Positions 1 to 64,000 of a DNA stretch of 64,000 bases are shown here, one piece after another. The stretch's first letter is position 1. Each line of letters opens with the position of its first letter. A model generated the notes under the pieces. That model was not told the origin of the DNA, searched no databases, and saw only the letters and a program-made list of their open reading frames with translations. The DNA is from Salipiger sp. IMCC34102 (lineage in GTDB: Bacteria > Pseudomonadota > Alphaproteobacteria > Rhodobacterales > Rhodobacteraceae), in assembly GCF_004145405.1 (NCBI RefSeq), contig NZ_SELQ01000007.1, positions 1 through 64,000 on the forward strand, written 5' to 3'. The position numbers were made by a program, and so were the translations under genes.

Positions 1-126
1 GGTCTCCAGGTCGTCGAACTGCGAGGCATCGGTGATGTTGCAGCCCTGGTCGGCCAGGAACACGGCGATGGCGGCGACGATCCCGCGACGGGAGGGGCAT
101 TGGACGCGAATGGCGAATTTGCTCAT
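1..126 (-). CDS. purU: Formyltetrahydrofolate deformylase, N-terminal part (cut by window edge)
   Basis: Reading leftward from the ATG at 126 gives MSKFAIRVQCPSRRG, then GIVAAIAVFLADQGCNI and TDASQFDD. This is the N-terminal ACT domain typical of PurU, which hydrolyses 10-formyl-tetrahydrofolate to formate and tetrahydrofolate. The catalytic formyltransferase-like domain lies beyond the window. The start codon overlaps the stop of the upstream dehydrogenase gene by 4 nt (ATGA), so the gene is the last visible member of the leftward inositol-type operon. Only 42 residues are visible, so the call rests on the ACT-domain pattern and is good but not certain. Confidence 0.72.
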   Translation of the reverse strand, partial: MSKFAIRVQCPSRRGIVAAIAVFLADQGCNITDASQFDDLET

Positions 127-1133
127 GCCGCGTCCAGCACGTCCGAGACCTTGACGGCGCGCCCTTCTTCCACGGATTTCAGTGAGGCATCGGCCAAGGC
201 CAGGGCCATCATCCCGTCATGCCCTGTGGTGGGCGTCGGCGTGCCGTTGGCCACCGCATCGCTGAAAGCGGCGATTTCGTTGGCATAGGCATTGACGTAG
301 CGCGACATGAAGAAATTCAGCAGCGGCGGCCGGACGTAGCCGGAGCCGTCGGCGATTTCGATATTGGCCTCGCGGTGGTTTTCGGCCGAAACCGATCCCT
401 TGGAGCCCAGAACCTCGATGCGCTGATCATAGCCGTAGGTCGCGCGGCGCGTGTTGGTGATCGTGCACTGCTTGCCGCTGGCGGTCGTCAGGATCACATT
501 CACGCTGTCGTAATCGCCCAGTTCGCCGATCTTTGCGTCGGTCAGGACCGAGGCCGCGGCCTGCACCGTCTCGACCTTTTCGCCCAGTAGCCAGCGGGCC
601 ACGTCGAAATCGTGGATCGTCATGTCGCGGAAGATCCCGCCCGAGACCTTGATGTAGTCGTAGGGCGGCGGACCGGGGTCACGGCTGGTCAGCGTGATCA
701 TCTCGACCTCGCCGATGCGGCCCTCGTCGATGGCCTGCTTGAGCGCCATGAAATCGGGATCGAAGCGGCGCTGAAAGCCGACCATCAGGCTCGCGCCCTC
801 TGACTCTACGGTTTTCAGGCATTCTTTCACCCGTGCCAGCGACAGATCGACGGGCTTCTCACAGAACACTGCCTTACCGGCCTTGGCGAATTGCTCGATC
901 AGGTCGGCATGGGTGTTGGTCGGCGTGCAGATCAGAACTGCATCCACGTCGTCGCTGGCCGCGATCTCGTCGATCGAGCGGATGTCGCAACCGTAGGTCT
1001 CGGCCAGACGCTTCACGACGTCGGCCATGGGGTCGGAGATGGCCACCAGCCGGGTGTTCGGCGTTGCGGACACCGCGCGCGCATGGACCTGACCGATGCG
1101 GCCGGCCCCCAGAATGGCGATACGAAGGGTCAT
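123..1133 (-). CDS. iolG: Inositol 2-dehydrogenase-like Gfo/Idh/MocA oxidoreductase
   Basis: This 336-residue NAD(P)-dependent oxidoreductase has the Rossmann motif GAGRIG at residues 9-14, the conserved CEKP of the family near residue 92, and a DMTIHDFD segment near residue 170 carrying the usual catalytic Asp/His. Length and motifs fit inositol 2-dehydrogenase, which oxidises myo-inositol to 2-keto-myo-inositol (scyllo-inosose). It overlaps the second Gfo/Idh gene upstream by 4 nt and purU downstream by 4 nt, so translation is probably coupled. An IolI-like isomerase and a CUT2 transporter in the same operon support the substrate. Other sugar or polyol substrates cannot be excluded from sequence alone. 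Confidence 0.85.
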   Translation of the reverse strand: MTLRIAILGAGRIGQVHARAVSATPNTRLVAISDPMADVVKRLAETYGCDIRSIDEIAASDDVDAVLICTPTNTHADLIEQFAKAGKAVFCEKPVDLSLARVKECLKTVESEGASLMVGFQRRFDPDFMALKQAIDEGRIGEVEMITLTSRDPGPPPYDYIKVSGGIFRDMTIHDFDVARWLLGEKVETVQAAASVLTDAKIGELGDYDSVNVILTTASGKQCTITNTRRATYGYDQRIEVLGSKGSVSAENHREANIEIADGSGYVRPPLLNFFMSRYVNAYANEIAAFSDAVANGTPTPTTGHDGMMALALADASLKSVEEGRAVKVSDVLDAA

Positions 1134-2206
1134 GTTTTGTCTCCTTTGGGCGTGGTCGCCGCATCCGCGTCCGCCACTTCATGTAATTCAACGACTTGTC
1201 CCGCGGCGGCACTGGCGCGAGCGGCTTCCAGAACGGCGACCGTGTGAAGGGTTTCCGACGGCGGCACCGGAGGTGCCGTGCCTGCCGTCACGGCCCTGGC
1301 GAAGCTTTCGTAGACCTCCGCGTAACGGGTCTGCACCGCGGGAACACGCTGCGCACCGCCTTCCAGATAGAGCGTGCCCCACGCCTCTTCCGGCTCGACA
1401 CCCCAATCCGGGCGGTTTCCGACCGGCAAATCGCAGGCCAGCACCGCGGCGACCTGCGCATCTGCCCCTCGCACGACGAAAACGCCAGTCTCACCGTAGG
1501 CGCGCAGGTCGCGCGCATGAAGATGGTTCGCCTTGCTTGCCTCGCTGAAACTGACGGCCCCGCTTGGGTGGCGCAGCGTGACGGTAAAGCCGACCTCGGT
1601 CCGGCCGCCGGGAACCTCACCCTGCTCGGTCTGGGCAAAGACCGAAACAGCGGGACCCAGAAGCCACAGCATCTGATCGACGAGGTGACTGCCCAGATCC
1701 CCCAGAAGCCCGCCTTCGGGCCCCGGCAGCAAGCCGTCGAGCGAGGGGAAATCCATTCGGTTGTGAACCCGCTGCACCCGGCCCAGAGATCCGTCCGCAA
1801 TAACCTTTGCCAACGTGCGCAGATCGGAATCCCAGCGGCGGTTCTGGTAGGCGGCGATGACGACGCCCGCGGCCTCGGCCGCGCGCACCATGCGAAGGGC
1901 ATCCGCTGTGCGAAAGGCGAACGGCTTGTCGGCGACGACGTGCAGACCGGCGGCGATCGCCTCCATCACCAGCGGCACCCGTGTTGATGGAGGCGTGCTG
2001 ACAGCGACGGCCTCGATCCCACCCGCCGCGATCATGTCGGTCAGGCTTGCGAAGACCGGCACGTCTGGAAAATCCGCCCGGGCGTCGGCCACGCGGTCCG
2101 GGGAGCGCACGACGATCCCGGCCAGCTCGCCCCCCCCGGCGGCCCGGATGAAGGGCGCGTGGAACCAGCGGCCCCCGAAGCCGTATCCTGCGAGACCAAG
2201 TTTCAT
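1130..2206 (-). CDS. Second Gfo/Idh/MocA family oxidoreductase (scyllo-inositol dehydrogenase-like)
   Basis: This 358-residue protein begins MKLGLAGYGFGGRWFHAPF, an N-terminal Rossmann fold with a GYGFGG nucleotide loop. It has the family lysine in a DKPF motif near residue 95 and a C-terminal Gfo/Idh domain. The GFGGRWFHAPFI start is typical of the subgroup that contains IolW-type scyllo-inositol dehydrogenases. Its stop overlaps the iolG start by 4 nt. Two dehydrogenases in one inositol-type operon suggest that one handles myo-inositol and the other another isomer or a downstream keto-sugar. The family is secure. The substrate is inferred from context. Confidence 0.8.
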   Translation of the reverse strand: MKLGLAGYGFGGRWFHAPFIRAAGGGELAGIVVRSPDRVADARADFPDVPVFASLTDMIAAGGIEAVAVSTPPSTRVPLVMEAIAAGLHVVADKPFAFRTADALRMVRAAEAAGVVIAAYQNRRWDSDLRTLAKVIADGSLGRVQRVHNRMDFPSLDGLLPGPEGGLLGDLGSHLVDQMLWLLGPAVSVFAQTEQGEVPGGRTEVGFTVTLRHPSGAVSFSEASKANHLHARDLRAYGETGVFVVRGADAQVAAVLACDLPVGNRPDWGVEPEEAWGTLYLEGGAQRVPAVQTRYAEVYESFARAVTAGTAPPVPPSETLHTVAVLEAARASAAAGQVVELHEVADADAATTPKGDKT

Positions 2207-2254
2207 TTCATCTTCGCCAATTGTTGGTGTCTGCCGCGGTTTCTTTCCGCGACG

Positions 2255-3037
2255 TTACAGAACGCCGTCTTCGGCGAACTCGGGCTGGGTCTTGGCGCCC
2301 GTGATATAGGCGACCACGTCCTGGCCATCGGTCTCTTCCTTGGCGAGGTCGGCCACGATCCGTCCGCGGCGGAAAACCACGATCCGATCCACGAGGTCCA
2401 TCACCTGCCGCATGTTGTGACTGACGAGGATGAGCGGCTCACCCGCCTCCTTAAGTGTGCGCACGATGTTCTCGACCTGCGCCGTCTCCTGCACGCCGAG
2501 CGCCGCGGTGGGCTCGTCCATGATCGTCAGCTTCGAGTGGAACGTCGCGGTGCGGGCGATGGCGACACATTGCCGCTGGCCGCCGGACATGTTGCGGATG
2601 CTGCCCCTAATGTTCGGGATCTTCACCGCCGTGCGTTCCAGCCCCGCCATCGTCGCCTCGCGCATCGCCTTGTAGTCGAGGATCCGGAACGGGCCAAGCC
2701 AGTCGAACTTCGTCTTCTCGCGCCCCAGAAAGAGGTTGTCGGGCACATCGAGATCGTCGCAAAGCGCCAGCGTCTGGAACACCGTCTCGATCCCGGCCTG
2801 CCGCGCCTCGAGCGGGCCCTCGAAATGCACCGGCTTGCCATCGAAGATGATCTCGCCGCGGGTGCGGGTCTCGACCCCGGTAATCTGGCGCACGAAGGTG
2901 GATTTGCCCGCACCGTTGTCGCCCATGATCGCGATATGCTCGCCGCGGCGCAGTTTGAAGTTCGCGTTCTCCAGCGCGTGAACGCCACCGTAGTGCTTTG
3001 TCAGACCGCGGGTCTCGAGGATCAGGTCGTCGCTCAT
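2255..3037 (-). CDS. CUT2-type sugar ABC transporter ATP-binding protein
   Basis: This is a 260-residue single nucleotide-binding domain with Walker A GDNGAGKST (around residue 39), the signature SGGQRQ, Walker B TIMDEPTAAL and a late switch His (SHNMRQ). Most CUT2 ATPases for ribose or inositol carry two fused domains of about 500 residues. This single-domain form resembles the FrcA type of rhizobia and roseobacters and would act as a homodimer at the inner membrane. It sits between the permease gene (12-nt gap) and the dehydrogenases. The import substrate, probably inositol, is inferred from the neighbours. Confidence 0.87.
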   Translation of the reverse strand: MSDDLILETRGLTKHYGGVHALENANFKLRRGEHIAIMGDNGAGKSTFVRQITGVETRTRGEIIFDGKPVHFEGPLEARQAGIETVFQTLALCDDLDVPDNLFLGREKTKFDWLGPFRILDYKAMREATMAGLERTAVKIPNIRGSIRNMSGGQRQCVAIARTATFHSKLTIMDEPTAALGVQETAQVENIVRTLKEAGEPLILVSHNMRQVMDLVDRIVVFRRGRIVADLAKEETDGQDVVAYITGAKTQPEFAEDGVL

Positions 3038-3049
3038 GTCACGTCCTCC

Positions 3050-4135
3050 CTAGCGCAGCGTTGCGCGACGTTGGCGATACTGGTCGAGGACCACGGCGCC
3101 GATGATGATCGAACCCATCGCCATCAACTGATAGAAGGCGTCGAGCTTGATGAAGGTGAAGCCGGACTGGATAACGCCGAAGACCATGGCGCCCAGCACA
3201 GTGCCGACGATCGACCCACGACCGCCACGCAGCGACACGCCGCCGATCACGGCCATGGCAATCGCATAGAGTTCATAGAACTGCCCCATGCCAGCCTGCG
3301 CGGTCAGGTTCTTGGAGCTCAGCACGATGGCTGCGAAGGCGGCCAGCATCGAGGCGATCATGTAGACCATCATCTTGTGGCCCTTCACGTTGATGCCCGA
3401 CATGCGCGCCGCATCCTCGTTCGACCCGATGGCGTAGGTGTGCTTTCCGTAGACGGTGTATTTCATCAGAAGGCTCAGCACGATTGCGAGCAGGATGAAC
3501 CACACGACCGGCATCATCCCCGACCCGATGGCGGCGAACTGATCGCTGGGGAACGACACCGGCTGGCCCTTCGTCCACCACTGAGAGATACCGCGGCAGA
3601 TCAGAAACATGCCGAGCGTCGCGATGAAGGGCGGAATCCCGGTGAAGGCGATCAGACTGCCGTTGATCAGCCCGATCATGGCCCCGAAGGCGAGGCCCAC
3701 CAAGATCGGCGCGAGCACCGGCAGATCGAAGGACCAGGGCCCGAAGACCGCCTTGGGATTGAGCTGGCCGTTCACCAGCTCTGTCTGGGCGAAGGACATC
3801 ACGATCATTGCCGCCGCGCCCACCAAAGGACCGGATGACAGGTCGATGCCGCCCAGGATGATGACTTGTGTGACACCCAGAGAGATGATCCCGATGATCG
3901 CTACCTGCAGGATCACGATCTTGATGCGCGCCATGTTCAGGATGGTGCCATCGCGCGCCTCGTTGAAATCGAAGAGCATCGACTGATTGTTCATGTAGGG
4001 CAGAACCTGGCCCAAGAGTTCGAAGATGAGAATGATCGCAACGAGCGCGATGAATACGTTGGCCTCGTTCGGCCATCCGCGCTTCTTGCGGTCGTAGGTC
4101 AGCCCCCCGATACCGTGTGACGTCTGATCAGCCAT
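3050..4135 (-). CDS. CUT2-type sugar ABC transporter permease
   Basis: This 361-residue integral membrane protein has many hydrophobic segments and the CUT2 permease landmark GGIDLSSGPLVG around residue 115, plus a C-terminal GGVSLRGGRGS segment seen in RbsC/FrcC-like permeases. It forms the membrane channel for the neighbouring binding protein and ATPase. The gene order, binding protein then permease then ATPase, is the usual one for this family. The substrate is inferred as inositol or a related polyol from the iolG- and iolI-like genes. Confidence 0.87.
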   Translation of the reverse strand: MADQTSHGIGGLTYDRKKRGWPNEANVFIALVAIILIFELLGQVLPYMNNQSMLFDFNEARDGTILNMARIKIVILQVAIIGIISLGVTQVIILGGIDLSSGPLVGAAAMIVMSFAQTELVNGQLNPKAVFGPWSFDLPVLAPILVGLAFGAMIGLINGSLIAFTGIPPFIATLGMFLICRGISQWWTKGQPVSFPSDQFAAIGSGMMPVVWFILLAIVLSLLMKYTVYGKHTYAIGSNEDAARMSGINVKGHKMMVYMIASMLAAFAAIVLSSKNLTAQAGMGQFYELYAIAMAVIGGVSLRGGRGSIVGTVLGAMVFGVIQSGFTFIKLDAFYQLMAMGSIIIGAVVLDQYRQRRATLR

Positions 4136-4200
4136 TGCGGCGCCCTCCCCCGGCCCCAGTCTGGTTCGGGCGGCGCGGGTGTGCGCCGCCCGGTGTCGCC

Positions 4201-5145
4201 TCAGTTGGACGACATGTAGTCAGCCATGTTGTCCGGCGTGACGAGTTCGAATGGCACGTAGACCTTCTGCTCCACGTCCTCGCCATTGGCGAGTGCCAGC
4301 GCCGCCTCGAGCGCGCCGCCACCCTGTGCAGCCGCGTTCTGGAACACGGTCACGTCCAGATCGCCCGCCTGCATCGCGGCCAGAGCGTCCTGCGTGGCGT
4401 CCACACCGCCCACGACCACGGTGTCCATGCCGATGCCGGCGGCCTTCATCGCCTGAATCGCACCCAGCGCCATCTCGTCGTTGTTGGCGATGACGGCGTC
4501 GAAGGACTCGCCCGAGGACAACCAGTTGGTCATCAGCGAGTTCGCCTGCTCCCGCGACCAGTTGGCGGTCTGACGGTCGATCTCCTCGATCTCGACAGCA
4601 CATTGGCCGTTGGCGATCACGTCGTCGATGTCTTGTGTGCGCACGACGGCAGCCTGGTTCGACAGCTCGCCCATCATGATGTAGACGCGCGCGGGATCGG
4701 TGCCTTCGGCAGCCAACTGATCGCACATCGCGATGGTTTCCAGCGTGCCGGACTCGACCTCGTTCGAGGCGACAAACGCCTGGTTGTCGGGCAGCGTGTC
4801 GACGTTGATCGGCTGGCGGTTCACGTAAACCAGCGGCACGCCCGCGGCCTCGGCGGCCTGGGTCATCGCTTCGGTAGCCGAGGTATCGACCGGGTTCACG
4901 ATGATCGCATCGACGCCGGACGCCACGAAGTTGTTGATCTGGTCCAGCTGGCGCGCCACGTCGTTCTGCGCGTCCTCGATCTGGACGTCGACGCCGTCCA
5001 TGCCGTCGGCCTGCTCCTGGATGCCGTTGCGCAGAACGGTCAGGAAGTTGTCGTCGAACAGCGCCATCGAGACGCCGATCGTCTCGGCCATAGCGGTGGT
5101 GGACATCAGCGACGCGAACGCCGCAACGGTCAGGGTCTTCTTCAT
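4201..5145 (-). CDS. CUT2-type periplasmic sugar (inositol-like) binding protein
   Basis: The start at 5145 gives MKKTLTVAAFASLMSTTAMA, a Sec signal peptide ending in an AMA|E cleavage site. A strong ribosome site, GGGAGGAA, lies just upstream. An in-frame ATG 24 codons earlier would put non-signal sequence before it and was not chosen. The mature protein has the two-lobed Peripla_BP_4 pattern, including VDAIIVNPVDTSA and VIANNDEMALGAIQAM. It delivers the sugar to the permease and ATPase encoded downstream. Similarity in style to inositol-binding IbpA agrees with the operon context, but binding specificity is inferred. Confidence 0.87.
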   Translation of the reverse strand: MKKTLTVAAFASLMSTTAMAETIGVSMALFDDNFLTVLRNGIQEQADGMDGVDVQIEDAQNDVARQLDQINNFVASGVDAIIVNPVDTSATEAMTQAAEAAGVPLVYVNRQPINVDTLPDNQAFVASNEVESGTLETIAMCDQLAAEGTDPARVYIMMGELSNQAAVVRTQDIDDVIANGQCAVEIEEIDRQTANWSREQANSLMTNWLSSGESFDAVIANNDEMALGAIQAMKAAGIGMDTVVVGGVDATQDALAAMQAGDLDVTVFQNAAAQGGGALEAALALANGEDVEQKVYVPFELVTPDNMADYMSSN

Positions 5146-5224
5146 CGGGTTCCTCCCTTGATCGGTGTCCGGCGCACCGTTTTCCCGTGCCGGAAGCCCC
5201 GTTCCGGGGCGGTTCATCCCCGCA

Positions 5225-6040
5225 TCAGGCGGCGCGCGCCTGAAGTTGCGAGGAAATGAAATCGAACGATCGCTTTATCTCCGTGTAAGGATCCTCGAGC
5301 GCGTGGGTCTGCGTCGAGAAACATTCGTAGGAAATCGGCCCGTCGTAACCGGCGGCGATCAGGGCCGCGATCTGCTCGACATTGCCAAGACGATCCTGCG
5401 CGTCGATCAGCACCCGATGCTCGTCCTCCATCTGCGCGATGGTCAGGTCGGGATCGACCACGGCCGAAATATGCACGATTCCGGTCATTTCGGGATAAAT
5501 CGGGCCGCCGTTCGCCAATGTATGATGGAACGTGTCGTGGACGATCCTGAACCGATCCTGCCCGCCTATCGCGGAAATCGCCTCGATCAGCTCGGCCTTC
5601 GAGCGCAGCGACGAGCGCTGGAAGCCCAGCGGTTCGACCAGCGCCGTCATCCCGGCATCCTGCAACAGTGGTAGCACACCTTCCAACGCGGCCTTCAGGT
5701 TGGCCTGACGTTCCCCGTCTGCACCGGCAGTTCCGTCATTGCGGGGGATCAGGCTGATGGTCTCTGCCCCGCAGGCTTTTGCCGTTTCGATCAGCGCTTT
5801 CACGGCATCCTCGCGCTCCGGCGTCCAGTCGTTGAAGGGATAGACCTGGCTGAGACCGACAAGACGAAGCCCCTTGTCCGTCGCGATGCGTCCGGCCTCG
5901 GTTGGATCGAGATCGTCGAACAGAGGGCGAGGGATATCATTGCGCACCTCGACGCCGATGCAGCCCAGCCGTGCGGCCAGATCGAGGAACGACACATACC
6001 CCAGATCGGGTGTCGTCATGTGGTTCAATGCTGTCTTCAT
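5225..6040 (-). CDS. iolI: Xylose-isomerase-like TIM-barrel protein, probable 2-keto-myo-inositol isomerase
   Basis: The start at 6040 (MKTALNHMTTPDLGYVSF) is preceded by AGGAGG at ideal distance; the in-frame ATG 23 codons upstream has no comparable site. The 271-residue product is an AP-endonuclease-2/xylose-isomerase-like TIM barrel, with acidic and His metal-ligand segments such as ALVEPLGF, IVHDTFHHTL and ISYECFS. IolI isomerises 2-keto-myo-inositol to an alternative inosose. As the first gene after the regulator and just before the binding protein, it fits an inositol catabolic operon. Members of this fold also include IolE and IolH, so the exact step is less certain than the family. 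Confidence 0.72.
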   Translation of the reverse strand: MKTALNHMTTPDLGYVSFLDLAARLGCIGVEVRNDIPRPLFDDLDPTEAGRIATDKGLRLVGLSQVYPFNDWTPEREDAVKALIETAKACGAETISLIPRNDGTAGADGERQANLKAALEGVLPLLQDAGMTALVEPLGFQRSSLRSKAELIEAISAIGGQDRFRIVHDTFHHTLANGGPIYPEMTGIVHISAVVDPDLTIAQMEDEHRVLIDAQDRLGNVEQIAALIAAGYDGPISYECFSTQTHALEDPYTEIKRSFDFISSQLQARAA

Positions 6041-6051
6041 GTGCCCCTCCT

Positions 6052-6070
6052 GCCGAATCCTCCATTCGGC
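6052..6070 (-). promoter_or_regulatory. Hairpin in the leader of the iolI-like gene, with a GGAGG loop
   Basis: On the minus strand GCCGAAT-GGAGG-ATTCGGC forms a perfect 7-bp stem with a 5-nt loop. It lies about a dozen bases upstream of the iolI-like ATG and directly abuts the true AGGAGG ribosome site. The loop itself reads GGAGG. It could tune ribosome loading or serve as a DNA operator. Function is inferred. Confidence 0.4.
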
Positions 6071-6128
6071 TCTGATGGTCAAATTGCGTGGACCTCCCCA
6101 TTCAGTCAATCATGGCCTCTGCATTTCA

Positions 6129-6176
6129 CGTCATTCATGACGCATTCTACGGTATAAAATGACGCGTTATCGTCAT
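6129..6176. promoter_or_regulatory. Putative LacI-family operator cluster upstream of the inositol-type operon
   Basis: CGTCAT-TC-ATGACG at 6129-6142 and ATGACG-N6-CGTCAT at 6159-6176 are two inverted repeats built from the same 6-bp half-site. They lie between the LacI regulator gene and the first operon gene, about 90 bp before its start. The same half-site recurs upstream of the regulator gene. The seen repeats are exact; their role as the binding site of the adjacent LacI protein is inferred. Confidence 0.5.
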
Positions 6177-7207
6177 CAAACTATTTCGGGCAGATGCAGG
6201 ACCGGATCCAGGAAGTATTGCCCCGCGACACCGTCGTCCGCCCGACCCTGTGTCTCGACCATCATATCGACCAGATCCCTGCAGAGACCCGAAAGCGGTG
6301 TCTCGATGACCATGATCGCGTATCCGTCCCCGAGTGCGGCGCGGCTTTCGGCTGTCAACTCGTTGACGACAAGGGCGACCTGCGGTTCGGAATGACGCTC
6401 GCGCAGGGCAGCGATTGCGCCCTCCATGCCTCCGCCAGCCACGTAAAGTCCCTTCAGATCCGGGTGTCGGTCCAGAAGTTCGAGCGTCGCTTCGTAGGTC
6501 AATTTTCGTGTCTCCAAATTGACGAGCGTGTCTAAAACGGAGAAGCCCGAGTTCGCCTCGCGCACGAAAGATCGAAACCCGACCTCACGCAGATCATGTC
6601 CATGCCAACGGTTGCCCCCCACGAAGATCGCAAGTTTTCCTGGCTCATGCACAGTCTTGGTTATCAACCAAGCCGCCACTCGCCCCACCTTCATGTTGTT
6701 CAGGCCGACGTAGCTTCGACGGATCCCTTGCGCGAAATCGTTCAGTAGCGAAAAGACCGGCACCCCCCTGCTCTTGAGATCCTGCACGACGCGGTCGAGC
6801 TTCTGATCGTTCACGGCTGACGCGGCGATCACGTCGCAGGTTTCACCCAACTCCAAGAGGATTTCTGCGAACTCGGCGGGCGACTGGGATGACGAAAACC
6901 GGACGATTGCCTCACCACGGATATCCGGACGCGCTGCGACTGCCAGTTCGATCTCACGAGCAAAGTTGCGGTAGAACTCTTGGGATTGCTTCAAGAGCAC
7001 GATGCCGAATTTCAGCGCTGGAAGTGTCTGATCCAACCGGTCCTGAAATGTGCCAATCCCGTGATATCCCACCCGTCGGGCGGCCTCGGCAATCTTTTTC
7101 AGGGTATCGGGTCTTACCGTCGCTCGCCCGTTAATTGCCCGATCGACAGTCGTTACACTGACACCGGCCTCTCGCGCGACATCTTTCACCGTTGCCCTGC
7201 TTGCCAC
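6176..7207 (-). CDS. LacI-family transcriptional regulator of the inositol-type operon
   Basis: A GTG start at 7207 yields (M)ASRATVKDVAREAGVSV, TTVDRAINGRATVRP: the LacI helix-turn-helix and hinge begin immediately, as is normal for the family. A G-rich ribosome site lies at 7213-7219 (minus strand). An upstream ATG at 7240 would add 11 residues and sits inside an inverted repeat, so the GTG is preferred. The rest is a periplasmic-binding-protein-like effector domain (Peripla_BP_4 style) for a sugar ligand. The gene lies upstream of and codirectional with the transporter operon. It probably represses the operon and itself through the ATGACG repeats. Confidence 0.85.
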   Translation of the reverse strand: MASRATVKDVAREAGVSVTTVDRAINGRATVRPDTLKKIAEAARRVGYHGIGTFQDRLDQTLPALKFGIVLLKQSQEFYRNFAREIELAVAARPDIRGEAIVRFSSSQSPAEFAEILLELGETCDVIAASAVNDQKLDRVVQDLKSRGVPVFSLLNDFAQGIRRSYVGLNNMKVGRVAAWLITKTVHEPGKLAIFVGGNRWHGHDLREVGFRSFVREANSGFSVLDTLVNLETRKLTYEATLELLDRHPDLKGLYVAGGGMEGAIAALRERHSEPQVALVVNELTAESRAALGDGYAIMVIETPLSGLCRDLVDMMVETQGRADDGVAGQYFLDPVLHLPEIV

Positions 7208-7219
7208 CGATCGCCCCCC

Positions 7220-7261
7220 GGATGACGGAAACCTCGTCATCCAACGCTACCTTGGATGACG
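7220..7261. promoter_or_regulatory. Putative operator: three copies of GGATGACG upstream of the LacI gene
   Basis: GGATGACG occurs at 7220-7227 and 7254-7261, and its reverse complement CGTCATCC at 7235-7242. The first two form an inverted repeat with a 7-nt spacer. The core ATGACG equals the half-site in front of the downstream operon, which suggests autoregulation by the LacI protein. The repeats are seen directly; binding is inferred. Confidence 0.5.
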
Positions 7262-7381
7262 CTTTCTGCCAATGACCATCAGCTATCCGGTTTTTCTAAT
7301 TGTCGTATCGGCAGTCCAAGCCACAACATCTGAAAGCTGCTTGAACAATGAGACGATCTGAAATTCTGCCGCGCGCAGTTA

Positions 7382-8209
7382 GGCTGAGGACTCATAGCCG
7401 GTAAATGACGAGCGCGGCGAGGGCGATTGCCGACAGGAAGACCTTGGGACAGCGGTCATATCGTGTTGCTACCCTACGCCAGTCCTTGAGCCTGCCGAAC
7501 ATGATTTCGATCCGGTTACGGCGTTTGTAGCGGCGCTTGTCGTATCGAATGACTGTCTTGCGTTGCCTTCGGCCAGGAATGCAGGCGCGTATCCCCCTGC
7601 CTTTCAACGCCTCCCGGAACCAGTCGGCATCATAGCCGCGGTCGCCAAGTAGCCAATCGACATATGGCAGGCTGCCCAGCAGAGCCCGTGCGCCGATGTA
7701 ATCGCTGACCTCACCGGCGGTGACGAACGGGTTCAGAGGCCGACCCTCGCTGTCGCAGACGGCGTGCAGCTTGGTGTTCATACCCCCTTTGTCCGACCGA
7801 TCAGGCGTCCACGCCCCCCCTTTTTAACGCCCAGACTGGACGCCGTTCGGTGGGCCTTGGGTAAGTGGCGTCGATCATGACCGTCTTTTCTTCGCCGTGG
7901 TCAGCGGCAAGACCGGCCATCATCTGAGCAAAGCTGCCCTTGTCGCTCCAGCGCTTCCATCGGTTATACAGCGTCTTGTGCGGGCCGTATTCCCTGGGCG
8001 CATCGCACCAACGCAAGCCATTGCGATTGATGAAAATAATTCCGCTCAGCACACGCATTCATTAACCCGTGGTTTGCCGTGGGACTTGGGAAAGTAGGGT
8101 TCCAGACGCGCCATCTGCGCCTTGGTCAGCCAAAAGAGATTGCTCGTGTCACCGCTCGTTTTCAGCCGGTGAATCACAAACGCAGAAGCTGATTAATGGG
8201 CCCTGAGCC
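7382..8209 (-). mobile_element. IS5 family (IS427-like) insertion sequence, degenerate copy 1
   Basis: An approximately 828-bp element bounded by imperfect inverted ends: GGCTGAGGACTCAT on the left and, read inward from the right, GGCTCAGGGCCCAT. The left flank is TA, as expected for IS427-group targets, but the right flank is TC, so the duplication is not intact. It encodes a two-frame transposase on the minus strand that is broken. It closely resembles the second copy at 23649-24490. The right end abuts an IS3-type fragment. Confidence 0.75.
7392..8150 (-). pseudogene. IS5/IS427-type transposase (orfA + orfB), inactivated
   Basis: The orfB part (7392-7781) is open and has the DDE elements GDRGYDAD and RNRIEIMFGRLKDWRR. 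The orfA part (about 7801-8150) reads FWLTKAQMARLEPYFPKSHG then RVN, and a missing base near 8059-8060 shifts the frame before VLSGIIFINRNGLRW. The expected ATG before SNLFWLTK reads ACG. The A5G7 run at 7814-7825 (minus strand) is the usual orfA/orfB slippage site of this group. The first catalytic Asp (MIDATY) is kept. The lesions in orfA make an active product unlikely. Confidence 0.75.
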
Positions 8210-8395
8210 TCAGGACCAGCGGGCATTGGAATGCGCGGCAATGGCCATCGGTGACCTCGTACCGCGGGGGCCCGTTTCCGGCCGCGCCGCCGTCTCACCG
8301 ACAGGCCTTCTTCGCGGTAGATCCTGTAGAGCGTTTCCAAGGCTCACACGGTCCAACCGGGGCCACAGTCCCTTCCAACTGTGGTTCATGCTCAT
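8210..8395 (-). pseudogene. IS3-type transposase orfB fragment (N-terminal part)
   Basis: On the minus strand the segment METLYRIYREEGLSVRRRRG, then RKRA, is the characteristic start of IS3-family OrfB. In another frame it continues GTRSPMAIAAHSNARWS, just where the catalytic core should begin. The fragment then stops exactly at the right end of the adjacent IS5-type element. The two frames imply an internal indel. It is a remnant with no possible function. Confidence 0.6.
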
Positions 8396-8529
8396 GCCCC
8401 TGCGTTCTGACTTGCCCCCCCCGCGAAATCCTTCGCTCGGGAGCTCAGCGTCTCAATCCGGGTCCACGGCAGGCCCGGCTACATTGTCGGCGACATTGAA
8501 ACCGAGTTCCATCAGTCGGTCGATTCAAA

Positions 8530-8746
8530 AACAAGCGACTAGAATACCGACCTTTGGAACTATATGGCTCTTGGCAAGGCGCAGCAGAACGCTTTTGTAG
8601 AAAGCTCCAATGGCAGCCTTCGGGCGGGACTGCTGGACGAGGAAATATTCGACAGCTTGATCGAGGCACAGCGCAAACTGGCCCCCTGGCACTGCTACTA
8701 CAACACGGTCCGCTCACATCCGTCACTAGCTAACCAAACCTCGTAA
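8530..8746 (+). pseudogene. IS3-type transposase C-terminal fragment
   Basis: The plus-strand segment LGKAQQNAFVESSNGSL, RAGLLDEEIFDSL and YYNTVRSHPSLANQTS matches the C-terminal third of an IS3-family integrase core, including the catalytic Glu (FVES). No start and no upstream DDE part are in frame. It faces away from the other IS3 piece at 8210-8395, so the element has been rearranged or there were two elements. Confidence 0.7.
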
Positions 8747-8922
8747 CACGCGCGCCGAGCGCTTGAGCGATTTGAGAGCGCTGCGACCGGCGCGCTCGCG
8801 GCAGATGGGCAAGCAGAATAGCAAAATCCGACCTACAGACTCTCGTTGTGAATCAGGGTCTGTCGGTAGTGCCCGCGCCGAAAGGACCTGTCCTGTTGAC
8901 GCGCCGCTCAACGTCCTGCCGC

Positions 8923-9654
8923 TTATAAAACCCGCTTCAGAAAGCGTTTCAGCCGCTCGTCGCGCGGCGTATCAAGCACGTCTTCCGGACGTCCGGCCTC
9001 GACGATCCTGCCGCCGTCGATGAACACGATCCGGTCGGCAATCTCGCGGGCGAACTGCATTTCGTGCGTCACGATCAGCATGGTCTGTCGCTGTTCGGCC
9101 ACCCGGCGCATCAGGTCGAGGACTTCACCGATCCATTCGGGATCGAGCGCCGAAGTCGGCTCGTCGAAGAGCATCAGGTCCGCGCCGATCGCCATCGCGC
9201 GCCCGATCCCGACGCGCTGTTGCTGCCCGCCCGAAAGTGCCGCCGGATAGCTTCCCGCCTTCTCGGTCAGCCCCGTCTCCGCCAGGATTGCCCGCGCTCG
9301 CTGCTCAGCTTCGGCCCGGGGACGGCCCTGTACCGTAACGAGCGCTTCCATGATGTTCTCGAGCGCCGTCTTGTTGGCGAAGAGCGCATAGTTCTGGAAG
9401 ACGAACGAGGTGGCCCGGCGCAGCGACAGGATATCGCCCCGGGTGGCGTGGCCGGCATCGACATGCACGTCGCCCACCGTGATCGTTCCCGCATCCGGTC
9501 GGTCGAGGAAGTTGAGACAGCGCAGCAATGTGGATTTCCCGGTGCCGGAGGGACCGATCACGACGACCCGCTCGCCATCGGCGATATCAAGGTCGATCCC
9601 GTCCAGGACCGTGGTGTCGCCGAAGCGCTTGGTCAGACCGCGTAGGGTGATCAT
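8923..9654 (-). CDS. Polar amino-acid ABC transporter ATP-binding protein
   Basis: This 243-residue ATPase starts at the ATG at 9654 (MITLRGLTKRFGDTTVLDG), which overlaps the permease stop by 4 nt; longer upstream reading in this frame is spurious. Motifs are Walker A GPSGTGKST, signature LSGGQQQRVGIGRA, Walker B LMLFDEPTSALDPE and switch His THEMQFA. The DPE after the D-loop Ala-Leu is typical of the HisP/GlnQ polar amino-acid family. It powers the permease and binding protein encoded upstream in the same operon. The exact amino acid is not evident. Confidence 0.88.
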   Translation of the reverse strand: MITLRGLTKRFGDTTVLDGIDLDIADGERVVVIGPSGTGKSTLLRCLNFLDRPDAGTITVGDVHVDAGHATRGDILSLRRATSFVFQNYALFANKTALENIMEALVTVQGRPRAEAEQRARAILAETGLTEKAGSYPAALSGGQQQRVGIGRAMAIGADLMLFDEPTSALDPEWIGEVLDLMRRVAEQRQTMLIVTHEMQFAREIADRIVFIDGGRIVEAGRPEDVLDTPRDERLKRFLKRVL

Positions 9655-10325
9655 CGGGCGTAAGCCTTGTTCAAATAGGTCTCGAGCTGCCTCTGCACCT
9701 GGTTCAGCGTCTCGACGATCACCCAGTAGAGAATGGCCACCACGAGAAACGCTTCGAAATACAGGAAGCTGCCGGAGGCTTCCTTCTGCGTCGCGCCCAT
9801 CATCTCGGTCACGCCAAGCGTGAAGGCGAGCGACGTGCCCTTGATCATGTCGATGAAGTAATTGACGAGCGTCGGAGCGGCGATGCGCCCGGCCTGTGGG
9901 AGAACGATCCGCCGCATGGTCTGCGCCTGCGTCATGCCGATGGATTGCGCGGCTTCCCACTGGCTACGATCGACGCCGGTGATCGCCGCGCGGATGGCCT
10001 CGGCCATATAGGCGGAGAAATGCAGCGTGAGGCCCATAATCGCCGCCGTCACGCCGTTGATCTGGGTCAGGAACGAGACCACCTGCGGCAGCCCGTAGTA
10101 GAACAGGAAGAGCTGCACCAGAAGTGGCGTGCCGCGGAAGAAGCTGATGAAAAGCACCACCAGCCAGTCCAGCCCGGGCACCCGGATCACGCGCTCCACG
10201 GCCAAAAGCGACGCGAGCACCAGCGCGCAGACCATCGCTACGGCCGCCATGAACAGGGTCAGCGGTACATAGCCAAGGATCACGGGCACCAGTCCCAGCA
10301 TGTAGTCGAGATCAAGCGCCCGCAT
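9651..10325 (-). CDS. Polar amino-acid ABC transporter permease
   Basis: With start at 10325 (MRALDLDYMLGLVPVILGY), this 224-residue membrane protein shows the HisM/GlnP-type permease signature FFRGTPLLVQLFLFYYG and the EAA-loop region SQWEAAQSIGMTQAQTMRRI. It overlaps the ATPase gene by 4 nt and begins just after the binding-protein gene, so one mRNA probably encodes all three. Only one permease is present, so it likely homodimerises, as in cystine-type TcyL systems. Confidence 0.87.
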   Translation of the reverse strand: MRALDLDYMLGLVPVILGYVPLTLFMAAVAMVCALVLASLLAVERVIRVPGLDWLVVLFISFFRGTPLLVQLFLFYYGLPQVVSFLTQINGVTAAIMGLTLHFSAYMAEAIRAAITGVDRSQWEAAQSIGMTQAQTMRRIVLPQAGRIAAPTLVNYFIDMIKGTSLAFTLGVTEMMGATQKEASGSFLYFEAFLVVAILYWVIVETLNQVQRQLETYLNKAYAR

Positions 10326-10332
10326 GGTTGGA

Positions 10333-11103
10333 TCAGTCCGAGACGGTCGGGGATGTGGTGATATCACTCCCGAACCATTTCTGCGAGATTTCGGACAGGG
10401 TTCCGTCCTCCTTCAGCGCAGACAGCGCCTCGTCGACCCGATCGCGCATGGCGCGGGCCGCCTCGTCGTCACGGAAAGGCAGGGCGTTTCGGATCTCCGA
10501 GAACGGCTCCCCCGCTAATTGCAGCGGCAGCGGGCTTTCCTCGATCACCTGGGCCGAAGACACCCGGTCCATCACGAAGGCATCGACGCGGCCGAGTGCC
10601 GTATCCTGCTCAATGTTGGATTCGTAGGTGCGGATGTCGATCTCATCGGCATAGGGCAGATCCCGGAGGAGCTGTTCGAAGTTCGAGCCGAGATTGACCG
10701 CCACGGTCCGGCCTTTGAGCGCCTCCACGCCGTCGATCTCGTCGTTGCCCTCACGCGTGACGACCTGGGCGCCGTCGATGACGTAAGGCTGGGTGAAGAC
10801 GAAGGCCGCTTCGCGTTCGGGGGTGATGGTGATCTGGTTGGCAATCGTGTCGATCCGTCCCGCCTGCAGCGCTCCGATGAGCCCAGAGAACGACATGGTC
10901 TCGAACGCGATGTCGAGCCCGGTCTCTTCGCCCACGGCGTTCATAACGTCCACTTCGAATCCCTGCAGTTCATCTTGGCGCACAAAGGTGAAGGGAAAAT
11001 AGCCGCCCGACATGCCGACTCGTAGGGTGTCGGCGTCCTGCGCCACTGCGCCGTTTGACAGACCAGCCACACCGATCGCGGCGGCGATTATCGTTCTTAA
11101 CAT
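10333..11103 (-). CDS. Periplasmic polar amino-acid binding protein
   Basis: The 256-residue product has an N-terminal signal peptide (MLRTIIAAAIGVAGLSNGAVAQ). A type-II binding fold follows: GGYFPFTFV, GFEVDVMNAVGEETG and SGLIGALQAGRIDTIANQIT are family hallmarks of SBP_bac_3 proteins. It captures an amino acid for the downstream permease and ATPase. ITITPEREAAFVFTQPYV is close in style to cystine- and glutamine-type receptors, but ligand specificity cannot be read from the sequence. Confidence 0.87.
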   Translation of the reverse strand: MLRTIIAAAIGVAGLSNGAVAQDADTLRVGMSGGYFPFTFVRQDELQGFEVDVMNAVGEETGLDIAFETMSFSGLIGALQAGRIDTIANQITITPEREAAFVFTQPYVIDGAQVVTREGNDEIDGVEALKGRTVAVNLGSNFEQLLRDLPYADEIDIRTYESNIEQDTALGRVDAFVMDRVSSAQVIEESPLPLQLAGEPFSEIRNALPFRDDEAARAMRDRVDEALSALKEDGTLSEISQKWFGSDITTSPTVSD

Positions 11104-11492
11104 CTCGAAGCTCCTGCTTGCGTTGGACCAAGGACCTGCAGTCTTGGACGACCGGTTTCAATAATACTTTGACAATTAAGACGGTTGTTCCCGATTGCAG
11201 TGTTGCGTGGAATGCAGTTCGCCGCGGTGATGTGCTTTCGGACTACCGTTTCGATCGGGTCGGGTTCTTGTATCTCCCTCCATCAGTTTGACCCTCTGCC
11301 CCTCAAACGACCAAGGACGCATAGGTTGCAAAGCGTGCCGCCCCCGTTATTGAGACACAGACCGAGAGGTTGCGGACATGCGTCCCATCGCAAGCCGACC
11401 CATCGTTCATCGTTGATGGGCGCAACCTCGGGCGCATTCGCCTGACGATGGTGCCATGGCGACCGCTCGCCGCAAAACGTGAGGACTTCACC
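11104..11492. other. Divergent intergenic region with promoters and a structured stretch
   Basis: This 389-bp stretch separates the leftward amino-acid transporter from the rightward Crp/Fnr gene. No gene was recognised in it. It contains an AT-rich patch near 11158-11185 that could hold promoter elements for the leftward operon. A nested inverted repeat at 11366-11429 is described separately. Confidence 0.4.
11366..11429 (+). other. Nested inverted repeat (possible structured leader or small RNA)
   Basis: GAGGTTGCG at 11366-11374 pairs perfectly with CGCAACCTC at 11421-11429. Inside, CCCATC at 11399-11404 pairs with GATGGG at 11415-11420, directly adjacent to the outer 3' arm. A second CCCATC at 11384-11389 could compete for the same partner, giving two alternative folds. 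It ends about 64 nt before the Crp/Fnr start. Function is unknown. Confidence 0.35.
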
Positions 11493-12203
11493 ATGGCGAA
11501 CTCCCGCCGGCTCGAAGCCAGCCTGTCGCGGCGTGCGGATTTATCCGCGACCGAGCGGACAGTTTTGCGCGAATTGCCGGTGACGCGAACGACGTATTCC
11601 GATGGAGCGTGCATCGTGTCCGAGGGTCCCACCCAGAACGGCAGTTGCCTACTGGTCGAGGGCATGGCGATGCGGGCGCACCGGGTCGGGCCGTCCGACC
11701 GGGTGATCAGCGCCCTGCACGTCCCGGGGGATTTCGTCGATCTCCATGCGTTCCTGCTGGATCACCTCGATCACGACATCCTCGCCGTCGGACCCTGCAC
11801 GATCGAGTTCATCTCCTCCGAACACCTGACGCAGATTACCCGCGATCACCCCAATCTGACGCGGCTACTGTGGTTGGATACGCTCATCGACGCCAAGATC
11901 CACCGCGTCTGGGTCGCCACGCGCAGTGCGTTGCGGGGCCCCCAGCGGGTCGGCCACCTTCTGTGCGAGTTGCACGCCCGGCTGGATGCGGTGGGGTTGG
12001 TCTCCTCGAACGGCTTTGCCATGCCGATCGACCAGCGCGGGTTGGCGAAGGTGCTGGGCTACTCGGTCGTCCATGTGAACCACGCGATCCGCGATTTGCG
12101 GGCGGATGGCTTGCTGGAGTGGGACCGGGGCCACGTGCGTCTGCCCGACCCGACCGGGCTGGCGCGTCACGTCCGGTTCGATCCGGCGTACCTCGAGCTG
12201 TGA
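11493..12203 (+). CDS. Crp/Fnr-family transcriptional regulator
   Basis: The start at 11493 (MANSRRLEASLSRRADLSA) follows a GTGAGGA ribosome site. The 236-residue protein has an N-terminal cyclic-nucleotide-binding-like barrel (YSDGACIVSEG, VPGDFVDLHAF) and a C-terminal winged helix. The recognition part reads PIDQRGLAKVLGYSVVHVNH, then AIRDLRADGLLE. No Cys cluster for a 4Fe-4S centre is visible, so it is not a classical oxygen-sensing Fnr. It lies directly upstream of the acyl-CoA dehydrogenase/PIG-L/methyltransferase/glycosyltransferase cluster and may control it; that link is inferred. Confidence 0.85.
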   Translation: MANSRRLEASLSRRADLSATERTVLRELPVTRTTYSDGACIVSEGPTQNGSCLLVEGMAMRAHRVGPSDRVISALHVPGDFVDLHAFLLDHLDHDILAVGPCTIEFISSEHLTQITRDHPNLTRLLWLDTLIDAKIHRVWVATRSALRGPQRVGHLLCELHARLDAVGLVSSNGFAMPIDQRGLAKVLGYSVVHVNHAIRDLRADGLLEWDRGHVRLPDPTGLARHVRFDPAYLEL

Positions 12204-12221
12204 AACCCTCGAAACCGATCC

Positions 12222-12237
12222 GTTAAACAACTTTAAC
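12222..12237. promoter_or_regulatory. Inverted repeat GTTAAA-N4-TTTAAC upstream of the dehydrogenase cluster
   Basis: GTTAAACAACTTTAAC is a perfect 6-bp inverted repeat with a 4-nt spacer, 63 nt before the acyl-CoA dehydrogenase start and just after the Crp/Fnr stop. Spacing and symmetry fit a dimeric regulator such as Crp/Fnr proteins, but it is not a canonical Fnr or Crp box. The AT-rich stem is too weak for a terminator. Confidence 0.35.
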
Positions 12238-12299
12238 AAAAGGTTGCTGTTTTATCGCCGCGGCTAGCTCCACCGAGAAGCACTGGCGCGGAGACCGGA

Positions 12300-13448
12300 A
12301 TGGGCCGTCACGAAGGTGAACCGAATGCGCCGGGGGCCACCAGGCCCGATGTCGCGATCCAAGCCGTACTCGACGATCTGCGCGCGGGTGCCGATGCGGC
12401 GGCGCATAACTCGCCGGACCTTGGCGGCCCGATCGACCTGCTTGGGAAAACCGGCGTCCTGAAGTCCGTCCTGCCGCCGCCCGACGGGGTGGGGCTTGGC
12501 TGGACGCCCGGAGAGGGCAGGACGCTGTCCGACCTGTTGCGCCACGTGGGCGCCGCGGATCTTGCGCTGGCCCGCCTGCTGGAAGGGCACGTCAATGCCG
12601 CGATCCTAGTCGAGATCCATGGCGACGGCCCGGCGCGCGATGCGATGCGGGAGTCGGTGCGCGAGGGCGCGCTTCTCGGCGTCTGGGGCGCGGATGGGCC
12701 GGAGCCGCTGGAATGGGTCGACCGGGCGAAGGGGAGCATCTTGTTGAAGGGATCGAAAATCTTCGCCTCGGGATTGAGCCATGTCGATCTTGCTGTCGTG
12801 ACGGCCCGTTCGGCGGCAGGCGCGCCCGCGCGCATGTTCCTTGTGCCGGCGAACGATCCCGCGCGGCACGATCATGCATCCTGGACCGCCTCCGCAATGC
12901 GCGCCTCCCGCTCGGGCCGGTTCGATGCCACCGGTCTTGTCCTGGACGAGACCGGCTGTGTCGGCCCTGCCGGTGCCCTCATGACCGAACCGTGGTTCGA
13001 AGGGGGCGTCTGACGCTACTGCGCCGCATACGTAGGGGGTGCCGAGGGGCTGATTGCGCGCTGGACCGATCTTCTGCGACGCATGGGGCGCCTGGACGAC
13101 CCGATCCAGAGGGACCGGCTCGGTCGGGCGATGGCCGACGCCGTCGCGGCGCGCGCCGTGGTCGAGGCCGCAGCCCAAGCAGTGGAAGAGGCGCTTGACG
13201 CCCCGCCCGACCACGTGGAGCGTGCGGTCGCGCATGGCCTGATGGCCCGCGAAGCCGTGGAAGGGGCCTGTACGCGCATCCTAGCCCTTTGCGAGCGCAG
13301 ACTCGGCATGGCCGCCCATGATACCCGAGGCCCGGTCGATCAGATGCGGCGCGACCTGTCGCTGTTCCTGCGCCAGGCGGGACCGGACGCGAAACTCGAC
13401 CGGGCCTTGCGGACAGCCCAGGACGTCGGTCCGGGAGGTCTGCGATGA
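12300..13448 (+). pseudogene. Acyl-CoA dehydrogenase family gene with an in-frame TGA
   Basis: Start 12300 follows a GGAG ribosome site. The first part (237 codons) is acyl-CoA dehydrogenase-like: N-terminal helices, a middle domain with LLGVWGADGP and ILLKGSKIFASGLSHVDLAV. At 13011-13013 the codon after GGV is TGA, and the same frame continues as RYCAAYVGGAEGLIARW to a normal stop at 13446. Relatives commonly have Trp here, so TGG to TGA is the simplest explanation. The full frame would encode 382 residues. The final stop overlaps the next gene by 4 nt. It may be a recent pseudogene, a sequencing error, or, less likely, a readthrough gene. Confidence 0.75.
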
Positions 13449-14143
13449 ACGCTGGCTCGACCGATCTCCTGCTGGCCGAAACCCCCCTTCTGGTGCTCGC
13501 CCCACATCCCGACGACGAGTCGCTGGGGTGCGGCCTGCTGCTGGCCGAACGCTGGCAACGCGGATTGCCCTCGCACGTGGCTTGCCTGACGGACGGGGCC
13601 GCGTCGCATCCCGCCTCGCAAGAGTGGCCGGGGCCACGCCTTTCCAAGCTGCGCCGCGAGGAGTTATCGAAAGCGGTGGGCTGCCTCGGCGGCGACCCTG
13701 CGCGCGATATTACCTGGTTCGGCTACCCGGATGCCGCCTTGCACCGACTGCGCGCGCCGAAGGAGGATCTTGCCCGGGACCTCGGGGCGTTGATTGACCG
13801 GTTGAACGCCTCCACCGTTGTGACCGCGTCTTCCGACGATCCTCATTGCGACCATGTTGCCTGCGCTGCCGCGGCGCGTCAGGCCGTCGCAGAGCGCCCC
13901 GGGGTGAGCCTCTGGTCCTACGCGATCTGGTCGCGCTGGAACGGGTGGGCCGAAGGCCGCGAGGCGCCCGGGGCACGGTTGGACCTTCCCGAACGGCGCG
14001 ATGCCAAGAACGCCGCCGTCCGGGCCCATGGCAGCCAGTTGGGCCAGGTGGTTAGGGACGACCCCCAGGGCTTCGCCATGCCACCCGGCTTCGCCGCACG
14101 TTTTTGCGCCGAACCCGAGATCTACAAACGGGTGCAGCCGTGA
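13445..14143 (+). CDS. PIG-L family N-acetylglucosaminyl deacetylase-like protein
   Basis: This 232-residue protein has the family zinc motif APHPDDESLGCG (residues 17-28) and a distal HCDHVACA-type segment (DDPHCDHVACAAA) that completes the metal site. PIG-L/LmbE/MshB enzymes remove acetyl groups from N-acetyl amino sugars or related substrates. Its start overlaps the preceding dehydrogenase stop and its stop overlaps the methyltransferase start (GTGA), so expression is probably coupled. The substrate is not known; the adjacent glycosyltransferase suggests an amino-sugar conjugate. Confidence 0.87.
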   Translation: MNAGSTDLLLAETPLLVLAPHPDDESLGCGLLLAERWQRGLPSHVACLTDGAASHPASQEWPGPRLSKLRREELSKAVGCLGGDPARDITWFGYPDAALHRLRAPKEDLARDLGALIDRLNASTVVTASSDDPHCDHVACAAAARQAVAERPGVSLWSYAIWSRWNGWAEGREAPGARLDLPERRDAKNAAVRAHGSQLGQVVRDDPQGFAMPPGFAARFCAEPEIYKRVQP

Positions 14144-14721
14144 GGGCGGCGGATCTGGCGCATCTGCGCGGCCTTTACGCCGGGACGGACGATCCGTGGG
14201 ATTTCCGGGCCTCCCCTTACGAGGCCAAACGCTTTGCGGCGGTGGCCGAGGCATTGCCGCGCGAAAGCTATGCGGCAGCCCTCGAACTTGGCTGCGGCAA
14301 CGGTGAGCTGGCGCGACGGATCGCCCCGCGCTGCGGATCCTACACCGGACTCGACGCGGTTCCCGCAGCACTCGAGGCGGCCCGCAAGGCCGTTCCGGCG
14401 GGCTGCTTCGTCGAGGGGTTCCTGCCCTGCGCGCTTCCTGCCCCACCGCAGGACAGCGGCTACGACCTCATACTGCTGAGCGAGATCCTCTATTTCATGG
14501 GCCCTGCCGGCATCGCGGAGATTTCGCAGATGCTCGACCGGGACCATCCCGCGGCGGACGTGATCAGCGTGACGTGGCGCGGCGCGACCGGCCACGCGTT
14601 GAGCGGCGACGAGGCTCTGATCGCCTTCGCCGACGCGTCCCGACGCTCCAGTTGGACCAGTCGTCTGACGCAAGGATACCGGATCGCGGTCTTCTCACCT
14701 TTCCAGGGGTCGCAACCGTGA
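14140..14721 (+). CDS. NodS-like SAM-dependent methyltransferase
   Basis: A GTG start at 14140 overlaps the upstream stop. The 193-residue product has DDPWDFRASPYEAKRF at the N-terminus, as in the NodS family, followed by the SAM-binding motif ALELGCGNGELARRI and a second motif TGLDAVPAAL. NodS N-methylates the de-N-acetylated sugar of Nod factors. Here the gene follows a deacetylase and precedes a glycosyltransferase, which makes an amino-sugar substrate plausible. The family call is firm. The reaction partner is inferred. Confidence 0.83.
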   Translation: MRAADLAHLRGLYAGTDDPWDFRASPYEAKRFAAVAEALPRESYAAALELGCGNGELARRIAPRCGSYTGLDAVPAALEAARKAVPAGCFVEGFLPCALPAPPQDSGYDLILLSEILYFMGPAGIAEISQMLDRDHPAADVISVTWRGATGHALSGDEALIAFADASRRSSWTSRLTQGYRIAVFSPFQGSQP

Positions 14722-15581
14722 CGCAAGCGATCGTCGTCATCCCGGCGCGGAACGAGGCGGCTCTTCTCCCTGCTGCCCTCGCGTCGCTTCGGCAGGAAGG
14801 TCTGGCCGCGCTGGTCGTGGCCAACGGGTGCACCGATGCGACGGCCGCACTTGCCCGCGCGGCGGGCGTTGACGTTATAGAGACACCCGCCCTCGACGGG
14901 GGCGTGGGCGCGGCGCGGGCCATCGGTCTTGCAGCCGCCATGGACCGGGGTGCGGAAATTCTGTTCACGGTGGATGCCGATTGCAGGCTGGCCCCCGGCA
15001 CGGCCGCCACCGTCCGGCGCGCCCTCGGGCAGGCCGATGCGGTCTTCGGGCGGGTCGTGCCCAACGCGGCCGACTTCGCGTTGCTGCCCGCCGAGGTGCG
15101 GCGCCACGGTCTCGCCGAAGACCGGCGGGACGGTCTTCGGGCCCTGATCGCCTCCGCCGCAGCGGCCCGCCTGTGGGACCCGTTCCCGGCCCATGCCCAA
15201 AGTCCCGGCGCCCTGATCGCCTGGCGTGTCACGGCCTATCGCGCCACCGGCGGCATCGCACGGGTCGCCTGCCACGAGGACCGGCAGATGGCGGCCACGT
15301 TGGCCGTTCAAGGCTTGCGGGTCGCACGGCCCTGGGGGGCGGTCACGATTGCCTCCTGCCGGCTGACCGGCAGGGCACCCGGCGGAATGGCGGACACGAT
15401 CGCCCAGCGGACCCGCCTCGGCGCCCGTCTTGTCCGGGAAGCCGCGGACCTGGAACGCGAATGCGCTGAGCTCGAACAACGCCTGTCGGCGTTCATCCCC
15501 CGTGCCGATTGGCCGGACCTTCCAACCCTCTCTACCGAAGGAGACGAAAATGTTTCATCATTCCAGCAAGCTACAGTATGA
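14718..15581 (+). CDS. Family 2 glycosyltransferase
   Basis: A GTG start at 14718 overlaps the methyltransferase stop (GTGA). The N-terminus IVVIPARNEAALLPAAL and the acidic motif FTVDADCRL (a DxD equivalent near residue 87) define a GT-A fold, GT2-type enzyme; CHEDRQMA is the likely ED catalytic motif. No clear membrane segment is visible in the 287 residues, so it is probably cytosolic. Its 3' end overlaps the manganese catalase start by 32 nt in another frame. It is the last gene of a four-gene overlapping set. Confidence 0.82.
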   Translation: MTQAIVVIPARNEAALLPAALASLRQEGLAALVVANGCTDATAALARAAGVDVIETPALDGGVGAARAIGLAAAMDRGAEILFTVDADCRLAPGTAATVRRALGQADAVFGRVVPNAADFALLPAEVRRHGLAEDRRDGLRALIASAAAARLWDPFPAHAQSPGALIAWRVTAYRATGGIARVACHEDRQMAATLAVQGLRVARPWGAVTIASCRLTGRAPGGMADTIAQRTRLGARLVREAADLERECAELEQRLSAFIPRADWPDLPTLSTEGDENVSSFQQATV

Positions 15582-16375
15582 GGTTCGGGTCGACACGCCC
15601 GATCCGCAATTCGCCAAGTTCCTGCAGCAGGCCATCGGCGGGGTCGAGGGCGAGATCCGCGTCGCCATGCAGTATTTCTTCCAGGCCATGGGGGCGCGCG
15701 GCGACGCGAAATACCGCGACATGCCGATGATGACCGCCACGGAGGAGCTCAGTCACATCGAGTTCCTCGGCCATGCGGTCGCGCTCAACCTCGAAGGCGC
15801 GCCGGTCTCGGTCCAGGAAGAGGCTGCCAAGGATCCGGTCGTGAACGCGATCATGGGCGGTGCGAACCCGCGCCACATCCTGTCCTCGGGGCTGTCGGCG
15901 ATGCCCGTGAACTCCAACGGCGTGCCCTTCGCACATGAGCCACGTCTACGCCACCGGCAACCTTGCCGCGGACATTATGGCCAACGCCACGGCCGAGAGC
16001 GGCGGCCGCGTGTTGGCCTCCCGGCTTTACAACATGACCGAGGACAAGGGCATGAAGGACATGCTGTCGTTCCTCATCGCGCGCGACACGATGCACCAGC
16101 AGCAATGGCTCGCGGTGATCGAGGAGCTCGGCGGCTGGGAGACGCAGCTGCCGATCCCGAACTCCACCCCCAAGGAGCACGAGGCGACCGAGCACAGCTA
16201 CTACTTCCTCAACACCTCGCTCGACGAGCCGACGCCCGAAGGGCGCTGGACCTCCGGCCCCTCGCTCGACGGGCGCGCCGAGTTCTCTGCCAAGGACCGG
16301 GTGGAGCCGCTGGGCCAGAAGCCCGACCTGGGCAAGGCGAAGCCCGGCAGCGGCACGCAGTCGGAACAGCAGTGA
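15550..16375 (+). pseudogene. Manganese (non-haem) catalase, frameshifted
   Basis: Translation from 15550 (MFHHSSKLQYEVRVDTPDP) gives a Mn-catalase ferritin-like domain with ligand helices EGEIRVAMQYFFQAMG and ATEELSHIEFLGHA. After NSNGVPF the frame breaks: the sequence reads ttcgcacatgagc where relatives have Phe-Asp-Met-Ser. Removing one C at about 15932 restores DMSHVYATGNLAADIMAN, and the frame runs to 16375 through the second-ligand helix with DTMHQQQWLAVIEELGG. Both halves are otherwise well preserved, so this is a recent lesion or a sequencing error. The enzyme would detoxify hydrogen peroxide. Confidence 0.8.
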
Positions 16376-16380
16376 CCTTG

Positions 16381-16450
16381 TGCCCCGGACCCGTGCCGGG
16401 GCATCCGTCGGGGGGCTCTGTCGGTTCCCCGACGCTTTATCTACTTTTTA
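16381..16450 (+). terminator. Double hairpin with T-rich tail after the manganese catalase
   Basis: TGCCCCGG (16381-16388) pairs with CCGGGGCA (16396-16403), and CGTCGGGG (16406-16413) pairs with CCCCGACG (16427-16434), followed by CTTTATCTACTTTTT. The second stem plus T-rich tail is a good intrinsic terminator. Confidence 0.55.
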
Positions 16451-16465
16451 GCCCGGAGGACCAAC

Positions 16466-17447
16466 ATGTCTGAAACCTACCTCACCGATCGGTCGCACGA
16501 TCGACGCTCCACGTTATCAGCGGTCATCGTCGGCGCGATCGTGGCCCTTGGCCTGATGGTCATGTTTACCCTTCTGGGGCTTTCGATCGGGATCGCCAGT
16601 CTCGAAGCCGTCGGCGAAGGGCTGGGGATCGGGGCTGCACTTTACATCGTCGTGACCCAGCTGATCTCGCTCGCGGTCGGCGGTTTCGCCGCGGCGCGCT
16701 TCGCCGCCTCGCACGACACCATCTCCGCGGCCCTTGCAGGCGCCGCCGTCTGGTCGCTGACCACGGTCATCGTGGCGTTCGGCGGGTTGAACACGGGCAC
16801 CGCCGCCATCAGTTCTGCCACCTCGCTCGTCAGCCAGACCGCGCAGACGACGGCCAATGCCGCGCAAGCGATCACGCCGGACAACATCTCGCTGCCCGAT
16901 TTCTCTCAGATCGCGGGAAATCTCTCGCTCGCGGATCTGCCGCCGCAGGTTCAAACCGCCCTGGAAAACGCCGATGTCACACCGGCGCAGCTGCGCACCG
17001 AAGCGCGAGAGGCCTTCCGAAACGTCGTCAGCCAGCAGGAAATGGCGCGCGCCCGCACGATCCTGACGAACACGCTAGGCGACGTCGCCGCGAGCCCGGG
17101 CTCGCTTGGCGAAGAGGTGAACGCGGCCCTGGACCAGCTGATCGGTGGCGAGAACGCCGTCTTCAGCGAAGAGGACATCACCGAGGCCACCAATACGCTT
17201 CCAGGCGCGGCTGGGTATCTCCGACAGTCAGGCCCAGCAGATCGCCGACACGATCCGCGCGAGCTTTGACGAAGCGGTCGAAACCGTGCGCCAGACGGTC
17301 GATGAGTTGCAGCAGCAGCTTGTCGAGACGGTGAACGCCGTGCAAGGCGCGGTGTCCTCCGCCGCCTTCTGGCTGTTCCTCGCGTCATTGCTGGGGCTGG
17401 GGGCCGCCGCGGGGGCCGGTGTCGCCGCGCGTCGCGTCCGGATCTGA
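16466..17447 (+). pseudogene. Membrane protein of unknown function, frameshifted
   Basis: The frame from 16466 (MSETYLTDRSHDRRSTLSA) encodes three hydrophobic segments (about residues 18-40, 50-75 and 85-110), then a helical soluble stretch. Near 17201 an extra C shifts the frame: one frame runs on to a stop at 17269, while another continues with ARLGISDSQAQQIADTIRA, FDEAVETVRQTVDELQQQ and a C-terminal membrane helix to 17447. Joined, the protein would be about 326 residues, with membrane segments at both ends and a coiled-coil-like middle. No known function was recognised. It follows the Mn catalase terminator and precedes a DUF421 gene. Confidence 0.6.
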
Positions 17448-17563
17448 CCGGCTGTAGGGGCAGCAGGCTTTCGTCGGCCCGATGAGACCTGCCGCCCCGA
17501 AACGACAGGCGGTTCCCCGGCGTGGTGCCCGGGGCCGCATATCCTGACCTGAAAGATATTCGA

Positions 17564-18118
17564 ATGCTTTTCGACAATGAGGGGGCCCTGTGGCAGGTCC
17601 CCGCATCCGCAATCGTGGGCTTTGCGGTCCTGCTTCTCCTGCTGCGGATCTCCGGCAAGCGGACGGTTGCCAAGTTCAACATGTATGACCTGATCCTGAC
17701 CTTCACGGTCGGCTCGATCCTGTCGTCCTTCATCGTCCTGGAATCGGTTCAGTTCGTCGACGCCTTGCTCGGTCTCGCGTCGGTCATCGCGGTGGACTAC
17801 GTCATCTCGTGGGCCGTCATGCGATCGGACCGCGTGCGGTCCTGGGTGAAGGCGAACCCGACCCTTCTCGTCTTCAACGGTGACATGCAGCGCGCCAACA
17901 TGCGCAAGGAACGGATCGTCGAGGACGAAGTGCTGATGTTCATGCGGCAAAAAGGGATCGACCGTATATCTCGCGTGAAGGCGATGATCCTTGAGCCTGC
18001 CGGAGATATCTCGGTCTTCACCACGGACGAGGATGAGGACGAGGACGAGGATCACGACATGTCGAAGTCGCTGCGCCGGTCCGGCGTAAATATTCCGAAG
18101 AGCGGCAGTGACGCGTGA
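17564..18118 (+). CDS. DUF421 (YetF-like) membrane protein
   Basis: The chosen ATG at 17564 gives MLFDNEGALWQVPASAIVG. Three membrane segments follow in the first 90 residues (AIVGFAVLLLLLRISGKRT, the FNMYDLILTFTVGSILSS segment that marks DUF421, and a third near ALLGLASVIAVDYVIS). A soluble C-terminal domain ends in a run of alternating Asp/Glu (EDEDEDED). Related Bacillus YetF proteins are linked to spores and stress, but a biochemical role is not established. An upstream GTG at 17522 is a weaker start. Its place after the catalase and membrane gene suggests an envelope or stress role. Confidence 0.75.
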   Translation: MLFDNEGALWQVPASAIVGFAVLLLLLRISGKRTVAKFNMYDLILTFTVGSILSSFIVLESVQFVDALLGLASVIAVDYVISWAVMRSDRVRSWVKANPTLLVFNGDMQRANMRKERIVEDEVLMFMRQKGIDRISRVKAMILEPAGDISVFTTDEDEDEDEDHDMSKSLRRSGVNIPKSGSDA

Positions 18119-18306
18119 GGTCAGATAATTTCGCTCGGTCGTGCGGTCTCTCTCGGATGCACCCTGACGCTTTGGCCGCATCGCCGGTCGATGACGGTTG
18201 CCACAAGCGCGAAGGGCGCGTGAAAGTCCCTCGAGCCATCGGCCGTAGCGGGTGGCTCCACGGCTTCGGGCCTTGCGCCTGAGCCATCGGTAGGCGGGCC
18301 TTCGTT

Positions 18307-18336
18307 AGCGGGGGGCAGGTTTTTCCCTCCCCCGCT
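18307..18336 (-). terminator. GC-rich hairpin downstream of the sugar ABC ATPase
   Basis: AGCGGGGG at 18307-18314 pairs with CCCCCGCT at 18329-18336. It lies 25 nt beyond the stop of the leftward ATPase gene. There is no clear T tract on the minus strand, so it is a possible rather than typical terminator. The surrounding stretch 18119-18360 holds no recognised gene. Confidence 0.35.
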
Positions 18337-18360
18337 TCGAAAGAACGGTCGACGGCGCGC

Positions 18361-19356
18361 TCAGTCAACAGCGGAGGGCGTGTACCGGAACTCGCGTTCG
18401 GGATCCGGCGTCAGGTAGACGCGCGCGCCATGGGCGTAGGTGCGATGTCCTTCGATCCGGGCCAGCACCGGGCCGAGGTCGGGGACCTCCACGTGCAGGA
18501 TCGTGTCCGCGCCTAGCCGCTCGACATGACGCACGGTGCCCTGCCAGGTTCCGTCATCGTCGGAGACCTTCAGATGTTCGGGCCGGATGCCGTAGACCGA
18601 TGCGCCCATCCGCCGGGCCACCTCGCCTTCGAAGAGGTTCATCTTGGGCGAGCCGATGAAGCCCGCCACGAAGGGGGTCGCGGGGCGTTCGTAAAGGTCC
18701 ATCGGGGTGCCCACCTGCTCGATCCGGCCGGCGTTCAGCACGACGATCTTGTCGGCCATGGTCATCGCCTCGACCTGGTCGTGGGTCACGTAGATCATCG
18801 TGGCCCCCAGCCGCGCGTGCAGGTCCGTCAGCTCCAGCCGCATCTGGCTGCGCAGGGCGGCATCGAGGTTCGACAAGGGCTCGTCGAAGAGGAACACGCC
18901 CGGATCGCGCACGATGGCCCGCCCGATCGCGACCCGCTGGCGTTGCCCGCCCGACAGCGCCTTGGGCTTGCGGTCCAGGAGCGGTTCGAGTTGCAGGATC
19001 GCCGCGACCTTGTCGACCTCCGCCGCGATCTGGTCCTTGGGCATCCGTGCCAGGCTGAGGCCGAAGCCCATGTTCTCGCGCACGGTGAGGTGGGGGTAGA
19101 GCGCGTAGGACTGGAACACCATCGCGATGCCGCGCTTGGACGGCTCGGCCCGGGTCACGTCCGCCCCGCCGATCTCGATCGTGCCGGAGGTGACCTCCTC
19201 CAGCCCGGAGATCATCCGCAGCAGCGTGGACTTGCCGCAGCCCGAAGGGCCGACGAAGACGCAGAACTCGCCGTCCTCGACATCGAGGTCGACGCCCTTG
19301 ATGACCTCGACCGCGCCGAAACTCTTGCGCAATGCGTTCAGGACCACGCGTGCCAT
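18361..19356 (-). CDS. CUT1-type sugar ABC transporter ATP-binding protein (UgpC/MalK-like)
   Basis: This 331-residue ATPase has Walker [10 protein letters not shown], signature [14 protein letters not shown], Walker [14 protein letters not shown], switch THDQVEAMT and a C-terminal TOBE-like regulatory domain ([12 protein letters not shown]). CUT1 ATPases drive uptake of oligosaccharides, polyols or glycerol-3-phosphate. The gene itself appears intact. Its operon is broken: the next gene upstream is only the C-terminal part of a permease, and the other permease and the binding protein are missing. It could still serve another importer, as such ATPases are often shared. Confidence 0.87.
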
Positions 19357-19359
19357 GGG

Positions 19360-19785
19360 TTATCCTTTCACGGCGCCGGAGGTCATGCCCGCGACGATCT
19401 GACGGTTGAAGAAGACGAACACCAGCAAGGGCGGGATCGTGATGAGCAGGATGTTCATGAACAGCAGGTTGAGCTGGGAGGTGAACTGGCTCTGGAAGTT
19501 GTAGAGCGTGAGCTGCACCGTGATGTTCTCGGCCCCCGGCAGGTAGTAGAGCGGGTGGGTGAAGTCGTTGAAGATGGTGATCGACTGCACGACGATCACG
19601 GTCAGCGTCACCGGCTTCAGCAGCGGCAGGATCACCCGGAAGAAGACCTGCAGCGGCGTGGCCCCGTCGACGATGGCCGCCTCGTCCAGGTCCCGCGGGA
19701 TCGACGAGATGAAGGCCCGGAACAGCAGGATGCAGAACGACAGACCATAGGCCACCTGGATCAGGATCATCCCGTGGATCGGGAG
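19360..19785 (-). pseudogene. CUT1-type sugar ABC permease, C-terminal remnant
   Basis: Homology to MalG/UgpE-type permeases starts abruptly near 19785 with HGMILIQVAYGLSFCILLF and continues through the EAA loop RDLDEAAIVDGATPLQVFF to the normal C-terminus AGMTSGAVKG. The first membrane helices and the proper start are absent; the ORF extends upstream only into unrelated sequence that belongs to a LacI gene on the other strand. It is 3 nt from the ATPase gene. The truncation marks one side of a deletion junction. Confidence 0.75.
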
Positions 19786-20038
19786 CGATCTGGACGGTGT
19801 CGATCTGCTGGGGGCTACCCGCAAGCGCGGGTTGCGCGTGCCCGAGGATCTGGCGCTCGTCTCCTACGACAACAATGCCATGGCGCGCCTGCCGATGGTG
19901 GATCTGTCCAGCGTGGACCGGCACGGAGAGGAGATCGGCCGCCGCGCCGCCGCCGCCCTGCTCTCGCCGCTGGAGGGCCGGCGCGAGGCGAGCCACGATC
20001 TGGTCGCGCCGGACCTGGTGCTGCGCTCAAGCTGCTGA
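19781..20038 (+). pseudogene. LacI-family regulator, C-terminal remnant
   Basis: The plus frame from about 19781 reads GSDLDGVDLLGATRKRGLRV, then PEDLALVSYDNNAMARL, and ends DLVLRSSC. This is the C-terminal end of a LacI-type sugar-sensing domain. The DNA-binding domain and most of the effector domain are missing. It is fused head-on to the beheaded permease gene, so both lost their N-termini in one event. Confidence 0.75.
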
Positions 20039-20120
20039 CGGGGGGCCAGGACTCCCTGCCCGCTTGACGGCTGCGGCGGGTCGCAGGCGCGACGCCGGGG
20101 CAACCCTCTTCGGTGCCAAA

Positions 20121-20158
20121 GTTATATGGACAAAACCGTCAAAAAATTGAAATATAAC
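20121..20158. promoter_or_regulatory. Inverted repeat GTTATAT/ATATAAC upstream of the KaiC-like gene
   Basis: GTTATAT at 20121-20127 and ATATAAC at 20152-20158 form 7-bp arms around an A-rich spacer, 27 nt before the KaiC-like start. The AT-rich patch stands out from the surrounding GC-rich DNA and probably contains the promoter. Any regulatory role is inferred. Confidence 0.3.
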
Positions 20159-20185
20159 GCCGACTTGCAGGGGCTTTAGGACGAT

Positions 20186-21607
20186 ATGACAGAAAAACGG
20201 ATAGCCTCAGGCATTAAGGGGCTGGACGAGATCGTCCGTGGCGGATTGCCGGTGGGCAATGTCTACCTGGTTCAGGGACCTCCCGGCGCCGGCAAGACGA
20301 CCATCGCGCTGCAGTTCCTGCGGGAGGGGGCTGCCCGGGGCGAGCGCGCGCTCTATGTCACACTCAGCCAGACGACGCATGACCTCGAAGAGATCGCGAA
20401 ATCCCACGGGTGGTCTCTCGACGGGATCGACGTCGTGGAACTCCAGGCACATAGCGACGTAACACAGGCGGGTCAGAGCATCTTCCGGACGTCCGATTTG
20501 CGGCTCGACCAGACTCGCGAACAGGTCGAGCAGGCGATCGAGGAGTACCGGCCCAACCGTCTGGTCTATGACTCCCTGCTGGAAGTGCGCCTGCTGACCG
20601 CCGACATGACACGCTATCAACGAGAGTTGATCGGCCTGCGCGCCTTCGTCGGAGAGCGCAAGATCACCACCATGCTGCTGGATACGGATGTGTCCAACGA
20701 TTCGACCGATGAAGGTCAGTCGCGCGGGATCGTCCATGGGATCTTCACGCTGGACAAGGTGCTTCCGACATTCGGCAGGGCCAAGCGCCGTGTCGAGGTC
20801 AGCAAGATGCGCGGCGTGAACGTCTTCGACGGCTGGCACGATTTCGATATTCGCCAAGGCGAGGGCGTGGTCGTTTTCCCCCGACTCACGCACGAGATCG
20901 CGACGAAGTCGCGCTTCGACGGCGATCTGATCCGCTCGGGGCGCGACAAGATCGACGCCGTGTTCGGCGGCGGCATGGAGGCCGGAACGACCACCATGGT
21001 CGTGGGCCAGGCGGGCACGGGCAAGTCGACGATGGCCTCGCTCTACGCGACCGCGGCACTTGAACGGGGCGAGGAAGTCGCGCTGTTTTTGTTCGAGGAA
21101 CGGGTGGAGACCTTCTTCCGGCGGTCGGAGGGTCTGGGGATGGACCTGCGGGGCTATTATGAAGAAGGCACGCTCCGGATCTACGATTTCAACCCCGATC
21201 AGATCACCGCGGGGGAGTTCGCCCAGATCGTCCAGGCGGAAGCGGACTCCGAAAAGCTGCGCGTCGTCGTGATCGACAGCTTCACCGGCTACATGTCCTC
21301 GCTGTCTCACCCCGAACAGGCGCTCTACGACATTCAGACGCTACTGAAACACCTGTCGCGCCGCAATGTGCTGACCTTCCTGATCGTGGCGCAGCACGGT
21401 CTGCTGGGGCATAACGCGGAGGTGATGCTCGACCTCAGCTTTCTGGGCGACACCGTGCTGCTATTGCGGATGCGGGAGGTGGAACGCCAGGTGCAGCGTG
21501 AACTGGTCGCCGTCAAGAAGCGCCACGGCCCGCACGATCTTTCCATCCAGCGCCTGATCATCGAAGCCGGCAACGTCGATATCGCCGGGCTCGATCCGGT
21601 CGGATGA
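20186..21607 (+). CDS. KaiC-like two-domain RecA-type ATPase
   Basis: This 473-residue protein has two RecA-like domains: Walker A GPPGAGKTT near residue 31 and GQAGTGKST near residue 273. In the KaiC positions for paired catalytic Glu, the second domain keeps EE (LFLFEERVETFF) but the first reads TLSQ instead. At the C-terminal phosphosite, KaiC's ISTITDT aligns by eye with LSFLGDT, keeping Ser and replacing Thr with Phe. The gene overlaps the downstream HWE kinase gene by 4 nt. No kaiA or kaiB is present. It is probably a signalling ATPase working with the adjacent kinase and receiver rather than a full clock. Confidence 0.88.
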   Translation: MTEKRIASGIKGLDEIVRGGLPVGNVYLVQGPPGAGKTTIALQFLREGAARGERALYVTLSQTTHDLEEIAKSHGWSLDGIDVVELQAHSDVTQAGQSIFRTSDLRLDQTREQVEQAIEEYRPNRLVYDSLLEVRLLTADMTRYQRELIGLRAFVGERKITTMLLDTDVSNDSTDEGQSRGIVHGIFTLDKVLPTFGRAKRRVEVSKMRGVNVFDGWHDFDIRQGEGVVVFPRLTHEIATKSRFDGDLIRSGRDKIDAVFGGGMEAGTTTMVVGQAGTGKSTMASLYATAALERGEEVALFLFEERVETFFRRSEGLGMDLRGYYEEGTLRIYDFNPDQITAGEFAQIVQAEADSEKLRVVVIDSFTGYMSSLSHPEQALYDIQTLLKHLSRRNVLTFLIVAQHGLLGHNAEVMLDLSFLGDTVLLLRMREVERQVQRELVAVKKRHGPHDLSIQRLIIEAGNVDIAGLDPVG

Positions 21608-22641
21608 TCCCCACGCCGGTCCCCGAACGGGTGGCGGACGACCTTCCGCCCGCGCTTCTGGTGTCCCCCCGCAGGCCGGACAGCGTAGTGCTTGAATCCG
21701 CGCTGGTCGAATGCGGCATTCCGGCCCGCACTGCGCTGGACGAGACCGAGCTTGCCGCCCGGATCGACGAGGTCGGCTGCCTTGTCATCACGCAGGAGGC
21801 CTTCACGAACGGGGTGCGCGAGGCCATCGGCCGCGTTCTGGACAACCAGCCCGCCTGGTCGGAGCTGCCCATCGTCGTGATCCTGGACCACCGCACACCG
21901 GATCCGGGCTGGAACGACTTCGTGCTGAACCGTTGGCAGCGCGCGAACGTCACCTTCCTGGTTCGCCCCCTGTCGGGTCTGGAACTTCAAAGCGCGGTGC
22001 AACTGGCGATCACCGCACGGATGCGCCAATACCTCATCCGCAATCAGCTCGAACAGGAACGCGAACTGCGGCGCGAGCTGAACCACCGGGTCAAGAACAT
22101 CTTCGCGACGGTTCAGGCCGTGGCTAGCATGACCCGCCGCATGGCGACAGAAGATGAAGACGCCTTCGTGCAGTTCGAGGGGCGGCTGGCCGCACTCGGC
22201 CGCGTTCACGGCAGCCTGGAGCAGGTCGAGCGCGGGGCGGAGACCTTCGGAAGCCTCGCGCGCATGGTCCTCGCGCCGTTCATCGTTGAAGGCGAGGACA
22301 GGTTCACGATCACCGGCCCCGACAGGGAGCTGTCCAGCTTCTCGGGCAACGTGATCGGCCTGTGCCTGTTCGAGCTTGCGACGAACGCCTCGAAACACGG
22401 GGCCCTGTCGGTCGACCAGGGCCACGTCCGGGTCGAGTTGTCCGAGATCGCAGAGCAGGCCCGCCTGAGCTGGATCGAGACAGGCGGCCCCCCGGCGCAG
22501 GACCCGACCCGCAAGGGGTATGGCTCGCGCTTCCTCACGACGACGCTGGGCTCCATCTTCGGGAACCCACCACAGATGATTTATGCGGCGGAAGGGTTTC
22601 GTCTGATCGCGGAAGGACGTCCCGATGACCTATTCCGGTAA
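21604..22641 (+). CDS. HWE-family sensor histidine kinase
   Basis: This 345-residue protein has an N-terminal receiver-like region of about 130 residues (LLVSPRRPDSVVLESAL) that lacks an obvious acidic pocket, then a dimerisation helix with the phosphorylated His (RRELNHRVKNIFATVQAVAS). The ATP domain has the N-box ELATNASKHGALS, the WIETGGPP segment of HWE kinases and GYGSRFL. No membrane helix is visible, so it is cytosolic. The overlap with the KaiC-like gene (ATGA) implies a shared complex or signal. The likely partner is the response regulator 74 nt downstream. Confidence 0.87.
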   Translation: MIPTPVPERVADDLPPALLVSPRRPDSVVLESALVECGIPARTALDETELAARIDEVGCLVITQEAFTNGVREAIGRVLDNQPAWSELPIVVILDHRTPDPGWNDFVLNRWQRANVTFLVRPLSGLELQSAVQLAITARMRQYLIRNQLEQERELRRELNHRVKNIFATVQAVASMTRRMATEDEDAFVQFEGRLAALGRVHGSLEQVERGAETFGSLARMVLAPFIVEGEDRFTITGPDRELSSFSGNVIGLCLFELATNASKHGALSVDQGHVRVELSEIAEQARLSWIETGGPPAQDPTRKGYGSRFLTTTLGSIFGNPPQMIYAAEGFRLIAEGRPDDLFR

Positions 22642-22714
22642 CGCCTCGCGCATTTTGTTTCGCCACCTCGCAACCCCAGTCCGCCTTCGCAAGTTGCCTG
22701 CGGTGAGGTAGAGT

Positions 22715-23062
22715 ATGGACGTACTGATTTGCGAAGATAACCTGATCATCGCAATGGATCTGGAAATGACGATCGAGGAGATGGGGCACACCTGCGCTGG
22801 TATCGTCACGCGATCCGATACCTGTCTTGCGCACTGCAGGCAGGATCCGCCCGACATGGTGCTCGTCGATGTCGATCTCGACGACGGCCCTACGGGGCCC
22901 GGGCTGACCATGGAGCTCTCCGACCTCGGCATTCCCTCCATCATCATCTCGGGCCAGGTGGGCTCACTCGCGGACGACGACCACGTGGCCAAGGCGCTCT
23001 TGTCCAAACCGGTGCCCGTGGCCACACTCAAGGCCGCGCTCGACCGCCTCGTGACATCCTAG
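22715..23062 (+). CDS. Single-domain response regulator
   Basis: This 115-residue receiver has the acidic pair CEDN near residue 7, the phosphoacceptor segment VLVDVDLDDG around residues 48-57, and the conserved Lys in LLSKPV near the C-terminus. There is no output domain, as in CheY- or Spo0F-like relay proteins. It probably takes phosphate from the adjacent HWE kinase. It has its own short leader of 73 nt with GGTGAGG upstream of the ATG. Confidence 0.88.
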   Translation: MDVLICEDNLIIAMDLEMTIEEMGHTCAGIVTRSDTCLAHCRQDPPDMVLVDVDLDDGPTGPGLTMELSDLGIPSIIISGQVGSLADDDHVAKALLSKPVPVATLKAALDRLVTS

Positions 23063-23210
23063 CCAGTCCGACCCGCTGGCGCGCGCGATGGCGTCTGGCT
23101 GTATCTGCGCCATTTGTCGGACAACGGCCATGACCGTGCAGCGCGCGGGCGGCACAGGCGTCGGGGCTGTCCTCCCACCCGGCACGACCGACCGAACCGC
23201 GCCGCGGCGA

Positions 23211-23468
23211 TCAGGCGTCGGCGGCCACGCGGAAGCCGCAGTTCCCGGTGGAGTTGTCGGGGTCGTTCCGGGTGCGGGAGTGGACGTGATAGCGGTCGCA
23301 GTAGCTTTCGTGGCACAAATAGGACCCGCCGCGCTGGATCCGGGCATGGCCCTCGGCCGGGCCCCGGGGATCGCGCTCGGGGCGTTTGCCGGGGGCCGGG
23401 CGCGGGCCGAAACGGTCGCCCGCCCATTCCCAGACGTTCCCGGTCATGTTGTAAAGCCCGTAGTTGTA
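23211..23468 (-). pseudogene. Formylglycine-generating enzyme (SUMF1 family), C-terminal remnant
   Basis: The minus frame NYGLYNMTGNVWEWAGDRFG, then RGGSYLCHESYCDRYHVHSR and STGNCGFRVA, is the C-terminal part of a formylglycine-generating enzyme. Both active-site Cys (CHESYC) are retained. Everything upstream of the NMTGNVWEW block is missing: homology stops near 23468 where a repeat-rich stretch begins. These enzymes convert a Cys in sulfatases to formylglycine. This copy cannot be functional. Confidence 0.75.
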
Positions 23469-23473
23469 GCGAA

Positions 23474-23604
23474 CTACAAACATCCGCGGTCTGAACTGCA
23501 AACATCGGCCATTTCTCGATCAAATTGGTTGCGACCATGGGGGGGGCAAACCACACTATCTGCGAACGAAACCACGCTTTCTGCGACTGGGCTGCAAACA
23601 TCGG
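23474..23604 (-). repeat. Direct-repeat stretch, probable end of a lost mobile element
   Basis: The 13-mer CTGCAAACATCGG occurs at 23496-23508 and 23592-23604, with a near copy (CTACAAACATCCG) at 23474-23486. The first two lie 22 bp apart, about two helix turns. Multiple terminal repeats of this kind are common at ends of large IS elements such as the IS21 family. The stretch interrupts the formylglycine-enzyme gene and abuts the second IS5/IS427 copy. The element type is not proven. Confidence 0.4.
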
Positions 23605-23648
23605 GATGGAACCAGAATACGTGAGAATTGGCTCGTAGGCGGGACTTA

Positions 23649-24490
23649 GGCTCAGGACCCATTGATCTGGTTGATGTTAAAACGCTTGCGTGATTCACGC
23701 TCCTCGAACCACGGAGGGCTTGATGAGCAGTTTGTATCGGCTGAGCGAGGCTCAGATGGAGCGCCTTCGACCCTATTTTCCGAAGAGCCATGGCATCCCT
23801 CGGGTCGATGACCGACGTGTGTTGAGCGGCATTATCTTCGTCAATCGCAACGGCTTGCGCTGGCGAGATGCACCGAAGGAATACGGTCCGCACAAGACCT
23901 TGTACAACCGCTGGAAACGATGGAGCGACATGGGTGGGTTCGCCCGGATCATGACGGGATTGGCGGCAGAAGCCCCCGCCAACAAGACGATTTCGATCAA
24001 TGCGACCTATCTGAAGGCACATCGCACGGCTTCAAGTCTGCGGTGGAAAAAGGGGGGCGTGGGCGCCTGATCGGACGCACGAAAGGCGGCATGAACACGA
24101 AGCTGCACGCCGTGAGCGATGCGCAAGGGCGACCCGTTCAGTTCTTCGTGACGGCCGGTTAGGTCAGCGACTATACCGGCGCGAGGGCGTTGCTGAGCAG
24201 TCTTCCGAACGCCGACTGGCCCTTAGGCGACCGGGGATATGACGCGGATTGGTTTTGCGAAGCCCTTATAGACAAAAAGATATTGCCCTGCATCCCTGGT
24301 CGAAAGTCACGCGAAAAGCCCGTGAAATACGACAAGCGCCGCTATCGAAAACGCAACCGCATCGAGATCATGTTCGGTCGCCTTAAAGACTGGAGGCGAG
24401 TGGCCACGCGCTACGACCGATGCCCGAAAGTCTTCCTCTCAGCCATCGCCCTCGCGGCAACCGTCATCTATTGGCTATGAGTCCTGAGCT
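23649..24490 (+). mobile_element. IS5 family (IS427-like) insertion sequence, copy 2
   Basis: An 842-bp element with inverted ends GGCTCAGGACCCAT (left) and AGCTCAGGACTCAT (right, read inward). TA flanks both sides (23647-23648 and 24491-24492), fitting the TA duplication of IS427-group elements. It encodes orfA and orfB on the plus strand. The ends and target duplication look fresh, but the transposase is mutated. Confidence 0.8.
23723..24480 (+). pseudogene. IS5/IS427-type transposase, inactivated by nonsense and catalytic changes
   Basis: orfA (23723-24070) is open: MSSLYRLSEAQMERLRPYF and so on. The first catalytic Asp, expected in IDATY, is Asn here (INATYLKAHR). The A5G6 run at 24047-24057 is the programmed slip site to orfB. 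orfB (from 24091, MNTKLHAVSDAQGRP) has an in-frame TAG at 24160-24162 where copy 1 has GAG (AGEVSDY). Beyond it the frame resumes with GDRGYDAD and RNRIEIMFGRLKDWRR to 24480. Two independent defects make the product inactive. Confidence 0.8.
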
Positions 24491-24496
24491 TACGTC

Positions 24497-24715
24497 GTGC
24501 AGGCTTACGAAACGCACGGCATCTACGAACCCGCCCCCCGCAAGATCGCCGACATCTTGCGCACCAGTTATGGCGGAACCAACGACGCGAAACGCCGACT
24601 GGGAGAGGTCGCGGCCATCCGGCAGACGTTCATCGGGATACAGGAGCACCTGCTTTCCGTTCATCGATCGCCGCGTCGCATGACGCTTTGCGCCACCAGC
24701 ATCATTGGCAGATGA
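24497..24715 (+). pseudogene. Unrecognised truncated reading frame after the IS element
   Basis: Directly beyond the IS right end a frame reads QAYETHGIYEPAPRKIADIL, then RTSYGGTNDAKRRLGEVAA. It looks coding in style (helical, mixed charge) but has no clear ribosome site, and it runs into less convincing sequence after about 24640. It may be the surviving piece of a gene cut by the IS insertion. No family was recognised. Confidence 0.25.
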
Positions 24716-25118
24716 CCGGGCGAATATTGCTCGACAGCATTGCACCTATTTCCTACATCTGACGCACGAATGGTTACACAAGTGTTCACACATATTACCG
24801 CTTAGGAATATGATTGAAGGCATAACCTACTGATTTAAATAAACTTCTTATAAGGCGTTGTTCTTGGCTGGGTATCCTACCACCCCAGCCAACCTTCTCT
24901 GATCGACAGACGACCGGCGCGGAGAGCGTTTCAATGGCGATGGATGTCACCCGCGGAGTGGTTCTGTCGCGCGCAGGTCATGCGGGCGCGTCCGCAGGTC
25001 GGGTTATTCAAACAGGTCCGGAGTCCCGGCAAGGCGCCGCGTGGCCGGTGGTTTTGGGGTCCAGGCACATCACGACTGATAGCGCGGAGGTCCCAGGCGC
25101 CGAGCCTTGCGCAGTGCG
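24716..25118. other. Intergenic, partly AT-rich region between IS debris and smc
   Basis: About 400 bp without a convincing gene. The part 24740-24860 is clearly AT-richer than the window. A perfect 9-bp inverted repeat, TTGGCTGGG (24864-24872) and CCCAGCCAA (24884-24892), forms a hairpin that could terminate transcription. It lacks a T run on either strand. Confidence 0.35.
24864..24892. terminator. Hairpin, possible terminator downstream of smc
   Basis: TTGGCTGGG and CCCAGCCAA pair over 9 bp with an 11-nt loop. It lies about 230 nt beyond the leftward smc stop. No T tract follows, so this is tentative. Confidence 0.3.
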
Positions 25119-28100
25119 TCAGGCGACCAGCGTCTCCGCCGCCTTCAGATCGACCGAGACCAATTGGCTGACCCCCTGCTCGCCCATGGTCACACCGAAC
25201 AGCCGGTCCATCCGGCTCATCGTGACGGCGTGGTGCGTGATGATCAGGAACCGCGTCTCGGTCCGGCGGGTCATCTCGTCCAGCAGGTCGCAGAAGCGCC
25301 CGACGTTGGCATCGTCGAGCGGCGCGTCCACCTCGTCCAGCACGCAGATCGGCGCGGGATTGGCCAGGAAGACCGCGAAGATCAGCGCCAGCGCCGTCAG
25401 GGTCTGTTCGCCCCCCGACAGGAGGCTCAACGTCGACAGTTTCTTGCCCGGTGGCTGGCAGAGGATCTCCAGCCCCGCCTCAAGGGGATCGTCGCTTTCC
25501 ACAAGTGTCAGCCGGGCCTCGCCGCCGCCGAAGAGGTGGGTGAAGAGCGTCCCGAAGCTCTCGTTGACCTGCTCGAAGGCGGTCAAAAGGCGCTCTCGAC
25601 CTTCGCGGTTGAGACTGGCGATCCCGTGACGCAGGGCGGCGATGGCCTCTTCGAGGTCGCGCTTTTCCTCCAGCAGCGTGTCGTGTTCGGACTGGACCTC
25701 CGCTGCGTCTTCCTCGGCCCGCAGGTTCACCGCCCCCATCGCGTCGCGCTGGCGCCGGTGGCCGGCCAGATCGGTGTCGAGCCGCGCGGCGTCCGGGATG
25801 TCGCCCAGGGCCACGTCGAGCGTGTCCAGAAGCGCATCGGGCGTCGTATCGCGAGCCTCCCGGATCGCCGCGACGGTGGTCTTACCCGTGTCGCGGGCCG
25901 CCTCGGCACGGGCGTCGGCCCCGGCGCGCGCCTCGCGGCTGTCGGACGCGGCGCGATCGGCCTCGCGGGCCGCGGCGGTCGCCTCGCGCAGGTGCTCCTC
26001 GGCCGCCGTCAGTGCCGCGCCGGCCGCGGTCTTGCGGGTTTCGGCCTCGGTCAGATCGCCGGTCAGCGCCGCCCGTTTCGCCGCCAGCGTGCCGGGGGCC
26101 TTGCGCGCACCGACCAGATCGGATTCGTAACCCGCCTTGCGCGTCTTCAACTCGTCGAGGCGCCCACTGGCCGTCGCGAGGCGCCCGCGCCAACCGCCGA
26201 GATCCTTGGCCACGCTGCGCAGGCGTGCGGCGCGGGTCTCACCTGCCGCGCGGACTTCCCCCTCGGCGGCGCGATGCGACATCAGTGTCATGCGCGCCGC
26301 CTCCACCGCGACGCGCAGATCCTCGACCTCCGCCCGGGCCGCGTCGAGATCGCCAAGCTCGGTCTGCGCGGCTTCGGCATCGCGCAGGGCGGTGCGGGCG
26401 GCAGTGGCTTCCTCGGCATGGCGCGCCTGCGCGAGGGTCGAGGCCTCCAACCTGCCCTGCGCCAGATCGCGGTCGGATTCGGCGCGGGTGGCTTCGCGGT
26501 GCGCCTGTGTCGCCGCGGCATCCGCATCGCGGCGGGCGGTGCGGGCGGTGCTGTCGGCCTCGGTCAGATCCTTCAACCGTTTCGCCAGACGGTCGTGGGC
26601 CTCCACGGTGGTCGCCGCCGCGGCTTCGGCCCTCTCGAGGTCCGCGCGCAACCCGTCCAGCCGGTTGATCTGCTCCAACCGCAGCGCGGCGGCGGAGGGC
26701 GCATCGGCAGCCCCCGCCCGCAGCCCGTCCCAGCGCCACAGGTCGCCCTGGGTCGAGACGAGGCGCTGCCCGGGGCGCAGGTCCGCCTGCAGACGGGGGC
26801 CCTCGGCGGCGTCGATCACGCCGGTCTGCGACAGGCGCCGGTCCAGTTCCGGCGCACCGGTCACGACCTCTGACAGGGGGCGGGCCGGGCCCGGCAAGGG
26901 GGCCGCATCCGCGTAGCCCTCAAGCCGGACCCAGCCGGTGGCCGCGTCGCCCGCGACCTTCGGGGCCTTGAGGTCGTCCGCCAGCGCCGCCCCGAGCGCC
27001 CGTTCGAAGCCCGGGCTGACGGTCAACGCATCGAGCAGGGCCGTCCCCGCCCCCCGGTCGCGCTCCACGAGGCGGGTGAGCGCCGCCACCTCGGCCCGCA
27101 AGGCACTGGCCTCGCCTTCCGCGGCGGAGCGCGCGGCGCGGGCGTCCGATTCCGCCGCCTGCGCCTTCGACCGGGCGGCTTCGGCCAGCAGCAAGGTTTC
27201 CTCGGCATTGGCCGCCGTCGCGGTGGCCGCGGCCTCCGCCGTACGCGCGTCTTCCAGTACCGTGTCGAGGCGTGCGAGGGCCGCCTCGGCCTGCGCCACC
27301 CCGTCGCGCGCGGCGTCCTCCTGCGCCTCGGCCCGGGTCACGGCCTTGCGGCTGTCGTCCAGGAAGCGTTGCGCGGACTGGTGCCGCGCGGCAAGGCGCG
27401 CCGTGTCCTCCGTCGCCTGGGACAGGTCCGCCTCCCGCGTGCCAAGCACCTCGGCCGCTTGCCGGGCCGCCGCCGCCGCGGCCTCGAGCGCCGGCTCGTG
27501 GCCTTCGGATGCCGCGCGCAACTCGGCCTCTTCCGCCTCCAGCGCCGCGATGCTGTCGCCCGCGTCGGCGTTGAGCTGCGTTTCGCGCGCCAGATCCTTG
27601 TCAATCTGCGCGATGCGCCCTTCGAGGGTGGTGATCGCGCGGGTGGCGCGGCCCTCCTCCTCGGTCAGCCGGTCGCGTTGCACGGTCAGCCGTTGCAGCA
27701 CGGCGGCAGCGATGGCTTCCTCCTCGCGCAGGGGCGGCAGGGCCTCTTCCGCGCCCTGGCGGATGGCGTCGGCCTGGCGGGCGGCGGCTTCAGCCCGCGC
27801 GGCTTCGGTGGTGCGCTCGCGCAAGATGGCTTCGGCGGCGGCCAGCGCCGCATCGGCATCGGCCCAGCGACGGATGAGCAGCAAGCCTTCGGCCTGCCGC
27901 AGCGCCGTCCCGATCTCGCGGTAGCGGGCCGCCTGTCGCGCCTGCCGCGCGAGGGTCGAGAGCTGCGCGGCCAACTGGCCCACCACGTCGTCGACGCGGG
28001 CCAGGTTCGTCTCCGCCCCCTTCAGCTTCAGCTCCGCCTCGTGCCGTCGCTGGTAGAGGCCCGAGATCCCCGCCGCCTCTTCGAGGATCCGGCGGCGTGC

Positions 28101-28574
28101 CTTGGGCTTGGCGTTGATGAGCTCGCTGATCTGCCCCTGCCGCACCAGCGCGGGCGAATGCGCCCCGGTGGAGGCATCGGCGAAGAGCATCTGCACATCG
28201 CGGGCGCGCACGTCCCTCGTGCCGACCTTGTAGGCCGACCCTGCATCGCGCGTGATGCGGCGGGTAATGTCGAGCGTGTCGGCATCGTTGAAGGCGGCGG
28301 GGGCCAGCCGTTCGGCGTTGTCGATCTGCAGGACCACTTCCGCGAAGTTGCGCGCCGGCCGGGTCGAGGCACCGGCGAAGATCACGTCCTCCATCCCGCC
28401 GCCACGCATGGCCGAGGCGCGATTCTCCCCCATCACCCAGCGCAGCGCCTCGAGCAGGTTCGATTTGCCGCAACCGTTGGGGCCCACGACACCGGTCAGA
28501 CCGTCGGCGATCACCAGGTCGGTGGGATCGACGAAGCTCTTGAAGCCGTTGAGGCGGAGGCGGGTGAAGCGCAT
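25119..28574 (-). CDS. smc: Chromosome segregation protein SMC
   Basis: This 1151-residue protein has the SMC layout. It starts MRFTRLRLNGFKSFVDPTD with Walker A GPNGCGKSN near residue 32. Two long Ala/Glu/Arg-rich coiled coils flank a hinge at about residues 515-640, and the C-terminal ATPase half has LSLLSGGEQTLTALAL and CVLDEVDAPLDD (Walker B). Length matches alphaproteobacterial SMC proteins. SMC dimers with ScpA/ScpB compact and separate the chromosome. It is transcribed leftward, divergent from the cobalamin-riboswitch transcript. A perfect DnaA-box sequence lies about 95 nt upstream of its start. Confidence 0.93.
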   Translation of the reverse strand: MRFTRLRLNGFKSFVDPTDLVIADGLTGVVGPNGCGKSNLLEALRWVMGENRASAMRGGGMEDVIFAGASTRPARNFAEVVLQIDNAERLAPAAFNDADTLDITRRITRDAGSAYKVGTRDVRARDVQMLFADASTGAHSPALVRQGQISELINAKPKARRRILEEAAGISGLYQRRHEAELKLKGAETNLARVDDVVGQLAAQLSTLARQARQAARYREIGTALRQAEGLLLIRRWADADAALAAAEAILRERTTEAARAEAAARQADAIRQGAEEALPPLREEEAIAAAVLQRLTVQRDRLTEEEGRATRAITTLEGRIAQIDKDLARETQLNADAGDSIAALEAEEAELRAASEGHEPALEAAAAAARQAAEVLGTREADLSQATEDTARLAARHQSAQRFLDDSRKAVTRAEAQEDAARDGVAQAEAALARLDTVLEDARTAEAAATATAANAEETLLLAEAARSKAQAAESDARAARSAAEGEASALRAEVAALTRLVERDRGAGTALLDALTVSPGFERALGAALADDLKAPKVAGDAATGWVRLEGYADAAPLPGPARPLSEVVTGAPELDRRLSQTGVIDAAEGPRLQADLRPGQRLVSTQGDLWRWDGLRAGAADAPSAAALRLEQINRLDGLRADLERAEAAAATTVEAHDRLAKRLKDLTEADSTARTARRDADAAATQAHREATRAESDRDLAQGRLEASTLAQARHAEEATAARTALRDAEAAQTELGDLDAARAEVEDLRVAVEAARMTLMSHRAAEGEVRAAGETRAARLRSVAKDLGGWRGRLATASGRLDELKTRKAGYESDLVGARKAPGTLAAKRAALTGDLTEAETRKTAAGAALTAAEEHLREATAAAREADRAASDSREARAGADARAEAARDTGKTTVAAIREARDTTPDALLDTLDVALGDIPDAARLDTDLAGHRRQRDAMGAVNLRAEEDAAEVQSEHDTLLEEKRDLEEAIAALRHGIASLNREGRERLLTAFEQVNESFGTLFTHLFGGGEARLTLVESDDPLEAGLEILCQPPGKKLSTLSLLSGGEQTLTALALIFAVFLANPAPICVLDEVDAPLDDANVGRFCDLLDEMTRRTETRFLIITHHAVTMSRMDRLFGVTMGEQGVSQLVSVDLKAAETLVA

Positions 28575-28668
28575 AAGCCGATTCTTGTGACGGGTCGGGT
28601 TGCAGGAGGATGGTCACCGGGGCCGGGCCTGTCAACGCTGGCCACCGGATATGGGCGGAATTGCGCAG

Positions 28669-28677
28669 TTATCCACA
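28669..28677 (+). promoter_or_regulatory. Perfect DnaA-box match upstream of smc
   Basis: TTATCCACA matches the consensus high-affinity DnaA box exactly. It stands alone in the smc/cbiM divergent region, without a cluster of further boxes or an AT-rich unwinding zone, so it does not mark an origin. It might link smc transcription to DnaA, but one 9-mer can occur by chance. Confidence 0.35.
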
Positions 28678-28828
28678 AGATTTGGCGCAACGCTCTAGAT
28701 CGGGGCACGCCCGGCGGCCCCACTGGGCAACGCCCGCCCCCCCACGGAAGGGCGGTACCCTTCCCAAGTGATCTGTTCGGTGGCCCTTGACGGAATCGCC
28801 GCGGGCGGCGCACAAAGATCGCGCACGA

Positions 28829-29018
28829 GGTTCCCACGATCACGGCGCAAAGCGCCCGGGGGAGACAACCGGGAATGCGGACGGGGCCGATCGACCACGA
28901 GGTCCCCAGCCGCAGCCGCCCCCGCGACTGTATGCGGTGAGCGCTTCGTCACGATGCCACTGGGGCCACCCCGGGAAGGCGACGAGGTGCCGCGATCCGC
29001 AAGCCAGGAGACCGGCCC
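28829..29018 (+). ncRNA. Cobalamin (AdoCbl) riboswitch
   Basis: The leader of the CbiM-like gene contains the conserved cobalamin-element blocks in order: a GGGAAT near 28871, GCCGCAGCCGCCCCCGCGAC then TGTA near 28909-28932, GCCACTG near 28955, CGGGAAGGC near 28972, and the B12 box AAGCCAGGAGACC at 29001-29013. It ends about 50 nt before the start codon. Binding of a cobalamin should lower expression of the downstream transporter gene. Boundaries are approximate. Confidence 0.88.
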
Positions 29019-29070
29019 CGTGCGGAACCTGAAACACCCCGCCGGGGATGGCGGGAATGGGAGAACGTCA

Positions 29071-29745
29071 ATGCATATCGAACCGGGCCTGGTCACGGGC
29101 GCGAAACTGGCGCTTGGCGCCGTCACGGCGGCGGGCGCCGCCACCGTCAGCGCCAAGCTGGTGTGGGACAACCTGCGCGAGCGGGGCGCCCTCAGCCTGA
29201 TCGCGCGCGCGCTGCTGGCCACCGTCGCCGTCTTCGTCTTCTTCGAACTTCTGCCACACGTGGCCGTCGGGGTGTCGGAAGTGCACCTGATCCTCGGCTC
29301 GACGCTGCTGCTGCTGCTAGGGACGGCCCCCGCGGCCATCGGCCTCGCTCTCGGCCTGCTGATCCAGTCGCTGTTCCTCGCCCCGTCGGACCTGCCGCAA
29401 TACGCAATGAACGTGACCACGCTGCTGGTGCCGCTTCTGGCGCTCCATGTCGTCGCGCGCAAGGTGATCGCCCCCGGCACGCCTTACGTCGATCTGAACT
29501 ACGGCGAGGTGCTGAAACTGTCGGCCACCTACCAGGCGGGCATCGTGGCCTGGGTCGCCTTCTGGGCGTTCTGGGGCCAGGGCTTCACCGCCGAGACGCT
29601 GGCCTCCGTCGGCACGTTCGGCGCGGCCTACATGACCGTCATCCTGCTGGAGCCGCTGGTCGATCTGGCCGTGCTGGCCGCCGCCAAGGCGCTGCGCGGA
29701 ACGGGCTCTCCGCTTCTGAACGACCGGCTGTACACCGCCGCCTGA
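29071..29745 (+). CDS. CbiM-like energy-coupling factor (cobalt) transporter membrane protein
   Basis: The ATG at 29071 gives MHIEPGLVTGAKLALGAVT. The Met-His-Ile start is the metal-binding N-terminus of CbiM/NikM-type S components. Multiple membrane helices follow (ALLATVAVFVFFELLPHVAV, LILGSTLLLLLGTAPAAIGL and others) over 224 residues. It probably takes up cobalt for cobalamin synthesis. The riboswitch in its leader supports that. No CbiN, CbiQ or CbiO gene lies next to it, so the rest of the transporter is elsewhere or it works alone. Confidence 0.8.
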   Translation: MHIEPGLVTGAKLALGAVTAAGAATVSAKLVWDNLRERGALSLIARALLATVAVFVFFELLPHVAVGVSEVHLILGSTLLLLLGTAPAAIGLALGLLIQSLFLAPSDLPQYAMNVTTLLVPLLALHVVARKVIAPGTPYVDLNYGEVLKLSATYQAGIVAWVAFWAFWGQGFTAETLASVGTFGAAYMTVILLEPLVDLAVLAAAKALRGTGSPLLNDRLYTAA

Positions 29746-29769
29746 GCGACCCCGATTGGACTTGAACCC

Positions 29770-29801
29770 GGCGGGCCGGAGGGGCATCCCTTCGGCCCGC
29801 C
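29770..29801 (+). terminator. Strong GC hairpin between cbiM-like gene and cobW
   Basis: GGCGGGCCGGAGGG (29770-29783) pairs with CCCTTCGGCCCGCC (29788-29801) around a GCAT loop with one mismatch. It lies 25 nt after the cbiM-like stop and is followed by CCCCTTTAC. It is a plausible terminator or attenuator that would separate riboswitch control from cobW. Confidence 0.5.
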
Positions 29802-29862
29802 CCCCTTTACGGGCGGGCCGCTTCCGGTCCGTCCCTGACCCCTAATCCGAAAGGTGCCCGAC

Positions 29863-30924
29863 ATGGCCGCCAAGATTCCCGCCACCGTCGTCACAGGCTT
29901 CCTGGGCGCGGGCAAGACGACCCTGATCCGCCACATGCTGCAGAACGCGGGCGGGCGGCGCATCGCGCTCATCATCAACGAATTCGGGGATCTCGGCGTC
30001 GACGGCGATATCCTCCAGGGCTGCGAACAGGAGGCCTGCGGCAAGGACGACATCGTGGAGCTTTCGAACGGCTGCATCTGCTGCACCGTGGCCGACGACT
30101 TCATCCCCTCGATGGAGGCGCTTCTGGCGCGCGATCCCGCCCCCGATCATATCGTGATCGAGACCTCCGGCCTTGCGCTGCCGCAACCCTTGGTGCGCGC
30201 GTTCAACTGGCCCGACCTGGCCAACCGTGTGACGGTGGACGGCGTTGTGACGGTCGTGGACGGCGTCGCGGTGGACGAAGGCCGCTTCGCCCATGACGTG
30301 GAACGCGTCGATGCCCAGCGTCGCGCCGACGAGGAACTGGACCACGAGACGCCCCTGTCGGAACTCTTCGAGGACCAGATCGCCTGCGCCGACATGATCG
30401 TCGTGAACAAGACCGACCTGATGCTGCCCGAGGCGGCCTCGGACCTGGCCAAGCGCCTCAAGTCCGAAGCCCGCGACGGGGTGCAGGTCGTGCGCGCCTC
30501 GATGGGGGCCGTGCCGGTCGACGTGCTGCTGGGCCAGGGGATCGGCGCGGAAGGCGACCTCGACGCGCGCCACGAGGTGCACCACCATCACCACGACGAC
30601 GAGGACGGCGACCACCACGACCATGCACACGAACACGGCCACGACGAGTTCGACAGTTTCGTCATCGACCGCCCCGAGATCGCCGACCCCGAAGCCTTTG
30701 CCCAGCGCCTGTCGCAGGTCATCCGCGACCACGACATCCTGCGTCTGAAGGGGTTCACCTCGGTCGCAGGCAAACCGATGCGGCTGACGGTGCAGGCGGT
30801 GGGCCCCCGGGTCGATCACTATTTCGACAAGCCCCTGGGGCAGACCCCGCGCGGCGCACGGCTCGTGGTGATCGGCGAGGCGGGCCTCGACCGGCTGGCG
30901 ATCACCGAGGCCCTTTCGGCATGA
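29863..30924 (+). CDS. cobW: CobW-family metal-chaperone GTPase
   Basis: ATG 29863 has AAAGG at proper distance and is preferred over the GTG three codons upstream. The 353-residue protein has the G-loop GFLGAGKTT, the metal-binding CxCC motif GCICCTV, VVNKTDL for guanine recognition, and a His/Asp-rich loop around residues 235-265 (HHHHHDDEDGDHHDH). A CobW C-terminal domain follows (LRLKGFTSVAGKP). CobW proteins are thought to load cobalt onto the cobaltochelatase, encoded here just downstream as cobN. The gene overlaps the acetyltransferase gene by 4 nt. Confidence 0.9.
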   Translation: MAAKIPATVVTGFLGAGKTTLIRHMLQNAGGRRIALIINEFGDLGVDGDILQGCEQEACGKDDIVELSNGCICCTVADDFIPSMEALLARDPAPDHIVIETSGLALPQPLVRAFNWPDLANRVTVDGVVTVVDGVAVDEGRFAHDVERVDAQRRADEELDHETPLSELFEDQIACADMIVVNKTDLMLPEAASDLAKRLKSEARDGVQVVRASMGAVPVDVLLGQGIGAEGDLDARHEVHHHHHDDEDGDHHDHAHEHGHDEFDSFVIDRPEIADPEAFAQRLSQVIRDHDILRLKGFTSVAGKPMRLTVQAVGPRVDHYFDKPLGQTPRGARLVVIGEAGLDRLAITEALSA

Positions 30925-31373
30925 GCCTGCGCGTGGCGCCCGCCGATCCGCGCAGCCCGGCGGCCTTGCGCCTGCTGCGCGCAAGCCACGCGTATCTTCT
31001 GTCGAAGTACCCGGCCGAGCACAGCTTCGCGCTTTCCCCCGACGCGCTGGCAGAACCTCACATCAGCTTCTTTCTCGCCCACGACGACGTGCAGGCGATC
31101 GGCTGCGGTGCGCTGGCCAACAAGGGAACCTACGGCGAGCTGAAGTCGATGTTCGTCGACCCCAAGGCGCGCGGATCGGGCGCCGGCGCGGCCATCGTCA
31201 CCGCGATCCTTGCGGCCGCGCGCGAACAGGGCCTGCCCGCCCTGAAGATCGAGACCGGCGACGACCTCTATCCCGCGCACAGGCTTTACGCCCGCCACGG
31301 GTTCACCCCCTGCGGCCCGTTCGGAGACTACGTCGAAGGGCCCCATTCCATCTTCATGGAACGGGCCCTGTGA
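30921..31373 (+). CDS. GNAT-family N-acetyltransferase
   Basis: This 150-residue protein has the GNAT acetyl-CoA-binding segment LKSMFVDPKARGSGAGAAIV and a C-terminal RLYARHGFTPCGPFGDY. Its start overlaps the cobW stop (ATGA), so it is co-translated with the cobalt chaperone. The substrate is unknown. It converges with a small opposite-strand gene, with only 2 nt between stops. Confidence 0.85.
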   Translation: MSLRVAPADPRSPAALRLLRASHAYLLSKYPAEHSFALSPDALAEPHISFFLAHDDVQAIGCGALANKGTYGELKSMFVDPKARGSGAGAAIVTAILAAAREQGLPALKIETGDDLYPAHRLYARHGFTPCGPFGDYVEGPHSIFMERAL

Positions 31374-31375
31374 TC

Positions 31376-31669
31376 CTAGTCTTCCTTTTCTTCCTTCTTC
31401 TTGTCGATGTTCTCGGGGCCGCGAATCGTCTTCGGCCCCTGCTCGTCGATGGCGATCTTCTCGGCCCCGTCGTTCGGGCGATCCGTGGGTTCGCCCTCGA
31501 TATCGGCGAGCTTCTTCTTGTCGTCACTCATGGCGTGTCCTTGCGCGGCTTTCATGCGGGCCAGCAGATCGGTCTTGTCGGCGCGCACAGCCCCCGGTCC
31601 CTGCCCGGCTTCGGTGTGGCGCGGGGCGTTGCGGCCCTTCTTGGGCGCGCCCGATTTGCTGTAATCCAT
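31376..31669 (-). CDS. Small highly charged protein of unknown function
   Basis: This 97-residue protein begins MDYSKSGAPKKGRNAPRH and ends in a Lys/Glu tail (DKKKEEKED). It is hydrophilic, probably disordered, and has no recognised domain. An internal Met (MSDDKKKLADIEGE) at residue 47 could be an alternative start. It lies on the minus strand between cobW/GNAT and cobN. The long open frame with sensible codon use suggests a real gene. Confidence 0.55.
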   Translation of the reverse strand: MDYSKSGAPKKGRNAPRHTEAGQGPGAVRADKTDLLARMKAAQGHAMSDDKKKLADIEGEPTDRPNDGAEKIAIDEQGPKTIRGPENIDKKKEEKED

Positions 31670-31734
31670 CGCACGCAGTCCTCTCTGCTGGGTCGCCTCG
31701 CAACCTGTGACGCCTCAATCAAAGGTCAAGCCTG

Positions 31735-34700
31735 ATGCATCTTCTCGCAGCGACCCCGGGCGCCATGTCCGACGGGACCGAACCGGTGGACCTTGGCCAG
31801 ACCCCGGCGGAGGTCGTGGTGATCTCCGCCGCCGATACCGAGCTTGCGGCCCTGTCCGAAGCGCGCGCCGCGATGCAGGATGCGCCCACGCTGCGGCTCG
31901 CCAGCCTGATGCATCTGCAGCACCCGATGTCGGTGGACCTTCATCTGGACGATTGCGCCACGAAGTCCCGCCTCGTGATCGCGCGGGTCCTCGGCGGTGC
32001 CGGCTACTGGCGATACGGTCTCACGCAATACGCGGCCCGCCTGCGCGAGGCGGGGGTGCCCGTGGCCTTCCTGCCGGGCGACGACCGGGAGGATCCGGAT
32101 CTGCGCGGTCTCTCGACCGTGGCGGACGCGGATTACGACGCGCTCTGGGCCTACCTTGTTGAAGGCGGACCGCAGAACGCGGTGCGCTTTTTGAAATGCG
32201 CCCGTGCCATCGTTACGGATGCCGAGCGCCCTGCCCCGGCCAGCCCCCTCCTGCGGGCCGGTGTCTACTGGCCCGGCGCGGGGGTGGCGGACCTCGACAC
32301 GGCCCGCGCAGGCTGGACGGCAGGGGCACCGGTCGTGCCCATCGTCTTCTACCGCGCGCTGGTGCAAGGCGGCGGGCTCGCGCCGATCAACCGGCTGGTG
32401 CGCGCCCTAACGCGCGCCGGTCTGAACCCGCTGCCGATCTTCGTGGCCTCGCTGAAGGACCCCCTGTCCGCGGCGACCCTGGCGGACCTCTTCGACCGCG
32501 CGCCGCCCGCCGTGGTCCTGAACGCCACGGCCTTCGCCGTGGGCTCGCCCCACGACGGCGACGACAGCCCGGACAACCCGCTGGCTGGCGACGCGCCGGT
32601 GTTCCAGGTCGTCCTTTCGGGCGGAACCGAAGCGGCTTGGGCCGACAGCCCGCAGGGCCTCTCCGCCCGCGACATCGCGATGAACGTGGCCCTGCCGGAG
32701 GTCGACGGCCGCATCCTCACCCGCGCGATCAGCTTCAAGGGAGAGGCCTTCTTCGACGACGCCACCGAATGCCCCATCGCCACCTACCAGGCGCAGGGCG
32801 ACCGGATCACTTGGGTCGCGGAACTGGTGGCGAATTGGACCCGCCTGCAACGCACCCCCGCGGCAGAGCGTCGCGTGGGGCTGATCCTCGCCAATTACCC
32901 CAACAAGGACGGGCGGCTGGCCAACGGCGTGGGCCTCGACACGCCCGCCGCCACGGTCCACGCGCTGGGGCTGCTGGCGGATGCGGGTTACGACACCACG
33001 CCACCCGCCGACGCGCAGGCGTTGATGGACGCGCTGATGGCCGGCCCGACGAACTGGCTCACGGACCGGGCCGACACGGAAGGCGGGGAAGTCCTGCCGG
33101 TCGACATCTACCGCCAGCACTTCGACGCGCTCCCTTGGGAAATCCGCGAGCAGATCACGAGCCGCTGGGGCGCCCCCGAGGACGATCCCTTCATCTGGCA
33201 AGATAAACTCTCGCCGAAGGCACCGGACGCCCCGGCGTCCGGCTTCAAGCTCTCCATCCACCGCTACGGCAACGCGGTCGTCGCCCTTCAACCCGCACGC
33301 GGCTACAACGTCGACCCGACGGAGACCTACCATTCGCCGGACCTCGTCCCGCCGCACAATTACCTCGCCTTCTATTTCTGGTTGCGGCACCACTGGGGCG
33401 CGCATGCGCTGATTCACATGGGCAAGCACGGCAATCTCGAATGGCTGCCCGGGAAGGCGCTGGCCCTGTCCGAAACCTGCTGGCCGGAGGTGGCGCTCGG
33501 CCCCCTGCCCCACGTCTACCCCTTCATCGTAAACGACCCCGGCGAGGGCACGCAGGCCAAGCGCCGCACCGCCGCCGTCATCGTCGACCACCTGACCCCA
33601 CCGCTCACGCGCGCCGAAAGCTACGGCCCGATGCGCGATCTCGAAGCGCTGGTGGACGAATACTACGAGGCCGCGGGTCTCGACCCCCGACGGCTCGACC
33701 ACCTGCGGCGCGAGATCCTGTCCCTGTCGGAGGTTACAGGGCTCAGCCAGGACGCAGGTTTCGGTGGCGATGCGGATGGGGACCTCGCGAAACTCGACGC
33801 CTACCTGTGCGAGCTAAAGGAAGCGCAGATCCGCGACGGGCTGCATGTCTTCGGCCAAAGCCCCACGGGACAGCAGGAAATCGACCTCTCCATCGCGCTC
33901 GCCCGGGTGCCGCGCGGTGACGGCAAGGGGGAGAACGCCTCGCTCCTGCGCGCGCTGGCGTCGGACTTCGCGCTGTCCATCGATCCGCTCGACTGCGACC
34001 TTGCCGCTCCCGCGCCCGAAAAGCCCGCGGCACTCGGAGACACGAATGGCTGGCGCAGCAACGGCGATACCGTCGAACGGCTGGAGGCGCTGTCGCAGCA
34101 GCTGCTCGCCGCAGGCACGATCCCCGACAGTCTGAGCGCGACAGCAGGGGACGGTGGGCGGGGCGCCTCGGGCGTCAGCCCGACAGCGTCGTCCCCGGTC
34201 CTGCGTCAAATCTTCACGCGCATCCGGCCTGCCGTCGCGGCCTGCGGCCCGGACGAAGGGGCTGCCCTGCTGCGCGCGCTCGAAGGGCACGCCGTCCCGC
34301 CGGGTCCGTCGGGGGCACCGACGCGCGGACGGCTCGACACGCTGCCCACGGGGCGGAACTTCTACTCGGTCGACAGCCGCGCGGTGCCGACGCCCACCGC
34401 CTGGGCACTGGGCTGGAAATCGGCCAACCTGCTGATCGAGACGCACCTGCAGACCCACGGCGACTGGCCGCGCAGCCTGCTTCTCACGGCCTGGGGCACC
34501 GCGAACATGCGCACGGGAGGCGACGACATCGCCCAGGCCCTCGCGCTCATGGGCTGCAAACCGACCTGGGATGCCGCCAACCGCCGGGTGACGGGATTCG
34601 AGATCATCCCCGCCGGCACGCTGGGCCGCCCGCGCGTGGACGTGACGTTGCGTATCTCGGGCTTCTTCCGCGATGCCTTCCCGCAGCTCATCGCGCTCGT

Positions 34701-35478
34701 CGACAGTGCAGCCCGCGCGATCCAGGCACTGGACGAGCCGGAGGACCTCAACCCCGCCGCGGCCCGCACGCGACGCGGCGAGGCCGCCGCCCGGGTCTTC
34801 GGGTCAAAGCCCGGGGCCTATGGTGCCGGTCTTCAGGCGCTCATCGACGAGCGAATCTGGTCGGACCGCAGCGATTTCGCCGAGGCTTACCTGACCTGGG
34901 GCTCCTATGCCTACGGTGCGGACGCGCAGGGGACCGCCGCGCGTTCCGCCTTCGAGCAGCGCCTTGGCCAGACCGAGGGGATCGTCCAGAACCAGGACAA
35001 CCGTGAACACGACGTGCTCGACAGCGACGATTACTACCAGTTCGAAGGCGGGGCCGCCGCGGCGGTCGCGACGCTGCAGGGCCAGGACCGCCCCGTCTAC
35101 CACAACGACCATTCGCGCCCCGAACGCCCCGTGATCCGCACGCTGGAAGACGAGATCGGCCGCGTCGTCCGCTCCCGCGTCGTGAACCCGAAGTGGATCG
35201 CGGGCGTGAAACGCCACGGATACAAGGGCGCCTTCGAGATCGCGGCGACGGTCGATTACCTCTTCGCCTTCGCGGCCACCACCGGCGCCGTGCGCAACCA
35301 TCATTTCGATCTGGTCGAGGAGGCGGTCCTGGCCGACGAGGAGACGCGCGACTTCATCGAAGGCGCGAATGCGCCCGCCCTGCGCGAGATCGCCCAGAGG
35401 TTGCAGGAAGCCATCGACCGCGGACTGTGGACGCCGAAGTCGAACTCGGCCCGCGCACGGATCGCGGGCTTGCTGTGA
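31735..35478 (+). CDS. cobN: Aerobic cobaltochelatase subunit CobN
   Basis: This 1247-residue protein is a CobN/ChlH-type large chelatase subunit. It includes the family segment LIHMGKHGNLEWLPGKA near residue 560 and the C-terminal AGVKRHGYKGAFEIAATVDY. With CobS and CobT it inserts cobalt into hydrogenobyrinic acid a,c-diamide in the oxygen-dependent cobalamin pathway. The subunit genes cobS and cobT are not in this window. The start MHLLAATPGAMSDGTEPVD follows an AAAGG ribosome site. cobW lies upstream and cobO about 1.4 kb downstream. Confidence 0.95.
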   Translation: MHLLAATPGAMSDGTEPVDLGQTPAEVVVISAADTELAALSEARAAMQDAPTLRLASLMHLQHPMSVDLHLDDCATKSRLVIARVLGGAGYWRYGLTQYAARLREAGVPVAFLPGDDREDPDLRGLSTVADADYDALWAYLVEGGPQNAVRFLKCARAIVTDAERPAPASPLLRAGVYWPGAGVADLDTARAGWTAGAPVVPIVFYRALVQGGGLAPINRLVRALTRAGLNPLPIFVASLKDPLSAATLADLFDRAPPAVVLNATAFAVGSPHDGDDSPDNPLAGDAPVFQVVLSGGTEAAWADSPQGLSARDIAMNVALPEVDGRILTRAISFKGEAFFDDATECPIATYQAQGDRITWVAELVANWTRLQRTPAAERRVGLILANYPNKDGRLANGVGLDTPAATVHALGLLADAGYDTTPPADAQALMDALMAGPTNWLTDRADTEGGEVLPVDIYRQHFDALPWEIREQITSRWGAPEDDPFIWQDKLSPKAPDAPASGFKLSIHRYGNAVVALQPARGYNVDPTETYHSPDLVPPHNYLAFYFWLRHHWGAHALIHMGKHGNLEWLPGKALALSETCWPEVALGPLPHVYPFIVNDPGEGTQAKRRTAAVIVDHLTPPLTRAESYGPMRDLEALVDEYYEAAGLDPRRLDHLRREILSLSEVTGLSQDAGFGGDADGDLAKLDAYLCELKEAQIRDGLHVFGQSPTGQQEIDLSIALARVPRGDGKGENASLLRALASDFALSIDPLDCDLAAPAPEKPAALGDTNGWRSNGDTVERLEALSQQLLAAGTIPDSLSATAGDGGRGASGVSPTASSPVLRQIFTRIRPAVAACGPDEGAALLRALEGHAVPPGPSGAPTRGRLDTLPTGRNFYSVDSRAVPTPTAWALGWKSANLLIETHLQTHGDWPRSLLLTAWGTANMRTGGDDIAQALALMGCKPTWDAANRRVTGFEIIPAGTLGRPRVDVTLRISGFFRDAFPQLIALVDSAARAIQALDEPEDLNPAAARTRRGEAAARVFGSKPGAYGAGLQALIDERIWSDRSDFAEAYLTWGSYAYGADAQGTAARSAFEQRLGQTEGIVQNQDNREHDVLDSDDYYQFEGGAAAAVATLQGQDRPVYHNDHSRPERPVIRTLEDEIGRVVRSRVVNPKWIAGVKRHGYKGAFEIAATVDYLFAFAATTGAVRNHHFDLVEEAVLADEETRDFIEGANAPALREIAQRLQEAIDRGLWTPKSNSARARIAGLL

Positions 35479-35485
35479 CGGGATC

Positions 35486-35503
35486 GGCCCTGCGGTCAGG
35501 GCC
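35486..35503 (+). terminator. Tight hairpin just after cobN
   Basis: GGCCCTG (35486-35492) and CAGGGCC (35497-35503) pair perfectly around a CGGT loop, 8 nt beyond the cobN stop. GATC on both sides can extend the stem with a bulge. No T tract follows, so it may terminate with Rho or stabilise the 3' end. Confidence 0.45.
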
Positions 35504-35575
35504 TGCGATCCGAGTATCTGGACAAGAGCGGGGACGCCTGCGGGCGCGCGCCAGCAGCAGGCCGCCCCCGGGGCG

Positions 35576-35698
35576 TCACATGCCGACGGCGAGGGCCGCG
35601 GTGCCGAGGTAGACGGCGAAGATGGACAAGACGAAGAGGCGCATCGTTTGGGCTTTCTGCTCTATGTTGTTGTGCTGACCAATCGCTTGATGCGACAT
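35576..35698 (-). CDS. Putative 40-residue single-pass membrane microprotein
   Basis: A leftward frame from the ATG at 35698 encodes MSHQAIGQHNNIEQKAQTM, then RLFVLSIFAVYLGTAALAVGM and a stop. The N-terminal half is polar and the C-terminal 20 residues form one membrane helix. A weak GGAA lies 6 nt before the ATG. An alternative start is the internal Met at residue 19. It sits alone between cobN and the lrgAB-type pair. No family was recognised; the pattern of a polar head plus one helix suggests a small membrane-complex accessory. Confidence 0.45.
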   Translation of the reverse strand: MSHQAIGQHNNIEQKAQTMRLFVLSIFAVYLGTAALAVGM

Positions 35699-35784
35699 TT
35701 CGTTCCACACAAATGTTACAAAACGTCACGAGATGGTGCGGACCGTTTCCCGCGCGCCACAATTCCCGGATATCGAGGCCGCCC

Positions 35785-36126
35785 ATGATCGCGCATCTGA
35801 CCGTCCTGCTGACCTTTCAACTTCTGGGCGAGGCGATCAGCCGCGGCGCCGGGCTGCCGCTCCCCGGTCCGGTGCTGGGCATGGCGCTGTTGTTCGTATC
35901 GATGCTGATCGTGCCGCGCCTGTCGGCCATCGCCACCACGGCCCAGGGGTTGCTGGCCCATCTGTCGTTGCTCTTCGTACCGGCGGGCGTCGGCGTCGTG
36001 GGACAGCTCGACCGTCTCGGGGCGGACGGGCCGGGGCTGGCGCTGGCGATTGCGGGCTCCACCGCGATCGCCATCGTCGCGGGGGTCTATACGTTCCTCG
36101 CCGTCGCAAAGGTGTTGGGCCGATGA
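35785..36126 (+). CDS. LrgA/CidA-family membrane protein
   Basis: Start 35785 gives MIAHLTVLLTFQLLGEAISR. The 113-residue protein has four hydrophobic segments and the family core LPGPVLGMALLFVSM and LLFVPAGVGVV. LrgA/CidA proteins act with LrgB as a holin-like or small-metabolite (for example pyruvate) membrane system. The stop overlaps the LrgB gene by 4 nt. Upstream in-frame sequence (to 35713) lacks family similarity. Confidence 0.83.
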   Translation: MIAHLTVLLTFQLLGEAISRGAGLPLPGPVLGMALLFVSMLIVPRLSAIATTAQGLLAHLSLLFVPAGVGVVGQLDRLGADGPGLALAIAGSTAIAIVAGVYTFLAVAKVLGR

Positions 36127-36848
36127 CCGACGTGGCCGAGATCTGGATCTACCTCAGCCAGGGGCCCCTGATCTGGCTGACCTTGACGCTGGTCGCCTAC
36201 GGGATAGGCGACTGGGCCTTCCGTGCGAGCGGGCGCAGGCCACTCGTGAACCCGGTCCTGCTGGCGGTGGCGATCCTTGCCGTGGTGCTGACGGCGACGG
36301 GCACCGCCTACGAGACCTATTTCGAGGGGGCGCAATTCGTCCACTTCATGCTGGGTCCCGCGACCGTGGCGCTGGCGGTGCCGCTGCACGCCAACCTGGC
36401 CCTCATCCGCCGGTCCCTGCTGCCCATGCTGGCCGCCCTCGCCGTCGGGGCCGGGACGGCCATGGTCTCGGCCGTGGCGATCGCCCGGATGGCGGGCGTC
36501 GCACCCGAGACGCTGCTGAGCCTCGTTCCGAAGTCCGTCACCGCCCCCGTCGCCATCGGCATCACCGAAGCGCTGGGCGGCCAGCCCGCGCTGACGGCGG
36601 TGCTGGTAATCGTCACCGGGGTCACGGGGGCGATCATCGGCACGCCGATCTTCAACGCCCTGGGAATCACCGACTATCGCGCGCGCGGCTTCGCCATGGG
36701 GGTCGCGAGCCACGGGATCGGCACCGCGCGGGCCTTCCAGGTGAACGAGACGGCGGGGGCCTTCGCGGGCATCGGCATGGGGCTCAACGCCCTTCTGACC
36801 GCGCTGATCGCGCCCTTGCTTGCGCCGCTGCTGGTCGCCCCCTACTGA
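36123..36848 (+). CDS. LrgB/CidB-family membrane protein
   Basis: This 241-residue polytopic protein starts MTDVAEIWIYLSQGPLIWL and has the LrgB hallmarks FMLGPATVALAVPL and LVPKSVTAPVAIGITEALGG, plus SHGIGTARAFQ. It forms a pair with the overlapping LrgA gene. The pair lies between cobN and cobO; cobO begins 23 nt later with its own strong ribosome site, so the three genes are probably co-transcribed. A direct role in cobalamin synthesis is not known. Confidence 0.85.
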   Translation: MTDVAEIWIYLSQGPLIWLTLTLVAYGIGDWAFRASGRRPLVNPVLLAVAILAVVLTATGTAYETYFEGAQFVHFMLGPATVALAVPLHANLALIRRSLLPMLAALAVGAGTAMVSAVAIARMAGVAPETLLSLVPKSVTAPVAIGITEALGGQPALTAVLVIVTGVTGAIIGTPIFNALGITDYRARGFAMGVASHGIGTARAFQVNETAGAFAGIGMGLNALLTALIAPLLAPLLVAPY

Positions 36849-36870
36849 TGAGGCACAGGAGGACCGCCCG

Positions 36871-37479
36871 ATGACCGACGACACCGACCGCCACAACGCG
36901 AAGATGGCCAAGAAAAAGGCCGCCCGCGACAAGATCATGGCCACCAAGACGGACGAGAAAGGCCTCGTCATCGTCCATACCGGCAAAGGCAAGGGCAAGT
37001 CCTCCGCCGCCTTCGGGATGATCTTCCGGTGCATCGCCCACGACATGCCCTGCGCCGTGGTGCAATTCATCAAGGGCGGCATGTCAACCGGGGAACGCGA
37101 CCTCATCCTGTCGAAGTTCCCGGACATCTGCGCCTTCCACACCATGGGCGAAGGCTTCACCTGGGAAACCCAGGACAAGTCCCGCGACATCGAGATGGCG
37201 CAGGCCGCCTGGGCCAAGGCCAAGGACCTGATCCGCGACGAAAGCAACCGGATGGTGCTGCTCGACGAGATCAACATCGCGCTGCGTTACGAATATGTCG
37301 ACGTGGCCGAGGTGATCGCCTTCCTAAGGGCCGAAAAGCCCGCCATGACGCATGTCGTCCTGACCGGGCGCAACGCGCACGACGACCTGATCGAATACGC
37401 CGACCTCGTGACCGAGATGGAACTGGTGAAACATCCATTCCGGTCCGGGATCAAGGCGCAGGTCGGCGTGGAGTTCTGA
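36871..37479 (+). CDS. cobO: Cob(I)yrinic acid a,c-diamide adenosyltransferase
   Basis: The ATG at 36871 follows AGGAGGA. The 202-residue protein has the CobO/BtuR P-loop variant VHTGKGKGKSSAAFGM, the FIKGGMSTGERD segment and the Walker-B-like LLDEINIALRY. It transfers the adenosyl group from ATP to cobalt in the corrin ring. It belongs to the cobalamin segment with cobW and cobN upstream. Confidence 0.95.
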   Translation: MTDDTDRHNAKMAKKKAARDKIMATKTDEKGLVIVHTGKGKGKSSAAFGMIFRCIAHDMPCAVVQFIKGGMSTGERDLILSKFPDICAFHTMGEGFTWETQDKSRDIEMAQAAWAKAKDLIRDESNRMVLLDEINIALRYEYVDVAEVIAFLRAEKPAMTHVVLTGRNAHDDLIEYADLVTEMELVKHPFRSGIKAQVGVEF

Positions 37480-37512
37480 GCGGGGCGACGGCCTTTCGTG
37501 CAAATCCCGAAG

Positions 37513-37532
37513 TCAAGCGGCGCGCCGCTTGA
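37513..37532. repeat. 20-bp perfect palindrome after cobO
   Basis: TCAAGCGGCGCGCCGCTTGA is fully self-complementary with no spacer, 34 nt beyond the cobO stop. As RNA it would form a hairpin only with a distorted loop, so a DNA-binding or restriction-type site is as likely as a terminator. Confidence 0.5.
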
Positions 37533-37544
37533 TGTACCGGGCAA

Positions 37545-37602
37545 GGGGGGCCAGCCCCCCGGCCCCGCGGGCCTCCCCCCGGGATATTTCCGGCCAGAAG
37601 AA
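37545..37602. repeat. Intergenic GC-rich repeat, copy A
   Basis: The element has the form GGGGGxCxxxCCCCC, a short GC arm, CCTCCCCCxGGGATATTTCCGG, then CCAGAAGAA. It resembles two further copies after dapA (43571-43630 and 43678-43734). It lies between the convergent cobO and mnmC-like genes and probably acts as a bidirectional 3' hairpin. Repeats of this form are common in Rhodobacteraceae genomes. Confidence 0.55.
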
Positions 37603-37614
37603 TGCGGATCCGTC

Positions 37615-38649
37615 TCAGAGGCACCGCTCGGGGTGGAAGTCGCCGGGGATGCGGTCGACGCCGGTCAGAATGAGGTCGGCCATGGCGCCAGCCACGCCGG
37701 GAGCCATGCCGAAGCCGATCTTGAACCCTCCGTTGGCGAGGTAGTGGCCGGGGCGGAAGGGATGCGGTCCGAGCATCGGCGCCCGGCTGCGGCTGCGTGG
37801 ACGGACACCCGCCCAGCGTTCGAGGACGGGCGCATCGGCCAGGGCGGGAACGGCCGCGCGGGCGGCTGCGATCACGGTGTCGAGCTGGGCATCTGTCGTA
37901 TCGGGGGCTTCGAACGTGCGCTCGGTGGTGGAGCCTACGGCGGTGGTGCCGTCGAGGTGCGGGATGACGTGCACGCCGTTCGCAAAGACCTGCGGCACAC
38001 CCGGAGCGGCATGCCCGAGCAGCGCCGCCTGGCCCTTCACGCCGGTGCCGACGAGGCGAACGTGTCGCGCGGTCATCTCCTCCAGTCCCTGCCAGCCAGT
38101 GGCCCAGACGACAGCGCCTTCGTCCGCCCCCTCGGGCAGGATGCGCACGCCCTTTGCCTCCAGCGCCGCGGCCAGGGCGGTGCAGGCCTGGCGCGGGTGC
38201 AGGTGGGCGGAGAGCGTGTCCACCACCCAAAGACCGCTGGGGCTGTCGGGCACAAGGGCGGAGGCGGGCTCGCCCGCGACGCGCCAGGTCGCCCGTCCTT
38301 TCCACACTTCGCGGGCGCCGGCCTCCCGCGCGCGGGCGAGTGCGACGGCGGCCTCGTCGGCGAGCGGCTGCAGGCGGCCCGCACGGGTATAGCCGGTGGG
38401 GCGCCCGGCGGCGGCCTCGATCCCTGCCCAGAAGTCCTGCGCGGCCAGCAGGCTGTCGAGCTGAAAGGCCTTCTTGGCGTTCCACTGGTCCGGCACATGC
38501 GGCGCCAGCGCGCCGACGATCCCGCCGGAGGCGCCTGCCGCCACGCCCGCGGGATCGACGATCTTCACCCGCGCGCCGCCTTGCACGCAAGCCCAGGCGA
38601 CGGACAGGCCGAAGATCCCCGCCCCGCGGATCGTCACGTCTCTTGTCAT
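37615..38649 (-). CDS. FAD-dependent oxidoreductase, MnmC C-terminal-domain-like
   Basis: This 344-residue DAO-family protein starts MTRDVTIRGAGIFGLSVAW with the dinucleotide motif GAGIFG, and ends with the FAD-contact segment GGFKIGFGMAPGVAGAMADL. It resembles the oxidoreductase half of E. coli MnmC, which removes the carboxymethyl group from cmnm5s2U34 in tRNA. The methyltransferase half is a separate divergent gene (mnmD) only 49 nt away. The split supports the assignment. A DadA-like amino-acid oxidase remains possible. Confidence 0.72.
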   Translation of the reverse strand: MTRDVTIRGAGIFGLSVAWACVQGGARVKIVDPAGVAAGASGGIVGALAPHVPDQWNAKKAFQLDSLLAAQDFWAGIEAAAGRPTGYTRAGRLQPLADEAAVALARAREAGAREVWKGRATWRVAGEPASALVPDSPSGLWVVDTLSAHLHPRQACTALAAALEAKGVRILPEGADEGAVVWATGWQGLEEMTARHVRLVGTGVKGQAALLGHAAPGVPQVFANGVHVIPHLDGTTAVGSTTERTFEAPDTTDAQLDTVIAAARAAVPALADAPVLERWAGVRPRSRSRAPMLGPHPFRPGHYLANGGFKIGFGMAPGVAGAMADLILTGVDRIPGDFHPERCL

Positions 38650-38698
38650 CGCGGCCTCCGGTCGTCACAGGTTGCACGTCGGCCTAAGGCAGAACCGG

Positions 38699-39364
38699 AT
38701 GAGCGACCAGAGCGCAAAAGTCACGTGGAAGGAGACGGAGGCCGGACCGGTGCCGGTCTCGACCCTGTTCGACGATCCCTATTACTCGCTCAACGGTGGC
38801 GCGGCCGAGACGGCGCATGTCTTTCTGGAGGGCAACGATTTGCCCGCCCGGTTCCGGGAGGGGTTCCACATCGCGGAACTGGGCTTCGGGACCGGGCTGA
38901 ACTTCCTTTGCACCCTGGCGGCGTGGCGGGCGGCGCGGGTGCCGGGACGGTTGCGCTTCACCAGCTTCGAGCTGCACCCGATGACGCGGACCGACCGGGC
39001 GCGCGCGCTGGCCCCCTTCGAGGGGGTCGCACGGGAGATCCTGGACGTGGAGGACGTGCGCGCCCTGACGGGCCCCGATTTCGATCTGCGCGTCGTCATC
39101 GGCGACGTGGGAGAGACCCTGCCCTCGTGGAAGGGAACGGTCGATGCCTGGTTCCTCGACGGGTTCTCGCCGGCGCGCAACCCCGCCATGTGGACCGACG
39201 CTGTGCTGGGGTGCGTGGGCGCCAGAACGCGTCCGGGCGGTACCTTCGCGACCTATACCGCCGCGGGGCACGTGCGCGCCGCCTTGAGCGAGGCCGGGTT
39301 CGACGTCACCCGCCGCCCCGGCTACGGACGCAAGCGGCACATGACGACCGGGACGAAAGGCTGA
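38699..39364 (+). CDS. mnmD: tRNA (5-methylaminomethyl-2-thiouridylate) methyltransferase, MnmD type
   Basis: This 221-residue protein has FDDPYYSLNGGAAETAHVFL, HIAELGFGTGLNF (SAM motif) and VDAWFLDGFSPARNPAMW, which are the hallmarks of the MnmC N-terminal/MnmD methyltransferase. It adds the last methyl group in forming mnm5s2U34 at the tRNA wobble base. It is divergent from the FAD oxidoreductase gene that corresponds to the other half of MnmC. It is followed 4 nt later by an EamA transporter. Confidence 0.88.
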   Translation: MSDQSAKVTWKETEAGPVPVSTLFDDPYYSLNGGAAETAHVFLEGNDLPARFREGFHIAELGFGTGLNFLCTLAAWRAARVPGRLRFTSFELHPMTRTDRARALAPFEGVAREILDVEDVRALTGPDFDLRVVIGDVGETLPSWKGTVDAWFLDGFSPARNPAMWTDAVLGCVGARTRPGGTFATYTAAGHVRAALSEAGFDVTRRPGYGRKRHMTTGTKG

Positions 39365-39368
39365 GGCG

Positions 39369-40253
39369 ATGCAATCCTCGAACACGCGCCTGGGCATCGG
39401 GCTGATGACGGCAACCACCTTCATCTTCGCGGCCCAGGACGGGCTGAGCCGGCACCTCGCCTCCGACTACAACGTGATGATGGTCGTGATGATCCGCTAC
39501 TGGTTCTTCGCGGCCTTCGTCATGGCGCTGGCCAAGGCGCAGGGCGGATCGGTGCGCGCGGCGGCGCGGACGGCCCAGCCGCGGGTGCAGATCCTGCGCG
39601 GCCTGCTGCTGGTGTCCGAGATCTGCGTGATGGTCTACGGCTTCGTCCTTCTCGGGCTGGTGGAAAGTCACGCGGTCTTCGCCTGCTACCCGCTGCTGAT
39701 CGCGGCCCTTTCCGGCCCGGTGCTGGGCGAAGGCGTTGGACCGAAGCGCTGGATCGCCATCGGGGTGGGCTTCCTGGGCGTCCTGGTGATCCTGCAGCCC
39801 GGCGTGACAGTTTTTGCCCCCGCCGCCGCGATCCCGTTGCTGGCGGCCTTCATGTTCGCGCTCTACGGCCTGCTGACCCGTCACGTGGCCCGGCTCGACA
39901 CGGCGGCGACCAGCTTCTTCTACACCGGCGTCGCGGGGGCCGTCGGGGCTACGGCGATCGGCGCCTGGTTCTGGGAGCCGATGACGGCCGCTGACTGGGG
40001 GTTGATGGGAATCCTCTGCGTGACGGGCGTCGCGGGCCACTGGCTGCTGATCAAGACCTACGAGGTGGCCGAGGCCAGCGCCGTGCAACCCTTCGCCTAC
40101 CTGCAACTGGTCTTCGCGAGCATCATCGGGTTGACGGTCTTCGGCGAGGTGCTGGAACTGCACGTCGCCCTCGGCGCGGGCATCGTCGTCGCGGCGGGCG
40201 TGTTCACCCTGTTGCGCAGCGCGCGGAAGGCGCGCCCTCGCGCCAAGCTTTGA
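39369..40253 (+). CDS. EamA/DMT-family membrane transporter
   Basis: The 294-residue product has ten predicted hydrophobic segments in two repeated EamA halves (MTATTFIFAAQDGLSRHLAS start; GVTVFAPAAAIPLLAAFMFA in the middle) and a basic C-terminus (RSARKARPRAKL). It is a drug/metabolite transporter of the inner membrane with unknown substrate. It starts 4 nt after mnmD and is probably co-transcribed. Confidence 0.85.
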   Translation: MQSSNTRLGIGLMTATTFIFAAQDGLSRHLASDYNVMMVVMIRYWFFAAFVMALAKAQGGSVRAAARTAQPRVQILRGLLLVSEICVMVYGFVLLGLVESHAVFACYPLLIAALSGPVLGEGVGPKRWIAIGVGFLGVLVILQPGVTVFAPAAAIPLLAAFMFALYGLLTRHVARLDTAATSFFYTGVAGAVGATAIGAWFWEPMTAADWGLMGILCVTGVAGHWLLIKTYEVAEASAVQPFAYLQLVFASIIGLTVFGEVLELHVALGAGIVVAAGVFTLLRSARKARPRAKL

Positions 40254-40358
40254 GCCACCCCGGGGCCGCAGGCCGTGGATCTGCCGCCAAGGCGCATCAT
40301 CGGGTGATGGCGCCAAAGACGCCCCCCTGATCGCCTTCCGAGGGGTATCCGCGTCGCG

Positions 40359-42530
40359 TCAGCTTCCCGCGGGGCGCGGCACCGGGCGCAGGCTGCTGTC
40401 GGGGGCCGAGCCTTCCGGGATCACCACGTTCTCTGCCAGCTCGGGGTCGACGCTGGAGGTGCCGACCCGCGCCTCGGGCGCCAGCACGGCGGGGCGGGCC
40501 TCGGGACGCGGTGCGGCCAGGATCTCCTCCGTCGGCACCGGCTGCTCGAGCGAGCCGTCGGCGTTCAGCCGCGGCCGGACGGCGGCGGTGGTGCCGGTGA
40601 TCTCGGCCAGGAAATCGATGCGGCCCGTGTTGCCCGACAGGCGGGCGCGGTAGACCGGCAGCGATTCCGTCACGCGCTGGACGTAGTTGCGGGTCTCGCG
40701 GAAGGGGATGTGCTCGATCCAGTCGACGATATCCGTCTCGGAGGTGCGGGGATCGCCGCGCTCGCGCATCCAGATCGCGGGACGGCCTGGGCCGGCGTTG
40801 TAGCCAGCCGCGATCTGCACCGGGCTGTCGCCGAACCGGTCGCGCAGACCGGCGAGGTAGGCCGCCCCCAGCCGCGCGTTGTAGCGCCAGTCCGCGGTCA
40901 GCTTGGCCTTGGCGTAGGACAGGCCAAGCTGGCCAGAGACCTCCCGCGCCGTGGCGGGCATGAGCTGCATCAGGCCCTGCGCGCCGACGGGGCTGCCCGC
41001 GCCGTAGTAGAACTCGGATTCACGACGCGAGATGGCGAGCGTCAGCTCCGGCGGGACCGGCAGGTCCAGATCCGCCACCGGATGCAGCGGGAAGTAGGCG
41101 GACGGCACGATGATCCCGCGCGCCGCGGCGGATTTGCCCAGCAGGACGGTCATCTGGGTATGATCGGCGGCGGTGAAGGCATGGCCGACCCGGGCGATGT
41201 CAGGGGCCTCGAGCGTCTCGCCCAGGGCATCGACGAAGGCTCCCGCCTTGCCGCGCTGGCCTGCCTCGATCAGCGCGAAGGCCACGCGGACGAGGTCCGA
41301 TTCGATGATCTCGGAGGATTGCCAGTCCAGCCCCTCCTCGGCGCCCACGAGGGCGGGGTCGAGGTCGAGCCCCATGCGGTCCGCGGCCAGCAATCCGTAG
41401 AAACTGGTCTGATGGACACCCGCGCGCAGGTAGGCATCCTCGGCGTCCTCGGTCCGGCCCAATGCTTCGAGCGCGCGGCCCTGCCAGTACCCCGCCCGAC
41501 CGTCGCTGATCGGCGTATCGACAGCGGCGGCGAAGGTGTCGAAATGCGCGAGCGCCAGTTCGGCGTCGTCCAGATAGGTCAGCGCGAGATAGCCCGACAG
41601 CCACTCAAGGTCGGAATAATTGTAACCGTCCTGCGGCTGCATGAAGTGGGTCGAGGCGATCCGGTAGGCGCGGGCCGGATCGCCCTCGCGCATCTCGGAC
41701 CGGGCCAGGGTGCGGCGCCATCCCGACCAGCGGAACGGATCGCCCAGGGCCTCGGCGCTGGTGGATTGGGCCAGCAGGATGCCGATCGCCTGCTCGCGGC
41801 GGCCCCGCTCCGCCGCCCAGCTGTAGCGGTCGTACATCAACCCAGGCGTCGATTGCAGCGCGTCCGGCACGGCCTCGATCCCCGCGTCAAGACCGCCCTC
41901 GTCGCGGATCAGGCGGGTGCGCGCGGTCAGAAGGGCCTGCTGGCCCGCGTCCAGAAGCGGGCGCATCCGCTCTGCGTCGGAGGTACGCCAGCGAAACAGC
42001 AGCGCGTCTGTCCGCGCGGCGTGCAGGTCCGACAGATCGTCTTCGTAAGCGGCCAGCAAGGCGGCTTCGCTGGTAGACGACAGCGACAGGGTCAGCCAGG
42101 CGGTGCGCACGACCTCTCGGGCGCGCGCATCCTCGCCCACGGCCTCCAGCGCCTGTGCGAGGCGCAGGGCTCCTTCGCCGGTCAGGGGGGCGTCGTCGCC
42201 GAACCAGCCGATGACCTCCCGAGGGTCGTGGCCGCGCGGGATCACCTGTTCGCCCGCGGCGCGCAGCACGTCCTGACCGGGCCAATCGGGACGGTCTTCC
42301 GCGAAGTCCAGGTACTCGGCAAAAGGCGCGTCGCCGAAGCGCAGCTTCTGCCAGGTGACCAGGTCGGTCATGGCCGCATCGCTCGCGCCCGCCGCCGCGT
42401 AGGCAGGGGCGTAGTCGCGGTCCTTAGCCAGACGCACGGCGCGCACGTCGTCGGCGGTCACGGTCTGCGCGCAGAGCGGTCCCGTCGTGGCAAGGATCAT
42501 CGTGGCGGCAAGAAGGCGCTTGAACATCAT
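40359..42530 (-). CDS. Soluble lytic murein transglycosylase with signal peptide
   Basis: Start 42530 gives [20 protein letters not shown] and a signal-peptide cleavage after CAQ. Reading further upstream adds non-signal sequence. A long helical superhelix region (about residues 40-480) is followed by an SLT catalytic domain with Glu in [32 protein letters not shown] and GYNAGPGR. The C-terminal 80 residues are Pro/Ala-rich and probably disordered. The enzyme cleaves peptidoglycan in the periplasm. It is divergent from dapA, another cell-wall-precursor gene. Confidence 0.9.
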
Positions 42531-42685
42531 GGCAGGTCTCGGATCGGTCAGGATGGGGCGCGGCCAGTATGCAAACCCTGCCCCGAGCCGCAAAGCACAT
42601 TCTTGGCATCGCGCCCGATCCCGTCTAGGGTCCGCGCGATTTCGCCGACGCCGCGCGCGCGGCCCCCTTCTTCAGGACCGATCCC

Positions 42686-43558
42686 ATGTTCAAAGGCTCT
42701 TACGTTGCCCTCGTCACCCCGTTTCGCGACGGATCGGTGGACCTGAAGACGCTGAAGGCGCTGGTGGACTGGCACGTGGAGCAAGGCACCCACGGCCTCG
42801 TCCCCGTCGGCACGACCGGCGAAAGCCCCACGTTGACCCACGACGAGCACGACCTCGTGGTGCGCACCGTGGTCGAGCAGGCGGCAGGCCGGATCCCCGT
42901 CATCGCGGGTGCGGGATCCAACAACACCGCCGAGACGGTGCGGCTGGTGCGCGCGGCCAAGGACGCCGGGGCCGACGCGGCCCTCGTCGTGACCCCCTAT
43001 TACAACAAGCCCACGCAGGCGGGGTTGATCGCTCATTTCACCGCCGCCGCCGACTGCGGGCTGCCGATCGTGATCTACAACATCCCCGGACGCTCGGTCG
43101 TGGACATGAGCGTGGCCACCATGGCCGAGTTGTCGAAACACCCGCAGATCGTGGGGGTGAAGGACGCGACGGGCGACCTTTCGCGCGTGCCCAAGACGCG
43201 GATGACGGCGGAGTCGGGCTTCGTGCAGCTTTCGGGCGAGGACGCGACGGCGCTGGGGTTCAACGCCCACGGCGGTGTGGGCTGCATCTCCGTCACCGCG
43301 AACGTGGCGCCGAAGCTCTGCGCGCAGATGCAGGAGGCGACGCTCTCGGGCGATTTCGCCACCGCGCTGGAGATCACGGATCGGCTGATGCCGCTGCACG
43401 AGGCGATCTTCACCGAACCGGGCCTGGTGGGGGCCAAGTTCGGCATGGCCGAACTGGGGCTCTGCACGGCCGACGTCCGCTCGCCCCTGGTCGAGCTGAC
43501 GGAGGCCACGAGGGAAAAGATGCGGGCGGCGATGCGTCATGCGGGGCTGATGAACTAG
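42686..43558 (+). CDS. dapA: 4-hydroxy-tetrahydrodipicolinate synthase
   Basis: The 290-residue protein has the family signature [14 protein letters not shown], the catalytic Tyr in YNIPGRS and the Schiff-base Lys in [11 protein letters not shown]. It condenses pyruvate with aspartate semialdehyde in the lysine/diaminopimelate pathway. Its 3' end is partly duplicated downstream (43627-43665). It is divergent from the transglycosylase gene. Confidence 0.95.
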
Positions 43559-43570
43559 AGACCGGCCGCG

Positions 43571-43630
43571 CAGGGGGCTCTGCCCCCGCCCGTGCCGGGC
43601 TCCCCCGGAGTTTATCCGGCCAGATGAAGA
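43571..43630. repeat. Intergenic GC-rich repeat, copy B
   Basis: This copy reads GGGGGCTCTGCCCCC, a short GC arm, then CTCCCCCGGAGTTTATCCGG and CCAGATGAAG. It lies 13 nt after dapA and forms strong local hairpins. It matches copy C about 107 bp downstream and copy A after cobO. Confidence 0.6.
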
Positions 43631-43737
43631 TCCCTCCGGCGATGCGTCCTGCGGGACTGGTGGGTCCAGGCCGGGTCGGGGGGCTCTGCCCCCGGCGCCG
43701 GCGCGCCTCCCCCGGAGTATTTCGGCAAGAAGCGACG
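43627..43737 (+). repeat. Diverged tandem duplication of the dapA 3' end plus intergenic repeat copy C
   Basis: 43627-43665 (AAGATCCCTCCGGCGATGCG onward) resembles the last 39 coding bases of dapA (43517-43555, AAGATGCGGGCGGCGATGCG onward), sharing GGCGATGCGTC and TGCGGG. It is followed by a second GC-rich repeat, GGGGGCTCTGCCCCC...CTCCCCCGGAGTATTTCGGC (43678-43734). The unit length is about 110 bp. The copy is noncoding. Confidence 0.55.
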
Positions 43738-43794
43738 CAGGTGTGCGCGTCCCGCGGGCTTGCCCCGTGGGAAGGACAGGCCTATTTGGGCGGA

Positions 43795-44268
43795 ATGGCC
43801 AAGAAACCCGAGAACAAGAACTACAAGGTGATCGCCGAGAACCGGCGCGCGCGCTACGACTACGCGATCGAGGACGACCTGGAGGTCGGGATCATCCTGC
43901 AAGGCTCCGAGGTGAAGTCGCTCCGGACCGGGCAGTCGAATATCGCCGACAGCTACGCCTCCGTCGACGATGGAGAGCTGTGGCTGACGAACGCCTATAT
44001 CGCGCCCTACGAACAGGCGATGTTCGGCCACGAGGCGCGCGCCAAGCGCAAGCTGCTGGTCAGCCGCCGGGAGTTGTCGCGCCTTTGGAACGCCACCAAG
44101 CGCGAAGGCATGACCCTGGTCCCGCTGGTGATGTACTTCAACGACCGCGGGTTGGTGAAGCTGAAGATCGCGACCGCCAAGGGCAAGAAGAACCACGACA
44201 AGCGCCAGTCCGACGCCAAGCGCGACTGGGCCCGCCAGAAGCAGCGCCTGCTGCGCCACGACACCTGA
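43795..44268 (+). CDS. smpB: SsrA-binding protein SmpB
   Basis: ATG 43795 gives [20 protein letters not shown], the normal SmpB start. The 157-residue OB-fold protein has [19 protein letters not shown] and ends in the basic tail [18 protein letters not shown]. SmpB delivers tmRNA to stalled ribosomes. No tmRNA gene was recognised nearby. Confidence 0.94.
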
Positions 44269-44337
44269 CCCGCTTGCGCCCGTGCGGCACTTGGGGTACC
44301 GGCTGAGGCGGTTTTCCAGCCGTGAAGGAGCCCCGGC

Positions 44338-45201
44338 ATGGCGCATCCCGACGACCCCAGAACCCTCGTCAGCGCGGACTGGCTGAAGACGCATCTGCGA
44401 GATCCCGACATGCGCGTGCTCGACGCCAGCTGGCACATGCCGGACGCGGGCCGCGATGCCCGGTCCGAGTACGAGAGCCGCCATATTCCGGGCGCGCGCT
44501 TCTTCGACATCGACGACATCGCCGACGCGCGCTCCGAGCTGCCCCACATGGTCCCCGAGGTCGAAAAGTTCATGTCCCGCCTGCGCGCGATGGGCGTGGG
44601 CGACGGACATCAGGTGGTGGTTTACGACAGCCAGGGGATCTTCTCGGCGGCACGCGTCTGGTGGCTGTTCCGACTGATGGGCAAGCGCGACGTCGCCGTG
44701 CTGGACGGCGGCCTGCCCGCATGGGAAGCCGCGGGCGGCGCGATCGAGGACCTGCCCCCCGTCATCCGCGACCGCCACATGACCGTCAGCCGGCAGAACC
44801 AGCTGGTGCGCGACGTGACGCAGGTCGCCCGCGCGGCCAAGCTCGACGATCATACGATCCTCGATGCCCGCGGCGCCGCGCGTTTCGCGGGGGAGGTGGC
44901 GGAGCCGCGGCCCGGGCTGCGCAGCGGCCACATTCCGGGCGCCCGCAACCTGCCCTTCGCACAGCTTCTGAACGCGGATGGCACGATGAAGGACGAGGCG
45001 GGCCTGCGCGCCGCCTTCGACGCCGCCGGCGCGGATCTGTCCAAGCCGGTCATCACCACCTGCGGATCGGGCGTCACCGCCGCGATCATCAACCTCGCGC
45101 TGGAGCGGATCGGCAAGACCGACCACGCGCTCTACGACGGGTCCTGGTCCGAATGGGGCATGTACCCCGACCTGCCCATCGCCACCGGCCCCGCCACCTG
45201 A
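44338..45201 (+). CDS. sseA: 3-mercaptopyruvate sulfurtransferase-like rhodanese
   Basis: This 287-residue protein has two rhodanese domains. The inactive first domain has SEYESRHIPGARFFDIDDIA. The second holds the active-site Cys in TTCGSGVTAAI, the CGSGV(T/S) loop characteristic of mercaptopyruvate sulfurtransferases. It moves sulfur from 3-mercaptopyruvate to acceptors. It starts after a GAAGGAG ribosome site and is followed 11 nt later by an aminotransferase that could supply 3-mercaptopyruvate from cysteine. Confidence 0.88.
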   Translation: MAHPDDPRTLVSADWLKTHLRDPDMRVLDASWHMPDAGRDARSEYESRHIPGARFFDIDDIADARSELPHMVPEVEKFMSRLRAMGVGDGHQVVVYDSQGIFSAARVWWLFRLMGKRDVAVLDGGLPAWEAAGGAIEDLPPVIRDRHMTVSRQNQLVRDVTQVARAAKLDDHTILDARGAARFAGEVAEPRPGLRSGHIPGARNLPFAQLLNADGTMKDEAGLRAAFDAAGADLSKPVITTCGSGVTAAIINLALERIGKTDHALYDGSWSEWGMYPDLPIATGPAT

Positions 45202-45212
45202 AAGGTCCCCTG

Positions 45213-46397
45213 ATGTTCGAGACGCTCAAAGCCCAGCCCGCTGACAAGATCCTGTCGCTCATGGCCGCCTACCGCGAGGATCCGCGCGACACCAAGGTCG
45301 ACCTTGGCGTGGGCGTCTACAAGGACGAGCATGGCAACACCCCCGTCATGCGCGCTGTGAAGGAAGCCGAGCGCCGGATCGTCGCCGATCAATCGACCAA
45401 GGCCTACACGGGACTCGCCGGCGATCCCGCCTTCGCGGACGCGATGATCGACCTGGTGCTGGGCGAGACCGTGGCGCGCGACCGTATCGCCGCCATCGCG
45501 ACCCCCGGCGGGACCGGCGCGATCCGCCAGGCGCTGGAACTCATCCGCATCGCCTCGCCCGGGGCCACCGTCTGGCTGTCGAACCCGACCTGGCCGAACC
45601 ATCCGTCGATCGTGAAATTCCTCGGCATGAAGATGCAGGAATACCGCTACTTCGACGAAGGCACCCGTGGCGTCGATTTCGACGGCATGATCGCGGATCT
45701 GGGCACCGTGGCGGAAGGCGACGTCGTCCTGCTGCACGGCTGCTGCCACAATCCCACCGGGGCAAACCCCACGGCGGACCAGTGGGACCGGATCATCGCC
45801 ACCGTGAAGGAGCGTGGCGCGGTGCCTCTGGTCGACATCGCCTACCAGGGGTTCGGCGACGGGCTGGACCAGGATGCGCAGGCGACCCGAAAGGTGGCGG
45901 GCGCCTTCGACAACGTGCTCATTGCCGCGAGCTGTTCGAAGAACTTTGGCGTCTACCGCGAGCGGACTGGCATCCTCATGGGGATTGCCCGCGACGCCGA
46001 CGAGGCCAAGCTGACTCAGGCGAACCTGAACTTCCTGAACCGTCAGAACTACTCCTTCCCGCCAGACCACGGCGCACGGGTGGTGACGACGATCCTCACC
46101 GACCCCGAGCTGCGTGCCGACTGGGAGGCCGAACTGGAAGAGACCCGCAACACCATGCTGGCCCTGCGCCAGCAACTGGCGGACGAGTTGCGGCAGCGGT
46201 CCAACGACGACCGCTTCGACTTCATCGCGCGGCACCGGGGCATGTTCAGCCGGATCGGCGCCTCCCCGGACGAGGTTGAGGCGATGCGGCGGGAGAACGG
46301 CATCTACATGGTCGGCGACAGCCGCATGAACATCGCGGGGCTGAACGCGAAGACCGTGCCGCTTCTGGCGCAGGCGATCGTCGACGCAGGCGTGTGA
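45213..46397 (+). CDS. Aromatic/aspartate class I aminotransferase
   Basis: ATG 45213 (MFETLKAQPADKILSLMAAY) follows AAAGGT. The 394-residue PLP enzyme has the aspartate/tyrosine aminotransferase I-alpha layout: GVGVYKDEHGNTPVM, HNPTGANPT, and the PLP Lys in SCSKNFGVYRERTG. The C-terminus has the substrate Arg region DSRMNIAGLN. It interconverts aspartate or aromatic amino acids and their oxoacids. It probably shares an operon with the upstream sulfurtransferase gene. Confidence 0.88.
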   Translation: MFETLKAQPADKILSLMAAYREDPRDTKVDLGVGVYKDEHGNTPVMRAVKEAERRIVADQSTKAYTGLAGDPAFADAMIDLVLGETVARDRIAAIATPGGTGAIRQALELIRIASPGATVWLSNPTWPNHPSIVKFLGMKMQEYRYFDEGTRGVDFDGMIADLGTVAEGDVVLLHGCCHNPTGANPTADQWDRIIATVKERGAVPLVDIAYQGFGDGLDQDAQATRKVAGAFDNVLIAASCSKNFGVYRERTGILMGIARDADEAKLTQANLNFLNRQNYSFPPDHGARVVTTILTDPELRADWEAELEETRNTMLALRQQLADELRQRSNDDRFDFIARHRGMFSRIGASPDEVEAMRRENGIYMVGDSRMNIAGLNAKTVPLLAQAIVDAGV

Positions 46398-46515
46398 CAC
46401 CGCGCAGGCGCGCATCCTTGTGACCGACGCCGCGTTCCGGCCGTGCAGGACTTGTGCGCGGCCGCGCATCAATCTATGCCGATGGGTGACAGAAACGAAA
46501 TAAAGTGTCTCGCCC

Positions 46516-47472
46516 ATGTCTTTCCGCCTGCAACCGACGCCACCGGCCCGGCCGAACCGCTGTCAGCTTTTCGGACCGGGGTCGAATACCAAGCTCTTCG
46601 CCAAGATGGCCGCGTCGGAGGCCGACGTGATCAACCTCGACCTCGAGGACAGCGTCTCGCCGGGTGACAAGGACGCCGCGCGGGCCAACGTGATCGAGGC
46701 CATCGGCGCGCACGACTGGGGGACGAAGACGCTGTCGGTGCGGATCAACTCGCTCGACACGCCGTTCTGGTATCGTGACGTGGTCGACCTGCTGGAGCAG
46801 GCGGACGAACGGCTCGACCTCATCATGATCCCGAAGGTCGGCAATGTCGCCGACGTCTACGCCGTCGATGCGCTGGTCACCGCGATCGAGACCGCCAGGG
46901 GCCGCACCAAGAAGATCGGCTTCGAGGTCATCATCGAATCCGCCGCCGGTCTCGCCCACGTCAACGAGATCGCCGCCGCCTCGCCCCGGATGCAGGCGAT
47001 GAGCCTGGGCGCCGCCGACTACGCGGCCTCCATGGGGATGCAGACCACCGGCATCGGTGGCACGCAGGAGAATTACTATATGCTCCACGGCGAGGCGCGG
47101 CATTACTCGGACCCCTGGCACTGGGCGCAGACCGCCATCGTCGCCGCCTGCCGCACCCACGGCATCCTGCCCGTGGACGGCCCCTTCGGCGATTTCAGCG
47201 ACGACGAAGGCTACCGCGCGCAGGCCCGCCGCAGCGCCACGCTGGGGATGGTCGGCAAATGGGCGATCCACCCCCGCCAGATCGCGCTGGCCAACGCGGT
47301 CTTCACCCCCTCCGACGCCGCCGTGGCCGAGGCGCGAGAGATCCTCGCCGCGATGGAGGACGCCAAGGCCAAGGGCGAAGGGGCCACGGTCTACAAGGGA
47401 CGCCTCGTGGACATCGCGTCGATCAAGCAGGCCGAGGTCATAGTAAAACAGTCAGAGATGATCGCGGGCTAA
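46516..47472 (+). CDS. mcl1: L-malyl-CoA/beta-methylmalyl-CoA lyase
   Basis: The 318-residue HpcH/HpaI-fold protein has FGPGSNTKLFAKMAASEADV, INLDLEDSVSPGDKD, the acidic metal-ligand segments FEVIIESAAGL and LGAADYAASMGM, and a C-terminal KWAIHPRQIALANAVF. Length and sequence style match Mcl1 of Rhodobacter. It cleaves beta-methylmalyl-CoA to propionyl-CoA and glyoxylate, and malyl-CoA to acetyl-CoA and glyoxylate, in the ethylmalonyl-CoA pathway for acetate assimilation. Confidence 0.9.
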   Translation: MSFRLQPTPPARPNRCQLFGPGSNTKLFAKMAASEADVINLDLEDSVSPGDKDAARANVIEAIGAHDWGTKTLSVRINSLDTPFWYRDVVDLLEQADERLDLIMIPKVGNVADVYAVDALVTAIETARGRTKKIGFEVIIESAAGLAHVNEIAAASPRMQAMSLGAADYAASMGMQTTGIGGTQENYYMLHGEARHYSDPWHWAQTAIVAACRTHGILPVDGPFGDFSDDEGYRAQARRSATLGMVGKWAIHPRQIALANAVFTPSDAAVAEAREILAAMEDAKAKGEGATVYKGRLVDIASIKQAEVIVKQSEMIAG

Positions 47473-47607
47473 AGCCCTACTCGCTTCTTGGAGGGGCTCC
47501 GCCCGCTTGTGCCTGGGATCGTCCATAGGACGATCCCTGGACGGCCTCACCATTGCATCCCCTGCCCTCGCCCGCATATATCGGACGGGACGCAAAAGGG
47601 GCTTCTC

Positions 47608-48570
47608 ATGACGCAATATCTCGATTTCGAAAAACCGCTCGCGGAAATCGAGGGCAAGGCCGAGGAGTTGCGCGCCATGGCCCGCGACAACGAGGGCATG
47701 GACGTCGAGAAGGAGGCGAAGGCCCTAGACCGAAAGGCCGCCGACCTGCTCAAGCAGCTTTACGGCAGCCTGTCGCCCTGGCGGAAGACGCTGGTCGCGC
47801 GCCACCCCGAACGCCCCCATTGCCGCGACTACATCGAGGCGCTCTTCGGTGAATTCACACCATTGGCAGGCGACCGCAACTTCGCCGACGACCACGCGGT
47901 GATGGGCGGCCTCGCCCGGCTGGACGGACGCCCCGTCATGGTCATCGGTCACGAGAAGGGGAACGACACCAAAAGTCGCATTGCCCACAACTTCGGCATG
48001 GCGCGTCCCGAAGGCTACCGCAAGGCGATCCGCCTGATGAAACTGGCCGACCGCTTCGACCTGCCGGTGGTCACGCTGGTCGACACCCCCGGCGCCTACC
48101 CCGGCAAGGGCGCGGAGGAGCGTGGCCAGTCCGAGGCGATCGCCCGGTCGACCGAGGCCTGCCTGGATCTCAAGGTTCCGCTGATCTCGGTGGTGATCGG
48201 CGAAGGCGGCTCCGGCGGGGCCGTGGCCTTCGCCACCGCCGACCGGGTCGCGATGCTGGAACATTCGATCTACTCGGTGATTTCTCCCGAAGGCTGCGCC
48301 TCGATCCTGTGGAAGGATCCTTCCAAGACGCAGGAGGCCGCGGCCGCCTTGCGACTGACCGCGCAGAACCTGCACGAACTCGGGGTTTGCGACCGGATCG
48401 TGCAGGAACCCCTGGGCGGCGCCCACCGCGCCCCCGATGCCACGATCCGCGCGGTGGGAGAGGCGATCAAGGAGCTTCTCGCCTCCTTCGACGGCGTCGC
48501 GCCCGAGAAGATCATGTCGGGTCGTCGTCAGAAGTACCTCGACCTCGGCAAGAAGGGTCTCGCCGCCTGA
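47608..48570 (+). CDS. accA: Acetyl-CoA carboxylase carboxyltransferase subunit alpha
   Basis: ATG 47608 gives [20 protein letters not shown]. The 320-residue protein carries AccA landmarks: [47 protein letters not shown] and [13 protein letters not shown]. It is the alpha half of the carboxyltransferase that makes malonyl-CoA for fatty-acid synthesis. It lies 135 nt after malyl-CoA lyase with its own short leader. Confidence 0.96.
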
Positions 48571-48727
48571 CAATCTCGGCGCTTGGCCGACCCATGAGCG
48601 GCGGGTGACGGCGGCTCCTACGCCTAAAGGTCCTACCCTCCGCCTTCTGAACGCACATCGACCAACGACGCGGCATTCAACGGCGCATGTCTGTCGGTCA
48701 CGGGGCGATCCGTGCCCGAAACGGGCT

Positions 48728-49714
48728 TTATCCGACCGAGCTCAGACCGAGAATATCCGCCACGATCATGTCGTGATCGGACAGCGGCGTGCCATCGGGC
48801 GCCAGTGACGGACGGATCTCCACCGGACCCAAGGTGACGCCGCGGGCCAAGAACCAATCGAGTTTCATCGCCCGCTCCGGCCAGCGGGTAATAAGGCTGG
48901 GCCGCGTGGTGGGTGTCTCTTCGTCTCCGCCATGGCGGGTGAAACCCGCGGCTTCGGCGAGCGCGAAAAGCCCCTCCGCCCGCCAGTCGCCGCCCGCGTG
49001 GTTGCCGGTGTTCAGATCGCCGCCGATCAGCACCGGCAGGCCGGGGAATGCCGTGTCGAGCGTGTCGATCAGGCCGCCGACCTGCGCTTGGCGGTGGGCG
49101 GCGGAACTTGCGCTTTCCAGGTGCACCGCGACGACCAGCAGAGGTCCCGCGGCGGTCTCGATCCGCGCGCCGATCGCTATGCGCTCGCCAAGCCGGGGCT
49201 GCTCCGCGTCGCCAAACCACTGGCGGTGCCCGTGCAGGCGAAGCGCGAACGGCGCCGCCAGCGTCGTGCGCGCCAGGACCGCGTTGCCGTGAAGGCCCAT
49301 CTCGTTGTGCTGATCGGTGCAGAATTTCCGCTCGCCCGGTGACCCGAGGCCGGTTTCCACGAACTCCACCGCATAGGCATGACCCATGCCAAGCGGCGCT
49401 GCGACCTCTGCCGTGGTGTGAACCTGGGCGGTGCGGGCCATGCCGCAGTCCATCTCGGACAGCAGCAGCACGTCGCAATCACGGGCGTGCGCGGCCGCCG
49501 CGCCGGGGAAGAGACAGCGTTCGAGGTTCCAGGCCCCGACCCTGAACGGCACGGCAAGCGGCGCGGTTGTGGGTCCCTGCCGCAGCTCGATGGCATTCAG
49601 GGCCGCCACTTCGGCGGCATGGGCATCGTGGGTCGCCACGTCGCGCGCAAGCCCAGCGATGTCGCGCTGTGCGGCGGTCGGGGCGGGCAGTGTCGCGAGA
49701 GTGTCGCGTATCAC
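48728..49714 (-). CDS. Endonuclease/exonuclease/phosphatase-fold hydrolase
   Basis: This 328-residue protein has the EEP-fold catalytic motifs [39 protein letters not shown] and [11 protein letters not shown]. The family includes DNases, sphingomyelinase-like and inositol-phosphate phosphodiesterases. It has no signal peptide. The start overlaps the ugpC stop by 4 nt, so it is the last gene of the ugp operon. A role in cutting a phosphodiester of imported glycerophosphodiesters is plausible but inferred. Confidence 0.82.
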
Positions 49715-50784
49715 GCGGGCACCGCCTCTGGCCGGGTGACGGTCTGCGGCAGGCGGCGTCCGGTCTTCACGTCGAAGAGGTGCAGCGCCCCGGGATCGAC
49801 GGACAACCGCAGATCGGCCGGCAGCGACTCCGCCCCGGTTTCGGTCACGGCGATCTTCTGGCCGTCGACGAACCCGTGGACGATGCGCTGCGCGCCGAGT
49901 TCCTCGATATAATCGACCCGCATCGGCAGGGGGCCGTCGCGGGTGATGCGCAGATCCTCGGGCCGGAGTCCCAGCGTCACCTCGCCCGCGGGAACGGCGG
50001 CGGGGGCCACGACATGATCTCCGACCAAAGCCTGCCCGTCGCTCACCCGAGCGTCCAGAAGGGTCATCGCGGGGGAACCGATGAAGGCCGCGACGAAGGC
50101 CGACGCCGGACGGCGATACACCTCGAGCGGGGCGCCGACCTGCTCGACCGCGCCATCGCGCAGGACGATCAGCCGGTCGGCCAGGGTCATCGCCTCGAGC
50201 TGGTCGTGGGTGACGTAGAGCGACGTGGTGGCCAGCCGCTTCTGAAGGCGCCGGATTTCGCCGCGCATCGACACGCGCAGCTTGGCGTCGAGGTTCGACA
50301 GCGGCTCGTCGAACAGGAACGCCGAGGGCTGGCGCACGATGGCCCGGCCCATCGCGACCCGCTGGCGCTGGCCGCCCGAGAGCGCGCGCGGCTTGCGGTC
50401 GAGGTAGGGGGCCAGTTCTAGCATCCGCGCGGCCTCGTCCACGCGCCGGGTGATCTCGTCCTTGGGCGTGCGGCGGTTCTTCAGCCCGTAGGCCATGTTG
50501 TCGCGCACGCTCATGTGCGGGTAGAGCGCGTAGTTCTGGAACACCATGGCGATGTCGCGATCGGCGGGGTCGAGCGTGTTGACCACCCGGTCGCCGATGC
50601 GCACCTCGCCCCGGGTCACGTCCTCCAGGCCGGCGACCATGCGCAGCATCGTGGACTTGCCGCAGCCCGAGGGGCCGACCAGCACGACGAACTCGCCGTC
50701 CTTGATCTCGACGTCCACGCCCCGCACGGCGTCGACGCCGCCCGCGTAGGTCTTGCCGACGTTCGAAAGAGTTACCGTTGCCAT
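49711..50784 (-). CDS. ugpC: sn-Glycerol-3-phosphate ABC transporter ATP-binding protein
   Basis: This 357-residue CUT1 ATPase has Walker [10 protein letters not shown], signature [14 protein letters not shown], Walker [15 protein letters not shown], switch THDQLEAMT, and TOBE-like C-terminal domains ([13 protein letters not shown]). It is the energy subunit for UgpBAE. It overlaps the ugpE-like stop by 1 nt and the downstream hydrolase by 4 nt. It is distinct from the ATPase at 18361-19356. Confidence 0.88.
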
Positions 50785-51626
50785 TATTTATCGCTTTCCG
50801 TCAGGCCCTTGATGAACATGCGCTGGAACACCACCACCACGATGATGGGCGGGATCATGGCCAGCACGGCCAGGGCAAAGGCTTCGTTGTAATCGGGGAT
50901 CTGGCTGCCGACCCAGACCTGGAGGATCGACTTGATGCCGCGCATCAGGGTGTAGAACGATTCGTCCGTCGTCATGATCAGCGGCCAAAGGTACTGGTTC
51001 CAGCCGTAGATGAACATGATGATGAAGATCGCCGCCATCATCGTCCGCGACAGCGGCACCAGCACGTCGACGAAGAACTTCCACGGACCCGCCCCGTCGA
51101 TCCGTGCGGCCTCGAGCAACTCGTCCGGGACGGACTTGAAGAACTGGCGGAAGAAGAAGGTCCCGGTGGCCGAGGCCAGGAGCGGCACGATGAGGCCGGT
51201 GTAGCTGTTCAACAACCCCAGCGTCGACATCACCTGGTAGGACGGCATGATCCGCACTTCGAGCGGCAGCAGAAGCGTGGTGAAGATGGCCCAGAAGATC
51301 AGCGTGGCGAAGCGGAAGCGGAAGTAGACCAGCGCGTAGGCCGCGGTCATCGACAGGACGATCTTGCCCACCGCGAACCCGATCCCCATGATCATCGAGT
51401 TCCCCAGCATCAGCAGACCGGTGACGTCGCCGGTGAAGCCGCCGCGTGCGGTCAGCACCTTGTTGTAGGTCTCCACCCCGTCGCCGCCGGGGGTGAGGTA
51501 AAGTCCATTGCTGTGGATCTCGATCGCGGCATGGGTCGAGGACATGAGCGCCACGATCACCGGCAGCGCCATGAAGAGCGCGCCCAGGATCAGGACGAGA
51601 TGGTCGAGGGGTTTCACTTGCTGCAT
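50784..51626 (-). CDS. ugpE: sn-Glycerol-3-phosphate ABC transporter permease UgpE
   Basis: This 280-residue permease begins [19 protein letters not shown] and has six hydrophobic segments. The EAA loop is [20 protein letters not shown], and the C-terminus [10 protein letters not shown] matches UgpE (typically QRFFVKGLTEGEK-like). It pairs with UgpA. The gene lies 4 nt after the ugpA-like gene. Confidence 0.9.
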
Positions 51627-51630
51627 GGTC

Positions 51631-52602
51631 TCACCCGTAATGGACGCGGCGTTCGAGGAAGCGGAACTGCACCACGGTCAGCGCCGCCACCACCACCATC
51701 AGGATCACCGATTGCGCCGAGGATCCGCCGATGTCGTTGCCTTTGAACCCGTCGAGGTAGACCTTGTAGACCAGCGTCATCGGGTTGTTCGCGGGCTTGT
51801 CCTTCACCACCACGTCGAAGATCGCGAAGGTGTCGAACATCGCGTAGGTGATGTTGATGATCAGCAGGAAGAACGCGGTCGGCGCCAGCAGCGGCAGCAC
51901 GATGTCGCGGAACCGCCGCCAGCCCGAGCGGGCGTCGATCAGCGCCGCCTCGCGCACCGACACGGGCACGGTCTGCAACCCCGACAGGAAGAAGATGAAG
52001 TTGTAGGGGATCTGTTTCCAGACCGAGATCGTGATGACCGCGATGGCGGTGTCCCAGTAGTTCACGCCGACCCGCAGGTCGTGGCCGAAAAAGGCGAAGA
52101 GCTCGGTGATCGGCCCGATGTGCTGGTCGAAGATCATCATCCCGATCAGTCCCGCCACGGGCGGCGCGATGGCATAGACCGAGATCAGAACCGTCTTATA
52201 GGGCCCTGCCCCGCGGATCACCTTGTCGGCCTTCACCGCCAGCAGCAGCCCGATCCCCAGCGACAGCGCGGTGACCACGACGCAGAAGAACGCGGTGAAG
52301 GCCGCGGTCGCCTGGTAGCGCGCGTTGGTCAGCGCGTCGGAATAGTTCTCCATTCCCACGAAGGTCGCACCGAAGCCGAAGGGATCCTCGATGTAGAACG
52401 ACGACAGGACCGCCTCGACCGAGGGCCAGTAGAAAAAGATCACGACGACGGCGAGTTGCGGCGCGAGGAACAGCCAGGGCGTCAGCGGACGGTCGAACTG
52501 GACGCGCTTCTGCGGCTCCGAAGCGCCGATCGCGGCCAGGCCGCGCATGAGCCGCGCGAAGGGCCGGCGCGGCACCGAAACGGAGGGATGGGTGAGGGTC
52601 AC
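51631..52602 (-). CDS. ugpA: sn-Glycerol-3-phosphate ABC transporter permease UgpA
   Basis: Family homology starts with QKRVQFDRPLTPWLFLAPQL and runs through the EAA loop SVREAALIDARSGWRRFRDI to the C-terminal YG. A GTG at 52602 (MTLTHPSVSVPRRPFAR) with GGGAA upstream is chosen. An ATG at 52551 (MRGLAAIGASEPQKRV) is an equally reasonable start and would match the usual length of about 300 residues better. Reading further upstream would overlap ugpB. It is the first permease of the operon. Confidence 0.85.
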   Translation of the reverse strand: MTLTHPSVSVPRRPFARLMRGLAAIGASEPQKRVQFDRPLTPWLFLAPQLAVVVIFFYWPSVEAVLSSFYIEDPFGFGATFVGMENYSDALTNARYQATAAFTAFFCVVVTALSLGIGLLLAVKADKVIRGAGPYKTVLISVYAIAPPVAGLIGMMIFDQHIGPITELFAFFGHDLRVGVNYWDTAIAVITISVWKQIPYNFIFFLSGLQTVPVSVREAALIDARSGWRRFRDIVLPLLAPTAFFLLIINITYAMFDTFAIFDVVVKDKPANNPMTLVYKVYLDGFKGNDIGGSSAQSVILMVVVAALTVVQFRFLERRVHYG

Positions 52603-52675
52603 GTGGAATTTCCCGAACTTCGGAACGAAAGAAGGGACGGAGCGGCGACCGCTCCGTCCCGGTATGGCGGTCGGA

Positions 52676-53974
52676 TCAGTTCGACGCGGTGCGGCCGAAA
52701 CGCTCCAGCAGCTCGTTGCCCTCGGTCTCGATGATCTCAAAGGCTTCGCTCACCTCGACCTCGTCCGAGAAGATGCGGTTGAACTCGCGCTCCATCACGG
52801 TGCGGATCTGCGGGTAGAAGCCCATCCGGTAACCGCTGGTCCATTCGCCGCCGTCCAGCTGCAACTGCTGGATGCCGATTTCGGCGACGGGCTGCTCCTC
52901 GTAGTAGCCCTCGTCGCGCGCCATCTCGTAGGCGGCTTCGGTGATCGGCACGTAGCCCGTGTTCTTGTGGTAGTAGACCTGCACCTCGGGCGAGGTCAGG
53001 AAGGTGAAGAACTGCGCGGTGCAGGTGTTCTCTTCCTCGGGGTGGCCCGCCATCGCGAAGAGCGCCGCACCGCCGATGAAGCTTTGCGTGCCCGCGCCCT
53101 CGATGCCGTCCCAGTAGGGCATGAACACGGCCGAGAAGTCGTCCGACATCGACTGCTGGAGACCGCCGAACGAACCCGACGAGCCGATCCACATGGCGCT
53201 TTCGCCTTCCTCAAAGGGACGCAGGTTGTCGCCCCAGCCTGCACCGTAGAAACCGAAGAGACCGTCGTCGGCCCATTCCTTCAGCTTCTCGAACATCATC
53301 ACCTGCTCTTCGTCGGTGACCATGATCTCGGTCCCGTCGATGGCGTCGTAGCCGTTGTTGTTGCTCGCGAACTGCAGGTTGTTACGCGACTTGAAGTTCT
53401 CGACCATCATCCAGGTCAACTGCGAGGCGGTCAGCGGCAGGTAGCCGGCCTCTTTCAGCGCGGGCGCGATCTCTTCGAACTCTTCCCAGGTCTCGGGCGG
53501 CTGCACGCCGGCCTCTTCGAAGGCGGCGGTGTTGTAGTACATGATCGGCGCCGACGAGTTGAAGGGCATGCCGATGAACTTGCCGTCCGAGTCGGCATAG
53601 AAGCCGCGCACGCCGGGGATGAAGGCCTCGCGGTCGAAGGATTCACCGGCTTCCAGGATCAAATCCTCGGCGGCGATGGTCGCGCCCTCGGCCGAGATGA
53701 TCGTCGCCGCACCGGCGTCGAAGACCTGCAGGATGTTGGGCTGCTCGCCCGAGCGGAAGGCGGCGATGCCGGAGGACAGCGCTTCCTCGTAGGTTCCGCG
53801 GGAGATCGGCGTCAGGTTGCACTGGTCCTGCGCGTCGTTGAACTGCTGCGAGATCTCGTTGATGACCTCGCCGTTGCGGCCGCCCATGCCGTGCCACCAG
53901 CTGATGTCCGTGGCGGCCATTGCCGTCGTTGCGGTCAGGATGGAACCGATCGCGATGCTCGTCGTTTTGATCAT
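52676..53974 (-). CDS. ugpB: sn-Glycerol-3-phosphate periplasmic binding protein UgpB
   Basis: The 432-residue protein has a signal peptide (MIKTTSIAIGSILTATTAMAA). UgpB signatures follow: ISWWHGMGGRNGEVINEI at the mature start, SRGTYEEALSSGIAAFRSG and the C-terminal QIRTVMEREFNRIF. It binds glycerol-3-phosphate or glycerophosphodiesters in the periplasm. It is the first gene of the leftward ugpBAEC operon. The promoter region upstream contains inverted repeats and a weak PHO-box-like motif. Confidence 0.92.
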   Translation of the reverse strand: MIKTTSIAIGSILTATTAMAATDISWWHGMGGRNGEVINEISQQFNDAQDQCNLTPISRGTYEEALSSGIAAFRSGEQPNILQVFDAGAATIISAEGATIAAEDLILEAGESFDREAFIPGVRGFYADSDGKFIGMPFNSSAPIMYYNTAAFEEAGVQPPETWEEFEEIAPALKEAGYLPLTASQLTWMMVENFKSRNNLQFASNNNGYDAIDGTEIMVTDEEQVMMFEKLKEWADDGLFGFYGAGWGDNLRPFEEGESAMWIGSSGSFGGLQQSMSDDFSAVFMPYWDGIEGAGTQSFIGGAALFAMAGHPEEENTCTAQFFTFLTSPEVQVYYHKNTGYVPITEAAYEMARDEGYYEEQPVAEIGIQQLQLDGGEWTSGYRMGFYPQIRTVMEREFNRIFSDEVEVSEAFEIIETEGNELLERFGRTASN

Positions 53975-54039
53975 GAGACCCTCGTTGTGTTGCTCGAGGC
54001 TCTCCTATGGCGGGAATGTAACGGATTTCTCTCGCTTTC

Positions 54040-54056
54040 GTGAATGCCTTGTAACA
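54040..54056 (-). promoter_or_regulatory. Weak PHO-box-like direct repeat upstream of ugpB
   Basis: On the minus strand TGTTAC-AAGGC-ATTCAC shows two 6-mers 11 bp apart, the spacing of PhoB direct repeats (TGTCAY-N5-TGTCAY), with one and two mismatches. ugp operons are commonly controlled by phosphate starvation. The match is weak and chance is possible. Confidence 0.25.
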
Positions 54057-54091
54057 ACCAGCCCGGCTGCCGCGGCGTCAAGCGAGACGGG

Positions 54092-54144
54092 GTTTTGACG
54101 ACTGCATTCTGCCACCCCCTCATGGGTCGCCGCGACGTCAAAAC
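54092..54144. promoter_or_regulatory. Widely spaced inverted repeat GTTTTGACG/CGTCAAAAC
   Basis: GTTTTGACG at 54092-54100 and CGTCAAAAC at 54136-54144 are exact inverted copies about four helix turns apart, roughly 120-170 bp upstream of ugpB. They could be paired operators of one regulator or a long-loop hairpin. Confidence 0.35.
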
Positions 54145-54362
54145 GGATGAAATCGCCGAGATTCGGGCCGCTTTCACAGATCCATCCCGTGCGTGCGACC
54201 CGTGCCGGAGGGGTCGAGACCGCAAGTCACGTGCACGGGAAAACCGCGTGACCCGCAGGCAGTGTCGTTTCATGCGAGAAGCCCCGGTGCGCCCGTGACT
54301 TCCTTGGACGACCCTTCGAACCGGTCCCGCGTTGGTCTCTCGGGGCGGGGGCACGCCCCTTC

Positions 54363-54962
54363 TCACCACATGCGCGTGCGTGCGTAGTCCGGGTAGTCCG
54401 CGTCGTAGGCGCGTGCATCGGTTTCGCCGTCCGCCTCGCGCAGCAGCTCGCCCGCCGTGGGCAGACCGTTCGATCGGTCCTCGCCGGTCCAGAGATCGGC
54501 GCGCATAATCGCCTTGGCGCACTGGAAGTAGACCTCGTGAACCGAAACCACGACCACGCTGAGGGGGTGCTTGCCGGACTGGCTGAAACCCTGGACCGTG
54601 TCGGCATCCGTCGTGACGATCCCGGTGCCGTTCACGCGCACCACGCTGGTGCTGCCGGGCACCATGAACATCAGGCTGACCCGCCCGTCGCGCGCGATGT
54701 TGCGCAAGCTGTCGAGCCGGTTGTTGCCCTTCCAGTCGGGCAGCAGCACGGTCCTGTCGTCGGCGATCCGAACCACCGGCCCCGCATCCCCGCGTGGCGA
54801 TCCATCGGTCCCCTCCGGCCCGACGGTCGAGACGACGACGAAGCGCGACTTGGCGATCCACGCCCGGTAGGAGGGTGTCAGGTGATCCTGCACCTTGGTC
54901 AGCGATCTCTCGCTGGGCGCGCCGTAAAGCGCATCGAGGTCGTCCACGCTCAGCGGTGTCAT
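54363..54962 (-). CDS. Pyridoxamine 5'-phosphate oxidase-family FMN protein
   Basis: ATG 54962 (MTPLSVDDLDALYGAPSERS) overlaps the plsC-like stop by 4 nt. The 199-residue split-barrel protein has SRFVVVSTVGPEGTDGSPRGDAG and LPDWKGNNRLDSLRNI, typical of the MSMEG_1061-like PPOX subgroup. Such proteins bind FMN or F420-like flavins and reduce or oxidise small molecules; the substrate is unknown. It ends the ftsE-ftsX-plsC chain. Confidence 0.83.
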   Translation of the reverse strand: MTPLSVDDLDALYGAPSERSLTKVQDHLTPSYRAWIAKSRFVVVSTVGPEGTDGSPRGDAGPVVRIADDRTVLLPDWKGNNRLDSLRNIARDGRVSLMFMVPGSTSVVRVNGTGIVTTDADTVQGFSQSGKHPLSVVVVSVHEVYFQCAKAIMRADLWTGEDRSNGLPTAGELLREADGETDARAYDADYPDYARTRMW

Positions 54963-55732
54963 ACGGGCGGTCCTTCCATCTCCGGCGGGTCGGGCGGGCG
55001 CCGTGTCAGCATCAGGCCCGCTTCGCGCGCCAAGGCGTTCGAGCGGGTCTCGATCACCTCTTCGAGCTGCTGCAGGAAGACGCGCGAGGTCAGTCCCGGG
55101 GCGATCGGATCGCAGAACTCGAAGACGGCGCGCCCGGGCTTGCGGTAGATGCCGCGCTTGGGCCAGAAGACGCCCACGTTGGTGGCGACCGGCACGCAAG
55201 GCTGGTTCATGTCCATGTAGAGCGCGGCCGTCCCCTTCTTGTAAGGAGCCATGACGCCGGGGGCGACGCGGGTGCCCTGCGGATAGATGCAAAGCTGCCC
55301 CGGCAGGGCATCGCCCGCCTTCACCCGCGCCAGCATGTCCTTGATCGCCTGGGATTTCTTGCCGCGATCGACGGGGATGCAGCCCGCGCGATAGGCAAAG
55401 AACCCCAGCACCGGCGCGTAGAGCAGCAGGCGCTTCATGATGAACCGCGGTCGCGGCAGGACCTGGTAGATCGCCATCACGTCCATGAAGCTCTGGTGCT
55501 TGGCCGCGATCATGCAGCCGGTGGTAGGCGGCGTGCCGCGAAACTCGAACCGCAGGCCGATCATCCAGCCCGCCATCCACATCACCGCGCGGGCATACCA
55601 TTGGCAGGTGTTGCGCGCCCCGTCGGCGTGCAGCAAGGCATAGGGCAGGAACACGATCCCCATCACCGCCATCAGAAGGTAGGATACGGCGCTGAACACG
55701 AGCGAGCGCATCCACTGCAGTGCATATCTCAT
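54959..55732 (-). CDS. plsC: 1-Acyl-sn-glycerol-3-phosphate acyltransferase (PlsC family)
   Basis: ATG 55732 (MRYALQWMRSLVFSAVSYLL) overlaps the ftsX stop by 4 nt. The 257-residue membrane-associated enzyme has the acyltransferase motifs KHQSFMDVMA (HX4D), CIPVDRGKK and LCIYPQGTRV. It makes phosphatidic acid from lysophosphatidate. The first 40 residues form membrane helices. Confidence 0.9.
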   Translation of the reverse strand: MRYALQWMRSLVFSAVSYLLMAVMGIVFLPYALLHADGARNTCQWYARAVMWMAGWMIGLRFEFRGTPPTTGCMIAAKHQSFMDVMAIYQVLPRPRFIMKRLLLYAPVLGFFAYRAGCIPVDRGKKSQAIKDMLARVKAGDALPGQLCIYPQGTRVAPGVMAPYKKGTAALYMDMNQPCVPVATNVGVFWPKRGIYRKPGRAVFEFCDPIAPGLTSRVFLQQLEEVIETRSNALAREAGLMLTRRPPDPPEMEGPPV

Positions 55733-56631
55733 AGATGGGACCTCAAGGTGGCGTTGGCCGCAAGCCGCGTGGCGAGAAAGGCGATGACGGCACACAGGAC
55801 CGGGATCAGCAGCGGCACCAGCCAGCCCGGGCCCGTGAAGCCAAGCCCGGTCAGGAAACCGTCCGCCGGCCCTTCGGGAATGAGCAGGATACAGGCCATC
55901 CCCGCCGCGGTTCCGGCGACGGCACCGGCGGCGGCCCGCAGGGTGAAGCGGCGCACGAAGGCCCGCGCGATGTAGCTGTCGCGCGCCCCCACCAGTCGCA
56001 GCACTCGGATGACCTGCGCATTGGCCGACAGCGCCGATTGCGCGGCCAGCGTGACCATGGCCGCCAGCGCGCCCAGGATCAGCAGCAGGGCCGCCCAGCC
56101 CAGCGTGCGCAGCCGGTTGGCCGCGTCGACCAGCGGATCGCGCCAGCGGGTGTGATCGTCGAGGACGGCGCCGGGCACCTCGGCCTGCAGGCGCGCGCGC
56201 AGACCGGTGGCGTCGTAACCCGCCTCGGTCTCGACGATCTCGATCAGTTGCGGCATCGGCAGCGCGTCGAGCGGCAGGTCCGGGCCGAACCACGGTTCCA
56301 GCAGCGCCTGCTCCTCGGCTTCGGTCAGCGCCCGCGCCTCGGCGATGCCGGGGGTCTGCTCGAGCACCTGCAGGGCAGCGGCGGTCTGCGCCTCCACCTC
56401 CACCGCGGGGGCGGAGATGCGCAACGTCGAGGTGCGCGCCAGTTCCTGCGCCCAGCGGTCCGCCAGCCGCCCGGAAGAGACCGAGAACGCAAGTGCGAAG
56501 ACCGCGAGAAAGGCCATCGCGGCGGCAGTGAACACCGTCAGGCGTGCCGTGAACCCGGAGGGCGGAACCGCGCGATCCGCCTGGCCGTCGCCGCGCAGCA
56601 GGGTCCAGAGCGCAGACAACCGTCCGGTCAC
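55729..56631 (-). CDS. ftsX: Cell division protein FtsX-like permease
   Basis: A GTG at 56631 overlaps the ftsE stop (GTGA). The 300-residue product has one membrane helix near residue 35, a periplasmic domain (to about residue 165), and three C-terminal helices with the FtsX core VIRVLRLVGARDSYIARAF. FtsX with FtsE regulates peptidoglycan hydrolases at the division site. Upstream in-frame sequence overlaps ftsE and is not used. Confidence 0.87.
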   Translation of the reverse strand: MTGRLSALWTLLRGDGQADRAVPPSGFTARLTVFTAAAMAFLAVFALAFSVSSGRLADRWAQELARTSTLRISAPAVEVEAQTAAALQVLEQTPGIAEARALTEAEEQALLEPWFGPDLPLDALPMPQLIEIVETEAGYDATGLRARLQAEVPGAVLDDHTRWRDPLVDAANRLRTLGWAALLLILGALAAMVTLAAQSALSANAQVIRVLRLVGARDSYIARAFVRRFTLRAAAGAVAGTAAGMACILLIPEGPADGFLTGLGFTGPGWLVPLLIPVLCAVIAFLATRLAANATLRSHL

Positions 56632-57299
56632 AACGTCACCCCCGACTCCAGCCGTCCCCGCGTCAATCGCAGAAGCTGTGCGTTCACCTGCGACTTGGCC
56701 GCGCGGATCAGGTTCAGATCGTGGGTCGCGATCAGCACCGTCTTGCCCATGCGGTTGAGTTCCACCAGCAAGGTCAGCAGCCGCTGCGACATCTCCCAGT
56801 CGACGTTGCCGGTGGGCTCGTCGGCCACGATCACGTCGGGCGACGTGATGACCGCGCGCGCCAGGGCCGCGCGCTGGCGCTCCCCGCCGGAAAGCTGCGG
56901 CGGCGTCTGGTTCGCCTGCCGCGTCAGGCCGACCCAGCCGATCAGATCGTCGAGGTTCTGCGCCGCCTCGTCGGCCCGGCCGGAGACCTGCAACGGCAGC
57001 GCCACGTTCTCGGCCACGGGCAGATGGTCGAGGAACTGGCAATCCTGGTGCACCACGCCGATCCGACGCCGCGTGAGCGCCATCTGGTCGCGGCTCATCT
57101 CCGCTGCGTCCTGACCGAAGAGGGCCACCCGTCCCGACGTCGCCAGAAGATCTCCGTAGATCAGCTTCAGCAGCGTGGTCTTGCCTGCCCCGGACGGCCC
57201 GGTGAGAAACAGGAAGGACCCCGGTTGCACCGAAAGCGACAGGTCCGCGAACAGCGTGTCGCCCCCGTAGGCGTAGGATACGTCCTCTAGTTCGATCAC
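56628..57299 (-). CDS. ftsE: Cell division ATP-binding protein FtsE
   Basis: A GTG start at 57299 gives (M)IELEDVSYAYGGDTLFADL. The 223-residue ATPase has Walker A GPSGAGKTT, signature LSGGERQRAALARA, Walker B VIVADEPTGNVD and switch THDLNLI. It overlaps ftsX by 4 nt. It is divergent from a zinc-ribbon membrane protein gene, with about 150 nt between. Confidence 0.9.
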   Translation of the reverse strand: MIELEDVSYAYGGDTLFADLSLSVQPGSFLFLTGPSGAGKTTLLKLIYGDLLATSGRVALFGQDAAEMSRDQMALTRRRIGVVHQDCQFLDHLPVAENVALPLQVSGRADEAAQNLDDLIGWVGLTRQANQTPPQLSGGERQRAALARAVITSPDVIVADEPTGNVDWEMSQRLLTLLVELNRMGKTVLIATHDLNLIRAAKSQVNAQLLRLTRGRLESGVTL

Positions 57300-57450
57300 C
57301 GACGGCCCCGCCTCGTTTTCGGTCGCCCTGTTTTGCCTAAATCTGCAACAGGTTACAATGCAAACCGCGCCGCTCCCTTTCCCGCGAGGTTCGGCAAGGC
57401 TAGTCTTGTCCCAGTCGGTCCGGGTCGGGCGGCGTATCGAGAGGTCCACC

Positions 57451-58467
57451 ATGGCGAGCATCCGGTTGATCTGCCCCAATTGCGGCGCAACCTACGAGAT
57501 CGAGGCCAGCGCGATCCCCGACACCGGGCGAGACGTGCAATGTTCCAACTGCGCCCACATCTGGTTCGAGGAACCGACCCGTCCCTTGGCCGAGGACACG
57601 GCGACGGCGGACCCAAGCGCCCCACCCGCCGAGCACGACACGCCGCCGAGCGGCGCGAAGGCAGCGGCAGAGGTCGAGGCCAACCCCACGGCGGCCTTCG
57701 GTCCTGAAAGTGCCGCGTCGCCAGACGATTCACCCGAACCGGGGCCGACGGTCAGCCGCCGCCCGACGATTTCGGTCAAAAGGCGCGCCGTAACCCCGGT
57801 CGAGCCCTCGGGCGATGATGATACGGCGACCGGCGCAGACCGCGCGGCGGATGTCCCATCCCCCGAGCCCGCGCCCGTGGCGGCATCCGCCGGCATCGAT
57901 ACCACGGCAGAAGCGACCGAGGACGGCCCGACCCCGCCCGCCGTCCAGTCGTCGCGCCGCACGCTCGATTCGTCCATCGCCGAGATCCTGCGCGAAGAGG
58001 CCGCGCGCGAAGAAGCCGCGCGCCGGGCCGAGGCCGGGGCCGCCGACCCCTTCGAAGAGCAGGGCGACCTGGCCCTCGACCCGCCGCCCGCGGCACCGGT
58101 CGAACCCCGCCGGGCCGAGGCGCGCGCCGATCGTCCGCGCAGCACGCCCGAGGTGGCGACCGGGAAAAGCCGCGGCGACGTCTTTCCCGACATCGAGGAG
58201 ATCAACTCCTCGCTCGATACGCATCGCGTCACCGACCCCGACCTTTATGACGATCACGCGAAGACCAGATCGCGGCGCGGCGGGTTCCTGACCGTGCTGG
58301 GGTTGATCGTGCTGGCGATGCTGGTCTACGCGATGGCCGACGAGATCGGTCAGTCCCTGCCCGCGCTCGCGGATCCGCTGGACGGTTACGTCGATGTCGT
58401 GGATGTGGCGCGTCTCTGGCTCGACGCACAGGCCCGCGCGCTGGCGGATCTTCTCAACGCGGGCTGA
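57451..58467 (+). CDS. Zinc-ribbon (MJ0042-type) single-pass membrane protein
   Basis: ATG 57451 gives MASIRLICPNCGATYEIEAS. The N-terminal zinc ribbon has CPNC (residues 8-11) and CSNC (about 31-34) followed by AHIWF. A long acidic, Pro/Ala-rich, probably disordered stretch follows (about residues 45-250), then one membrane helix near residue 285 (GFLTVLGLIVLAMLVYAMAD) and a short amphipathic tail. Such proteins are common in Rhodobacteraceae beside ftsEX; the function is unknown. Confidence 0.75.
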   Translation: MASIRLICPNCGATYEIEASAIPDTGRDVQCSNCAHIWFEEPTRPLAEDTATADPSAPPAEHDTPPSGAKAAAEVEANPTAAFGPESAASPDDSPEPGPTVSRRPTISVKRRAVTPVEPSGDDDTATGADRAADVPSPEPAPVAASAGIDTTAEATEDGPTPPAVQSSRRTLDSSIAEILREEAAREEAARRAEAGAADPFEEQGDLALDPPPAAPVEPRRAEARADRPRSTPEVATGKSRGDVFPDIEEINSSLDTHRVTDPDLYDDHAKTRSRRGGFLTVLGLIVLAMLVYAMADEIGQSLPALADPLDGYVDVVDVARLWLDAQARALADLLNAG

Positions 58468-58612
58468 GGGGCCTTCGCCGCGTGCCGTCCCGCCATTGGC
58501 CGGGTACGGAACACAAGGCGCACCGGTTTTCACGCTCTTACAGACCGTTTTCCCCGACGGTGTTTATCACGGCCCGGACAATGGCCGGCCCCGCGGCCTT
58601 TCGTGAGCGGCC

Positions 58613-61192
58613 CTAGAACCGATCCAGCAACCGGTTGAGATAATCCCGCTCGACCTGCGGGCGGTCCTGCTCTCCCGAGCGGCGGCGGAGTTCGTTGAGG
58701 AGATCCTCCGCCCGGCGGTAGGTGTCTTCGCCTTGCAGCATGTTCTCGTCGCTGCCGAACTGACCCGAATTGCCCAGCTGACGGCCCAGCGGATCGCGGC
58801 GGGAGGGCTGGACGTCGCCGCGCGCCTCGCCTTCGGCCTGGCCCTGGCCGGGTTGCTGGTCGTTTTCGGCCAAGGCCTCTCCCAGCGCGCGCATCCCGTC
58901 TCGCAACGCGTCGAGCGCTTCGGCCTGCCGGTCGATCGCCCCGCCCAGATCACCGTCGCGCAAGGCGTCCTCGGCGCGGTCCATCGCCCCTTCGGCCCGG
59001 TCGAGGCTGCGGCCCGCCCGGTCCCCTTCCTCGCCGCCGATGCCGGGAATCTGCCCGCGCTGGCGGTTCAACTCGTCACGCAGGGCTTGTTGACGTTGGG
59101 CGAGGCTTTCGCCGTCCTGCCCGGGCTGGCCCGGACCGCCCTGACCCTCTTGCGGTTCGCCGCCGGGCTGGCCTGGCGCGCCCGGTTGCCCCGGCTGCTG
59201 GCCCTGCCCCGGTTGCTGTCCGGGCTGCTGTCCTTGCTGCCCCTGGCCCGGCTGTCCGGGCTGCTGTCCTTGCTGGCCGGGCTGTTGGCCCTGCTCCGGA
59301 CGGCGCTGGCGCTGCAGGTCGCGGAATGCGTCGTCCGACAGCTCCTGCTGCTCGCGCAACGTGTCGGCCAGATCCTGCATCGACTGCTCACCGGGCGTGC
59401 GCGGCCCGTCACCCTGCCCGTCACCTTGCGTGATACGCATGTTCTCGAGCATCTGGTTGAGCTGTTCCATCAGCGCCTGCGCCTCGGCCATGCGCCCTTC
59501 CTGCATCAGCTCCTCGATGCGGTCCATCATCGCCTGCAGCTGATCCTGGCTCATCTCGGTCGAGTTCTCGGACATGTCGGGCTGGTCGGTGCCATCCTCG
59601 CCCGGCTCCATCTGGTCGGCCAGCATCTGCATGTAGTCGTCGGTAGCGGCGCGCAGCTCGTCCATCAGCTCCGCGATCTCCGCCTCCGAGGCACCGTTAC
59701 GCATCGCCTCTTCCAGCCGCTCCTGCGCCCGGCGCAGGCGTTCGCGGGCGTCGGCCAGCGTGCCGTCCTCCAGCTGGATCGCAAGATCCCACATCGCCTG
59801 CACCAGCTCCGCCTCGTTCTCTTCCGAAAGACCGGACTCGTTGAACGATTCCAGCCGCCGGATGATCTGGCGCAGTCGCAGGTAGGTCGTATCGTTGGTG
59901 AAGATATCCTCTGGCAGGTAGCTGATGGACCGCAGCACGCGGGCGACGCGGGGGCCGTTGTCGTGGCTCCACATCAGGTCGCGGCGCTGTTCGATCACGG
60001 CGCGGGCCATCGGCTGGAAGAACCGGCGCCCCGGCAAGGTCAGCGGTGTCGCAGCACTGGAGCCTTCGTTGCCCGCGGCGTCCGTCACCGTCAACGTCAG
60101 CGTCACCGGCAGGTTCGCGAGCGGATGCTGGGACAGGTTGTCGATCAGCGCTTCCTCGAACTCGGCGCGGTCGCCGCCGAAGGGCATCGGCAGGTCCAGC
60201 ACCAGCGGCTCCACCGGGTCCGGCGCGACCGCCAGCCCGTAGCTGCGCTCCACCGCGTCGAGGTCGAGCGCTATGGTCGCGACTCCGGTTTCCACCCCGT
60301 AATCGTCCGAGGCGGTGAAGGGCTGGCTCAACTCGCCCATGGCGTCGGCCTCGATCTCGCCCGAAAGCGCGACCTCGGGGGCGGCATCGGCGATCACCTC
60401 GATCTGCCAGGCCGCGCCGCCGGGCCCGTCGATCGAGAGGATACCCGGAGAGGCCACCGTGAAGCTTTGCTGCGGCTCAGAGGCGGGGGGAATCTCCTCG
60501 GTGCGATCCGACACGGTCTCGGTCACGGTCAGCGCGCCGACCTCGCCGTAAAGCCGCAGGGTGATGTCCGACCCCGCCGGCACGGCCAGCGGACCCGGCG
60601 GCTGGTCGGCAAGGTAGAGCGTCGGCTTGCCGGTATAGGCGGGCGGCGCGATCCAGCCTTCCCAGACGGGACCGGTCGCCAGCGCCTCGCCACCTTGCGC
60701 GATGGTGGCGACGCTGCCGATCCGCAGCACGGAGCCGAAGAGCAGCGCGCAGACGAAGAACAGCAGGGCGATGAAGCGCAACCCATAGGGATCGTTCCGG
60801 CTGACGCGCAGATCGCCCGGCACGGCCCGCGCCCCTTCGGAGGCGCGGCGCATCCGGGCCACGTGGGCCTGCCAGACGGCTTCCGAATCCGCGTCGCCCG
60901 ACCCGATGGCCTGGCGATCCGAGAGGGCCGCGATGGGGCGACCGGGCAGGCTGGCGTCCAGACGGGCCGTGGCCTCGGCCCGGCTGGGCCAGCGGAACCG
61001 GCGCGCGCCCCAGATCACCGTGGCGCAGATCGCGACGAGGGATGCGATGGCGAAGGTCCAGAAGACCTCCAGCGGCCAGCGGTCCTGCCAGCCGAACATC
61101 AAGGGCGCGAGGACGACGAAGACCACCGTGCACAACGGCCAGAATGCGCGGGTCGCGCGTTCGGCCACCAGTCCCGCGCGCGTCAGCGACAC
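58613..61192 (-). CDS. TIGR02302-family (DUF4175) membrane protein
   Basis: This 859-residue protein has two or three N-terminal membrane helices, a long extracytoplasmic part (LAVPAGSDITLRLYGEVGAL and similar Ig-like strands) and helical segments. A Gln/Gly/Pro-rich low-complexity tract lies at about residues 655-715 (repeats of GQQPGQ), followed by a charged helical C-terminus. Length, order and position next to lysA match the alphaproteobacterial TIGR02302 family, whose role is unknown. Confidence 0.82.
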   Translation of the reverse strand: MSLTRAGLVAERATRAFWPLCTVVFVVLAPLMFGWQDRWPLEVFWTFAIASLVAICATVIWGARRFRWPSRAEATARLDASLPGRPIAALSDRQAIGSGDADSEAVWQAHVARMRRASEGARAVPGDLRVSRNDPYGLRFIALLFFVCALLFGSVLRIGSVATIAQGGEALATGPVWEGWIAPPAYTGKPTLYLADQPPGPLAVPAGSDITLRLYGEVGALTVTETVSDRTEEIPPASEPQQSFTVASPGILSIDGPGGAAWQIEVIADAAPEVALSGEIEADAMGELSQPFTASDDYGVETGVATIALDLDAVERSYGLAVAPDPVEPLVLDLPMPFGGDRAEFEEALIDNLSQHPLANLPVTLTLTVTDAAGNEGSSAATPLTLPGRRFFQPMARAVIEQRRDLMWSHDNGPRVARVLRSISYLPEDIFTNDTTYLRLRQIIRRLESFNESGLSEENEAELVQAMWDLAIQLEDGTLADARERLRRAQERLEEAMRNGASEAEIAELMDELRAATDDYMQMLADQMEPGEDGTDQPDMSENSTEMSQDQLQAMMDRIEELMQEGRMAEAQALMEQLNQMLENMRITQGDGQGDGPRTPGEQSMQDLADTLREQQELSDDAFRDLQRQRRPEQGQQPGQQGQQPGQPGQGQQGQQPGQQPGQGQQPGQPGAPGQPGGEPQEGQGGPGQPGQDGESLAQRQQALRDELNRQRGQIPGIGGEEGDRAGRSLDRAEGAMDRAEDALRDGDLGGAIDRQAEALDALRDGMRALGEALAENDQQPGQGQAEGEARGDVQPSRRDPLGRQLGNSGQFGSDENMLQGEDTYRRAEDLLNELRRRSGEQDRPQVERDYLNRLLDRF

Positions 61193-61269
61193 GGGCCGTT
61201 TCAGGTGCGGCAGATCGTCGTTCGGATGGGTCAGGCCCGGTCCTCCGGCGCTGGATCAGGCCGTGCGGG

Positions 61270-62535
61270 TCACAACCATGCGGGAAGTGTATCGCGCGCG
61301 ATCATTTCGTCAAAGGTGGGACGCGCCCGGATAACCGCGAATTGATCGCGCTGCACCAGCACCTCCGGCACCATCGGGCGGGAGTTGTACTCGCTGCTCA
61401 TCACGGCGCCGTAAGCCCCCGCCGAGCGGAAAGCCACGACGTCCCCCGGGCCCACCTGCGCCATCTCGCGCCCGCGGGCGAATGTGTCACCGCTTTCGCA
61501 GACCGGCCCGACCACGTCATAGGTCGCGCGTTCGGCCCCCGGCGCGGGCTCGACCAGGGGCACGATATCGTGGTGCGCGTCGTACATCGCGGGGCGGATC
61601 AGATCGTTCATCGCCGCGTCCAGGATCAGGAACTGGCGGTCCGCGCCCTGCTTGACGTAGATCACCTCGCTGACGAGAAGGCCCGCGTTGCCCGCGATCA
61701 GGCGGCCCGGCTCGATCTCGATCTCGCAGCCCAGGTGGCCGACGCTTTCACGGATGAGCGCGCCGTAATCGCTGGGCAAGGGCGGGTTGGCGTTGCCGGT
61801 GGCGTAGGGAATGCCAAGACCGCCACCGAGGTCGAGGCGCCTGATGTCGTGCCCGTCCGCGCGTAGGGCCTCGGTCAGGTCCGCCACCTTGCCGTAGGCG
61901 GCGCGAAAGGGCTCCAGCTCGGTCAACTGGCTGCCGATATGCACATCGATGCCGATGACCTCGATCCCCGGCAGGCGCGCGGCATGGGCATAGACGTCGC
62001 GGGCGCGGTCGATGGGGATGCCGAACTTGTTCTCGGACTTGCCGGTGGCGATCTTGGCATGAGTGCGCGCGTCCACGTCCGGATTTACGCGGATCGTGAT
62101 CGGCGCCCGCAGGCCGAGCGAGACGGCGACCTCGGACAGCGCCTCCATCTCGGGCTCGCTCTCGACGTTGAATTGGCGAATGCCCCCCGTCAGGGCCGTG
62201 CGCATCTCGCCCTTCGTCTTGCCCACGCCGGAGAAGACGATCCGGTCGCCGGGGATGCCCGCCGCCCGGGCGCGGCAATATTCGCCTTCGGACACCACGT
62301 CCATGCCGGCACCCGCATCCCCCAGAAGCTGGATGACCGCCTGGTTCGACAACGCCTTCATCGCGTAGCAAACGAGGTGGTCCATACCCTCCAGAGCCGC
62401 ATCGAAAAGCCGGAAATGCCGCAGGAGGGTCGCGCTGGAATAGACGTAGAACGGCGTGCCGACGGCTTGGGCAATATCCCGCAAGGGCACGTCCTCGGCA
62501 TGCAACTCGCCGTCGCGGTAGAGAAAATGGTCCAT
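61270..62535 (-). CDS. lysA: Diaminopimelate decarboxylase
   Basis: The 421-residue PLP enzyme has the PLP Lys in CYAMKALSNQAVIQ, the VHIGSQLTELEPF segment, the glycine loop LDLGGGLGIPY and the catalytic Cys region PVCESGDTFA. It converts meso-diaminopimelate to lysine. It belongs to a leftward set argH, lipoprotein, DUF2834, lysA. Together with dapA in the same window it covers two steps of the lysine pathway. Confidence 0.95.
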   Translation of the reverse strand: MDHFLYRDGELHAEDVPLRDIAQAVGTPFYVYSSATLLRHFRLFDAALEGMDHLVCYAMKALSNQAVIQLLGDAGAGMDVVSEGEYCRARAAGIPGDRIVFSGVGKTKGEMRTALTGGIRQFNVESEPEMEALSEVAVSLGLRAPITIRVNPDVDARTHAKIATGKSENKFGIPIDRARDVYAHAARLPGIEVIGIDVHIGSQLTELEPFRAAYGKVADLTEALRADGHDIRRLDLGGGLGIPYATGNANPPLPSDYGALIRESVGHLGCEIEIEPGRLIAGNAGLLVSEVIYVKQGADRQFLILDAAMNDLIRPAMYDAHHDIVPLVEPAPGAERATYDVVGPVCESGDTFARGREMAQVGPGDVVAFRSAGAYGAVMSSEYNSRPMVPEVLVQRDQFAVIRARPTFDEMIARDTLPAWL

Positions 62536-62643
62536 CGCGCGCCCCCGCCCTTCAGTCAGCGCCCTCTTAGCAAATCCCGGGCGGGGCGCAATGGGACCGC
62601 GGGCGGCGTGCCGTCGCGCCCGGAACCACCATGCCGCACCGCG

Positions 62644-62982
62644 TCAGCGGACGGGCCTTGCGCGCAAAAACAGGTAAAGCGGCAACCCGCAGCTCACCCC
62701 GATGCAGAAGGTGGCCGGGATCGCGAGCAAGGCTTCCCAGTTGCGCCGCACCGCGACCTCCACCAGGACCCACAGGGTCAGGGTGATCGCCGCGATGGTC
62801 AGATCCCAGGTCAGGCCCGTGGTGGCCGCGTTCACGTACCAGGCATCTATCATGCCGCCGAGCGACCAGCCCTCGGTCCGGAACCAGGCGATGAACCAGG
62901 CCATCGGATGCACCGCCCCCCAGACCGCCAGCGCGGCCCAAAGCCAACGCAGAGGCGTCATGTCCCGCAGCAGGTGCGTCAT
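62644..62982 (-). CDS. DUF2834-type small membrane protein
   Basis: The 112-residue product has three hydrophobic segments and the pattern HPMAWFIAWFRTEGWSLGGM, NAATTGLTWDLTIAAITLTL and CGLPLYLFLR, typical of DUF2834 proteins. The start overlaps the small lipoprotein stop by 4 nt. Function is unknown. It ends about 110 nt before lysA. Confidence 0.7.
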   Translation of the reverse strand: MTHLLRDMTPLRWLWAALAVWGAVHPMAWFIAWFRTEGWSLGGMIDAWYVNAATTGLTWDLTIAAITLTLWVLVEVAVRRNWEALLAIPATFCIGVSCGLPLYLFLRARPVR

Positions 62983-63203
62983 CGCCCGATGCTCAACGGG
63001 ATGCCCGCAGCACCCAGCCGCAGGCCGCCGGGTCCGATCGCCACGCGCCCCACCCCGTCCGAGACGCTGACCGCGGGCGACACGCCCCCCGCCCCTACGC
63101 CGATGCTGGGAGCGACCACGGGCGTCCGCGCCTGCGGATCGCCCTGCACGCCGCAGGCGCTCAGCAGCGCCAGCGCCAGTGTCAGGCCAAATGCTCTTTC
63201 CAT
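62979..63203 (-). CDS. Small lipoprotein between argH and lysA
   Basis: The 74-residue product has a lipoprotein signal, [20 protein letters not shown], with lipobox LSAC and Cys 17 as the modified residue. The mature part is short and rich in Val/Gly. Small lipoproteins are common between argH and lysA in Gram-negative bacteria; related LptM assists outer-membrane LPS assembly in E. coli, but no such role is shown here. It overlaps the argH 3' end by 22 nt and the DUF2834 start by 4 nt. Confidence 0.72.
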
Positions 63204-64000
63204 GCCGCGATCGCCTCCCTCACCCGGACCGGAGCGGTGCCCCCGAAGCTCGTGCGGGAGGCCACCGAATTCTCGACCCCCAGCACGTCGAAGACGTCCT
63301 GACGAATACCATCGTGCACCGACTGCATCTGCGCAAGGCTCAGGTCGGGCAGGTCGCAGCCCTCGCTTTCAGCCATCGCGACCAGGGAGCCCGTCACGTG
63401 GTGCGCCTCGCGGAACGGCAAGCCCAGCTCTCGCACCAGCCAGTCGGCCAGGTCCGTCGCCGTCGAAAAGCCGGTCGCGGCGGCCGCCCGCAGCGCCTCG
63501 CGGTTGGCGGTCATGTCACCCACCATGCCCGCCATCGCGGCCAGGCTCAGCATCAGGTTGTCCGCGGCGTCGAAGACCTGCTCCTTGTCTTCCTGCATGT
63601 CCTTGGAATAGGCCAGCGGCAGACCCTTCATGACCGTCACCAGCGCCACGTTCGCCCCGAAGATCCGCCCGATCTTGGCGCGCAGCAGCTCTGCCGCGTC
63701 GGGGTTGCGCTTTTGCGGCATGATGCTGGATCCCGTCGACCATTTGTCCGACATCTTCACGAAGCGGAACTGGGCCGAGGACCAGATCACCAGCTCCTCC
63801 GCCAGCCGGCTCAGGTGCAGCGCGCAGATGGTTGCCGCGCCAAGGAACTCCAGCGCGAAATCCCGGTCCGACACCGCATCGAGGCTGTTGGCCATCGGCC
63901 CGTCGAAGCCCAGCGCCTCTGCCGTCATATGCCGGTCGATCGGGAAGGACGTCCCCGCCAGCGCCGCTGCCCCCAGGGGCGAGAGGTTCATCCGGCGGCG
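63182..64000 (-). CDS. argH: Argininosuccinate lyase, C-terminal part (cut by window edge)
   Basis: The minus frame enters from the window edge ([18 protein letters not shown]) and contains the fumarase/ASL signature [15 protein letters not shown] and the C-terminal [15 protein letters not shown]. Argininosuccinate lyase makes arginine and fumarate. About the last 60 percent of the usual length of about 460 residues is visible. The N-terminal part lies beyond 64000. Confidence 0.95.

Follow-up and report, generated by a model that had tools for sequence, protein, structure and literature searches.

The window, a stretch of 64,000 nucleotides from Salipiger sp. IMCC34102, contains one copy of a cassette of four genes coupled in translation, and we rate the chances as about even that this cassette makes a modified amino-sugar conjugate within a general stress programme. 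The original prediction of an operon with three overlapping junctions was confirmed: four genes lie on the same strand within 12300-15581, and their junctions overlap by ATGA at 13445, GTGA at 14140 and GTGA at 14718. The families that it had named (PIG-L, NodS-like and GT2, followed by a Mn catalase) were likewise seen by Pfam, with a DUF421 membrane gene further on. The cassette and its surroundings comprise the following features:

11493..12203, + strand: CRP/FNR-type regulator gene, upstream of the cassette (HTH_Crp_2 45.2 bits, cut-off 27; cNMP_binding 27.3 bits, cut-off 27.5)
12222..12237, no strand: inverted repeat with arms of 5-6 bases, candidate regulator site
12300..13448, + strand: gene 1, flavoprotein of the acyl-CoA-dehydrogenase fold, with a TGA interruption at 13011-13013
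13445..14143, + strand: gene 2, PIG-L family de-N-acetylase with the metal motif kept (PF02585, 97.8 bits, cut-off 28.2)
14140..14721, + strand: gene 3, NodS-related SAM-dependent methyltransferase, GTG start (PF05401, 50.1 bits, cut-off 24)
14718..15581, + strand: gene 4, family-2 glycosyltransferase (GT2), GTG start, DxD and ED kept (PF00535, 44 bits)
15550..16375, + strand: Mn catalase, gene 5 in the clade, with a one-base frameshift (PF05067, two pieces in different frames)
17522..18118, + strand: DUF421 (YetF) membrane gene, a frequent neighbour (PF04239, 59.5 bits)

Mn catalase and GT2 genes share an overlap of 32 bp, the same overlap occurs in all five relatives checked (L024, L035-L038), and the catalase is a coupled fifth gene in Palleronia, Fulvimarina and Salipiger sp. 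IMCC34102. This overlap had been missed before, as had a second copy of the cassette on contig C4 of the same genome. The CRP/FNR-type regulator gene, whose start at 11493 was picked by comparison within a frame open from 11370, is found in the same position in loci L025 and L035-L038. The inverted repeat before gene 1 has a similar form in L025, is absent from L035-L037 and is represented by a different repeat in L038; as it is not kept across the clade, it was rejected as a clade-conserved element.

The four-gene set is no chance grouping and behaves as one unit. We examined 114 loci via their gene-1 homologues, namely eight from the family survey and the own genome (L024 and L025 among them are halves of one cluster), 78 from relatives (80 kept of 394 named relatives, less the repeats L034 and L110), 20 from the phylum survey (of 33 other genomes) and eight from plasmid records (of 43). 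Counting each related locus as independent, here and in all further locus counts, all four genes lie within 3.8 kb of one another in 97 of the 114 loci, so the concern that these families might rarely be neighbours in other genomes does not apply. The hosts belong to the Pseudomonadota, Bacteroidota and Deinococcota and include one cyanobacterium; Deinococcus, Hymenobacter, Nostoc and acetic acid bacteria are among them. One or more of the four genes is missing nearby in 16 of the 114 loci, some of which are at contig ends; Deinococcus proteolyticus has gene 1 and the PIG-L gene only, and where a Methylobacterium-type genome has no PIG-L gene at the gene-1 locus, a PIG-L of the same family is encoded elsewhere (five of five tested). 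Stop and start codons overlap (NTGA) at 73 of 100 junctions between gene 1 and the PIG-L gene, 54 of 99 between PIG-L and methyltransferase genes, 23 of 30 between methyltransferase and GT2 genes and 23 of 52 between GT2 gene and gene 1, and gene fusions were met in four cases (three PIG-L-methyltransferase, one methyltransferase-gene 1). The proteins also diverge together: over 86 cassettes their pairwise distances correlate at 0.74-0.85, compared with at most 0.14 in permutations. A survey of the class for the GT2 at 1e-15, in which at most eight candidates per genome were scored, pointed to at least one of 289 genomes besides the own. Neighbours seen in Deinococcus AJ005 (GH1, UDP-galactopyranose mutase and GT4) were rejected as constant partners, as they occur with at most two of 117 sequences searched, AJ005 itself included. 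A Gfo/Idh/MocA gene recurs in four loci.

Gene 1 had been taken for an acyl-CoA dehydrogenase-like protein, which applies to its fold alone. It has the acyl-CoA-dehydrogenase fold and is not a normal acyl-CoA dehydrogenase, which suggests that the routine label is a misnomer. The Pfam middle domain is weak (22.8 bits, cut-off 33.3), the C-terminal type-2 domain scores 26.9 bits (cut-off 22.7), and the catalytic glutamate is absent in 69 of 69 gene-1 sequences, with glutamine at the position and no glutamate at the next column, the position having been set by alignment to one canonical dehydrogenase of the same genome (L190), the only one of five canonical dehydrogenase loci with a motif-bearing frame, the other four being left out. 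EG[TS] strings occur near the C-terminus in three of the 69 sequences, 18-19 residues before the glutamine and off the catalytic position. The best matches are to group D two-component flavin monooxygenases. Profile comparison with solved structures gave DszC (1.4e-29) and MsuC (2.4e-23), and the top Foldseek rows were TdsC, DszC, MAB_4123, DnmZ, KijD3 and MsuC, of which KijD3 and DnmZ are amino-sugar N-oxygenases. According to PMC6165268, this group has the acyl-CoA dehydrogenase fold and counts N-hydroxylases among its members. Identity over the fold is about 17-19%; the segment of gene 1 that precedes the TGA reaches 24.2 bits with the DszC equivalog NF043015 (cut-off 850), and among the families recurring in at least four loci no flavin reductase was recognised by eye. 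Two Deinococcus gene-1 proteins carry an extra N-terminal part, for which neither a Pfam match (one scanned) nor a PDB match at 0.01 was found.

These data bear on an alternative in which gene 1 encodes a true dehydrogenase of CoA- or carrier-bound acyl groups and the cassette attaches or modifies an amino-sugar that is linked to lipid in the cell envelope. The fold itself would fit, and VIA-align separates DszC (Z 38.8) only slightly from dehydrogenases (Z 37.3); glycosyltransferases among the neighbours, several at some loci, and the DUF421 membrane gene near 17 of 104 loci (compared with none of 20 control stretches) would also agree with it. Nevertheless, with glutamine in place of the catalytic glutamate throughout and monooxygenases ranked first both by sequence and by Foldseek, we regard an envelope glycolipid pathway as unlikely.

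The other three proteins retain the hallmarks of their families. The PIG-L motif HPDDE ... HxDH is invariant in 26 of 26 sequences, and the closest solved structures by sequence are diacetylchitobiose deacetylases, i.e., deacetylases of N-acyl glucosamine units. Family and metal motif are shared with BshB and MshB as well, but gene 2 differs from BshB1, BshB2 and MshB in scoring under their equivalog cut-offs: it reaches 66.7 bits with the BshB2 model TIGR04000 (cut-off 195.25) and less with the BshB1 and MshB models. This score and the stress genes in the neighbourhood are what speaks for a sugar-thiol-like redox buffer, made along a route related to the synthesis of mycothiol or bacillithiol, whose PIG-L step would free the amine for a later conjugation. 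MshA and BshA are GT4 glycosyltransferases. The cassette enzyme is a GT2, the BshB2 score is far under the cut-off and no ligase gene was seen by eye among the families recurring in at least four loci, all of which makes such a buffer very improbable. In the GT2, residues D86, D88, E187 and D188 are invariant in 62 sequences and the structure model has a pLDDT of 91.6. Neither VIA-align nor a fold search pointed to a particular GT2 subfamily. The methyltransferase profile matches PDB 4isc at 2.3e-55 and NodS 3ofj at 2.2e-29; gene 3 belongs to the same Pfam family (PF05401) as the rhizobial N-methyltransferase, above the broad cut-off, but it lies in no nod context and falls below the NodS equivalog NF041650 (53.9 bits, cut-off 300). 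Nod-like logic, as put forward in the original prediction, consequently holds as an analogy only. A GT2, a deacetylase and a NodS-family methyltransferase do stand together, as they would for a lipochitooligosaccharide signal; nonetheless, family cut-offs, the range of hosts and the presence of PIG-L as the only deacetylase, with none of the NodB type, led us to reject a Nod-factor operon, and such a signal is extremely improbable. An anti-phage system was also rejected: in PADLOC the methyltransferase matched mads_2 weakly (27.4 bits), and the remaining three proteins had no match.

Whether the cassette always lies near oxidative-stress genes had been posed as a check; it often does, though not in every locus. 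Counted over 104 loci (those shorter than 10 kb and L024 left out), a catalase gene is present in 39 compared with one of 20 control stretches and is lacking in 65, and members of nine stress-associated families, one or more per locus, are present in 63 compared with two of 20. The profiles of these families were derived from the very loci that were counted, and the control set is small. DNA-repair genes, like catalases, often lie beside the cassette. Upstream of the cassette, an EcfG-type motif (GGAAC-N16-18-NGTT) was found in 23 of 114 loci, represented by 132 promoter regions and including the own second copy, compared with three among 247 control genes and 28 among the 913 further genes that these loci contain; it is absent from 91 loci, and there is none before the copy in the window. 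The own genome contains NepR. Genes for catalase, Ku, GlgX and a Zn-alcohol dehydrogenase, families that also occur beside the cassette, are EcfG-dependent in Sphingomonas melonis Fr1 (PMC6599016, available to us in part, where the cassette is not named). The cassette differs from such alphaproteobacterial stress islands in that many of its hosts are outside the Alphaproteobacteria.

Some host genera are known to tolerate desiccation and radiation. For the cassette, a pathway with substrates, sequence of reactions, product and a protective role can be proposed as follows. The GT2 would transfer an N-acetylated sugar onto an acceptor, the PIG-L enzyme would strip the acetyl group to leave a free amine, the NodS relative would methylate the product, most simply at the freed amine, and gene 1, lacking the dehydrogenase glutamate, may oxidize the product using reduced flavin and oxygen. 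If the oxidation took place on that amine as in KijD3-type sugar N-oxygenases, a hydroxylamine would result. That the product is an N-methylated, N-oxidized (hydroxylamine-type) amino-sugar conjugate that scavenges radicals and protects cells under stress, drying or irradiation, common to Pseudomonadota, Deinococcus, Hymenobacter and Nostoc, is a speculation to which we give a slim chance. The recurrence of this coupled set, about 3.3 kb in length, near stress genes of four phyla suggests that the hosts have a small molecule or glycoconjugate in common. We found neither the cassette nor such a product described among the matches listed from the open-licence PMC literature, and no mention of the cassette in the accessible part of PMC8092242. 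The cassette is short enough for deletion or expression as a whole, so that its product can be sought directly.

That the copy in the window is interrupted had been overlooked. Gene 1 is split by the in-frame TGA, where five of five close relatives compared have tryptophan, and the Mn catalase gene carries its frameshift near 15.93 kb. Because both genes are interrupted, the full product is probably not made by this copy. Sequencing or assembly errors in an operon that is in fact intact offer another explanation. Both lesions are of single-base size, and behind the TGA gene 1 is 79-86% identical to its relatives, as conserved as these are among themselves (76-91%). On the other hand, two lesions fall within 3 kb, the extra base in the catalase gene is outside a homopolymer run, ahead of the TGA gene 1 shows somewhat lower conservation (65-73%) than the relatives do among themselves (71-89%), and gene fragments at 19.3-20.1 kb, seen by eye, suggest a stretch in decay; errors are therefore possible and, in our view, rather doubtful. 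A candidate third broken gene at 16466-17447 had no match in the relatives' loci. The second copy on contig C4 (L023), whose GT2 and PIG-L proteins are 47% and 51% identical to those in the window, has an unbroken gene 1 and could make the full product.

The original prediction had described four overlapping genes followed by a Mn catalase. The genes and their overlaps are present in the window (ATGA at 13445, GTGA at 14140 and GTGA at 14718), and Pfam clearly supports the PIG-L deacetylase, the NodS-type methyltransferase and the GT2, but for gene 1 it shows no more than an acyl-CoA-dehydrogenase-type fold. The Mn catalase is also there, but its family match is broken into two parts that lie in different frames. 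The features are:

12300-13448 (+), gene 1, flavoprotein of the acyl-CoA dehydrogenase fold
13445-14143 (+), PIG-L deacetylase
14140-14721 (+), NodS-related methyltransferase (MT)
14718-15581 (+), GT2
15550-16375, Mn catalase
8164-11317 of locus L023 (contig C4 of the same genome), second cassette copy, of another branch than the window copy, IS genes on both sides

That the cassette is a widespread, coupled and stress-linked genetic unit is well supported. All four genes are present in 97 of 114 gene-1 loci, and in one more (L160) with a weak PIG-L match. Their order varies: 50 of the 97 read GT2-gene1-PIGL-MT, 28 show the window's gene1-PIGL-MT-GT2, 18 have GT2 on the other strand and one has another order, the longest span being 3.8 kb. 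The remaining 16 loci lack one to three genes, some owing to a contig end. NTGA stop/start overlaps occur at 73/100 gene1-PIGL, 54/99 PIGL-MT, 23/30 MT-GT2 and 23/52 GT2-gene1 junctions, and there are three PIGL-MT fusions and one MT-gene1 fusion. Pairwise distances of the four proteins correlate at 0.74-0.85 across 86 cassettes, to which shared species history contributes; 300 permutations per pair gave at most 0.14. Nine Methylobacterium-type loci lack PIG-L (L074-L076, L078, L094, L104, L108, L113 and L163), and a PIG-L of the same family was found elsewhere in all five genomes searched (those of L075, L078, L104 and L113, and G381, the genome of L163); in G381 a cassette-type GT2 lies some 3 kb away from it. 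In this Methylobacterium type, PIG-L and GT2 stand with two further glycosyltransferase-like genes (L186 of G381, 7281-12863), at a different site from gene 1 and the methyltransferase.

PIG-L matches at E <= 2e-31 were obtained in 7 of 100 genomes of the family, the own one included, all with four-gene loci, although the G066 cluster is split over two contigs. Across the phylum, 34 of 398 genomes have gene 1 at 1e-20, again including the own one; 15 of 20 others examined carry all four genes and one more has a weak PIG-L match. A scan of named genomes with the gene-1 alignment returned, among the best 80 of 394 relatives, Palleronia, Fulvimarina, Gluconacetobacter, relatives of Erythrobacter, Methylobacterium, Ancylobacter, Roseomonas, Salipiger, Hymenobacter, Advenella and others. 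Gene 1 is also found in 43 plasmid records, six from Deinococcus and one from Nostoc. Among the eight inspected, the Deinococcus proteolyticus locus holds only gene 1 and PIG-L, and the Nostoc stretch, which has no gene table, all four genes by profile. The Deinococcus gene-1 proteins (L164, 6672-9032; L165, 6708-8948) are longer at the N-terminus by about 400 residues, a part that matched nothing in Pfam or the PDB in the one of the two tested.

Proximity to oxidative-stress genes is frequent but does not extend to every locus: of the 104 cassette loci that reach 10 kb (16 kb on average), 39 contain a catalase, versus 1 of 20 controls of 17 kb, and at least one of nine stress families (two catalases, DUF421, LigD, Ku, DUF892, SRPBCC, YihY, Zn-alcohol dehydrogenase) is found in 63/104 versus 2/20, a contrast that is only indicative, given profiles derived from these loci themselves and so small a control. 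An EcfG-type motif (GGAAC-N16-18-NGTT) lies upstream in 23 of 114 cassette loci, compared with 3/247 control-stretch genes and 28/913 other genes of these loci. A study of Sphingomonas melonis Fr1 reports EcfG dependence for genes encoding catalases, Ku, GlgX and a Zn-alcohol dehydrogenase (PMC6599016). The own genome encodes NepR, and the motif matches twice upstream of the second copy and not at all upstream of the window copy, which is preceded by a CRP/FNR-type regulator gene and an inverted repeat. A conserved block (TAAAC..., AAGSTTG, GGCTA[GT]CT) 5' of gene 1, shared by the window (12222-12290) and its close relatives L025 and L035-L038, may be a promoter unlike the EcfG motif. Elsewhere, the cassette adjoins genes resembling glycogen-debranching enzyme and maltooligosyl-trehalose synthase (L189, genome G669), and a Gfo/Idh/MocA oxidoreductase of 46-49% identity lies near cassettes of unrelated hosts (L072, L094, L165, L168).

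Regarding chemistry, we infer the making of a modified amino-sugar conjugate; no published description of the cassette was found among the matches listed from open-licence PMC literature. PIG-L keeps its metal motif in 26/26 sequences, and among solved structures it is closest to diacetylchitobiose deacetylases, followed by deacetylases of bacillithiol type and of glycopeptides, which makes the amine of a GlcNAc-type unit its likely target. By profile, the methyltransferase is closest to 4isc (2.3e-55), with NodS (3ofj, 2.2e-29) second. GT2 keeps DxD and ED in 62/62 sequences, and no known GT2 was singled out as nearest. For gene 1, DszC (1.4e-29), TdsC (5e-26) and MsuC (2.4e-23) lead the PDB profile search, ahead of acyl-CoA dehydrogenases (from 3.1e-19), KijD3 (2.5e-18) and two nitrososynthases (1.1e-14 and 2.3e-14). 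With a model of the read-through protein (pLDDT 94.2), Foldseek returned monooxygenases and sugar N-oxygenases as nearly all of its 39 best matches, one being titled putative acyl-CoA dehydrogenase; VIA-align gives DszC (38.8) hardly any lead over dehydrogenases (37.3). The active-site segment is more telling: where one canonical enzyme of the own genome (L190) reads RDLRVHQILEGT, which contains the catalytic Glu, gene 1 reads RDLxx[YF]LRQ or close, with Gln in 69/69 sequences and Glu at neither candidate column, as compared with this single canonical sequence. Group D monooxygenases have the fold of acyl-CoA dehydrogenases and include N-hydroxylases (PMC6165268).

The own genome (46 contigs, completeness 100) carries all four genes, gene 1 unbroken, in the C4 copy, which is 47% (GT2) and 51% (PIG-L) identical to the window copy and, read by eye, flanked by an istA/istB-like pair and an IS5-like transposase. 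L026 is its nearest relative for all four proteins, whereas the window copy is nearest to the five members of the Palleronia-Fulvimarina set, which include an uncultured Rhodobacteraceae; these differing relatives place the copies in different branches. Window gene 1 is interrupted by an in-frame TGA (13011-13013) where five close relatives have Trp. Behind the TGA, identity to relatives is 79-86% (76-91% among relatives), so the break is either recent or a sequencing error, although before it the figure is slightly lower, at 65-73% (71-89% among relatives). An added base near 15.93 kb, outside any homopolymer run, shifts the frame of the Mn catalase, which overlaps GT2 by exactly 32 bp in the window and in 5/5 relatives of the Palleronia-Fulvimarina set. 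The window copy is probably unable to carry out the full pathway. A membrane-protein frame at 16466-17447, seemingly continued in another frame near 17.2 kb, is possibly a third broken gene; a search for a homologue against which to test this reading found none. Further on, 19360-20150 is a scarred stretch, where fragments resemble an ABC permease cut short and the tail of a LacI-type regulator.
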